Shown one piece after another: positions 1 to 41,167 of a stretch of 41,167 nt of DNA. Within the stretch, counting starts at the first letter, position 1. Each line of letters opens with the position of its first letter. This stretch comes from Catenulispora pinistramenti (GTDB lineage: Bacteria > Actinomycetota > Actinomycetes > Streptomycetales > Catenulisporaceae): the NCBI RefSeq assembly GCF_018274385.1, contig NZ_JAAFYZ010000076.1:1-41167 (forward strand), written 5' to 3'. Position numbers and translations under genes: made by a program. The notes under the pieces were generated by a model, which did not search any database, was not told the DNA's origin, and saw nothing but the letters and a program-made list of their open reading frames with translations.

Positions 1-75
1 GCACAACTATGACCGAAGGCCGTAAAAAGCTTTGAACCCCACACCCCAACCGCAGCCCGCCCCGCAAACTCCAGC
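1..75 (-). repeat. R0: outer end of a foldback-element right arm (cut by window edge)
   Basis: The first 75 bases match the outer part of the right arm of R1 (31178-31250), including ACAACTATGACCGAAGGCC and GTAAAAAGCTT, and match in inverted orientation the left arms at about 29820-29895 and 39850-39925. The rest of the element lies outside the window. Identity fades after the AAACTCC at 66-72. It faces the 3' end of the pseudogene at 196-706. Confidence 0.85.
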
Positions 76-195
76 TTCTCAAAAAGAGGGGATCCGAGCC
101 CCGAGTAGCGCCGCGCCCCGAGCCCGGAACCCCGAGTTCCGAGCCCCAAGCCCCGAGAGCAGGCAGTTATCCGCTTAGCTCAGGTGGGATGGAGG
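76..195. repeat. Degenerate CCCCGAG-rich tract
   Basis: The tract iterates short words such as GAGCCCCGAG and CCCCGAG with imperfect spacing. It occupies the same place relative to R0 as the 17-bp tandem array at 31281-31348 does to the R1 right arm. No coding signal is seen. It may be a decayed tandem array at the element edge. Confidence 0.45.
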
Positions 196-706
196 TCAGG
201 GCGTTCGATCCCAGGCTTGCAACATCTGGCTGGCCATCTTCAGATCGTTCTTGGAATCGAACGTGAACTTCTGCCCGGGGATCCCCGGCAGCACACGGGC
301 GACCATCACAGCGAAGCGGTTCCTGGCCAGCGCCGTCGTCAAGGCCGCGCGCTTCGGCCGGTTGCGTCGTCCCTTGTAGAGGTGTTCGGCCAGGCCGAGC
401 CCGTGGACGATCGCGGCAAGGCTCACATCGCGTTCGCTCGGCCCCGGTGGCGACTCGCTCGACGCGGGCCCGGGCTGAGGTCGCGGCGTCGGTGTCGAGG
501 AGATGGAAGCGGCCGTACAGGGCCGCCCTGTTCTGTGGTCTGTCCCAGGTGAGGACTTCTCGTCCTCGCAGTGACTTGAGGTGTGCGAACAGCGAAGGCG
601 AGTGCCAGTTCTTGAGGCAGCGTTCGGGATGCCGATCGCCCTTCTGCGTCTGCCGGACTTCCAGCAGTACCTCCTCCAGGAGCAGCTCTTCCCCCAATGT
701 CAGCAC
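196..706 (-). pseudogene. Frameshifted and internally deleted GPP34-family-like gene
   Basis: Two minus-strand frames join into one protein-like sequence. The first, from a GTG at 706, begins VLTLGEELLL, the start typical of bacterial GPP34 (Golgi phosphoprotein 3-like) proteins. It runs through FAHLKSLRGREVLTWDRPQ and GRFHLLDTDAATSARARVE. Near 427-437 the sense moves by one base into the frame holding DVSLAAIVHGLGLAEHLYKG, which ends in a stop at 196-198. Intact GPP34 proteins are about 200-230 residues; here the segment between the LGEELLL start and the second half is short, so an internal deletion is likely as well as the frameshift. GPP34 proteins bind phosphoinositides in eukaryotes; their bacterial role is uncertain. 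The family call is from motif recall and is moderate. The next gene upstream is the divergent lacI-type gene, and R0 lies beyond the 3' end. Confidence 0.55.
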
Positions 707-834
707 TCTTCGACGGTAGCCCCGATCGCCCGATCGTCCCACCCCGTCGGCCGCGAACCGACGCACTGTCAGATTTCCAGAACGTTACCCCGCCGTTATT
801 GCCCAGCTGCCCCGCCGGGTGTTGACTGCTCCCC

Positions 835-889
835 GGAACCGGTTTCGGAACCGGTGCCGTAAGCGGTCGCGAGACCGGTTCCGGTACCG
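835..889. promoter_or_regulatory. Cluster of CCGG-centred palindromes, candidate LacI-family operators
   Basis: Three near-palindromes lie within 50 bp upstream of the LacI-type gene: GGAACCGGTTTC (835-846), GGAACCGGTGCC (847-858) and GAGACCGGTTCC (871-882), followed by CGGTACCG (882-889). LacI/GalR operators typically have a central CG step, as these do. The first two abut exactly at 12-bp spacing. Autoregulation is inferred. No matching site was found upstream of the binding-protein gene at 2144. Confidence 0.6.
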
Positions 890-936
890 CGGAGACTGAT
901 TCCGCAGCCGTCACCAGCCCCCGAAAGGCGCCGTCC

Positions 937-1937
<1,001 letters not shown>

Positions 1938-1941
<4 letters not shown>

Positions 1942-2020
1942 ATCAACGCCAGATCACAGTCAGATCGACACCGGCCACACCGGCCATCGAGATCAACCCT
2001 AGATCAACGTCAGATCAAAG
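1938..2020. repeat. Direct repeats CTAGATCAACG-YCAGATCA before the transporter operon
   Basis: CTAGATCAACGCCAGATCA (1938-1956) recurs as CTAGATCAACGTCAGATCA (1999-2017), 61 bp apart, with a further GATCAA at 1991-1996. The first copy overlaps the stop codon of the LacI-type gene. The repeats fill most of the short gap upstream of the binding-protein gene and could be regulator sites or a small local duplication. Confidence 0.6.
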
Positions 2021-2143
2021 CCCGACCATACCGCGACCCCACCCGGATCCGTCCGGCGCCCAAGGCCACCGGCCAGGTGCCGCGCCGCCGCACACCCTGG
2101 CCCAGGGAGCGCGCAGCGGATCCCCCAGCTTGGAGGAGAAGCA

Positions 2144-3829
2144 ATGACCCTCGCGACATCCGGCTCCGCAGCCCGGCGTCCGCTCGCCGCGCTGCTGGCA
2201 GCGGGCCTGGCCGTCACCCTCGCCGCCGGTTGCGGCGGCGGGAAGAGCGGCGGTTCCGGCGGTGGCAAGACCACGCTCAACGTCGGCATGCCGGACGGGG
2301 CGACGCTGCCCGCGAACAACAACCCCTTCCTGGACTCCTCGTTCGCCAAGAAGCTCGGCTACACCTGGCTGATCTGGGAGCCGCTGGCCATGCAGGACGA
2401 GGCCAAGCCGGACCAGGACCCGGCGCCGTGGCTGGCCACCAAGTGGACCTGGTCGCCGGACTACAGCCAGGTGACGCTGACCGTCCGGGACGGCGTGAAG
2501 TGGTCCGACGGCACCCCGCTCACCGCCGACGACGTCGCCTACTCCTTCCAGATCCAGAAGGACCACAAGGACGTCAACTACTACTCGCTGCCGATCAACA
2601 ACGTGACCACCAGCGGGAACCAGGTCACCGTGTCCTTCGACGGCTCGCAGTACGTGAACCGGACGAAGATCCTGTCCACCCAGGTGATCAACAAGAAGCA
2701 GTGGTCGGCGATGGCCGACCCGTCCAAGGACACCGTCGCGAACCCGGTCGGCACCGGCCCCTACACCATCAAGACCACGACGCCCTCGACGGTCACCGTC
2801 AGCGCGCGCAGCGGCTACTGGGGCACGGCGCCGAAGGTGAAGACCATCAACTTCACCACCTACAGCTCCAACGACACCATGGGCGCGGCCCTGGTCGACG
2901 GCCAGGCCGAGTGGAGCTACTACTTCATGTCCGATGCCAAGAGCACCTTCGTGGGCAAGGACCCGGCGCACTTCAAGCTCTACTTCCCGGCCCAGCTCTC
3001 GGCCGACGGCCTGTGGTTCAACACCACCAAGAAGCCGTTCGACAACCCGCACCTGCGGCGGGCCATGAGCATGGTGATCAACCGGACCGACATCTTCAAC
3101 CAGGGCGAGGCCGGGTACTTCAAGCCGGAGATCGACAACATCACCGGCATCCCGACCCCGCAGGGCGAGCCGTACATCGCCGCGGAGTTCAAGGGCGTCT
3201 CGCCGACGACCGGGGTGGCCGCGGCGAAGCAGGAGCTGACCGGCAACGGCTTCACCTACAGCGGCAACACCCTGATGGACCCGACCGGCAAGCCGGTGAC
3301 GCTGACCATCACTGACCCGGCGGACTGGAACGACTACCAGACCGACCTGGAGATCATCAAGGACAACCTGGCGACCATCGGCATCACCGCGACCATCGAC
3401 AAGGCCAACGACGACGCCTGGGACGACGCGATCGCCAAGGGCGACTTCGACGCGATGCTGCACTGGACCAACTCCGGCACCACCCCGTACGACATGTACG
3501 AGGAGATCATGGACTCCGCGGGCCTGGAGCCGATCGGCACCGCCGCCACCGCGGACTTCGGCCGGTATCAGAACCCTGCCGCCGACGCCGCGCTGAAGGC
3601 GTACTCCAACGCCACCGACGACAACAGCCGGACCGCGGCCATGGACAACCTGGAGAAGCTGTTCGTCCAGGAGATGCCGATGATCCCGACCTCGGCCGGC
3701 AACCTCGGCGCGGAGTACTCCACCCGCAACTGGGCCGGCTGGCCGACCGCGGACAACCCCTATGAGGCCCCGCAGCCGACCCGCTGGGGCATGGAAGACG
3801 TCGTCCTGCACCTGACCCCGTCCTCCTGA
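2144..3829 (+). CDS. Family-5 solute-binding lipoprotein of an Opp/Dpp-type ABC transporter
   Basis: A 561-residue extracellular binding protein (SBP_bac_5). Residues 1-30 form a lipoprotein signal peptide: SAARR, a hydrophobic stretch, then lipobox LAAGC with Cys30 as the lipidated residue, followed by a Gly/Ser linker. The mature part holds family-5 hallmarks: a domain around WEPLAMQDE, the motif [20 protein letters not shown], and a conserved [14 protein letters not shown] segment. AGGAG precedes the ATG at 2144. It is the first gene of a six-gene run ending in a GH1 glycosidase. Family-5 proteins carry peptides, but also cello- and other oligosaccharides in some bacteria. With LacI and GH1 alongside, a beta-glycoside or oligosaccharide ligand is inferred, not shown. 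Confidence 0.92.
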
Positions 3830-3856
3830 CCGGCCGAACCACAGTCCCTGTGACCA

Positions 3857-3896
3857 GGGCCGGGCGGAGGCGTTGAGGGGCGCCGCCGCCCGGCCC
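3857..3896 (+). promoter_or_regulatory. Intercistronic hairpin between binding protein and ATPase
   Basis: GGGCCGGGCGG (3857-3867) pairs perfectly with CCGCCCGGCCC (3886-3896) around an 18-nt loop, in the only sizeable gap of the operon. Its right arm ends two bases before the GGAAGG ribosome site of the next gene. Such hairpins often protect the upstream binding-protein mRNA from 3' decay or partly terminate, giving more binding protein than membrane components. That role is inferred. Confidence 0.7.
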
Positions 3897-3913
3897 GTGG
3901 AAGGAACCCATCG

Positions 3914-5047
3914 ATGACCTCCGAGGTGGTCCTGGAAGCCGAGGCGCTGACCAAGCACTTCCCGGTGCGGGCCCGCGGCCGTGCGGCGCTTTCGCGCGGG
4001 CCCAAGGTGGTGCACGCCGTGGACGACGTCTCCCTGAGCCTGCGCCGCGGCCGGGTCACCGCGCTGGTCGGCGAGTCCGGCTCCGGCAAGTCCACGGTCG
4101 CCCGGCTGCTGGCCCAGCTGTATCCGCGCACCGGCGGCGACATCCGCATCGGCGGCGTGTCCACCGCGGTCAAGGGCGGCGGCCGGCACTTCAAGGCGTA
4201 CGCGCGCCGAGTCCAGATGATCTTCCAGGACCCGTTCGCGTCGCTGAACCCGGTGCACACCGTGCGGCACCACCTGACCCGGGCGCTGAAGATCCACGGC
4301 CGGTACACCGGCGAGGAGTCCCTGGCCGAACTGCTGGGCCGGGTACAGCTGACACCGGCCTCGCTGTATCTGGAGAAGTACCCGCACGAACTGTCCGGCG
4401 GACAACGCCAGCGGGTGTCGATCGCCCGGGCCCTGGCCGCCGCCCCCGAGGCGCTGCTCGCCGACGAACCGGTGTCGATGCTGGACGTCTCGATCCGGCT
4501 CGGCGTGCTGAACCTGTTGCGGGACCTCAAGGAGCGGCTGGATCTGGCCATCCTCTACATCACCCACGACATCGCCTCAGCCCGCTACTTCGCCGACGAG
4601 ACGCTGGTGATGTACGCCGGACGGATGGTCGAGGGCGGGGACTCCGAGACCGTCACGCAACGGCCCGCGCACCCCTACACGCACCTGCTGGTCCACTCGG
4701 CGCCGGATCCCGAACGCGTGCGGGGCGGACCGGCCCCCTACGACGACGAGGACACCGGCGAGCCACCGAGCCTGATCGACCCGCCGAGCGGCTGCCGGTT
4801 CCATCCGCGGTGCCCGAAGGCGATGGACGTGTGCCGGACGCGGGTGCCGGAGCGGACGCTGGTCGGCGACGCCCCGGACCACTGGGTCGCCTGCTGGCTG
4901 TTCGAGGACGAGGGTAGGGGCGAGGGTCAGAGCGCTGACGCCGAGACCGATATCGAAGTCACCGACATCGAAACCACCGATGTCGAAGGTGCCGAGCCCG
5001 AAGCCGCCGAGCCCGAAGCCCCAGAACTTGAGGGGGCCGCACCGTGA
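3914..5047 (+). CDS. Oligopeptide/dipeptide-type ABC transporter ATPase (OppF/DppF-like)
   Basis: A 377-residue cytoplasmic ATPase. Walker A GESGSGKS is at 53-60, Q-loop [11 protein letters not shown] near 103-113, signature LSGGQ at 160-164, and Walker B LLADE with catalytic Glu185, then the H-loop in YITHD. The C-terminal oligo_HPY region carries [14 protein letters not shown], a Cys-rich motif typical of this subfamily. Beyond it is an unusual acidic tail built of iterated EPEA/TDIE units (about residues 335-377), which looks disordered and is probably dispensable. GGAAGG precedes the ATG at 3914. The gene overlaps the permease by four bases (GTGA), so the two are translationally coupled. 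Confidence 0.92.
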
Positions 5048-6024
5048 AGTACTTCGCCCGGCGCCTGGGCTTCTACATCCTCACCCTCTGGGCCGCCATC
5101 ACCATCAACTTCTTCATCCCGCGCATGATCCCCGGCAACCCGGTGGACTCCCTGATCGCGCAGCGCCGCGGCGAGATCGACAGCAACGCGATCAAGTCGC
5201 TGGACATCCTGTTCGGCCTGGACAAGCACCAGAGCCTGCTGTCCCAGTACTGGAGCTACCTGGGCCAGCTCGCGCACGGCGACCTCGGCATCAGCTTCCA
5301 GAACTTCCCCGAGCCGGTGACCTCGGTCCTGGGCTCGGCGCTGCCCTGGACGCTCGGACTGATCGGCACCACCACGATCCTGGCGTTCCTGATCGGCACC
5401 CTGCTCGGCGTCTTCGCCGGCTGGAAGCGGGGGACCTGGGTGGACGGGCTGCTGCCGGTCACCACGTTCCTGTCGTCGATCCCGTACTTCTGGCTCGGCC
5501 TGATCTCGGTGACCCTGTTCACCGGCGTCGACAGCTGGCTGCCCAGCTCCGGCGGCTACGACCCGGGCCTGGTCCCGGGCTGGGACTTCGGCTTCATCGG
5601 CAACGCGCTGCGGCACAGCATCCTGCCGGCGGCCACCATCATCATCTCCTCGGTCGGCGGCTGGCTGCTGGCGATGCGGAACATGATGGTCACGGTCTCC
5701 GCCGAGGACTACATCACCGTCGCGCACGCCAAGGGCCTGTCCGACCGCCGGGTGATGACCAAGTACGCCGCGCGCAACGCGCTGCTGCCCTCGGTCTCCG
5801 GCTTCGGCATGGCGCTGGGCCTGGTGGTCGGCGGGACGTTCCTGGTCGAGTACGTGTTCTCCTATCCCGGCGTCGGCTTGCAACTGCTCAACGCCATCTC
5901 CGGGCACGACTACCCGCTGATCCAGGGTGTCTTCCTGACCGTGACCGTCGCCGTACTGGCCGCGAACTTCCTGGCCGACCTGGCCTACATGGCGCTGGAC
6001 CCCCGCACTCGGAAGGAGGGCTGA
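5044..6024 (+). CDS. ABC transporter permease (OppB/DppB-like)
   Basis: A 326-residue inner-membrane permease of the BPD_transp_1 family, DppB type. It opens with the usual membrane anchor [20 protein letters not shown], followed by the periplasmic stretch containing IPGNP. Several further hydrophobic segments lead to the EAA loop [20 protein letters not shown], which contacts the ATPase. The GTG start at 5044 overlaps the preceding stop codon. It should pair with the permease at 6031 to make the heterodimeric channel. The length is normal for the family. Which substrate passes is set by the binding protein and is not visible here. Confidence 0.92.
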
Positions 6025-6030
6025 GCCGTC

Positions 6031-6963
6031 ATGAAGTTCCACTTCCGGCTGCCGGGCGTGAAGGTCATGGTCGGCCTGGTGCTGCTCGCCGTGTTCACGT
6101 TCCTGGCGTTCTTCGGCTCCGCGCTGGCCCCGTACGACCCGTCCGCGCGCAGCAACGACATCCTGCAGAGCCCGTCGGCCAAGCACTGGTTCGGCACCAC
6201 GCACATCGGCCAGGACATCTTCAGCCAGATCCTGGTCGGCACCCGCAGCGTGATGTTCGTCGGCTTCTTCGCCGGGATCCTGGCCACGGTGATCGCCGTC
6301 ATCATCGGCGTCACCTCCGGCTACCTGTCCGGGTGGGCCGGCGAGGCGGTGTCGACGGTGTCCAACGTGTTCATCGTCATCCCGGCCCTGCCGCTGATCG
6401 TCATCGTCACCAACGTGATCCCGAACTCCGGGGACTGGGCGATCGCGATGGTGATCGGCTGTACCGGGTGGGCCTGGGGCGCCAGGCTTCTCAGAGCCCA
6501 GACACTGTCGCTGCGGCAACGCGACTTCGTGCAGGCCGCGCGCGCCAACGGCGAGTCCACCTGGCGGATCGTCGGGGTGGAGATCCTGCCGAACCTGACC
6601 GCGATCATCGCCTCGTCGTTCATCGGCACCGTGATGTTCGCGGTGATGACCGAGATCGCGCTGGCGTTCGTCGGCGTCTCCGGCATCTCGCAGTGGAACT
6701 GGGGCGAGGTGCTGTTCTGGGCCCAGGGCCAGCAGGCGCTGGCGATCGGAGCGTGGTGGTGGTTCGTGCCGGCCGGGCTGTGCATCGCGCTGCTCGGCAC
6801 GTCGCTGGCGCTGATCAACTTCGGGATCGACGAGATCGTCAACCCGCGGCTGCGCGGGGCGGGGCGGACCACGGTCCGCACCGCCGACGGCCGCAAGGCC
6901 CGGATGCGGTTCGGTTTCACCCCGGTGCTGACGCCGAGTGCGGACGAAGGAGGCGGCCGGTGA
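6031..6963 (+). CDS. ABC transporter permease (OppC/DppC-like)
   Basis: A 310-residue permease of the DppC type. The N-terminal anchor is followed by the periplasmic motif AKHWFGTTHIGQDIFSQIL, typical of OppC/DppC (GTD-x-G-RD-like loop), then the transmembrane core and the EAA loop FVQAARANGESTWRIVGVEI. The ATG at 6031 lies six bases after the stop of the partner permease. The stop overlaps the GTG of the second ATPase by four bases. Together with the permease at 5044 it forms the membrane channel of this importer. Confidence 0.92.
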   Translation: MKFHFRLPGVKVMVGLVLLAVFTFLAFFGSALAPYDPSARSNDILQSPSAKHWFGTTHIGQDIFSQILVGTRSVMFVGFFAGILATVIAVIIGVTSGYLSGWAGEAVSTVSNVFIVIPALPLIVIVTNVIPNSGDWAIAMVIGCTGWAWGARLLRAQTLSLRQRDFVQAARANGESTWRIVGVEILPNLTAIIASSFIGTVMFAVMTEIALAFVGVSGISQWNWGEVLFWAQGQQALAIGAWWWFVPAGLCIALLGTSLALINFGIDEIVNPRLRGAGRTTVRTADGRKARMRFGFTPVLTPSADEGGGR

Positions 6964-8036
6964 GTTCGGAGAACGTGATGAGCGCGCAGAAGTCCGCGAG
7001 CCAGCAGAGCCCGGACAGCACGACGAGCGCGACGAGCAAGACGGGCCAGGGCAACCCCGTCCTGGAGATCAGGGGCCTGTCGGTCGACTACGGCGTGGGC
7101 CCGCAGGCCGTGCGCGCCGTCAACGACGTGCACCTGACGCTGAACCGCGGCGAGGTCCTGGGCCTGGCCGGGGAATCCGGCTCGGGCAAGTCGACGCTCG
7201 CCTACGGCGCCACCCGGCTGCTCCCGCCGCCCGGCGTGGTCACCGGCGGATCAGTGCTCTACCACCCGGACGACGGCGATCCGGTCGACCTGCTGCGGAT
7301 GACACCCGGAGAGCTGCGGGCCTTCCGCTGGAGCCAGCTCTCAATAGTCTTCCAGGGCGCGATGAACTCGCTGAACCCGGTCACCACGGTCGCCGCGCAG
7401 CTGACCGACGTCATCGCCGAGCACCGGCCGAAGACCTCGAAGGCCGACCGGATGGCGCGCGCCGCCGAGCTGCTGGCCCTGGTCGGCATCGCCCGGGACC
7501 GGCTGGACAGCTATCCGCACCAGCTCTCCGGCGGCATGCGGCAGCGGGTGATGATCGCGATGGCCCTGGCCCTGGAGCCGCGGGTGGTGATCATGGACGA
7601 GCCGACCACCGCGCTGGACGTCGTGATGCAGCGGCAGATCATGCGGCAGCTGGCCAAGCTCAAGGAGCAGCTGGGCTTCTCCGTCATCTTCATCACCCAC
7701 GACCTGTCGCTCCTGGTGGAGTTCAGCGACCGGATCGCGATCATGTACGGCGGCCGGATCGTCGAGCAGGCGCCGGCCGTGGAGCTCTACGACAACTCCC
7801 TGCACCCCTACAGCGACGGCCTGCTGCACTCGTTCCCCGCGTTGCGCGGCCCGCGCCGGGAGCTGACGGGGATCCCCGGCTCGCCGCCGGACCTGCGGGA
7901 CATGCCGGTCGGCTGCGCCTTCCAGCCCCGCTGCCCGAAGGCCTTCGACCCCTGCGGCGGCTCGCCCCCGCCGCTGGTCCGCCCGGCCTCGGATCCGGGG
8001 CGGTCCGTGGCCTGCTACTTGCATCCTTCTGCGTGA
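6960..8036 (+). CDS. Oligopeptide/dipeptide-type ABC transporter ATPase (OppD/DppD-like)
   Basis: A 358-residue ATPase, the second of the pair. The start chosen is GTG 6960, because AAGGAGG lies six bases upstream and it overlaps the permease stop (GTGA); ATG 6978 is an in-frame alternative. Residues 1-32 are a Ser/Thr/Gln-rich leader. Walker A GESGSGKS is at 71-78, signature LSGGM at 189-193, and Walker B IMDE with Glu214, followed by FITHD. The C-terminal oligo_HPY motif [14 protein letters not shown] is present. The LSGGM signature (Met for Gln) is common in DppD-type subunits. The frame is also open upstream across both permeases, but that part is a shadow of their reading frames. Confidence 0.9.
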
Positions 8037-8066
8037 GCTAGCTGTATCAGATTATTGAGGAGAACC

Positions 8067-9458
<1,392 letters not shown>

Positions 9459-9511
9459 CGAGGGAACGAGGGACTCCCGGCGGCCGATCGCAGCCGGCCG
9501 CTGGGCGGTGG

Positions 9512-9540
9512 GGCGGGGACCGCGTGCGCGGGTTCCCGCC
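9512..9540. terminator. Bidirectional terminator between converging genes
   Basis: GGCGGGGACCGCG (9512-9524) and CGCGGGTTCCCGCC (9527-9540) form a GC-rich stem with minor mismatch, followed by CCTTTC. It sits between the glycosidase (+) and the diguanylate cyclase (-), where a shared terminator is expected. Confidence 0.55.
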
Positions 9541-9604
9541 CCTTTCAACGGCCGGGAGCGCCGGTACGTGCCACGACGCGCACGGGGTTGGCTGGTCCAG
9601 GTCC

Positions 9605-11152
9605 CTACTTCCGGGTGGTCTCCCCCTGCCCGTGCCGCTTCGCCTCCAGCATCAGCAGGTCCGCCTCCCGGAACGCCTCCGCGAGTCCCTGCCCGGCGAG
9701 CGCCGTGAGCCCCATGGTCACCGTCACCGGCGTCCCGGGCGCGAGTTCGGCCCAGTCGTGCGCGGCGACCGCCGCGCTGAGCCGGGCCATCACCTCGCCG
9801 GCCTCGGCCAGGGTGGTGCCGGGCAGGACGATCACGAACTCGTCGCCGCCGTAGCGGGCCAGGAAGTCGCCGCCGCGCAGGGTCTGGGACAGGATCGCCG
9901 CCGCCTGCTTGAGGACCTCGTCGCCGACCAGGTGGCCGTGGACCGTGTTGACCTCCTTGAAGCCGTCCAGGTCCGCGACCCCCAGGACGCCGGAGCCGCC
10001 GTGGTCGGTCAGCTCCGCGACGTAGCGCTCCAGGTGGCGGCGGTTCGGCAGGTCGGTGAGGGGGTCGGTCTGCGCCTCGTCGGCGTAGCGGCTGGCGTTG
10101 CGGCGCAGTTCGTCGAAGTCCAGGCGGGCGGTGATGCCGTCGACGAAGAGGTCGTAGACCTGGTCGCTGGCCCGCGCCAGCAGGTAGGTCACCTCGCGGT
10201 CGGCGGCGTGCGCCGCGGCGTGGTCGCCGGAGGCGATGTGGGCCAGGGCCCTGAGGCGGGGGACCTCGGCGCGGCCCAGGCGGGTCTTGGAGGTGCGGGC
10301 GTCGCCGAGGATCTCCAGGGCTTCCTTCGGCCGGCCCTCGGTGATCTGCAGGGCCGCCTCGCCGAGCCGGGACAGCTCGATGCTCTCCGGGAACTGCTCG
10401 TTGCGCAGACGCAGCAAGCGTCGCGCGTCGCCTTCGTAGGTTCCGCCGAGCACGCCGTAGCGGGCCATCGCGTAGCCGAGGTAGGGAACCTCCATCGCGA
10501 TCAGGTCGTGGGCGTTCAGCCGGTCGATCAGGTCGCCGAGGACGGCTTTGGCGGTGCCGGTCTCGCCGCGCTGGTCCAGGAACGCCGCCTGCCGGACGCG
10601 GATCTCGGGGTGGGCCGTGAGCCGGCGGTCCTCCACGCTGCCGAACCGGGCGATGTCCTCGGCGTGCCGCTGGGCCGCCACGGCGTGCCGGTGGAAGCCG
10701 ACCAGTGAATAGGTGACGGACATCGAGATCCAGGGGAAGATCGCGCTCCGGTCGGGGGTCGTCGCCTCCAGGGCCTGCGCGCCGCGGACCAGGTCGGTGA
10801 TGCACCGCTCCAGCGAGCCCTTGCGGTAGGCGAAGAACGCCGCGAGGGCGTGGAACTGGCCGACGTCGGCCGGGCGGGCGCCGTGGTCCCGGATGATCGC
10901 CCAGGCCGCGTCGATCACCGGCGGGCAGTCGCTGAGCCGGTCCATGTTCAGCAGCGAGGAGAGCTTGGCCAGCTGTACGCCCAGCACTTCCTGCGGGTCG
11001 GTCAGCTCCGCGATCAGCCCGTCGGCCATCACCACGGCCTCGGCCTGCCGGTTGGACCAGTTCAGCCGGCTTATCGCCGTGCGCGCGTCGTCCTGCGCGT
11101 GGGCCGATCCGTATTCGGCCGTGGAGGGCTCGGGCACCTCATCAGCCGTCAT
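9605..11152 (-). CDS. Diguanylate cyclase with helical (TPR-like) sensor region
   Basis: A 515-residue soluble GGDEF protein making the second messenger c-di-GMP from GTP. Residues 1-350 are Ala/Leu-rich helices resembling degenerate TPR repeats, with no membrane segment. The GGDEF domain spans about 363-510: it begins DPLTDLPNRRHLERY, and the active loop GGDEF is at 435-439. An intact RxxD inhibitory site (Arg426 to Asp429) lies five residues before it, so feedback inhibition by c-di-GMP is expected. No EAL domain is present. The ATG at 11152 is preceded by GGGGGCG. It is divergent from the SpoIIE phosphatase gene across 127 bp, so the two may share control. In actinomycetes c-di-GMP governs development. 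Confidence 0.93.
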   Translation of the reverse strand: MTADEVPEPSTAEYGSAHAQDDARTAISRLNWSNRQAEAVVMADGLIAELTDPQEVLGVQLAKLSSLLNMDRLSDCPPVIDAAWAIIRDHGARPADVGQFHALAAFFAYRKGSLERCITDLVRGAQALEATTPDRSAIFPWISMSVTYSLVGFHRHAVAAQRHAEDIARFGSVEDRRLTAHPEIRVRQAAFLDQRGETGTAKAVLGDLIDRLNAHDLIAMEVPYLGYAMARYGVLGGTYEGDARRLLRLRNEQFPESIELSRLGEAALQITEGRPKEALEILGDARTSKTRLGRAEVPRLRALAHIASGDHAAAHAADREVTYLLARASDQVYDLFVDGITARLDFDELRRNASRYADEAQTDPLTDLPNRRHLERYVAELTDHGGSGVLGVADLDGFKEVNTVHGHLVGDEVLKQAAAILSQTLRGGDFLARYGGDEFVIVLPGTTLAEAGEVMARLSAAVAAHDWAELAPGTPVTVTMGLTALAGQGLAEAFREADLLMLEAKRHGQGETTRK

Positions 11153-11279
11153 CGCCCCCGCCCCCCGGCGACGGAAACGACCAGCACACTCCCATCATCA
11201 ATTACCCTCGACAGGCGCGCCACGGGATGCAGAGCACTCCGGCTGGCGTCGCGGTCGCCATTTGAGGGAACCTGTAGGG

Positions 11280-14200
11280 GTGAATGCCACGCGCCGGAGC
11301 GCGCGGGGTCAACGGCGCCACCCCGTCGTCGGTGTGGCCACCGCCCTACTGGAGGCCGACGGCCGCATTGTCCACTGGAGTGCCGGGGCCGAGGCCATGC
11401 TGGGCTTCTCCGCCGAGGAAGCCGAGGGCAGCTACGCCATCGAGCTGATGGGGTCGCTTCAGCGGCGTGCTGACATTCTGGCCATCTACGAGCGGATCCT
11501 GCACGGCCAGGACTGGTCCGGGGTCTTCCCGGTGCGCCAGCGGGACGGCCACATGGTGGATCTGGAGATCCACACCTACCGGATCGACTCCGGCGACCGG
11601 GCGCCGATGGTGCTGGCCACGGCCGTGGACGCGCGCGCCGTCCGCTCGGTCGAGGCCGACCTGGCCGTGCTCGACAGCTTCTTCAACCAGTCGCCGGTCG
11701 GGATGGCCGTCTACGACACCGAGACCAGGTTCGTGCAGGTCAACGCGGCGTTGGCGGCGGCGCACGGGATCGGGGTCCCCGAACACCTGGGCCGCCGGGT
11801 CCGCGACGTGCTGCCCGGCGGCGAGGGCGCGCGGATCGAGGCGCAGGTCCGGCAGGTGCTCAAGACCGGCGAGCCGATCGCCGACGCCCGCTGGGCCGGT
11901 CCGGCGAACGGCGACGCCCAGCACGGCGACGGCGTCCACGACCACACCTGGTCGGCCTGGTACTCCCGGCTCCAGGACGCCCGCGGCCGGGTGTTCGGCG
12001 TCAGCTCGACGGTCATCGACGTCACCGAGCGTCACGAGGCCGAGGAGCAGGCCGCCCGGGCCCGGCGCGGGCTGGCCCTGCTGGCCGAGGCCAGCGCGGC
12101 CATCGGCAGCACGCTTGACGTCCGGCAGGCGGCCGGGGAGCTGGTCACGGCGATGGTGCCGGAGGTCGCCGACGTGTGCGGCGTCCACGTGCTGGAACAC
12201 CGGTCCCAGCCCGGCGACGCCGCGATGCCGGCCGATCCGGAGGTCTCGGTGATGCGCCGGGTGGCCTTCGGCGCGGTCAGCGAGGACTTCCCCCGCGACG
12301 ACCAGCCGATCGGCCAGCTGCAACGGCTGGAGCCGGGCTCGCCCTACGCCGAGGCGCTGCGGCTGCGGGAGACGGTCGTCGTCGCCCCGGGCGAGTTACA
12401 GCCGGGCAGCGGGTCGGCTGGCGGTCCGGCCGGCGGGTCCGGCGGTGGGTCGGCCGGTGCGTCGGGCTCCGCCGGCTCGAACGGCCAGCTGAGCACCTTC
12501 GCCGCGCTCCGGGCCGAAACCGTGCGCGTCACCCCGCTGGTCGCGCGCGGCGCCGTCCTCGGCTTCGTCTCCTACGCCCGCCGCGAGGAGCGCGAGCCCT
12601 TCGACGACCAGGACATCACCCTCGGCGAGGAGCTCATCGTCCGGGCGGCCACCGCGTTCGACAACGCCCTGCTCTTCCAGCGCCAGCGGGACACCGCGTT
12701 GGCCCGGCAGGAGACGCTGCGCCAGGCGAACGCGGCCCAGGGCCGGCTCGCCCTGCTCAACGACGCCAGCGTGCGCATCGGGACCACGCTGGACCTGCAA
12801 CGCACCGCCGAGGAACTCATCGACGTGGTCCTGCCGCGCTTCGCCGACTTCGCGACCGTCGACCTGCTGTCCTCGGTGATGCGCGGCGACGAGCCGATCT
12901 CGCCGCCGCTGGACCAGCCGGTGGTGCTGCAGGCGGTCGCGGTCGCCGAGTCCTTCCCCTCCGGGCTGACGTCCATAGCCGACGCGGTCGGGAAGACCAC
13001 CACGCGCGACCCGCACAAGGGCTACGCCCGAAGCCTGCGAAGCGGGCGGCCGGTCCTGATCCCGATCGTGGACGAGGAATCGCTCGGCGCGATCTCGACG
13101 TCCCCCGAACGCGTGGCCCCGGGCCTGGCCGCCGGCATCCACTCCTACCTGATGGTCCCCTTGCGGGCGCGCGGCGTGGTCCTCGGCGGCGCGGAGTTCA
13201 TCCGCATGCAGGACCGCGAACCCTTCGGCCCGGCCGACGTGGCACTGGCCGAGGAACTGGCGGCGCGCGCGGCGCTGTGCATCGACAACGCGCGCCTGTA
13301 CCGGCGGGAGCGCGCGACCGCGCTGACGCTGCAACGCAGCCTGCTGCCGCAGAACGTCCACCACACGCTCGGCATGGAGATCGCGCACCGCTATCTGCCG
13401 AGCAGCCGGGTCAGCGAGGTCGGCGGCGACTGGTTCGACGTCGTGCCGTTGTCCTGCGGGCGGGTGGCGCTGCTGGTCGGTGACGTGATGGGGCACGGGA
13501 TCCGGGCCGCGGCCACGATGGGGCAGCTCCGCACCGTCGCGCGGACCCTGGCCACGCTGGACATGGAGCCGGAGCAGGTGCTGACGCGGCTCGACGCGAC
13601 GGCGGCGAGCACCGGGCAGGACCAGTTCGCCACCTGTATCTGCGCGGTCTACGACCCGGTGGAGCGTTCCGGCGCGATCGCCTCCGCCGGACACCTCCCG
13701 CCGGTGGTCGTGGCTCCGGACGGGACCACGACGCTGCTCGACGTGCCGCCCGGGCCGCCGCTCGGCGTCGGTGGCGTTCCGTTCGAGAGCGTGGAGTTCA
13801 GCCTTTCCGAGCACAGCGTTCTGGCGCTCTACACGGATGGGCTGGTCGAGCGGCGCGGGCGCGATCTCGACGACGGGATCAGCCTGCTGCGCAAGGCGTT
13901 GGCGCAGCGCGGGCGGCCGTTGGAAGAGGCCTGCGACGCTGTCCTGTCGGCGCTGGTCCCGGGCGGCGCGGAGGACGACGTCGCGCTGATCATGGCCAAG
14001 ACCGTGTCGCTGGCCGGCGAACGCGTGGCCACCCTGGCGTTGTCCGGCGACCGCCGCATGGCCGGCCAGGCCCGGAGCTTCACCCGGGCCAAGCTGCGGT
14101 CCTGGGGCTTGGCCTCGCGCACCGACCTGGCCGAACTACTGGTCAGCGAGCTGGTGACCAACGCCCTCACGCACACCGACCGGCCCCGGCAGCTGCGCCT

Positions 14201-14429
14201 GTTCTGCGACCACAACCTCACCATCGAGGTCGCCGACTCCGACCCCCGCGCGCCCACGGTCCGCAGGTTCACGGACTACGACGAGAGCGGCCGCGGCATC
14301 GGGCTCGTGGACGAGCTGGCGCACCGGTGGGGGAGCCGGACCACCCGGCACGGGAAGGTCGTCTGGTTCGAGTTGGAGCTGCCGTCGGGGTGGCAGCCGT
14401 CGGCTGGGTCGGCTGAGTCGGCTGAGTAG
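11280..14429 (+). CDS. PAS-PAS-GAF-GAF-SpoIIE phosphatase with C-terminal HATPase (RsbW-like) domain
   Basis: A multidomain regulator of 1049 residues from GTG 11280, with GAGGG about 12 bases upstream; GTG 11334 is an alternative. Approximate domains are PAS 17-120, PAS 126-250, GAF 260-460, GAF 490-670, PP2C/SpoIIE 685-910 and HATPase 915-1040. The phosphatase shows the metal-binding pairs GGDWFDV and GDVMGHG and the late Asp pair GGAEDDVAL. The kinase-like end shows SELVTNALTHT (N box) and GRGIGLVDELA. Such proteins act in partner-switching pathways: SpoIIE dephosphorylates anti-anti-sigma factors, and the RsbW-like part may phosphorylate them or bind sigma factors. A Gly/Ser-rich insertion (about residues 375-402) splits the first GAF. 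No STAS or sigma-factor gene is nearby, so the partners are elsewhere. Confidence 0.92.
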   Translation: MNATRRSARGQRRHPVVGVATALLEADGRIVHWSAGAEAMLGFSAEEAEGSYAIELMGSLQRRADILAIYERILHGQDWSGVFPVRQRDGHMVDLEIHTYRIDSGDRAPMVLATAVDARAVRSVEADLAVLDSFFNQSPVGMAVYDTETRFVQVNAALAAAHGIGVPEHLGRRVRDVLPGGEGARIEAQVRQVLKTGEPIADARWAGPANGDAQHGDGVHDHTWSAWYSRLQDARGRVFGVSSTVIDVTERHEAEEQAARARRGLALLAEASAAIGSTLDVRQAAGELVTAMVPEVADVCGVHVLEHRSQPGDAAMPADPEVSVMRRVAFGAVSEDFPRDDQPIGQLQRLEPGSPYAEALRLRETVVVAPGELQPGSGSAGGPAGGSGGGSAGASGSAGSNGQLSTFAALRAETVRVTPLVARGAVLGFVSYARREEREPFDDQDITLGEELIVRAATAFDNALLFQRQRDTALARQETLRQANAAQGRLALLNDASVRIGTTLDLQRTAEELIDVVLPRFADFATVDLLSSVMRGDEPISPPLDQPVVLQAVAVAESFPSGLTSIADAVGKTTTRDPHKGYARSLRSGRPVLIPIVDEESLGAISTSPERVAPGLAAGIHSYLMVPLRARGVVLGGAEFIRMQDREPFGPADVALAEELAARAALCIDNARLYRRERATALTLQRSLLPQNVHHTLGMEIAHRYLPSSRVSEVGGDWFDVVPLSCGRVALLVGDVMGHGIRAAATMGQLRTVARTLATLDMEPEQVLTRLDATAASTGQDQFATCICAVYDPVERSGAIASAGHLPPVVVAPDGTTTLLDVPPGPPLGVGGVPFESVEFSLSEHSVLALYTDGLVERRGRDLDDGISLLRKALAQRGRPLEEACDAVLSALVPGGAEDDVALIMAKTVSLAGERVATLALSGDRRMAGQARSFTRAKLRSWGLASRTDLAELLVSELVTNALTHTDRPRQLRLFCDHNLTIEVADSDPRAPTVRRFTDYDESGRGIGLVDELAHRWGSRTTRHGKVVWFELELPSGWQPSAGSAESAE

Positions 14430-14465
14430 GGACCAAGGCCGGCCACGTTCGGGGCGAGATAAACG

Positions 14466-14496
14466 GCGGCGTCCACACATGTGAGACGCACGCCGC
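14466..14496. terminator. Hairpin between converging phosphatase and CsbD genes
   Basis: GCGGCGT (14466-14472) pairs with ACGCCGC (14490-14496); the loop contains the palindrome CACATGTG (14476-14483). The position between two converging genes suggests a shared terminator. The stem is short and has no T-run. Confidence 0.4.
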
Positions 14497-14542
14497 TTGA
14501 TCACTCAGGGGCGGGGGTTGCCCTGTGCCGCCCGCGGGCTCC

Positions 14543-14740
14543 CTACTTCTTGAAGGCGTCCTTCACGCGGTCCGCCACGTTCTCGGCCATGTCCTTGGCG
14601 TCGTCGGCGAGCTGCTTGAACTTGGACTCGGTCTGGTCGGCCTTGCCCTCGGCCTCCATGTCGCGGTCGCCGGTGAACTCTCCGACCTTCTCCTTGGCCT
14701 TGCCGACGGCTTCCTGCCCCTTGTTGGTGAGGTCGCTCAT
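14543..14740 (-). CDS. CsbD-family stress protein
   Basis: A 65-residue, highly charged, hydrophilic protein. It matches the CsbD pattern: the start MSDLTNKGQEAVGKAKEKVG, then GDRDMEAEGKADQ, then an amphipathic Lys/Asp-rich helix ending DAFKK. The ATG at 14740 has AAGGAG at good spacing; the larger reading frame upstream is not coding. CsbD proteins are general-stress proteins (sigma-B controlled in Bacillus) of unknown mechanism. It lies downstream of a 49-residue membrane peptide on the same strand and converges on the partner-switching phosphatase, which makes stress-sigma control a reasonable inference. Confidence 0.92.
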   Translation of the reverse strand: MSDLTNKGQEAVGKAKEKVGEFTGDRDMEAEGKADQTESKFKQLADDAKDMAENVADRVKDAFKK

Positions 14741-14876
14741 GGTGCGCTCCTTCCCGGCACTGCGTGCATGCCGACCGCGCAGTGTCGCGCGTTGACTCCA
14801 CTTTGCGCAGACCCGCGCGCGGAGCGCATGTCCAGCTGTTCCCGTCCGTCCCACGCGTCGCTGCGGTCTCGGCGGG

Positions 14877-15026
14877 TCACTTGCTCCGCGCCTTGATCGC
14901 GCCGGTGACAGCCCCGGCCGCGAACAGCACGATGCCGATGACCAGCAGCCACAGCAATCCCTTGACCACGGCTCCGACGACCCCGAACACCAGCGCCACG
15001 ATGATGATGAGTGCGATCCATGCCAT
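14877..15026 (-). CDS. Small two-helix hydrophobic membrane peptide
   Basis: A 49-residue protein starting MAWIALIIIVALVFGVVG. Two hydrophobic stretches (about residues 3-20 and 23-41) are separated by a single Lys, and a basic tail AIKARSK follows. It resembles the short hydrophobic proteins often found beside CsbD or DUF6131-type genes in actinobacteria. ATG 15026 is used; ATG 15021 is in another frame. A purine-rich stretch precedes the start. Codon use is GC3-rich as in its neighbours. It lies 136 bases upstream of CsbD on the same strand and may share its stress regulation. Function is unknown. Confidence 0.75.
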   Translation of the reverse strand: MAWIALIIIVALVFGVVGAVVKGLLWLLVIGIVLFAAGAVTGAIKARSK

Positions 15027-15138
15027 GTCTTCATCATTCGCCGACTTCGCCACCCTCGCAGCCGCAAGGACCCGACCGCTGCGGGTAGCCGTCTAGGATC
15101 GCCGAAAGCCACCTCGCAGGGCGAAGGAGCTGGGAGCC

Positions 15139-15702
15139 ATGCTGATCGCCTCGATGAGCGTCTCGGTCGACGGCTTCATCACCGACCGCGACGGCGGGAT
15201 CGGGTGGACGGCCCCCACCGAGGACCGGTTCCGCTTCCATTTGGAGCAGACCCGCGAACTCGGCGCGCATCTGCTCGGCCGGAAGCTCTACGAGACCATG
15301 CTGGTCTGGGAGACGGACCCATCGCTGCGCGACGGCGAGCTCTCCACGGAGTTCGCCGACCTCTGGACCGCGTTGCCGAAGGTCGTGTTCAGCCGCACCC
15401 TGGACCGCGTCCAGGGCAACGCCCGCCTGGCCAGGGGACCGCTCGCCGACGAGATCGCCGCCGTCCTGGCCGCCACCGACAAGCCCGTCGGCATCGGCGG
15501 CGCCACCCTGGCCGGCGCGGCGATCGAGCTCGGCCTCGTCGACGAGTTCCACGTGTTCCGCAACCCGATCGTCGTCGGCGGCGGCACGCCCTTCCTGCCG
15601 CCGGTCGCCGAGCCGATCGCGCTGGAGCTGATCGAGACGAAGACGTTCGGCTCGCGGGTCGTCTTCGAGCGCTACCTGCGCGCGCAGGGTGAGTCGGACT
15701 GA
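15139..15702 (+). CDS. Dihydrofolate reductase-like (RibD C-terminal domain) protein
   Basis: A 187-residue cytoplasmic protein of the RibD C-terminal/DHFR-like family common in actinobacteria. It begins IASMSVSVDGFITDRDGGIG, the family's substrate-side strand, then HLLGRKLYETM in place of the DHFR GRxTWES-like motif, KVVFSRTLDRV, and the NADPH-binding IGGATLAGAAIELGLVDEFH. AAGGAG lies before ATG 15139. These stand-alone proteins are NADPH-dependent reductases of mostly unknown substrate and are not the housekeeping DHFR or riboflavin reductase. The gene converges on the membrane protein at 15722 with only 19 bases between them. Confidence 0.88.
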   Translation: MLIASMSVSVDGFITDRDGGIGWTAPTEDRFRFHLEQTRELGAHLLGRKLYETMLVWETDPSLRDGELSTEFADLWTALPKVVFSRTLDRVQGNARLARGPLADEIAAVLAATDKPVGIGGATLAGAAIELGLVDEFHVFRNPIVVGGGTPFLPPVAEPIALELIETKTFGSRVVFERYLRAQGESD

Positions 15703-15721
15703 AGCCTCGGTGCAGCTGTTT

Positions 15722-16090
15722 CTACGACTGCTGCGGTAGCACGCTGAAGTAGTGCCGGTCGCCGAAGGGCCCCAGCAGGGTGACGGCGGCGGCCAGGCCC
15801 AAGCCCACGAAGAGCGGGACGTTCGCCGGGTCGCTCGCCGAGTGCTCCAGCCGCTGCTCGATGAGGGCCGCGGCGATCACGATCACCGCCTTGCTCGCGA
15901 CCAGCGGGATCAGGTGGACGTCGATGCGGGCCCGCTTCAGCCTGGCCTTCAGCACGGCCATCAGGACCGCGAACACCGCGATCGTGCGCAGCGCCTCCTC
16001 CCACGGCGGGCGGTGGCGGTTGAGGTACCAGAACCCGCCGATCATCACCCCGCCGAGCAGGTAGCGGACGGCTTTTGGCACTCCGGTCAT
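15722..16090 (-). CDS. Small membrane protein under a TetR-type operator
   Basis: A 122-residue protein with about four hydrophobic segments (residues 8-22, 36-46, 60-76 and 90-106) and a basic loop KARLKRARIDVH. No family is recognised from the sequence. Its ATG is at 16090. Upstream, at 16146-16174, lies a sequence closely matching the operator in front of the TetR gene at 16276-16941, so it is probably the main target of that regulator. TetR regulators often control membrane proteins that export or exclude a toxic compound, but nothing in this sequence proves transport. Confidence 0.75.
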   Translation of the reverse strand: MTGVPKAVRYLLGGVMIGGFWYLNRHRPPWEEALRTIAVFAVLMAVLKARLKRARIDVHLIPLVASKAVIVIAAALIEQRLEHSASDPANVPLFVGLGLAAAVTLLGPFGDRHYFSVLPQQS

Positions 16091-16145
16091 GGTTCGTCTC
16101 CCCAGCGACTGTCGACGGCGACGTGCGCGCCGTTCACATAGGTAA

Positions 16146-16174
16146 CGCTATTCGGATAACGATCGCTATGTCAA
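16146..16174. promoter_or_regulatory. TetR operator copy at the membrane-protein promoter
   Basis: CGCTATTCGGATAACGATC (16146-16164) is a near-perfect inverted repeat, CGCTAT-tcgg-ATAACG, followed by GCTATGTCAA. The same order of words occurs at 16949-16978 in front of the TetR gene (CGCTAT-tggg-ATAGCG then ATCAAGATGTCAA). Two promoters sharing one palindrome next to a TetR gene is strong evidence for an operator. Confidence 0.75.
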
Positions 16175-16199
16175 TTGCCGCCGAGGGGGTGCGGACACG

Positions 16200-16241
16200 C
16201 GTCAACGCCGCCGCGGGCAGGGGCCGGCGGCGGCGTTGACG
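16200..16241 (-). terminator. Strong hairpin terminator after the TetR gene
   Basis: CGTCAACGCCGCCGC (16200-16214) and GCGGCGGCGTTGACG (16227-16241) form a perfect 15-bp stem with a 12-nt loop, 35 bases past the TetR stop codon. It separates that gene from the membrane-protein promoter downstream. Confidence 0.75.
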
Positions 16242-16275
16242 TGCGGGTTCGCGGGTGGGGGAGCTGGTCGGCGGC

Positions 16276-16941
16276 TCAGCCCTCGTCGGGCTTCGAAGCG
16301 TTGCCGGCGCCGTTGAACAGCCACCTCAGGGCGGTGCCGTAGAGCTCGGGGGGCACCAGCTCCGGGTCGGTGCGCCGCAGCTGGACGAGCCCTTGGAACA
16401 GGGCCAGCACCACGGTCGCCAGGTCCGTGAACGGAACCTCCTCGGACCGGCCCCGGGCCTGCGCGCGCCCGGCCAGCAGCTCGGTCAGCGCGTCGCGGTT
16501 GCCGCGGAAGCGTGCGGCGAGCTGTTCCAGCAACTCCGGGCGCCGGATCGCGTAGAGCCACAGCTCGGCTTGCAGCAGGGCGACGTCGTTGTCCTCGTCG
16601 GCGAACTCGACGAGGATCCGGTTCAGTTCGGCGCGGACCTGCTCCAGCGTCCGGTCCCCGCTGCCCACGACGGCGACCGCCGCCTCCTGGCGGAACCGGG
16701 TGCGGCTGGCCAGCAGCTCCATGAACAACTCGTCCTTGCCGCCGAAGTTGGAATACAGGGCGCCGGTCGAGTAGCCGGCCGTCTCGGCGATCTCATCGAC
16801 CGAGGCGCCGCCGAATCCCTTGCGGGCGAACACTTGCGCGGCGGCGTCCAGGAGCCGGGCCCGGGTCTGGGCCTTGGCCTCGGCACGGGTGAGACGCCGC
16901 GGCGGGGCCTCGGCGTCGGGGGCGTCGCCGTCGATACTCAC
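16276..16941 (-). CDS. TetR-family transcriptional regulator
   Basis: A 221-residue TetR repressor. The DNA-binding domain covers about residues 22-75: RARLLDAAAQVFARKGFGGA, then the recognition helix region ASVDEIAETAGYSTGALYSN, then FGGKDELF. The rest is a helical ligand-binding domain with no recognised subfamily. The GTG start at 16941 lies seven bases from the palindrome CGCTATTGGGATAGCG (16949-16964) and has no ribosome site, so the transcript may be leaderless and the operator probably covers the promoter. The same operator appears before the membrane protein at 16090, so the two form a small regulon. Confidence 0.92.
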   Translation of the reverse strand: MSIDGDAPDAEAPPRRLTRAEAKAQTRARLLDAAAQVFARKGFGGASVDEIAETAGYSTGALYSNFGGKDELFMELLASRTRFRQEAAVAVVGSGDRTLEQVRAELNRILVEFADEDNDVALLQAELWLYAIRRPELLEQLAARFRGNRDALTELLAGRAQARGRSEEVPFTDLATVVLALFQGLVQLRRTDPELVPPELYGTALRWLFNGAGNASKPDEG

Positions 16942-16948
16942 ATAACGA

Positions 16949-16964
16949 CGCTATTGGGATAGCG
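16949..16964. promoter_or_regulatory. TetR autoregulatory operator
   Basis: CGCTATTGGGATAGCG is a perfect inverted repeat (6-bp arms, 4-bp spacer) immediately upstream of the TetR start codon. It is matched by the site at 16146-16161. Confidence 0.8.
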
Positions 16965-17044
16965 ATCAAGATGTCAACGCGCGGACCGCTCGGCACCCCG
17001 GGCGTCACGGCGTAGACCGAGGTCACGCGGTTACCCTGATCCCC

Positions 17045-17419
17045 ATGGACGAGAATCGAGCGCTCCGCGTCGTCGACGCCCTCCGCGAACGCGGAGTCGA
17101 CGCGCACGTCGCCAAGGTCAGCGTGTACCAGTTCGGGATCCGGGTGATGCTCCCGGGCGGGCGGCAGGCCGAGTGGGACACCGATGACACCGCGGGGCTG
17201 GAAGCGCAGGTGATGAAGGACGGGATGCTGGTCGGGTACGTGCCGACGATCGAGGGTTCCGAGGACTTCGACGAGCAGCAGACCATCGACGCGCTGCTGC
17301 GCACCGACTACGACCAGCCCGTCGCCACCCGGCGGACCGAGGCCCCTCCTGCGCGGCCGCCGCTGCCGCGCGACGGCGGCGTGTTCCGGCGGTTCCTCGG
17401 CGGATTCCGCGAGCGCTGA
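17045..17419 (+). CDS. Conserved-looking hypothetical protein
   Basis: A 124-residue soluble protein that I do not recognise. Residues 1-90 look like a small alpha/beta fold (RALRVVDALRERGVDAHVAK, then VYQFGIRVMLPGGRQAEWDT) ending in the acidic stretch EGSEDFDEQQTIDALLRTDY. The tail (95-124) is Pro/Arg-rich and probably disordered. The ATG at 17045 has no clear ribosome site. It is divergent from the TetR gene and 61 bases upstream of the hydrolase gene on the same strand. The GC3-rich codon pattern supports it being coding. No function is assigned. Confidence 0.7.
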   Translation: MDENRALRVVDALRERGVDAHVAKVSVYQFGIRVMLPGGRQAEWDTDDTAGLEAQVMKDGMLVGYVPTIEGSEDFDEQQTIDALLRTDYDQPVATRRTEAPPARPPLPRDGGVFRRFLGGFRER

Positions 17420-17480
17420 GGCACCTGCCGGCGGCGATAGGATCGCAGTCCCCTCCGGTCCCAGGTGAGGACACGATCGC

Positions 17481-18356
17481 ATGAGCAGCCCCGGTATCGT
17501 CCATGAAGGCCTGACCTACGCCGAGATCCAAGGCTTCCGGCCGCTGCTGCTGGACCTCCACGTCCCGGCCACGGCCAGTCCCGAGAACCCGGTGCCGCTC
17601 GTGGTCTGGATGCACGGCGGGGCGTTCTGGGCGGGGGACCGGCGCCACCTGCCGTCGAACCTCGCCCCCAACGCGGTGTTCGACACCCTCGTCGCGGCCG
17701 GTATCGCCGCCGCCACCATCGACTACCGGCTCTCCGGCGAGGCACGGTTCCCGGCGCAGCTGGACGATGTCCGCACCGCTGTCAGATATCTGCGTTCCAA
17801 CGCCGCGCGGTGGGGGATCGACGCGACGCGCGTCGGGGTCTGGGGCGAGTCGGCCGGCGGGACGCTCGGTGCGCTCGCCGCCCTCGCACCCGCTGACACC
17901 GCGAATGACGACGACGCCTCGGGGGCTTCCGACGGTTCTGGCGTCTCCAACGTCTCCAGCGTCTCCAGCGTCTCCGACGCCGACCCGCCGCTCGCCGCAG
18001 CCGCCCTCTGGTGCTCGCCCACGGATCTGGTGCCGCTGCGCCACTTCAGTGCCATAGCGGCTTTCCTCGGCGGCACCGGCGAGGAGTTCGAGGCGGTGGC
18101 CGCGCAGGCCAGCCCGACGACCCACGTCCGCCGCGACGCGCCGCCGTTCCTGATCATGCACGGCGACGCCGACCGCACCTGCCCGGTCCAGCAGGCCGAG
18201 GCTCTGCACGAGGCCCTGCTGGCGGCCGGCGCGCGCTCGGAACTCGCCTTGGTCGAAGGCGCCGACCACGTCTTCAAAGGGCACCCCGACGCCCAGCGGC
18301 TCGTCGAGCAGGTCGTGGCCTTCTTCTCCCGGGAACTCGCCCCGACCGTCCCGTAG
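17481..18356 (+). CDS. Alpha/beta hydrolase (carboxylesterase / hormone-sensitive-lipase-like)
   Basis: A 291-residue cytoplasmic hydrolase. The oxyanion-hole motif HGGAFW is at 45-50, the nucleophile elbow GESAGG has Ser124, Asp231 is in HGDADRTCP and His263 is in GADHVF, so the catalytic set is complete. This is the pattern of the alpha/beta-hydrolase-3 group, which cleaves small esters; the substrate is unknown. Between the elbow and the next strand (about residues 146-168) there is a Ser/Val/Asp-rich insertion made of iterated VSS/VSN units, encoded by repeats of GTCTCC, probably a local slippage expansion in a surface loop. GTGAGGA precedes ATG 17481. Confidence 0.9.
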   Translation: MSSPGIVHEGLTYAEIQGFRPLLLDLHVPATASPENPVPLVVWMHGGAFWAGDRRHLPSNLAPNAVFDTLVAAGIAAATIDYRLSGEARFPAQLDDVRTAVRYLRSNAARWGIDATRVGVWGESAGGTLGALAALAPADTANDDDASGASDGSGVSNVSSVSSVSDADPPLAAAALWCSPTDLVPLRHFSAIAAFLGGTGEEFEAVAAQASPTTHVRRDAPPFLIMHGDADRTCPVQQAEALHEALLAAGARSELALVEGADHVFKGHPDAQRLVEQVVAFFSRELAPTVP

Positions 18357-18378
18357 GCGGTGCGGTAGAAGGTATCCA

Positions 18379-18648
18379 GAGGAACTGCTCGCGGCGATCA
18401 GGCGGCGCGCGGCGGCCGGCGAACCCCACGTCCCAGCTGACGTCCTGCGCTACAACACCGAACTCGCCGCCCAGGCGATCCCCGAATGGCAGGCGACCCT
18501 GGACGCCCTCCTGGGCCTTCCCGAGATCACCGCACTCGGTTCGGCGGGGAAGACGCTGCACGCGAATCCCGGCGGGCACCAAGTGACGCCGCTGTTCGAG
18601 GTGGACAGTTCACTGCGTTTCTTCCGCCGTCATCTGCGCCGGCGCTGA
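18379..18648 (+). pseudogene. Orphan C-terminal coding remnant without a start codon
   Basis: From about 18379 to the TGA at 18646-18648 one frame reads like real protein: EELLAAIRRRAAAGEPHVPA, then LRYNTELAAQAIPEWQATLD, ending PLFEVDSSLRFFRRHLRRR. The codon positions show the expected GC3 bias. No ATG, GTG or TTG lies upstream in that frame before it runs into the hydrolase gene out of phase. The best reading is the 3' end of a truncated gene whose 5' part is lost. The family is not recognised. A rare start such as CTG at 18385 cannot be ruled out. Confidence 0.45.
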
Positions 18649-18666
18649 CCTTCTCGATCAGGGATG

Positions 18667-18706
18667 ACTCATGCCGCCGACGGGGGGGATGGTCGGCGGC
18701 ATGAGT
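18667..18706 (+). terminator. Perfect 15-bp hairpin
   Basis: ACTCATGCCGCCGAC (18667-18681) and GTCGGCGGCATGAGT (18692-18706) are perfect inverted repeats around the 10-nt loop GGGGGGGATG. It lies 18 bases past the stop of the truncated coding remnant, so it is probably the terminator of that transcription unit, although no T-run follows. Confidence 0.7.
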
Positions 18707-19091
18707 GACCGCAGCTGTGGGGCGCAATCACCGACCCCGCGTGCGATGACGTGCGATCGGGGGTGCGCATCGTCCGAGCGGGTCCGTCGGGATTTACTGA
18801 CCCTGCGGCCGGAACGTCAGGCTACCAAGGCAATCTCTTACATTTCGGACGTTCAACTGATGCCTTCTTCGCAGTCGAACGCGTGCATTGATCTGGTATA
18901 TGCGCAGGTGGGGATGGGATAGCAGGGCTCTGGCGGGCAATGGCAGTTGGACGTGGGGACGGATTCGGCGGGCGTCGCCGTACGATCGGGGCGTTTCGCG
19001 GGGGCGGGGCCGCTGAGCCCGCCTTCGCCGGCGGAGCGTGCTGCCGATGGCGTCGTGACCGCGACGCCCACGGAAGGGGAGAAGGCTCGCC
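18707..19091 (+). promoter_or_regulatory. Upstream region of the ABC exporter operon
   Basis: This 385-bp stretch has no convincing gene. Around 18790-18920 it is noticeably AT-richer than its surroundings (for example TTACATTTCGGACGTTCAAC and CATTGATCTGGTATATGCGC), as expected for a promoter region. A -10-like TATATG lies at about 18896-18902. The end carries GGAAGGGGAGAAGG before ATG 19092. Confidence 0.5.
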
Positions 19092-20828
19092 ATGGTCCTC
19101 GTCCGGTTGTTGCGCGGCTACCTGCGGCCGCACGCGCGCAGCCTGACGCTGATCGGCGTGCTGGTCGTGATCCAGACCGCGGGCAACCTCTACCTGCCGA
19201 GCCTGAACGCCGCCATCATCGACGACGGCGTGCTCGGTGGCGACAGCGGGTACATCTGGCGGGCCGGCGGTGCCATGCTCGTCGTCGCGCTGCTGCTCGG
19301 CATCGTCGCGGTGCTGTCCGTCCGGCTCGCCACGCAGGTCGCGAGCGCGGTCGGCGCGGCGCTGCGGGACGGCGTGCACCGGCGGGTGCTGGGCTGGTCC
19401 GAGCAGGACCTGAGCCGCTTCGGCATCCCCTCGCTGGTCATCCGGAACGTCAACGACGTCCAGCAGGTGCAGCTGTTCCTTCAGGCGGCTCTCAATCTGC
19501 TGCTGTTGTCGGTGGTCACCGCGCTCGGCGCGCTGGTGATGGCGATCCGCTCCGGACCGCGGCTGTCGCTGCTGGTCTGGGCCACGGTCCTGGCGATGGC
19601 GGCGATCGTCGCGGTGATGCTGCTGGCCGTCGTCCCGCTGTTCCGGGTGGTGCAGGGCAAGATCGACCGGCTCAACCGGGTGGTCCGGGAACAGATCACC
19701 GGGGCCCGGGTGATCCGCGCCTTCGGGCGGCAAAGCGCCGAGGACGCGCGCTACCGCGAGGTCAACGACGACATGACCGGCACCGCGCTGCGGGCCAACC
19801 GGATCTTCGCCGCGCTGCTGCCCGCCGTCCTGGGCCTGGTCAACCTGACCAGTGTCGGTCTGATCTGGTTCGGCGGGCGCCTGGTCGGGGCCGGCGAGAT
19901 GTCGATCGGCGACCTGACGGCCTTCCAGATCTACATCCTGCAGGTGCTGCTGTACGTCGCCATCGGGGTCAGTGTCATCATCTTGCTGCCCCGGGCGGTG
20001 GCCGGCGCCGAGCGGATCACCGAGGTGGTCCAGGCCGGCACCGGTATCGCCGATCCGCCGCGGCCGGTCGCGCCCGAGGCCGGCACCGGGACCGTGGAGT
20101 TCCGGGACGTCAGCTTCGGCTACCCCGGCAGCCGGCATCCGGTGCTCGCCGGCCTGTCGTTCACCGTGCGGCCGGGCCGGACCACGGCGGTCGTCGGCGG
20201 CACGGGAAGCGGTAAGACCACGGTGCTCCAGCTGGCTCTGCGGTTCTGCGCGGCGACCGGCGGCACCGTGGCCGTCAACGGTGTGGACGTGCAGGAGCAG
20301 GCGGCCGAACGGCTGTGGGCCCGGATCGGCCCGGTGCCGCAGACCGCCTTCCTGTTCGCCGGCACGGTCGCGGAGAACCTGCGGATCGCCCGGCCGGAGG
20401 CGTCCGAAGCAGAGCTCTGGCATGCCCTGGACGTCGCCCAGGCGCTCGACTTCGTCTCCGCCATGCCCGGCGGGCTGGACACCCCGCTCGACTCCGGCGG
20501 GCGCAACGTCTCCGGGGGCCAGCGCCAGCGGTTGGCCATCGCCCGCGCGGTGCTGCGCCGGCCCGACCTGTACGTGTTCGACGACTGCTTCTCCGCCCTC
20601 GACCCGGCCACCGAGGCCCGGCTGCGCGCGGCCCTGCGCGCCGAGACCGCGAACGCCGCGGTGCTGATCGCGGCCCAGCGCGCGGGCACCATCATGGACG
20701 CCGACGAGATCATCGTGCTCGAACACGGGACGGTCGCCGGGCGGGGCACGCACGCCGAACTGATCGAGGACTGCGTTCCCTATCAGGGGATCGTGGCCGC
20801 CCAACTCGGCGCCGGGGCGACCGCGTGA
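19092..20828 (+). CDS. ABC exporter half-transporter with degenerate catalytic site
   Basis: A 578-residue membrane ATPase: a six-helix ABC_membrane domain (about 10-310) fused to a nucleotide-binding domain (about 335-570). Walker A GGTGSGKTT starts at 369. The signature VSGGQRQRL is intact. At the catalytic Glu position the Walker B region reads YVFDD, with Asp498 instead of Glu. Such a substitution marks the degenerate site of heterodimeric exporters. The partner is the next gene, which overlaps by four bases (GTGA). GGAAGGGGAGAAGG precedes the ATG at 19092. The cargo is unknown; a drug, lipid or peptide is possible. Confidence 0.93.
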   Translation: MVLVRLLRGYLRPHARSLTLIGVLVVIQTAGNLYLPSLNAAIIDDGVLGGDSGYIWRAGGAMLVVALLLGIVAVLSVRLATQVASAVGAALRDGVHRRVLGWSEQDLSRFGIPSLVIRNVNDVQQVQLFLQAALNLLLLSVVTALGALVMAIRSGPRLSLLVWATVLAMAAIVAVMLLAVVPLFRVVQGKIDRLNRVVREQITGARVIRAFGRQSAEDARYREVNDDMTGTALRANRIFAALLPAVLGLVNLTSVGLIWFGGRLVGAGEMSIGDLTAFQIYILQVLLYVAIGVSVIILLPRAVAGAERITEVVQAGTGIADPPRPVAPEAGTGTVEFRDVSFGYPGSRHPVLAGLSFTVRPGRTTAVVGGTGSGKTTVLQLALRFCAATGGTVAVNGVDVQEQAAERLWARIGPVPQTAFLFAGTVAENLRIARPEASEAELWHALDVAQALDFVSAMPGGLDTPLDSGGRNVSGGQRQRLAIARAVLRRPDLYVFDDCFSALDPATEARLRAALRAETANAAVLIAAQRAGTIMDADEIIVLEHGTVAGRGTHAELIEDCVPYQGIVAAQLGAGATA

Positions 20829-22840
20829 GCGCCCCGGCGGTCGGCGTGGCCGATGCGGATGCGGACGCTCAAGGCGACCTGCGGCGCGCGGGCGGGCAGA
20901 GCGGCGCGGGCGACCCGGGCCGCGCGGGCGGCGCGGCCGGCCCGGGGATCCGGACCGCACTGCTGGCCGGGGAACGGTTCCGGCTGTCCCTGGTCGTCCT
21001 GTTCGGGGTCGCGTCGGTCCTGTGCCTGATCGCCGGGCCGATCGCGCTCGGCGCCGCCTCCGACATCCTGTTCACCGGTCTGGTCGGGTCCCAGCAGCCC
21101 GCGGGGCTGAGCAAGGCGCAGGCGGTCGCCGAGCTGCGCGCGCAAGGGCACCAGCGCCTGGCCGAGATGGTCTCGGCGATGAACGTGGTGCCGGGGGTCG
21201 GCGTCGACTACCACCGGCTGGGCCGGGTGCTGCTGCTGGCCGCCGCGATCTTCGCGCTCGGGGCGGTGTTCGGCTGGGCGCAGAACCATCTGATGGCCGG
21301 CATCGCCATGCGCGTCGTGCACCGGCTGCGCGCGGCGGTGGCGGGCAAGCTGCACCGGCTGCCGCTGCGCTACTTCGACACCCACCCGCACGGCGAGATC
21401 CTGAGCCGGGTCAGCAACGACGTCGACAACCTCAGCACGGCCCTGCTGGAGGGTCCGAGCCCGCTGCTCACCTCGGTGCTCACCGTGCTCGGTCTGCTGG
21501 TCGTGATGTTCTGGCTTTCTCCGCCGCTGGCCCTGGCCTGCCTGGTGAGCATCCCGATGGTCATCGCGCTGCTGCTGGTCCTGGCCCGCCGCTCGGCGAA
21601 GTGGTTCGCCAGGCAGTGGAAGCTGACCGGGTCGCTCAACGCCATGGTCGAGGAGGGGTACACCGGACACGGGCTGGTCCTGGCGTTCGGCCGCCGGGCC
21701 GCACGGATCGCCGAGTTCGGGCGGCGCAACGACGAGGTGCGCGAGGCGGGTTTCCGCGGACAGTACCTGTCCGGGCTGACGGTGCCGGCCGTGCTGCTCG
21801 TCGGCAACCTCAACTACGTGGCCATCGCGGTGCTGGGCGGCTACCAGGTGAGCACCGGCGCGATCTCGCTGGGCGCGGTGCAGGCGTTCATCCAGTTCTC
21901 CCGGCGGTTCACGGTGCCGGTCGGCCAGATCGCCGGGCAGTTCACCATCATGCAGTCCGGGCAGGCCTCGGCGGCGCGGGTCTTCGAGCTGCTCGCGGCG
22001 CCCGAGGAGGCGGCGGTGGGACCGGCGGACGGACAGCCGGCGGCGGGCCCGTCGGCCGTGGACGCCGACGGCGGGCACCGGGTGGAACTGCGCCACGTGT
22101 CCTTCCGCTACCAGCCGGACCGGCCGCTGATCGAGGACCTGAGCCTGGTCGCCGAGCCCGGCCAGACCGTCGCGATCGTCGGTCCCACCGGGGCCGGCAA
22201 GACCACCATCGTCAATCTCCTGATGAGGTTCTATGAGATCGACGGCGGCTCCATCCTGCTGGACGGGGTGGACTATCGGGAACTGTCCCGGGAACGGGTG
22301 CGCCGGCGGTTCGGCATGGTGCTCCAGGACACCTGGCTGTTCGCCGGGACGATCTGGGAGAACATCGCCTACGGCCGGGCCGGCGCCACCGATGAGGAGA
22401 TCCTCGCCGCGGCCCGGGCGGCCCATGTGGAGGAGTTCGTCGGCGCGCTTCCCGATGGCTACCGGACCCGGCTGGACGACGAGGCCTCGGTGATCTCCAC
22501 CGGCCAGCGGCAGCTGCTCACCATCGCCCGGGCCTTCCTGGCCGATCCGGGCGTGCTCATCCTCGACGAGGCCACCAGCAGCGTCGACGTCCGCACCGAG
22601 GCGATGATCCGGGACGCGATGGACGGGCTGCGGCACGGCCGCACCGGATTCGTGATCGCGCACCGGCTCTCCACGGTGCGCGACGCGGACCTCATCGTCG
22701 TCATCGACGCCGGAAGGGTTGTCGAGCAGGGCACCCACACCGGGCTCCTCGCCCGGCGCGGGGCCTACCACCACCTGTACACCAGCCAGTCGGACCCGGA
22801 CAGCGGTCCTGTGCGAGAGGTGTTCGATGTCGAAGTCTGA
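20825..22840 (+). CDS. ABC exporter half-transporter, partner subunit
   Basis: A 671-residue ABC membrane-ATPase fusion starting at GTG 20825, overlapping the previous stop codon; the open frame further upstream is antiphase noise. Residues 1-40 are Ala/Gly/Asp-rich, then come six membrane segments with an expanded first extracytoplasmic loop (about residues 85-130), as in the TM288/LmrD-type subunit. Walker A GPTGAGKTT starts at 453. Walker B VLILDEAT has the catalytic Glu582. The signature is the unusual ISTGQ (557-561) instead of LSGGQ. In a heterodimer this signature would face the Asp-containing site of the first subunit, so both defects fall in the same ATP site. Confidence 0.92.
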   Translation: MSAPAVGVADADADAQGDLRRAGGQSGAGDPGRAGGAAGPGIRTALLAGERFRLSLVVLFGVASVLCLIAGPIALGAASDILFTGLVGSQQPAGLSKAQAVAELRAQGHQRLAEMVSAMNVVPGVGVDYHRLGRVLLLAAAIFALGAVFGWAQNHLMAGIAMRVVHRLRAAVAGKLHRLPLRYFDTHPHGEILSRVSNDVDNLSTALLEGPSPLLTSVLTVLGLLVVMFWLSPPLALACLVSIPMVIALLLVLARRSAKWFARQWKLTGSLNAMVEEGYTGHGLVLAFGRRAARIAEFGRRNDEVREAGFRGQYLSGLTVPAVLLVGNLNYVAIAVLGGYQVSTGAISLGAVQAFIQFSRRFTVPVGQIAGQFTIMQSGQASAARVFELLAAPEEAAVGPADGQPAAGPSAVDADGGHRVELRHVSFRYQPDRPLIEDLSLVAEPGQTVAIVGPTGAGKTTIVNLLMRFYEIDGGSILLDGVDYRELSRERVRRRFGMVLQDTWLFAGTIWENIAYGRAGATDEEILAAARAAHVEEFVGALPDGYRTRLDDEASVISTGQRQLLTIARAFLADPGVLILDEATSSVDVRTEAMIRDAMDGLRHGRTGFVIAHRLSTVRDADLIVVIDAGRVVEQGTHTGLLARRGAYHHLYTSQSDPDSGPVREVFDVEV

Positions 22841-24500
22841 TTCCCTGTCGGCGGTGACCCGGCCGGAGCCCGGACCGTCCGATCCCGGGCCGTTGGAAAC
22901 CGGGTCGTCCCCGTCCCCGTCCCCGTCTCCGTCCGCGGCGGTGGCGGTGGCGACGGCGGCGCCCGCCGCGCCGGAACCACCCCCGGCGCCGGCGGCGGCC
23001 GAGCCCGTCGTCATCCACCCGTTCGACAAGCGGGTCTTCGGGGTCGCCCTGGCCGTCCTGGCCCTGATGATCGCGTTGGCCAGCCGCTACGGCTATTTCG
23101 TCGACGAGCTGTACTTCTTCGACTGCCTGCGCCACCTGTCGGCCAGCTATGTCGACCAGCCCGGGCTCGCCCCCCTGCTCATGCGGTTCTCGGTGGCGGT
23201 GTTCGGGACGTCGGCCACCGCGATCCGGATCCTGCCCGCGCTCGCCGCCGCGGCCACCGTCGTGATCGGCGCTCTGACCGCGCGCGAGTTCGGCGGCACC
23301 CGGCGGGCTCAGTTCGTCGCCGCCATAGGCGTGGCCACCATGCCCGAACTGCTCTCCAGCGCGCACGTCGCCAACACCACCTCCTACGACCTGCTGGCCT
23401 GGTCGGCCTTCGCCTTCGTGGCGCTGAAGGCCGAGCGCACCGGACAGCCGCGTTGGTGGCTGCTCGGCGGCGTGGTCCTCGGGCTCGGGCTCAGCGACAG
23501 CCGGCTCATCGTCTCCTTCGCCATCGTGTTGGTGATCGGCCTGTGGATCAGCGGCGGCCGTCGGCTGGTGACCAACCGCTGGGCCCTGGGCGGCGCCCTG
23601 ATCGCGGCGCTGTGCGCGGTGCCCGACCTGTGGTGGCAGACCCAGCACAACTGGGCCGGCTACACGTTCACCCACTCGCTGAACCAGCAGAACGGCGGGC
23701 CCGGCAACATCCCGACCTGGTTCGTGGGCCAGCTCTTCCTGGTCAGCCTCGCCCTGGTGGGGGTGTGGATCAGCGGTCTGCGGCACCTGTGGCGCAGCCG
23801 CAACCCCATGTGGAAGGCGCTGTTCTGGTCCTACGCCATCCTGTTCGTGCTGTTCGCGGTCACCAGCGGGGGACGGATCTACTACCTGGCCGGTGCCTAC
23901 ATCTACCTGCTGGCCGCCGGCGCCGTGGCGATCGATGCCCGGTGGTCCTCGCGCCGCCGGCGCGTGCTGTACACCGTGGGCGGCACGCTGACCACGGCGC
24001 TCATGCTCATCATCGGCCTGCCGCTGTTGAGCGTGAACAGCATCGGCTGGACGTACGGCGTCAACCGCAACCTCGGCGACACCGTCGGCTGGCCGCAGCT
24101 GGTGAACTCGGTCGACGCGGCCTGGCGCTCGCTGCCGGCCGACCAGCGGGCCTCCACCGTCATCTACACCCAGAACGACGGCGAGGCCGGCGCCGTGAAC
24201 CAACTGGGCGCCGGCACGGGCCTGCCGACCGCGGTGAGCGCCCAGAACACCGACTGGTTCTGGGGGCCGGGGAACCCGAACGCGACCACCGTGCTGGCCG
24301 TGGTCCCGGGGCCGGTCGGCGGGAGCGAGGCCGGATTCAAGGCCGCGCTCCAGGCGGATTTCGGCGACGTGCGCGAGGTCGGCACCATCAGCAACCCGTA
24401 CGGCATCCACAACAAGGAGTACGGCGGCAAGATCTACGTGTGCACCCGGCCGCGTGAGTCGTGGGGCAAGCTCTGGCCCTCGCTCCTGCACTACGCGTAG
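22827..24500 (+). CDS. GT39/ArnT-like integral membrane glycosyltransferase
   Basis: A 557-residue polytopic protein of the PMT_2/ArnT type. Residues 1-65 are a cytoplasmic Pro/Ser/Ala-rich tail encoded partly by repeats of CCCCGT. The first membrane helix (about 70-88) is followed by the catalytic-loop pattern YFVDELYFFDC and YVDQPGLAPLL, where the acidic pair and the DxP motif are those of lipid-phosphosugar-dependent transferases. About ten more helices follow, and a C-terminal extracytoplasmic domain contains VIYTQNDGEAGAVNQLG. ATG 22827 overlaps the exporter gene by 14 bases, so the three genes form one operon. It would use a polyprenyl-phosphate sugar; the acceptor is unknown. Confidence 0.85.
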   Translation: MSKSDSLSAVTRPEPGPSDPGPLETGSSPSPSPSPSAAVAVATAAPAAPEPPPAPAAAEPVVIHPFDKRVFGVALAVLALMIALASRYGYFVDELYFFDCLRHLSASYVDQPGLAPLLMRFSVAVFGTSATAIRILPALAAAATVVIGALTAREFGGTRRAQFVAAIGVATMPELLSSAHVANTTSYDLLAWSAFAFVALKAERTGQPRWWLLGGVVLGLGLSDSRLIVSFAIVLVIGLWISGGRRLVTNRWALGGALIAALCAVPDLWWQTQHNWAGYTFTHSLNQQNGGPGNIPTWFVGQLFLVSLALVGVWISGLRHLWRSRNPMWKALFWSYAILFVLFAVTSGGRIYYLAGAYIYLLAAGAVAIDARWSSRRRRVLYTVGGTLTTALMLIIGLPLLSVNSIGWTYGVNRNLGDTVGWPQLVNSVDAAWRSLPADQRASTVIYTQNDGEAGAVNQLGAGTGLPTAVSAQNTDWFWGPGNPNATTVLAVVPGPVGGSEAGFKAALQADFGDVREVGTISNPYGIHNKEYGGKIYVCTRPRESWGKLWPSLLHYA

Positions 24501-24510
24501 CGGACAGCTG

Positions 24511-24544
24511 GCAGGCCCGCCCGGTGGGAACCGGGCGGGCCTGC
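24511..24544. terminator. Perfect bidirectional terminator
   Basis: GCAGGCCCGCCCGGT (24511-24525) and ACCGGGCGGGCCTGC (24530-24544) form a perfect 15-bp stem with a GGGA loop, followed by a short T-rich stretch. It sits between the glycosyltransferase (+) and the ParB-like gene (-). Confidence 0.85.
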
Positions 24545-24554
24545 AGTCGTTCTC

Positions 24555-25634
24555 TTAACCCAATTCGGCTTGCAGTTCCTGGACCTCGGTCTGCAGTTCC
24601 TTGGCGAAGTCCAGCCACATCTGCGCCACCTGCCGGGCCAGTTCCATGATCTGCGGCGTGCAGTGCGGCGGTACCACATTTATCAGATTGTTGAGATCGC
24701 TGGCACCTGAAGTGCAGGACCGCAACAGGATCAGCAGTTTGCGGCCCGCGTCGTGCTGACGCAGTGACGGGTCGCGGGACAGTTTGGTCAGCAGCAACGC
24801 CGCGTCGCTCACCGCCATCGCCGGCTCGGCCGGGACCGCGGGCTCGGCGACCTGCGTCACCTGCTGCCGGGCCGCCGGTGAGGCGCAGGCCACCTCGGAG
24901 ACCGTGGACTGGCCGCCGGGCACCGGTTCGAGCCCGGCCTTCAGCCGCTTGCGGACGTCGCTCACCGTCGCCGGGGAGACCCCCGCCATCCGGGCCAGCT
25001 CCCGCAGCGAGGCGTGTGGCTGCTTGTCGATGAGCTCGGCGGCGCGCAGCCGGCCCGCGGCGCTGTTCAGGGGGCGCACCCGGCCGTCCCGCCCGATGCG
25101 GGCCTGGATCACCGGACCCGGGCCCTCGGTGCGCTCGCGCAGGGTGGCCACGGTCTTGGCGCCCAGCCCGGCGATCTGGGCGATGGCGCGGTCGGACAGG
25201 TGGGGGTGGGAACCGATGATCCGCTTGGCGGCCGCGCGCCGGTCGGCCTGCGACAGCGGGTAACCGTGGGTGACATTGGCCTGTACCGCATAAAGGAACG
25301 CGTCGTCGCTGGGCCCTTCGAAGAACTCGACTTCGATCGTCTCGCGGCCGCGCAGACACGCCGCCATCAAGCGGTGGGTGCCGTCGATCACCCGCATCGT
25401 CCGGTGATCCACCAGAATGGGGGGCAGTGGATTGTCGATCTCGGCGAGCCGGGCGATGTGTTCCTTGCTCAACCCGGCCAACCGTGGGGTGTCACCGGGG
25501 ACGAGCGAGGCGGTGGGGACGGTCAGAGTACGGGCGCGACCGGCGGCCGCGATGAACTCCGCCATCGTGAATCGGGCGGTGTGATCGGGGGTGGGATGTG
25601 GACGATTGACCGTTTCAGGGTATGGCAAAGTCAT
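24555..25634 (-). CDS. ParB-like nuclease-fold transcriptional regulator
   Basis: A 359-residue protein. Residues 35-125 are a ParB/Srx N-terminal domain: VPTASLVPGDTPRLAG, IDNPLPPILVDHRTMRVIDG, then GTHRLMAACLRG, the last matching the ParB GxxRxxA box. Two helix-turn-helix units follow: LSDRAIAQIAGLGAKTVATL (about 145-165) and ASLRELARMAGVSPATVSDV (about 206-225). The C-terminal third is helical with an EVQELQAELG end that could be a coiled coil. No ParA gene or plasmid feature is near, so it is more likely a transcription factor of the StrR-like ParB-fold type found around secondary-metabolism genes than a segregation protein. GGGGA precedes ATG 25634. Confidence 0.85.
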   Translation of the reverse strand: MTLPYPETVNRPHPTPDHTARFTMAEFIAAAGRARTLTVPTASLVPGDTPRLAGLSKEHIARLAEIDNPLPPILVDHRTMRVIDGTHRLMAACLRGRETIEVEFFEGPSDDAFLYAVQANVTHGYPLSQADRRAAAKRIIGSHPHLSDRAIAQIAGLGAKTVATLRERTEGPGPVIQARIGRDGRVRPLNSAAGRLRAAELIDKQPHASLRELARMAGVSPATVSDVRKRLKAGLEPVPGGQSTVSEVACASPAARQQVTQVAEPAVPAEPAMAVSDAALLLTKLSRDPSLRQHDAGRKLLILLRSCTSGASDLNNLINVVPPHCTPQIMELARQVAQMWLDFAKELQTEVQELQAELG

Positions 25635-25653
25635 TAGATTCCCCGTAGCTCGG

Positions 25654-25670
25654 AATCCCCGAACGGGATT
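25654..25670. promoter_or_regulatory. Candidate operator upstream of the ParB-like gene
   Basis: AATCCC (25654-25659) and GGGATT (25665-25670) are perfect inverted arms around CGAAC, 20 bases upstream of the ATG. The surrounding 25635-25800 is AT-richer than the coding DNA and holds no gene. Autoregulation is a guess from position. Confidence 0.4.
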
Positions 25671-25908
25671 TCAAGTAACGCAAATTGCAGGCGGATGCCT
25701 CAATTTCTTGCTTCTTCTTGTTATGTACGTCATGCCAGCCGTCGTCCGGACTGTCACAGCGTGCCACGTGCGGTCGCGTATTGTCGACGTCTGACTTAGT
25801 ACTACCGAGGTCCGGCTGTCCGGCCGGTGCGCGGATCTTGCGAGGTATGGGCCCGTACCGGCCGGATGTTTGCCGGTGGGGGATCTGGGCAACGCTCGCG
25901 GACATCCG

Positions 25909-26457
25909 TCAGGGGTCTACATCGGATCCCACCAATCTGGGTTCTGACACCGGCTTCGGCAGTGCGGCGGCGCGCGCCACCACACCCAGACAACACGTGA
26001 CGATCATGGCGCCGGCCATGAACACCAGGGCGTCGGTGACGGTGCCGGTCGCGACCCGGTGGGTCGTGCGCCATTGCGCGTACTGCAGGGGGAACAGGTG
26101 GACACAGCCGTAGGAGAACCAGGCCCGCGCGCCGAACACCGTGAACCAGACCAGGGCGTACGGCCAGCCGGCGTGGCTGGCCGGCCCACCGGTCCGTTCG
26201 CTGTGGAACACGTGGACCAGGCCCAGGGCGGCCAGGCCGCCGACCAGACCCGCCGCGACCCCGGCGAGTTCCACGGTGACCCCCATGCCCTGCGTGGCGA
26301 TCGAGCGGACGTACAGCAGCACGATGCCGACCGCCACGACGAGCGGGGGGATCGGGCGCAGCATGGTGATCGGCCGTTCCGGCCCGAGCTCGCCGCCGAG
26401 CGTGCAGAGCAGGACCGCGCAGTCGACCAGCTGTGCCTGGGTGAGTTGGGTGAGCAA
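25909..26457 (-). CDS. Multipass membrane protein, relative of the divergent gene
   Basis: A 182-residue membrane protein with about five helices (for example PIPPLVVAVGIVLLYVRS, LAGVAAGLVGGLAALGLVHV and ALVFMAGAMIVTCCLGVVA). The start chosen is TTG 26457, because AAGGAG lies seven bases upstream; an upstream in-frame GTG at 26520 has no ribosome site and would add a charged, unlikely leader. Helix order and loop positions resemble the N-terminal half of the divergent gene at 26812 (a conserved pattern of LxxExxxxR/K after helix one, an S-E/ES-R-G-G loop after helix three, then WFxVFxARAWxxxG versus LWVLMVAWRLLMTG). The two are probably paralogues. The function of both is unknown. Confidence 0.7.
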   Translation of the reverse strand: MLTQLTQAQLVDCAVLLCTLGGELGPERPITMLRPIPPLVVAVGIVLLYVRSIATQGMGVTVELAGVAAGLVGGLAALGLVHVFHSERTGGPASHAGWPYALVWFTVFGARAWFSYGCVHLFPLQYAQWRTTHRVATGTVTDALVFMAGAMIVTCCLGVVARAAALPKPVSEPRLVGSDVDP

Positions 26458-26480
26458 AAGGTGGCTCCTTCGGCGGTGCG

Positions 26481-26511
26481 GCGGAAAGGCCGGTGGCAGG
26501 TGCCTTTCCGC
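26481..26511 (-). promoter_or_regulatory. 10-bp hairpin in the leader of the TTG-start membrane gene
   Basis: GCGGAAAGGC (26481-26490) and GCCTTTCCGC (26502-26511) are perfect inverted repeats around an 11-nt loop, lying 24 bases upstream of the TTG start. As RNA it would form a stable stem just before the ribosome site; as DNA it could be an operator. Confidence 0.5.
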
Positions 26512-26811
26512 TGCCTCCACCTTCGCCGCCCGCCGCCCGCGCCGAATCGCGGCACGGGTCGCATTCCGGCATGATTTCCGCCGGCCGGGCTCGCCCGGGA
26601 CTCATACCGCGGTACTAGGAGCCGGACCGCGGGGGTGCGTACCCAGGGCCCATGACACCACCCGGGGCCACCCGTCCCATCTCATACCGGGATGCGACCC
26701 CTGAGCCGAGGCGCCGCCGCCGGCCCGCGACCAGGATTGTCAGGGTCGGTATCCCCCGTCGGTGTTCCACTCAGGCCCGTGCGCGACGCCGGCGATCGGA
26801 GGAAGTAAGCC
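26512..26811. promoter_or_regulatory. Divergent promoter region of the two membrane-protein genes
   Basis: About 300 bp without a gene. The word CTCATACCG occurs twice (26605-26613 and 26690-26698), and a GGAGG ribosome site at 26798-26802 serves the GTG at 26812. Promoters for both directions must lie here, but no -35/-10 pair is convincing. Confidence 0.4.
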
Positions 26812-27732
26812 GTGTCCGTGACCTCAGTCGTCCTCACCCTGGGCATCATCGCCTACGTCATCGTCAGACAGGTGTGCGGCGAGTTTCTACACATCAAACG
26901 CACCGTGGTGCTGCCGGCGGTGCTCACCGTCGCGGGCTTCGTCCAACTGCACCTGAACCACGGCCACGTGGCGGCCGCCGACATCACCTGTCTGCTGTTC
27001 AGCGCCGCGGGCTCGGCGCTGATCGGCTGCGGCTTCGGCGCGCTCATGCAGATCGAATCCCGCGGCGGCTACCTGTGGGCCCGGCTGCGACCGGTCGGTC
27101 TGTGGCTGTGGGTGCTGATGGTCGCCTGGCGGTTGCTCATGACCGGGGTCGCGGGCGCGATGCACGCGCACATCGCCGCCTCCACCTCCACGATGCTGCT
27201 CACGCTGGGCATCAACCGGCTCGCGCAGGCGGCGGTCATCGTACCGCGGGCCATGTCCAAGGGGATCCCGTTCGCCCCCGACAACGGTTCGGGCGGCCTG
27301 CTCGGCGGCGGGCTACTCGGCGGCGGGGGCCAGGGCGGCCGCTCCGGCGGTCTGCTCCAGGGGTTGCTCGGCGGCGGTGACGCTCCCCGCCGCGATGACG
27401 GGTACCGCGACCGCTACGGGGCGGACCAGTACTCCCGCGACCAGTATGCGCGCGACCAACAGTTCGCCCGCGACCAGGCCGCACGGGACCAGTTCGCTCG
27501 CGACCAGCAGTACGCCCGGGACCAGCAATACGCGCGGGATCGTTACGAGCAGGACCGCTACGAGCAGGACCGCTACGAGCAGGACCGCTACGACCGGGGC
27601 CGGGACTCCCTGCTCGACCGGGGCCGGGACTCCCTGCTCGACCGGGGCCGGGACTCCCTGCTCGACCGCGGCGGGGATTCCCTGCTCGGCCGGGGCCGCG
27701 GTCGCCGGCCCGACCGGCGCGGTCGTCGGTGA
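26812..27732 (+). CDS. Membrane protein with Gly-rich linker and tandem-repeat charged tail
   Basis: A 306-residue protein in three parts. Residues 1-155 hold about five membrane helices (for example VTSVVLTLGIIAYVIV and LRPVGLWLWVLMVAWRLLM). Residues 160-190 are a Gly/Leu linker of iterated GGGLL/GGLLQG units. Residues 195-306 are a hydrophilic tail of repeats: first variants of YARDQQ, then YEQDR three times, then GRDSLLDR four times, ending in a basic RGRGRRPDRRGRR. The tail is likely disordered and cytoplasmic, rich in Asp, Arg, Gln and Tyr. GGAGG precedes the GTG at 26812. It overlaps or abuts the kinase gene downstream, suggesting it works with that two-component system. No known function. 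Confidence 0.8.
   Translation: MSVTSVVLTLGIIAYVIVRQVCGEFLHIKRTVVLPAVLTVAGFVQLHLNHGHVAAADITCLLFSAAGSALIGCGFGALMQIESRGGYLWARLRPVGLWLWVLMVAWRLLMTGVAGAMHAHIAASTSTMLLTLGINRLAQAAVIVPRAMSKGIPFAPDNGSGGLLGGGLLGGGGQGGRSGGLLQGLLGGGDAPRRDDGYRDRYGADQYSRDQYARDQQFARDQAARDQFARDQQYARDQQYARDRYEQDRYEQDRYEQDRYDRGRDSLLDRGRDSLLDRGRDSLLDRGGDSLLGRGRGRRPDRRGRR
27541..27600 (+). repeat. 15-bp in-frame tandem repeat
   Basis: Units CGCTACGAGCAGGAC at 27541-27555, 27556-27570 and 27571-27585, plus the variant 27586-27600, encode RYEQD. The unit length is a multiple of three, so copy changes keep the frame. Confidence 0.9.
27601..27696 (+). repeat. 24-bp in-frame tandem repeat
   Basis: Four units (27601-27624, 27625-27648, 27649-27672, 27673-27696) encode RDSLLDRG. 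The first two are identical and the last two differ slightly, which points to recent expansion. The length can vary without a frameshift. Confidence 0.9.
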
Positions 27733-27785
27733 CCCTGCGCATTGCTGTTCGCACCTACCGAACGCAGTCCCGTCATACTGGGCCC

Positions 27786-29003
27786 ATGCTGCGCGTCGCC
27801 GCCTGGTTCTCCCGCTTGGCGGGACTAGTCCCGATCGGCCTGCTCACCTTCCTGGTGAAGAAGCCGACCGAGCCGGGCGGCGCCGGCACCCAGGCCGTGG
27901 TCTACGTCGTGGCGTGCCTGGGCCTGCTGGCCCTGCTGGTGATCGACGTCTGGCCCGGCGGCCTGCCGGACCGGGCCGCGCGGGTGCTGCTGCCCGGCTG
28001 CCACGGTGTGGTGATCGTGGCCGGCTGCGTCGGCGCCTCCGCCGGCGGGACCGGCGACGTCCTGATCTCGTTCTCGGTCGGTTCGCTGATGGCCGCCGGC
28101 AGCGAGCTGGGCCTGATCGTCGTGCTCTGGCTCGCCGCGCTCGGCCTGCTCGCGGTCGAAGGCGGGGCGGTGGTGTTCGGCCAGGGCGTCGGCACCCTGG
28201 TCGGCTTCCCGCTGCTGCTCGTGGTCGGCACGCTGGTCGGCCGGAACCGGGCCGCCTACCGGATCCAGGCCGAACAGGCCGCCGCGCTGCTGGCCCGGCA
28301 CGAGCAGCTGCGGGCCGAGGAGCGCTGGGCCGACATCCTCGGCGAGCGGGCGCGGATCGCCCGGGAGATCCACGACGTACTCGCGCACTCCCTGGGCGCG
28401 CTGAGCATCCAGATCCAGACCGCCCGGGCCCTGTTCACCGAGCTCGACGAGCCCGAACGCGCGCTGGACGTACTGGCCACCGCCCAGCGCATGGTCTCCG
28501 ACGGGCTCACCGAGACCCGGCGCGCGGTGCTCGCGCTGCGCACCGACAGCCTGCCGCTGCACGAGGAACTGGCCCGGGTCGCCGCCGAACACGGCGACGT
28601 GTACAGCGTGTCCGTCCGCTGCGTCATCGAGGGCACCCCGCACCCGGTGCCGGCCGACGCCACCATCGCCCTGCTGCGCACCGCCAGCGAGTGCCTGATG
28701 AACGCGGCGAAGCACGCCTCCGGCCGGGCCGTCGACATCACCTTGGCCTACGTCCCGGACGGGGTGCGGCTGTCGGTCGTCACCGAGCTGGCGGACGGCT
28801 CCCGCGCCGCCGCGGACGAGCCCGCCGGCTCCGGCACCGGCGTGCCGCAGACCATCAACGGCGGCTACGGACTCACCGGCATACAGGAGCGGCTGCGCCT
28901 GCTGCGCGGTACCCTCGACGCTGGCGTCCGGGGCCGAGAGTGGGTCGTCGCCGCCGAACTGCCCCTCGTCCCATGTCCGACCCCGGAGAGAGCCGATCGA
29001 TGA
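27786..29003 (+). CDS. NarL-type sensor histidine kinase
   Basis: A 405-residue membrane kinase. Four or five helices lie in residues 5-155 with only short loops, so it probably senses a membrane or intramembrane cue. The HisKA_3 dimerisation box ARIAREIHDVLAHSLGALSI carries phosphoacceptor His196. The HATPase part has ASECLMNAAKHASGRAVDI (N box) and NGGYGLTGIQERL (G2 box). ATG 27786 is chosen because the -10-like CATACT ends six bases before it, fitting a leaderless transcript; GTG 27729, overlapping the previous stop (GTGA), would add 19 residues and would mean coupling to the repeat-tail protein. The stop overlaps the response-regulator start (ATGA). Confidence 0.9.
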   Translation: MLRVAAWFSRLAGLVPIGLLTFLVKKPTEPGGAGTQAVVYVVACLGLLALLVIDVWPGGLPDRAARVLLPGCHGVVIVAGCVGASAGGTGDVLISFSVGSLMAAGSELGLIVVLWLAALGLLAVEGGAVVFGQGVGTLVGFPLLLVVGTLVGRNRAAYRIQAEQAAALLARHEQLRAEERWADILGERARIAREIHDVLAHSLGALSIQIQTARALFTELDEPERALDVLATAQRMVSDGLTETRRAVLALRTDSLPLHEELARVAAEHGDVYSVSVRCVIEGTPHPVPADATIALLRTASECLMNAAKHASGRAVDITLAYVPDGVRLSVVTELADGSRAAADEPAGSGTGVPQTINGGYGLTGIQERLRLLRGTLDAGVRGREWVVAAELPLVPCPTPERADR

Positions 29004-29701
29004 CCGCGACACCAGGCCGTCGCCTGCGCATCATCATCGCCGACGACCAGGCCAGCGTGCGCCAAGGTCTGGAGCTGCTGCTCGGCGCGCTGCCCGACTT
29101 CGACGTCGTGGCCGCCGCCGCGGACGGCCGGCAGGCCGTCGACCAGGTCGCCGAGCACCACCCGGACGCCATCCTGCTGGACCTGCACATGCCGGTGATG
29201 GACGGCGTCGAGGCGACCAGGATCCTGACCGCCGAGTACCCCGAGGTCGCGATCGTCGTGCTCACCACCTACTTCGACGACGCCTCGGTCCTGGACGCAC
29301 TGCGCGGCGGCGCCCGCAGCTACCTGACGAAGGACGCCGACCGCAAGGACATCGCCCACGCCCTGCGCGCGGCCGCCGACGGGCTGGCCGTGTTCGACCC
29401 GCGCGTGCACGCCGCGCTGCTGAGCGCCGCGGCGGCGCCCACACCGCGCGCCACCGCCGCTCCGGCCGGCCGGGTCCGCGCCGAGGACGGCACCACCCCG
29501 GACGGCCTGACCCAGCGCGAGGCGGAGGTCCTGCGGCTGATCGCGCGCGGCCTGACCAACATGGAGATCGCCGACCGGCTCTTCCTCAGCCCGCACACGG
29601 TGAAGTCGCACATCAACCGGATCTTCCTCAAGACCGGCTCGCGGGACCGCACCGCCGCCATGATCTACGCCCGGCGCCACGGCCTGGACCGCGACGTCTA
29701 G
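29000..29701 (+). CDS. NarL/LuxR-type response regulator
   Basis: A 233-residue DNA-binding response regulator. The receiver domain covers residues 8-125 with the acidic pair in IIIADDQ, phosphoacceptor Asp61 in LLDLHMPVMDG, Thr in VVLTTYFDD and Lys in YLTKDAD. The LuxR-type helix-turn-helix (about 168-228) reads LTQREAEVLRLIARGLTNME and LFLSPHTVKSHINRIFLKTG. ATG 29000 overlaps the kinase stop (ATGA) and has GGAGAG at good distance; ATG 28973 is less likely. The TAG stop (29699-29701) is also the last three bases of the CTAG at which element R1 begins, so insertion may have replaced the gene's native end. Confidence 0.93.
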   Translation: MTATPGRRLRIIIADDQASVRQGLELLLGALPDFDVVAAAADGRQAVDQVAEHHPDAILLDLHMPVMDGVEATRILTAEYPEVAIVVLTTYFDDASVLDALRGGARSYLTKDADRKDIAHALRAAADGLAVFDPRVHAALLSAAAAPTPRATAAPAGRVRAEDGTTPDGLTQREAEVLRLIARGLTNMEIADRLFLSPHTVKSHINRIFLKTGSRDRTAAMIYARRHGLDRDV

Positions 29702-29785
29702 TGCTGTATCAGGCAACGTTTGCGCGGGAGTTTTCGCGGGGTGGTTCGCGGCGTGCCGGTCGGCGGGCGGGATCTGTTGGCGGGT

Positions 29786-29830
29786 GGAGTTTGCTGGGGG
29801 CTTGAGTTTGCTGGGGGCTGGAGTTTGTGG
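29786..29830 (+). repeat. 17-bp tandem repeat in the R1 left arm
   Basis: GGAGTTTGCTGGGGGCT (29786-29802), TGAGTTTGCTGGGGGCT (29803-29819) and a third partial copy. R2 has one shortened unit plus a partial (about 39846-39871) at the same place, so copy number differs between elements. Confidence 0.8.
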
Positions 29831-29984
29831 GCCGGGTTGCGGTTGGTGTTTGGGTTGAAAGGCGATTTTTACGGCCTTCGGTCATAGTTGTACCGGTTCG
29901 GGGTTCGGGGCGGCGTGTTTGTTTGTCGGCTGCCGGTTTCCGCGTTCACAACCCCGCCCCACCTCAGGCCTCTTCAACTCCAGC

Positions 29985-30050
29985 AAGTCAGAGCAAGAGC
30001 AAGAGCAAGAGCACAGGCAAGATCAAGAGCTGAAGGTCAAGGTCAAGGGC
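29985..30050 (+). repeat. Purine-rich microsatellite-like stretch in R1
   Basis: Iterated AGAGCAAG, then CAGGCAAGATCAAG and AAGGTCAAGG. The corresponding stretches in R2 (40020-40100) and, inverted, in the R1 right arm (31040-31085) use the same words in different numbers. Confidence 0.75.
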
Positions 30051-30160
30051 TGTGATGAAGGGCCGGGCCTCCGGCGGGCCTCGGCAACCTCAGGGAAACT
30101 AGCGCGGTTCCCTCGGGTGGCCGATCTAGTCTCAGCGGCTGCGGTTTGTGAGGTGGCTAC

Positions 30161-30336
30161 GGTCCGTTCCCCTCGGTCGCGTCGTCAGCCCGGGGGGTAC
30201 AGCACCGGTGTCCGGGGGTAAAGTCCGCGCGCTTGCGGTCATGCGTGTGAGCTGCGGTTTTGTGCAGCGCGAACTTGACCCCCGGCCACCGGCACTGTAG
30301 GCGAAGCCCTGCCGACGCGACCGAGGGGAACGAACC
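30161..30336 (+). repeat. R1 left hairpin: module A (+) facing module B (-)
   Basis: Module A is 30161-30231 (71 bp, starts GGTCCGTTCCCCTCGGTCGC). Module B is 30267-30336 (70 bp) on the minus strand, starting GGTTCGTTCCCCTCGGTCGC in its own direction. A and B align without gaps at about 56 of 70 positions; the main difference is a 9-bp block (A CCCGGGGGG, B GGCTTCGCC). Facing each other across 35 bp, they make an imperfect hairpin of about 175 nt with a 9 x 9 internal loop. Confidence 0.9.
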
Positions 30337-30361
30337 GAAAACCAGCCGGAGAAATACAAAA

Positions 30362-30730
30362 CGCCGGGAACGAGGACACCGGTTGGTTGATACGGCTGCC
30401 GGTGAGGGTGTGGCGGCGGGCCGGTGGTTAGTTGGTCGAGAGCATGCCCGGGTGCGGTGCAGTGCAGTTAACAGGCCCAAGTGCAGTGCTGAACAGCCAT
30501 GCCTGCGTTGAGAGTCGAAGGCCCGGACCGGAGGCAGTCCGGCGACTATCGCAGCCGCTCTCTGACGATCTTTCTCGGCAACCTGCTATACCGGCGGTGG
30601 TATCGATTGTTTGTTGCCGCCGGGCCGATCCGGCGCCCGCCAACCCGGAACGCGCACCTCGGATACCGGCGCGCTGGCCAGACCGGGACCGGTGGCCGAA
30701 CTCGCCGGGCCGCCGGTACCGCACCCCCTG
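30362..30730. other. Centre of R1, no gene seen
   Basis: It shares patches with the centre of R2, such as GCGGCTGCCGGTGAGGG, CGGGTGCGGTGC and GATCCGGCGCCCGCCAACC, but much of it differs and no reading frame is kept in both. Local inverted words such as CCGGACCGGAGGCAGTCCGG suggest secondary structure. Confidence 0.7.
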
Positions 30731-30755
30731 TTTTGTATTTCTCCGGCTGGTTTTC

Positions 30756-30930
30756 GGTTCGTTCCCCTCGGTCGCGTCGGCAGGGCTTCGCCTACAGCGC
30801 CGGTGGCCGGGGGTCAAGTTCGCGCTGTGCGAAACCGCAGCTCAGGCACCCAACCGCCGCGCGCGGACTTTACCCCCGGACACCGGTGCTGTACCCCCCG
30901 GGCTGACGACGCGACCGTGGGGAACGGACC
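30756..30930 (+). repeat. R1 right hairpin: module B (+) facing module A (-)
   Basis: Module B is 30756-30825, differing from the other B copies by one base (CTACAGC for CTACAGT). Module A is 30860-30930 on the minus strand, differing from the left-arm A by one base (CCCCACGG for CCCCTCGG). The order is the mirror image of the left hairpin. Confidence 0.9.
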
Positions 30931-31280
30931 GCACCACCTCACCGGCCGCAGCCGCTGAGACTGACCCGGCCACCCGAGGGAACCGCGCTAGTTTCCCTGA
31001 GGTTGCCGAGGCCCGCCGGAGGCCCGGCTCTTCATCACAGTTCTTGATCTTGCTCTTGCTCTTGACTGTGCTCGTGCTCTGACTTGCTGGAGTTGAAGAG
31101 GCCTGAGGTGAGGCGGGGTTGTGAACGCGCGAACCGGCAGCCGACAAACACACCCACCACCCCGAACCCCGAACCGGCACAACTATGACCGAAGGCCGTA
31201 AAAAGCTTCTAAAACCCACACGCCAACCGCACCCGGCCTCGCAAACTCCCGCCCCCAAAAGAACTCCCACAGCGCCGCTC

Positions 31281-31348
31281 GGCAACGGATCCCGCCCGGC
31301 AACGGATCCCGACCGGCAACGGATCCCCGCCGGCAACGGATCCCGACC
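31281..31348 (+). repeat. Four 17-bp tandem repeats with GGATCC cores
   Basis: Units at 31281-31297, 31298-31314, 31315-31331 and 31332-31348 read GGCAACGGATCCC followed by SMCC-type variants. A single related copy (inverted) occurs in the left arms: CGGGCGGGATCYGTTGGCGG near 29764-29783 and 39825-39844. The array is therefore an amplified piece of the arm, ending 17 bases short of the oligopeptidase stop codon. Confidence 0.85.
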
Positions 31349-31365
31349 GCCGCCGACAGCTCGCC

Positions 31366-33489
31366 CTACTCGACAGCAGAAACCTTGTCGATCACCCAAG
31401 CGAGCGTGAAAGCCTCCTCCTGCCAAGCCGTGTAGCGCCCCGACCGGCCGCCATGCCCGGCGTCCATCTCGGTCTTGAGTAGGAAGTCCTGCTCGCCGCC
31501 GGCCTCGGCTCGCAGCCGGGCGATCCACTTGGCCGGCTCGTGGAAGCCGACGCGGGTGTCGTTGAGGCTGGTGAGGGCCAGGATCGCCGGGTATTGGACG
31601 TTCGCGACGTTCTCGTAGGGGCTGTAGCCCTTCATGTAGCCGTAGATCTCGGGGTCCTCGACCGGGTTGCCCCACTCCTCCCACTCCATGACGGTCAGCG
31701 GCAGGTCGGGGTCGAGGATCGTGTTGAGCGCGTCGACGAAGGGGACCCCGGCGACGATCGCGCGGAAGTCGTCCGGTGCGATGTTTGCCACGGCGCCCAT
31801 CAGCAGGCCGCCGGCGCTCGCGCCGCGTGCGGCGAGCCGGTCCGGGGCGGTCCAGTGGTCGGCGACCAGTTGGCGGGCGCAGGCGACGAAGTCGGTGAAG
31901 GTGTTGCGCTTGTTGAGGAACTTGCCGTCTTCGTACCAGTGCCGGCCCATCTCGCCGCCGCCGCGGATGTGGGCGATGGCGAAGACGAAGCCGCGGTCGA
32001 GCAGGCTCAGTCGTGCGATGGAGAAGGACGGGTCGATGGAGATCTCGTAGGCGCCGTATCCGTACAGGACACAGGGATTCGAGCCGTCGGCGACGACGCC
32101 CTTCTTGTGGACGAGTGTCACCGGGACGCGCGCGCCGTCCTGCGCGGTCGCCCAGACCCGCTCCTGTTCGTAGTCGGCGGGGTCGTAGCCGCCGAGCACG
32201 GGCTGCTGCTTCAACAGGGTCAGCTCGCCGGTCGTGACGTCGTAGTCGTAGACGCTGGAGGGCGTGACCATGGAGGTGTAGCCCAGGCGGTAGCGGGTGC
32301 TGTCGTAGTCAGGGTTCTGGCTCCCGCTGACGGTGCGGATCCGCTCCGGGAACTCGATCGGCTCGCCGTGGGCGGCCGGAGTTCCGCTGTCCGCGTCGAT
32401 GCCGTGCACGGCCAGCCCGGTGAGCCCGTCGCGCCGGTAGCCGACGACGAGGTGGCCGGCGAAGACGTCGACGGCGTCCAGCCGGGTGCCCTGCCGGTGC
32501 GGGACGAGCGGGGTCCACGCTGTGTGGTCGCCGAGGGCGGAGACCGGCGCGGTGGCGAGTTCGAAGTCGGTCTTGCCGTCGGCGTTGTGCAGGACCAGGA
32601 GCAGGTCCCGGGACGGATCGCCGGGATGGCTCCAGTGGTCCACCGAGTACTCGACGCCGTCCCGGCGCGGTGCGGCGATCTGGAACGTCCCGGTCGGATC
32701 GTCGGAGTCCAGCAGCCGGACCTCGCTGGTGACCTGCGAGGAACAGGTGATCTCGATGAACCGCTCGCTGCGCAGCAGGCTGACGTCGACGAAGAACCGG
32801 TCGTCGTCCTCCTGGAAGACGACCTCGTCCTGCTCGGTGGGCGTCCCGAGCGCGTGCCGGTGCACGCGGTAGGGCCGCCAGGCGTCGTTGATCGTGGTGT
32901 AGAACAGCGTCGAACCGTCGCGGGACCAGGCGGTCGAGTAGTAGGTGTTGGCGACCTCGTCGGCGAGGTCTTCCCCGGTCGCCAGGTCGCGCACCTTGAG
33001 CGTGAACCGCTCGTCGCCGACGACGTCGAGGGCGTAGGCCAGGAGCTTGCCGTCGGGGGAGACCTCGAACGTGCCGAGGGCGAAGAACTCGTGCCCCTCG
33101 GCGAGCGCGTTGCCGTCCAGCAGCACGTGCTCGCCGGGCAGCGCGGAGCCGTCCTGGGGCAGTGCGGGCGGCGTCGGGCCGTCGGCGGCGACCCGGCAGG
33201 AGATCGAGTACTGGAGCCCTTCGACGCTGCGGGAGTAGTACCACCAGTCGCCCTTGCGGGTGGGGACGGACAGGTCCGTCTCCTTGGTCCGGGCCTTGAT
33301 CTCCTGGAAGACCGTCTCGCGCAGATCGGCGAGCCCGGCCGTCGTGGCCTCGGTGAAGGCGTTCTCATCCTTGAGGTACGCCAGGACCTCGTCGTCCTCC
33401 CTGTCGATCAGCCAGGCATAGGGATCGTTGACGACGTCACCGTGGCGGGAACGCTCATGGTCACGGCGGGCTGCTACCGGCGGCTTCAT
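31366..33489 (-). CDS. ptrB: Oligopeptidase B (protease II, S9A)
   Basis: A 707-residue prolyl-oligopeptidase-family serine peptidase that cuts short peptides after Arg/Lys in the cytoplasm. Residues 1-70 and 420-707 form the alpha/beta hydrolase fold and the middle forms the beta-propeller that excludes large proteins. The start is typical: PPVAARRDHERSRHGDVVND then PYAWL. The catalytic triad is Ser558 in RGASAGGLLMG, Asp644 in LTSLNDTRVG and His679 in AGHGGRSG. The oligopeptidase-B signature IRGGGEMGRHWYEDGKFLNK is present. ATG 33489 is used. It converges on element R1. Length and motifs are those of an intact enzyme, with no signal peptide. Confidence 0.94.
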   Translation of the reverse strand: MKPPVAARRDHERSRHGDVVNDPYAWLIDREDDEVLAYLKDENAFTEATTAGLADLRETVFQEIKARTKETDLSVPTRKGDWWYYSRSVEGLQYSISCRVAADGPTPPALPQDGSALPGEHVLLDGNALAEGHEFFALGTFEVSPDGKLLAYALDVVGDERFTLKVRDLATGEDLADEVANTYYSTAWSRDGSTLFYTTINDAWRPYRVHRHALGTPTEQDEVVFQEDDDRFFVDVSLLRSERFIEITCSSQVTSEVRLLDSDDPTGTFQIAAPRRDGVEYSVDHWSHPGDPSRDLLLVLHNADGKTDFELATAPVSALGDHTAWTPLVPHRQGTRLDAVDVFAGHLVVGYRRDGLTGLAVHGIDADSGTPAAHGEPIEFPERIRTVSGSQNPDYDSTRYRLGYTSMVTPSSVYDYDVTTGELTLLKQQPVLGGYDPADYEQERVWATAQDGARVPVTLVHKKGVVADGSNPCVLYGYGAYEISIDPSFSIARLSLLDRGFVFAIAHIRGGGEMGRHWYEDGKFLNKRNTFTDFVACARQLVADHWTAPDRLAARGASAGGLLMGAVANIAPDDFRAIVAGVPFVDALNTILDPDLPLTVMEWEEWGNPVEDPEIYGYMKGYSPYENVANVQYPAILALTSLNDTRVGFHEPAKWIARLRAEAGGEQDFLLKTEMDAGHGGRSGRYTAWQEEAFTLAWVIDKVSAVE

Positions 33490-33713
33490 GGGAGAAGTCT
33501 AGGTGGGGGTGAACTGCTATTCGGGGAAGGGCGGGTGCGGACCCGGTGAGGGACCGGTGTGGGACTGCACCCGGCCCGCACCCGGCCCCCACCCGCAACC
33601 GCCCCGAACGGCCGCCCCGCCTGGCGTCATCTGGCGCTAGGCTTTATGTTCTGCGCTGAGGGCGCCCTCATGAGCGTGGGGGGATCGGCGAGGAAAGAGG
33701 TGCGGGGAGCGTT

Positions 33714-35411
33714 ATGAGCGAGGCCGCCTCCGCACCCCGCGTCGTCATCCTGACGGTCGACGACGACCCGGGCGTCTCCCGTGCCATCGCCCGGGACCTG
33801 CGTCGCCGGTACGGCGGCGACTACCGGATCGTCCGTGCCGAGTCCGGTGCCGCCGGGCTTGAGGCGTTGCAGGAGCTCAAACTGCGCGGTGACCTGGTGT
33901 CGCTGCTGATCGCCGACCATCGGATGCCGGAGATGAACGGCGTCGAGTTCCTGGAACGCGCCATCGACATCTACCCGGCCGCGCGCAGCATCCTGTTGAC
34001 GGCCTACGCGGACACCGAAGCGGCCATCGACGCGATCAACATCGTGGACCTGGACCACTATCTGCTCAAGCCGTGGGACCCGCCGGAAGTGAAGCTGTAT
34101 CCGGTGGTCGACAGCCTGCTCGAGGGCTGGCTGGCGGAGGACCACCGCGCGGTGTTGGAGACCCGCGTCGTCGGCCATCGCTGGTCCGCGCGTTCGACCG
34201 AGGTGCGCGAGTTCCTGGCCCGCAATCAGGTCCCTTACCGCTGGTACGCGTCCGACGAGCCGGAGGGCCGACGGCTGCTGCTGGCCGCCGGGCAGGATCC
34301 GGACGCGGCCGGCACCGGCGAGGCGCGGCTGCCGCTGGTGATCGCCCCGGACGGCGGCATCCTGCTGGAGCCGGACGATCAGGAGCTCGCGGACCACGTC
34401 GGTCTGCGGACGACGCCGGCCGGCGAGTTCTATGACCTCATCGTCGTCGGCGGCGGTCCCGCCGGCCTCAGCGCCTCGGTGTACGGGGCGTCCGAGGGGT
34501 TGCGGACGGTCCTCGTGGAACGGCTGGCGACCGGCGGGCAGGCCGGTCAGAGCTCTCGGATCGAGAACTACCTCGGCTTCCCCAACGGCGTCTCAGGCGC
34601 CCAGCTGACCGGCCGGGCCCGCCGTCAGGCCGCCAAGTTCGGTGCCGAGATCCTGACCGCGCGCGAGGTCGCCGGACTGGAGATGTGCGGCTCCTCGCGG
34701 CTGGTGCGGTTCGCGGACGGCACGGCCATCGGCGCGCACACGGTCATCCTGGCGATGGGCGTCGAGTACCGGCGGCTGGAAGCGCCGGGCATCGACGAGC
34801 TCACCGGCAAGGGGGTGTCCTACGGCTCGTCGTTGTCCGAGGCGATGAACTGCGAGGGCCGGCACGTCTTCATCGTCGGCGGCGCGAACTCGGCCGGGCA
34901 GGCCGCGGTGTACCTGTCGCGCTTCGCCAAGTCGGTGACGCTGGTCGTCCGGGCCGAATCGCTGGCGGCTTCGATGTCGTACTACCTGATCCAGCAGATC
35001 GAGCAGATCCCGACGATCGTCGTCCGGTCCCGGACCGAGGTCGTCCAGGCACACGGCGAGGAGCACCTGGAGCGGCTGACGCTCCGGGACTCGGACGCCG
35101 GCACCACCGAGGACGTCGACGCGCAGTGGCTGTTCGTGTTCATCGGGGCCGCTCCGACCACCGACTGGCTCGACGGCGTCGTGGAGCGTGACTCGCGCGG
35201 GTTCGTGCTCACCGGCCCGGACCTCGTCCCCGGTGGCGCGACGATCAAGGGCTGGGCGCTGGATCGCATCCCCTATCTGCTGGAGACGAACGTGCCGGGG
35301 GTGTTCGCGATCGGCGACGTCCGCTCCGAATCCACCAAGCGCGTCGCCTCGGCGGTGGGGGAGGGCGCGATGGCGGTCATGCTCGTGCACCGGTACGTGG
35401 AGAAGCTGTGA
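33714..35411 (+). CDS. Receiver domain fused to thioredoxin-reductase-like flavoprotein
   Basis: A 565-residue fusion. Residues 8-125 form a response-regulator receiver with VDDD (16-18), phosphoacceptor Asp68 in LIADHRMPEMNG and Lys in LLKPWD. Residues 145-235 resemble a glutaredoxin-like fold (RWSARSTEVREFLARNQVPY). From 240 it is a thioredoxin-reductase type flavoprotein: FAD motif DLIVVGGGPAG, then GGQAGQSSRIENYLGFP, NADPH motif IVGGANSAGQAA (387-398), and FAIGDVR near the end. The redox CxxC of true thioredoxin reductase is absent: the region reads SYGSS (369-373), leaving Cys380 alone. GGGGAG precedes ATG 33714. It overlaps the sensor-kinase gene (GTGA), so phosphorylation probably controls an enzyme rather than transcription. 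Confidence 0.9.
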   Translation: MSEAASAPRVVILTVDDDPGVSRAIARDLRRRYGGDYRIVRAESGAAGLEALQELKLRGDLVSLLIADHRMPEMNGVEFLERAIDIYPAARSILLTAYADTEAAIDAINIVDLDHYLLKPWDPPEVKLYPVVDSLLEGWLAEDHRAVLETRVVGHRWSARSTEVREFLARNQVPYRWYASDEPEGRRLLLAAGQDPDAAGTGEARLPLVIAPDGGILLEPDDQELADHVGLRTTPAGEFYDLIVVGGGPAGLSASVYGASEGLRTVLVERLATGGQAGQSSRIENYLGFPNGVSGAQLTGRARRQAAKFGAEILTAREVAGLEMCGSSRLVRFADGTAIGAHTVILAMGVEYRRLEAPGIDELTGKGVSYGSSLSEAMNCEGRHVFIVGGANSAGQAAVYLSRFAKSVTLVVRAESLAASMSYYLIQQIEQIPTIVVRSRTEVVQAHGEEHLERLTLRDSDAGTTEDVDAQWLFVFIGAAPTTDWLDGVVERDSRGFVLTGPDLVPGGATIKGWALDRIPYLLETNVPGVFAIGDVRSESTKRVASAVGEGAMAVMLVHRYVEKL

Positions 35412-35473
35412 CCCCCGCGGAGCCGGTACGCGGAGAGGCTGTGACCGCCGCGGAGCCGGTCCACGGCGAACCG
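35408..35473 (+). repeat. 33-bp tandem duplication at the kinase start
   Basis: Unit 1 (35408-35440) and unit 2 (35441-35473) both begin GTGACC, then CGCGGAGCCGGT at the same offset, encoding [10 protein letters not shown] and [10 protein letters not shown]. The duplication copies the start codon itself. Confidence 0.85.
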
Positions 35474-36958
35474 CGGGTGTGCAGCGTGGATGAACTGCGC
35501 AGCCTGTTCCTGTTCGAGAAGCTGACCGGGGAACAACTGAACTGGCTGTGCGAGCACGGCACCGTCGAGGCCTACGAGCCCGGCCGGGTGTACAGCGAAG
35601 GCGAAGACGCGCAGTGGTTCTACGTCCTGCTGGAGGGGACGGTCGTGCTGTCGCGCCGGGTCGGGGCCGACGACGTCGAAGTGACGCGGACCTCCCAGCG
35701 CGGCGTCTACAGCGGTGCGTTCCAGGCCTATCTCGGCGACCGTGTGCAACAGATCTACCGGAACTCGTTGTCGGTGACGGTTCCCTCGCGGTTCTTCGTG
35801 GTGTCCGCCGAACTGTTCTCCACGATGATGCACGAGTGGTTCCCCATGGCGGTGCACCTGCTGGAGGGCTTGTTCTTCGGCACCCAGATCCAGCAGCAGA
35901 TCGTCGGCGGCCGGGAGCGGCTGCTCGCGCTCGGTGCTCTGTCAGCCGGACTGACCCACGAGCTGAACAACCCGGCGGGCGCCGCCCTGCGCGCCGCTTC
36001 CACGCTGCGCGAGACAGTGGCCGGCGTCCGGTCCGACCTGGCCGCACTCGCCGCGCACGGGGACCGGGCACCGAGCCTGGACACACTGGTCTCGCTGCTG
36101 AACCGCGCCACCGAGCTCGCCGCGCAAGAAAAGGCCTCCGCGCTCGGCCCCCTGGAGATCTCCGACCGCGAAGACGCGATGTCCGACTGGCTCGAAGACC
36201 GGGGCGTCGAGAACGGCTGGCAGCTCGCCCCCACGTTCGTGCAGGGTGGTCTTGAGGCCGACGACCTGGAGCAGATCACCGGCAGCGTGGATGACAGTGT
36301 TCTGCCGGCGGTCTTGTCCTGGCTGGCCCGAACCCTGGAGACCGAGGGGCTGACGGCCGAGATCGAGGAAGCCACACACCGGGTCTCGGACCTAGTCGGG
36401 GCCGCGAAACAGTACTCGCAGCTGGACCGCGCCTCCCAGCAGGAAGTCGACGTCCACGACCTGCTGGACAGCACCGTGACGATGCTCTCGGGCAAGATCC
36501 CCAACAACGTGCGCATCGTGAAGCACTATGGCACGGACCTGCCCCGGATCCCCGCCTACCCCGCAGAGCTGAACCAGGTGTGGACCAACCTCATCGACAA
36601 CGCCGTAGCGGCGATGGCCGACGGGGGAATGGCTGACGGGGCAAACGGCGGAACACTGACGATCAGCACCGGCCTGGACCGCGACCACCTGGTCGTCGAC
36701 TTCCAGGACACCGGCCCCGGCGTCCCCGACGAGATCAAGGACCGGATCTTCGAGCCCTTCTTCACCACCAAGCCCGTCGGCAAGGGCACCGGCCTCGGCC
36801 TGGACATCTCCTGGCGCATCGTCGTCAGCAGACATCACGGCGACCTGAGCGTCGAGTCGAAGCCGGGGGAGACCCGGTTCCGGGTCCGGCTGCCGGTGCG
36901 GTGGGATGGCGAGGGTGAGGGTGAGGCGGGGCCGACCCCCGCGCCTGACGTCGCCTGA
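35408..36958 (+). CDS. Sensor histidine kinase with cyclic-nucleotide-binding-like domain
   Basis: A 516-residue soluble kinase. Residues 31-160 form a cNMP-binding-like beta-barrel ([20 protein letters not shown], then [20 protein letters not shown]). The histidine box is [14 protein letters not shown] with His184; about 180 residues of helical insert follow before the ATPase. HATPase motifs are [23 protein letters not shown] and [12 protein letters not shown] Gly/Met-rich loop ([13 protein letters not shown]) sits after the N box. GTG 35408 overlaps the stop of the receiver-flavoprotein gene. The first 22 residues are a duplicated 11-residue unit encoded by a 33-bp tandem repeat, so GTG 35441 could also start translation. 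It is the obvious cognate kinase of the fusion protein. Confidence 0.92.
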
Positions 36959-37013
36959 CGCCGCCTGACGAACTACTGTCCGGGCACGGCGCCGGAGCGT
37001 AGATGTTCTCTCG

Positions 37014-37550
37014 CTACCTCTCCCGCTGTTTGCTGTAGTGCCGTGCCACGCGGGCCCGATTTCCGCAGCTCGTGCTGCACCATTCCCGCCGCGGATGATC
37101 CTTCACGAAGTACTGGACGCAGCCCGGCGCGTGGCACGCGCGCACGTCCTGGCGCTGATCGCCGCCGATCAACAGGACGGCGCCGCGGGCGACCGTTCCT
37201 CGGGCCTGATCCAGCGGGTCGGCGGCGGACAGTTCGATCACACCCCAGCCGCCGTCGGAGTCTGCCAACAGCGGTGCCCGTGCGGCGCGCGCCGAGGCGT
37301 CGTTGACGACGTCCACGGCGCCGGTCGGCAACGGCTCGCCTTCGGCCGTGGCGTGCAGCAGAGCGCGGATAGCGTCACGGAGTCCGATGAACGCCGGCAG
37401 GTCTGATTCCCCCGCGTCCGCCGGCAGCGAGTGCTCGCGCAGCCAGGTGGACAGGGCGTGGGGAGTCTCTAGGCCTTCGCGTTCCCTGCCTCGGACGGCA
37501 TACCGGGTGTTCGCGAACTCGATGGCGAGCGGGCCGGCGGCTTCCTTCAT
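37014..37550 (-). CDS. CGNR zinc-finger (ABATE-domain) transcription factor
   Basis: A 178-residue regulator. The N-terminal part (about 1-130) matches the ABATE stress-sensor domain: LAIEFANTRYAVRG, then LREHSLPADAGESDLPAFIG and LRDAIRALLHATAEGE. The C-terminal CGNR finger reads CHAPGCVQYFVKDHPRREWC then STSCGNRARVARHY, with four Cys to hold zinc and the name-giving CGNR intact. These proteins are thought to bind DNA. The ATG at 37550 has no clear ribosome site and may be leaderless. It is divergent from the MFS exporter gene, and repeated GTTAGAW half-sites fill the 91-bp gap, so it probably controls both genes. Confidence 0.9.
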   Translation of the reverse strand: MKEAAGPLAIEFANTRYAVRGREREGLETPHALSTWLREHSLPADAGESDLPAFIGLRDAIRALLHATAEGEPLPTGAVDVVNDASARAARAPLLADSDGGWGVIELSAADPLDQARGTVARGAVLLIGGDQRQDVRACHAPGCVQYFVKDHPRREWCSTSCGNRARVARHYSKQRER

Positions 37551-37551
37551 T

Positions 37552-37631
37552 TTCTAACGATAGCAGTCGCTTGCATCCATTAGATTGTGCCGTCATTATC
37601 TAACTGTTGCCAGCCACTACAACCGTTAGAA
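37552..37631. promoter_or_regulatory. Divergent promoter with four GTTAGAW-like half-sites
   Basis: TTCTAACG (37552-37559) and CGTTAGAA (37624-37631) are perfect inverted arms at the two gene starts. Inside them TTAGAT (37580-37585) and ATCTAA (37598-37603) form a second inverted pair. The region is AT-rich compared with everything around it. Symmetry suggests one dimeric regulator, probably the CGNR protein, acting on both promoters. Confidence 0.65.
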
Positions 37632-37641
37632 AGTGGGGGAC

Positions 37642-38991
37642 ATGACGTCCACCGTCACCGCGGTGCCGGCCGCCGAGGAGCGCCGGGGCCCCGACGGGGC
37701 TTCCCGGCCCGCGTCGTTGTGGGGCAACCGGGACTTCCTGAAGTTCTGGTCCGGCGAGACGCTGTCCCTGTTCGGGACCCAGGTCACGACCCTGGCCATC
37801 CCGCTGACCGCCGTCCTGGTCTTCAAGGCGACACCGGCCCAGGTCGGTCTGCTCCGCTTCCTGCAACTGGTCCCGTACCTCGGGCTGGCGATGGTGTTCG
37901 GCGTGTGGGTGGACCGGGGGCGCCGCAAGCCGGTGATGATGCTGGCGAACGGTGCCCGCATGGTGTTGATCGCGTCCATCCCGGTGCTGTCGGCCACCCA
38001 CCGCCTGACGCTCGGGCTGCTGCTCGGCATCGCCTGCGCGGTCGGCGTCTTCTCGGTGCTGTTCGATGTGAGCTGGATGGCGTTCGTGCCGACGCTGGTG
38101 AAGGAACCGGAGCACTACGTCGAGGCTAACCAGAAACTCGGTGTCACCTCCTCCAGCGCGGACGTGGCGGGCCCGGGGGTGGCCGGGGCCGTCATCAGCG
38201 CCCTGAGCGCGCCGACCGCGTTGGCCCTCGACGGCGTCTCCTACCTGATCTCGCTGCTCACGCTGCTGTGGATCCGCACCCCGGAGCCGCGTCCGGCCGC
38301 ACCCGCGCAGCAGGCCGAGCGGCACCTGACCGCCGAGTTGCGCCAGGGACTGCGCTTCGTCTTCGGCGACCGGATCCTGCGGCCGCTGGCCCTGATCGCG
38401 CCGTTCTGCAACTTCTCGATGGTCGGCGTCTGGACGATGTTCCTGCTCTACGCGACGCGCGGGGCGGGGCTGAGCCCGGCACAGGTCGGGATCGTGTTCG
38501 CGGCCTCGTCGGTCGGCGGCCTGATCGGCGCGGCGCTCTCGCGCCGGCTGATCGCACGCTTCCGGCTCGGCGCGCTGTACGCGGTGTCGATGATCGCGGT
38601 GTTCGTCGCTCCGCTGCTCATCCCGCTGGCGTCCGGCCCGCGCCCGGTGCTGCTGACGGCGTTCATCGCCTCGTTCTTCCTGGCGTACCTCGGCCTGGGC
38701 GTCGCCAACGTCGTCGTGATCAGCCTGCGGCAGGCGTCCACCCCGCAGCCGCTGATGGGCCGGATGAACGCGGCGTTCCGCACGGTGCTGTTCGGCGGCG
38801 GGGCACTGGGCGGCCTGGCCGGCGGCCTCATCGCCGGGGCGATGGGCCCGCGGGCGGGTCTGGCGGCCGTCGCGACCGGCTCGGCACTGATGGTCCTGCC
38901 GGTGCTGCTCTCACCGGTGACCCGCTTGCCGGCCATGCCGGGCATGCCAGCCATGCCAGCCATGCCGGCCGACCCCGAGGGCCGGGAGTGA
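37642..38991 (+). CDS. MFS exporter (enterobactin-exporter/DHA3-like)
   Basis: A 449-residue, 12-helix major facilitator transporter. The start FLKFWSGETLSLFGTQVTTL and the loop VFGVWVDRGRRKPVMMLANG are typical of the MFS_3/DHA3 exporter group. Around residue 145 it has SWMAFVPTLVKEPEHYVEAN, also typical. Such proteins expel drugs or siderophores by proton exchange; the cargo is unknown. ATG 37642 is preceded by GTGGGGG; GTG 37633 is an alternative. The C-terminus has iterated PAMPGMPAMPAMPA encoded by 9-bp repeats of CCATGCCAG. The stop lies six bases before the MOSC gene start, and the divergent CGNR gene is the likely regulator. Confidence 0.9.
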   Translation: MTSTVTAVPAAEERRGPDGASRPASLWGNRDFLKFWSGETLSLFGTQVTTLAIPLTAVLVFKATPAQVGLLRFLQLVPYLGLAMVFGVWVDRGRRKPVMMLANGARMVLIASIPVLSATHRLTLGLLLGIACAVGVFSVLFDVSWMAFVPTLVKEPEHYVEANQKLGVTSSSADVAGPGVAGAVISALSAPTALALDGVSYLISLLTLLWIRTPEPRPAAPAQQAERHLTAELRQGLRFVFGDRILRPLALIAPFCNFSMVGVWTMFLLYATRGAGLSPAQVGIVFAASSVGGLIGAALSRRLIARFRLGALYAVSMIAVFVAPLLIPLASGPRPVLLTAFIASFFLAYLGLGVANVVVISLRQASTPQPLMGRMNAAFRTVLFGGGALGGLAGGLIAGAMGPRAGLAAVATGSALMVLPVLLSPVTRLPAMPGMPAMPAMPADPEGRE

Positions 38992-38996
38992 CCGGC

Positions 38997-39698
38997 ATGT
39001 ATGTCAAAGAACTGTGGCGCTATCCGGTGAAGTCGATGCGCGGGGAGCGCCTGTCATCGGCGGAGGTGACGCCGGACGGTATCGCCGGCGACCGGCTGCT
39101 GCACGTACGGGACCGCCGCGGCGTCCTCACCGGCCGAACCCGCCACAACCTGCTCGGCATGTCGGCGACCACACATCAGAACGGCGAAATCCTCGTCGAC
39201 GGCGAGCCGTGGGCGGGCGACCAGAGCGCCGCAGCCGTCCGCGCGGCCGCCGGCCCCGACGCCGAACTGGTCCGCTACACCGGCCCCGAGCGCTTCGACG
39301 TCCTCAACCTGATGGTCGCCACCGACGGCGCGATCGCCGCACTCGGCCACGACGGCCGCCGCCTGCGCCCGAACATCGTCATCGGCGGCGTCCCGGGCCT
39401 GGCCGAGCGGACCTGGCCGGGCCTGACCCTGCGGATCGGCGACGTGCTGATCGGAATGCTCAAGCTACGCGCCCGCTGCATAGTCACCACCATCGACCCG
39501 GATACCGGCGAGCAGAACCTGGACGTGCTGCGCACCATCCTGCGAGGCCACGACGGCCGCTTCGCGCTGGACTCGTGGGCAGCGGCCCCGGGAGTGATCC
39601 GGGTCGGGGACGATGTGGAGCTGATCGAGCCGCCCGAGGGCATCGACCCGCCTGCCGCCGGCGGATGGATCGTCGGCGCCCCCTACACGGTGCCGTGA
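38997..39698 (+). CDS. MOSC-domain protein
   Basis: A 233-residue protein with an N-terminal MOSC beta-barrel (VKELWRYPVKSMRGERLSSA, then GIAGDRLLHVRD) and the MOSC core (about 110-220) containing RPNIVIGG, then RIGDVLIGMLKLRARCIVTT, with the conserved Cys161 in ARCIVTTIDPDTGEQN. MOSC proteins bind molybdenum cofactor or related sulfur carriers and include molybdenum-dependent reductases such as YiiM/mARC types. ATG 38997 has GGGAG eight bases upstream; GTG 38988, overlapping the MFS stop, is the alternative. It is the last gene of the MFS transcription unit. R2 begins 42 bases after the stop codon. Confidence 0.88.
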   Translation: MYVKELWRYPVKSMRGERLSSAEVTPDGIAGDRLLHVRDRRGVLTGRTRHNLLGMSATTHQNGEILVDGEPWAGDQSAAAVRAAAGPDAELVRYTGPERFDVLNLMVATDGAIAALGHDGRRLRPNIVIGGVPGLAERTWPGLTLRIGDVLIGMLKLRARCIVTTIDPDTGEQNLDVLRTILRGHDGRFALDSWAAAPGVIRVGDDVELIEPPEGIDPPAAGGWIVGAPYTVP

Positions 39699-40210
39699 AC
39701 CGGGTGGACGGATACCGGAGATCTCCAGGTAGCTTTCGGCCTAGTGCTGTATCAGGCAACGTTTGCCCGGGAGTTCGCGCTTTGCTCGGGAGTTCGCGAT
39801 GTGGTTCGTGATGTGCCGGTCGGCGGGCGGGATCCGTTGGCGGGTGGAGTCTGCTGGGGCTGGAGTTTGGGGGCCGGGTTGCGGTTAGGCTGTGGTTGTA
39901 AAGCTTTTTACGGCCTTCGGTCATAGTTGTGCCGGTTCGGGGTTCGGGGCGGTGGGTCTGTATCTCGGCCGCCGGTTCGCGCGTTCACAACCCCGCCGCA
40001 CCTCAGGCCTCTTCAACTCCGGCAAGTCAGGGCAAGGACACAGGCAAGATCAACAGCACAGGCAAGATCAAGAGCTGAAGGTCAAGGTCAAGGTCAAGAG
40101 CTGTGGTGAAGGGCCGGGCCTCCGGCGGGCCTCGGCAACCTCAGGGAAACTTGCGCGGTTCCCTAGGGTGGCTGGGTGAGTCTCAGCGGCTGTGGTTTGT
40201 GGGGTGGTGC

Positions 40211-40385
40211 GGTCCGTTCCCCTCGGTCGCGTCGTCAGCCCGGGGGGTACAGCACCGGTGTCCGGGGGTAAAGTCCGCGCGCGGCGGTCGAGCATTTGAC
40301 CTGCGGTTTCGTATGGCGCGAACTTGACCCCCGGCCACCGGCACTGTAGGCGAAGCCCTGCCGACGCGACCGAGGGGAACGAACC
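40211..40385 (+). repeat. R2 left hairpin: module A (+) facing module B (-)
   Basis: Module A 40211-40281 and module B 40316-40385 (minus strand) are identical, base for base as read by eye, to the R1 left-arm modules, although the 34-bp loop between them differs from the R1 loop at many positions. Confidence 0.9.
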
Positions 40386-40398
40386 GAAAACCAGCCGG

Positions 40399-40730
40399 AA
40401 GAATGGCAATCGCAGGGACCGACAACGCGGGTCGGCGATGCGGCTGCCGGTGAGGGCGTGGCGGCGGGTCGGTGGTCAGTTGGTCGAGAACATACCCGGG
40501 TGCGGTGCGGGACACTGCGCCCACAACAGCCAACCGCCAGTTGCTGATATCCCGGCAGGCCTTGCTGCCCGCAGCATCGGCGTTGGCGGTCAGGTCAATC
40601 CGCTATCCGGCGGTGGCCATCTTGATAGTCGGGTCGATCCGGCGCCCGCCAACCAGGGATGTGCACACCGGCACTGGCGCGTTGGCCAGTACCTGGACCG
40701 GCGGCCGTATTTGCCGAGCCTCCGGTACCC
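40399..40730. other. Centre of R2, no gene seen
   Basis: It is homologous in patches to the R1 centre (GCGGCTGCCGGTGAGGG, TGGTCGAGA, CCGGCGCCCGCCAACC) but strongly diverged elsewhere. Reading frames present here are not kept in R1, so it is probably not protein-coding. Confidence 0.65.
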
Positions 40731-40765
40731 GCACCCCCTGTTTTGTATTTCTCCGGCTGGTTTTC

Positions 40766-40941
40766 GGTTCGTTCCCCTCGGTCGCGTCGGCAGGGCTTCG
40801 CCTACAGTGCCGGTGGCCGGGGGTCAAGTTCGCGCCGAACAAAACCGCAGCTCACACGCATGACCGCAAGCGCGCGGACTTTACCCCCGGACACCGGTGC
40901 TGTACCCCCCGGGCTGACGACGCGACCGTGGGGAACGGACC
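40766..40941 (+). repeat. R2 right hairpin: module B (+) facing module A (-)
   Basis: Module B is 40766-40835 and module A 40871-40941 (minus strand). This A copy carries the same single change (CCCCACGG) as the R1 right-arm A, so left and right positions have kept their own versions in both elements. Confidence 0.9.
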
Positions 40942-41052
40942 GCACCACCTCACAAACCGCCGCCGCTGAGACTGACCCAGCCACCTGAGGGAACCGCGCT
41001 AGTTTCCCTGAGGTTGCCGAGGCCCGCCGGAGGCCCGGCTCTTCATCACAGT

Positions 41053-41167
41053 GGTCTGGCGCGTTGCAGCGCCGTCGTGTCGGCGCGAAAATGTGTCTGG
41101 CAGGTGCTGTTCGCGTGTAGGTCGGCATTGCTTGGCTTGTCAGCCCGCATCACAGTCTGGCACCGGG
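41053..41167. other. Unassigned sequence that interrupts the R2 right arm
   Basis: After ATCACAG the sequence no longer follows R1. The words ATCACAGTGGTCTGGC (41045-41060) and ATCACAGTCTGGCACC (about 41150-41165) recur about 105 bp apart. It could be the end of another inserted element or a deletion scar. Nothing coding is visible. Confidence 0.4.

Follow-up and report, generated by a model that had tools for sequence, protein, structure and literature searches.

Response regulators that themselves work as redox enzymes are, to our knowledge, few. The locus described here lies in a window of 41,167 nucleotides from Catenulispora pinistramenti (contig NZ_JAAFYZ010000076.1), the window being the whole stretch of DNA analyzed. 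It raises the question of what a histidine kinase would control when the receiver encoded beside it is joined to a flavoprotein in place of a DNA-binding domain, and when this flavoprotein lacks the cysteine pairs of its relatives.

Organization of the locus

Both open reading frames of the two-component pair proposed in the initial annotation, with a flavoprotein core as its output, are present on the same strand, the fusion gene first and the kinase gene second, and the four-base overlap between them was confirmed as GTGA (Table 1). A promoter-like site was looked for at the locus and none was found.

Table 1. Features of the fusion and kinase genes, with positions in the window.
Feature	Position	Strand	Evidence
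Gene 1, receiver + glutaredoxin-like + thioredoxin-reductase-like flavoprotein, 565 aa	33714..35411	+	ORF, Pfam, model
Receiver domain, residues 12-126; phosphoacceptor Asp68, D16-D18, T96, K119	33747..34091	+	Pfam Response_reg 8.3e-14
Glutaredoxin-like domain, about residues 148-235	34155..34418	+	hhalign; strand/helix order in model
Thioredoxin-reductase-like FAD/pyridine-nucleotide domain, residues 238-562, without CxxC	34425..35399	+	Pfam, structure match, motifs
SYGSS, residues 369-373, at CxxC position	34818..34832	+	Alignment with homologous thioredoxin reductases
Cys380 codon	34851..34853	+	Cys in 81/81 close relatives, variable elsewhere
Stop/start overlap of fusion and kinase genes, GTGA	35408..35411	+	
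Gene 2, histidine kinase: CNB-like domain + DHp (His184 in HELNNP) + HATPase, 516 aa	35408..36958	+	
Putative insertion of ~83 residues, mostly helical (residues 216-298), between two long DHp helices	36053..36301	+	Model secondary structure

The composition of the fusion, a receiver joined to a glutaredoxin (Grx)-like and a thioredoxin-reductase (TrxR)-like enzyme, was borne out by Pfam and by hhalign profile comparison. The receiver scored 52.1 bits against a Pfam cut-off of 30.2, and the features of a response regulator (acid pocket, phospho-Asp, Thr/Ser and Lys, with a cognate kinase gene overlapping) are all present. Asp68, named at the outset as the site of phosphotransfer, occupies the conserved phosphoacceptor position alongside D16-D18, T96 and K119, and these residues were invariant in 60/60 aligned fusions.

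In the kinase, HATPase_c matched residues 386-497 above the Pfam cut-off with 80.9 bits, and H184, N398, G436, G438, G460, G462 and G464, which make up the phospho-His, N and G boxes, were invariant in 56/56 sequences. HisKA reached 14.7 bits in the window kinase (cut-off 26.9) and matched 46 of 56 members at E<=1. The earlier label of a cyclic-nucleotide-domain sensor is weak in the window copy, with 15 bits for cNMP_binding against a cut-off of 27.5, and fares better at the level of the family, where cNMP_binding matches all 56 scanned members at E<=1, the best of them at 3.2e-13. Cyclic-nucleotide-binding (CNB) domains contain a phosphate-binding cassette with GE...R. As read by eye from an uncertain alignment, G103-A104 is invariant at the expected place of GE, and the likely cassette site lacks a conserved Arg, although R118 is present in the window copy.

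Distribution and co-conservation of kinase and receiver

The arrangement had been called unusual, which does not agree with a match to the fusion at E<=1e-60 in 158 of 296 class genomes, nor with the appearance of the receiver fusion in print in 2018. A census of that year mentions REC-thioredoxin reductase response regulators, a "Mycobacterium-like combination", in which a receiver is likewise joined to a thioredoxin-reductase domain; the portion of the census consulted names the domain combination only and is silent on absent dithiols, on any Grx-like domain or kinase partner, and on function (PMC5847659). The REC-TrxR fusion itself is thus not new, while the absent dithiols, the dedicated kinase, the co-variation of the receiver and the layouts with zf-UBP and CNB are new here. 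No functional study of the fusion or of the kinase pair was found in the titles and abstract openings of the open-access literature, and the window protein is not described in the consulted portions of PMC9025218, PMC8945050 and PMC5069765.

The kinase was detected at E<=1e-40 in 107 of 296 class genomes, and all 107 also contain a fusion match at E<=1e-60. The named loci are the top 80 among at least 588 candidates; a kinase lies downstream on the same strand in 80/80 of them, and by best match its start is at most 150 bp from the fusion stop in 77/80. Fusion and kinase are a common actinobacterial gene pair, and from these comparisons the kinase looks dedicated to the fusion. An origin by chance, or as an isolated oddity, is ruled out by the conservation.

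The receiver signature was complete in the same 80/80 loci and in 23/23 further fusions with an adjacent kinase; the phosphorylation residues were thus kept in 103/103 sampled fusions with a kinase beside or just downstream. Of the fusions without an adjacent kinase, 33/36 have degenerate receivers and 3/36 a complete signature, and these three have a kinase elsewhere on their contig, at a distance of ~17-22 kb. In the tree, which included 12 of the 81 close sequences, the degenerate copies formed one clade of 32 and one separate copy (L194), so that the comparison of receivers rests on two placements. L194 is on a short contig, which extends ~1.2 kb beyond the fusion and has a zf-UBP gene at the expected place of the kinase; contig ends also truncate the sequence downstream of the fusion in L219 (0.8 kb) and L235 (0.9 kb). 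This co-conservation supports control by phosphorylation, although it is not proof, and the co-variation of kinase and receiver offers ready natural controls for an assay.

The loci were chosen rather than randomly drawn, 40 others being hand-picked from match lists. Kinase adjacency was surveyed in 131 of 150 listed fusion rows with a profile of close relatives, by which an unlike kinase could be missed. Fusion matches without a kinase downstream were taken in 20 of 21 cases (a contig-end piece, G152:C57, was left out), and L212, whose fusion was not recovered, is not part of the receiver count. Alignment A1 comprised 26 relatives, leaving out L011 (same score as L010) and the partial L015 and L037; A2 omitted L014 and seven more distant A1 rows; A3 covered 59 of the 80 named loci; and A4 covered 55 of 80 kinase rows, L060 and L114 having been dropped beforehand. 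Clustering of neighbors was swamped by shadow frames and served as a lead only. The evidence for spread outside actinobacteria comes from plasmid records.

Missing dithiols and nucleotide motifs

The Grx-like segment gave no match when searched alone against Pfam. It aligned with a probability of 98.8 and E 4.6e-17 (hhalign) to a profile of two Grx domains, from L254 and L258 (L257 was not in it, and L255 and L256 are without readable protein). AhpF has CxxC in both its thioredoxin-fold and its TrxR domain. In AhpF and in the Grx-TrxR proteins L038 (the same gene as L258), L254 and L257, a thioredoxin-fold domain precedes the TrxR core, as in the window protein. The latter three carry CPDC or CSDC together with CATC, whereas the window protein has neither: S158-A-R-S161 (SARS) occupies the CPDC position, and SYGSS stands in place of CxxC. 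Ser occupies both cysteine positions of the Grx-like domain in 86/140 aligned members. That SYGSS replaces CxxC, as first reported, was confirmed, and the missing CxxC is a trait of the family, 0/140 members having CxxC at the TrxR site. No relative with verified thioredoxin reduction was found to carry SYGSS. We infer that the dithiols were lost in the fusion rather than gained by the two-dithiol relatives.

Pyr_redox_2 matched residues 240-551 above the Pfam cut-off. The FAD motifs GxGPxG, GGQ and GD were invariant in 140/140 members, as were N392, S393, A394 and Q396 of the nucleotide motif, and Y370, M421 and S422 were invariant in all 139 relatives with letters at those positions. NADPH-dependent thioredoxin reductases bind the 2'-phosphate of NADPH with an HRRxxxR motif. 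The initial statement that FAD and NADPH motifs are retained holds for FAD and for GGANSAGQA but not for this canonical 2'-phosphate motif, which aligns with VR413AESLAAS; NADH, NADPH or no turnover are therefore all possible. Low-Mr thioredoxin reductase shares the fold and the FAD motifs of the window protein, which differs from it in lacking CxxC, in the non-canonical NADPH motif and in the extra regulatory domains. A plain thioredoxin reductase was ruled out by the absence of CxxC and by a TIGR01292 score of 224.9 bits, under the NCBIfam cut-off of 343.45.

In an alternative layout, the core is joined to a CNB domain without an intervening receiver. Proteins named "cyclic nucleotide-binding domain-containing thioredoxin-disulfide reductase" by NCBI (for example WP_260640578.1) share the Grx-like and CxxC-less TrxR-like core, ~46-50% identical to the window protein over residues about 150-563; they have no receiver and, in one case examined, a zf-UBP neighbor. 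As three CNB-fused proteins (L034, L035 and L192) are without CxxC, the name "thioredoxin-disulfide reductase" given to some relatives in databases appears doubtful on the evidence of their missing cysteines.

The zf-UBP neighbor

A third gene, encoding a zf-UBP protein, often accompanies the pair. It occurs in 36/80 named loci (best 80 of at least 588), downstream of the kinase in 35 and, in L115, elsewhere in the locus on the other strand, as well as in 4/23 further kinase-paired loci and 5/36 loci without an adjacent kinase. Among the 296 class genomes, 137 have both a zf-UBP gene and a strong fusion match, 36 the zf-UBP gene only, 21 the match only and 102 neither (Fisher p 2.4e-27, without correction for kinship). 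In the genome of the window, the matching zf-UBP protein (P0003) is encoded on another contig, C63. With this placement and the count among named loci, zf-UBP as an obligate operon partner was ruled out. A hypothetical link to pupylation was considered, and no report on a UBP-type zinc finger together with thioredoxin in bacteria was found in the open-access literature.

Proposed mechanism and alternatives

The reading that we favor, and to which we give about an even chance, is that of a dedicated pair in which the kinase phosphorylates Asp68 and the receiver gates a dithiol-free flavoprotein passing electrons to a partner. It builds on the pairing, the co-conservation of receiver and kinase, the absence of both dithiols and the conservation of the FAD motifs, as indicated by comparison of sequences. 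The CNB-like histidine kinase would phosphorylate the receiver, which would act on the flavoprotein in the place of a DNA-binding domain; the flavoprotein would most likely still accept hydride from NAD(P)H at its FAD, and the flavin would then hand electrons directly to a partner docked on the Grx-like domain rather than relaying them via CxxC to thioredoxin. The pair probably switches a flavin enzyme and not genes. If phosphorylation gates a disulfide-free flow of electrons from flavin, a sensor kinase would thereby act on the redox state of the cell post-translationally, by a route common in actinobacteria.

A less probable alternative, though a possible one, is that the flavoprotein is a redox or NAD(P)H sensor and not an enzyme, reporting the NAD(P)H/FAD state and tuning the kinase, or a third protein such as zf-UBP, through contact by the receiver. 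The absence of both dithiols and the kept FAD motifs are consistent with it, as is the existence of pseudo-receiver and CNB-fused versions, which indicates that the core is combined with more than one regulatory module. However, phosphorylation requires the very receiver residues that are conserved alongside the kinase, pointing to signalling from kinase to flavoprotein, and the invariant nucleotide motif suggests binding and perhaps turnover. With a non-catalytic sensor also possible, the initial conclusion that the acceptor must differ from thioredoxin is plausible but overstated.

It appears unlikely that the fusion is an NAD(P)H:ferredoxin/flavodoxin reductase (FNR) under phosphorylation control. 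TrxR-like FNRs also lack CxxC, but a Grx-like domain is not a feature of them, nor is a receiver. In the fusion model (mean pLDDT 79.6, pTM 0.60, moderate confidence, with pLDDT <50 at 272-293 and 536-545, adjoining FAD motifs), the core shares their fold and aligns with Bacillus cereus FNR1 (6gar) at Z 25.9 (rmsd 4.9, 303 aligned). It aligns better with TrxR 5usx (Z 31.8, rmsd 2.8, 306 aligned; VIA) and AhpF 4xvg (Z 31.7, rmsd 3.8, 302 aligned), and the best sequence match is much weaker for FNR (1.3e-19) than for TrxR (4e-43). TrxR-like ferredoxin/flavodoxin NADP+ reductases are the subject of PMC10294844. The structure searches covered mainly the TrxR and kinase cores, and the receiver, Grx-like, CNB-like and DHp-insert parts barely.

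Reduction of disulfides via a single thiol, or via thiols of the partner, is considered very improbable. The fusion contains two cysteines, 325 and 380, and the latter had been singled out as standing alone. Cys380 is invariant in 81/81 close relatives, and a Cys stands at a like place in the CNB-fused L034, L035 and L192 (L192 by eye). Nevertheless, 6/23 kinase-paired relatives have V, F, H, Y or T at this position and 31/36 kinase-less ones have M, L or V, and Cys380 lies at neither CxxC position; its variability beyond the close clade rules out a catalytic role for it across the family. A pseudo-enzyme in decay that persists beside the kinase would account for the missing catalytic cysteines but can hardly be reconciled with the invariant FAD motifs, the invariance of Y370, M421 and S422 and the wide distribution.

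More speculatively, and at long odds, the core could be a dithiol-free, flavin-only switch with three exchangeable inputs (CNB-kinase plus receiver, fused CNB and pseudo-receiver) that works with the zf-UBP protein, whose choice of binding partner would be under joint control of two-component phosphorylation and the state of NAD(P)H. Such a switch might serve protein quality control; one CNB-fused version adjoins clpB, trxA and zf-UBP.

Organization of the gene pair

The kinase gene and the receiver-flavoprotein fusion gene overlap by four bases, as the initial annotation had stated, the fusion gene ending and the kinase gene beginning within a shared GTGA, in a host genome of 11.46 Mb. The helical insertion in the kinase is long; it perhaps lies near the likely docking place of the receiver and possibly serves flavoprotein binding.

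Coordinates of the gene pair, its surroundings and related loci (positions in the window unless a locus or genome is named)
Feature	Position	Details
Gene 1, fusion flavoprotein	33714-35411	565 aa; receiver residues 12-126, glutaredoxin-like ~148-235, thioredoxin-reductase-like flavoprotein domain 238-562
Gene 2, kinase	35408-36958	516 aa; CNB-like domain, DHp helix pair with HELNNP (His184), ATPase domain
Helical insertion between the two DHp helices	36053-36301	kinase residues 216-298
Composite repeat, two flanking copies	29733-31208 and 39793-41052	each >1.2 kb
Prolyl oligopeptidase gene	31366-33489	minus strand, upstream of pair
Divergent CGNR zinc-finger (ABATE) regulator and MFS transporter	37014-38991	downstream of pair
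clpB, trxA, zf-UBP, CNB-fused TrxR-like row	L192:168-5296	S. angustmyceticus plasmid
zf-UBP genes of the window's genome	G000:C63:15620-15967 and G000:C638:38957-39148	

Occurrence of the pair

Of at least 588 candidates, the best 80 make up the named loci, which by their titles are actinobacterial throughout; every one has a kinase relative downstream on the same strand. The best-scoring kinase started within 150 bp in 77 of them; two of the other three (L117 and L118) carry tandem kinases, the first abutting the fusion, and L095 has a gap of ~1.2 kb before the kinase. Such a reductase had been described as unusual, which is overstated for the class set, where 158 of 296 genomes have a fusion match (E<=1e-60). 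The kinase (E<=1e-40) occurred in 107 genomes, all 107 belonging to these 158, and of the 125 kinase matches listed, 110 immediately follow one of the 131 fusion matches compared. Beyond the actinobacteria, annotated plasmids of Deinococcus and Caballeronia carry an FAD-dependent oxidoreductase / ATP-binding protein pair, and on a Nostoc plasmid an ATP-binding protein gene lies three genes downstream, this protein being identified in all three by its annotation.

Annotated records label such fusions FAD-dependent oxidoreductase, and the REC-thioredoxin reductase combination is mentioned in a 2018 paper (PMC5847659). The pair is common and the combination already known; no functional study of the pair was found in the literature searched, within which its function is uncharacterised, and it is testable.

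Receiver residues and the adjacent kinase

The complete receiver signature (acidic pocket, D68, T/S96 and K119) was present in 80 of 80 named loci. Sixty further loci were fetched, picked with and without an adjacent kinase, and L212 was dropped from the receiver count. All 23 with an adjacent kinase had the complete signature, whereas it was incomplete in 33 of the 36 without one, T96 being changed usually and K119 often. The three exceptions with an intact signature (L196-L198) have a kinase ~17-22 kb off on the same contig, and eight genomes hold one counted copy of each sort. In the TrxR-core tree, where the nearest named row is a Streptomyces, 32 of the degenerate copies group in a single clade and one, L194, stands apart; two placements therefore lie behind the contrast, not 33 independent cases. 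Kinase absence was judged by one profile, so that kinases unlike it escape detection, and was read for L194 within the ~1.2 kb between fusion and contig end, where a zf-UBP gene occupies the kinase's expected place; the downstream flanks of L219 and L235 are short (0.8 and 0.9 kb). The contrast supports, short of proof, a role for phosphorylation, and is the best evidence within this analysis.

Missing dithiols and retained cofactor motifs

CPDC or CSDC, together with CATC, is found in three relatives of matching two-domain layout: L254, L257 and L038, the last of which is also listed as L258. The glutaredoxin-like segment of the window family matched the Grx domains of L254 and L258 in profile comparison (probability 98.8, E 4.6e-17), which aligned S158 and S161 onto the two Grx cysteines. 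These positions are Ser-Ser in 86 of 140 aligned members, and any cysteine within residues 155-162 was found in five relatives. At the TrxR site the CxxC is replaced, as first noted, and occurs in 0 of 140 members; 139 members have Gly at its first position and one has Ala, and Tyr370 precedes it in each of the 139 relatives whose alignment covers that residue. We infer that the dithiol relay was lost in the window family rather than acquired by the relatives, with the TrxR-core tree rooted at its midpoint only.

The FAD motifs GxGPxG, GGQ and GD, noted earlier as retained, are invariant (140/140). For NADPH the claim stood in part: within the nucleotide motif, N392, S393, A394 and Q396 are likewise invariant, and the usual 2'-phosphate arginines are not conserved. 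The cofactor motifs are kept and the electron relay is absent, and therefore the fusion gene is not broken.

Cys380, proposed as the lone remaining cysteine, is invariant among the 81 closest sequences; in the further loci another residue stands there in 6 of the 23 relatives paired with a kinase and in 31 of the 36 without one. Judged from these alignments, Cys380 marks a clade and is not the catalytic thiol of the family.

CNB-like domain and proposed mechanism

The same flavoprotein core also occurs with a directly fused CNB domain, under the NCBI name "cyclic nucleotide-binding domain-containing thioredoxin-disulfide reductase". Two routes therefore lead from a CNB-like domain to the core, by direct fusion in some proteins and by CNB kinase and receiver in others. 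The usual cyclic-phosphate-binding pattern includes a Glu and an Arg. By eye, the Glu position is Ala throughout the kinase family, and two of three CNB-fused forms (L192 and L034) have another residue at the Arg. The usual binding residues thus look altered, and the ligand of the CNB-like domain may therefore be other than a cyclic nucleotide.

In the proposed mechanism, the kinase would sense a signal via its CNB-like domain and phosphorylate Asp68 of the receiver, which would then alter how the flavoprotein domains are positioned or reached. Because the dithiol is absent, NAD(P)H electrons would exit FAD directly to a partner, which may be held by the glutaredoxin-like domain. The main rival reading is that the fusion serves as an NAD(P)H/flavin sensor without turnover.

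zf-UBP neighbour

A small zf-UBP zinc-finger protein is encoded by the next gene in 35 of the 80 named loci, and in Streptomyces fungicidicus and Tsukamurella tyrosinosolvens 4-base overlaps join fusion, kinase and zf-UBP genes. It also adjoins CNB-fused forms, for example in the S. angustmyceticus row, which hints at a role in stress or in the quality control of proteins. Of the two zf-UBP genes in the window's genome, the one on contig C63 matches the type seen in the relatives' three-gene operons and lies away from the pair. The protein is a candidate for binding to the fusion rather than a demonstrated acceptor.

Surroundings in the window

The flanking repeats are internally palindromic, the longest arms measuring 167 and 182 nt within a copy and 327 nt between copies. 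Near-identical copies of a 183-nt piece number at least 40 across the genome (40 of 284 candidates scored); several lie at contig ends, and the repeat may therefore break the assembly. The regulator/transporter pair and the prolyl oligopeptidase gene look unrelated to the kinase/fusion pair.
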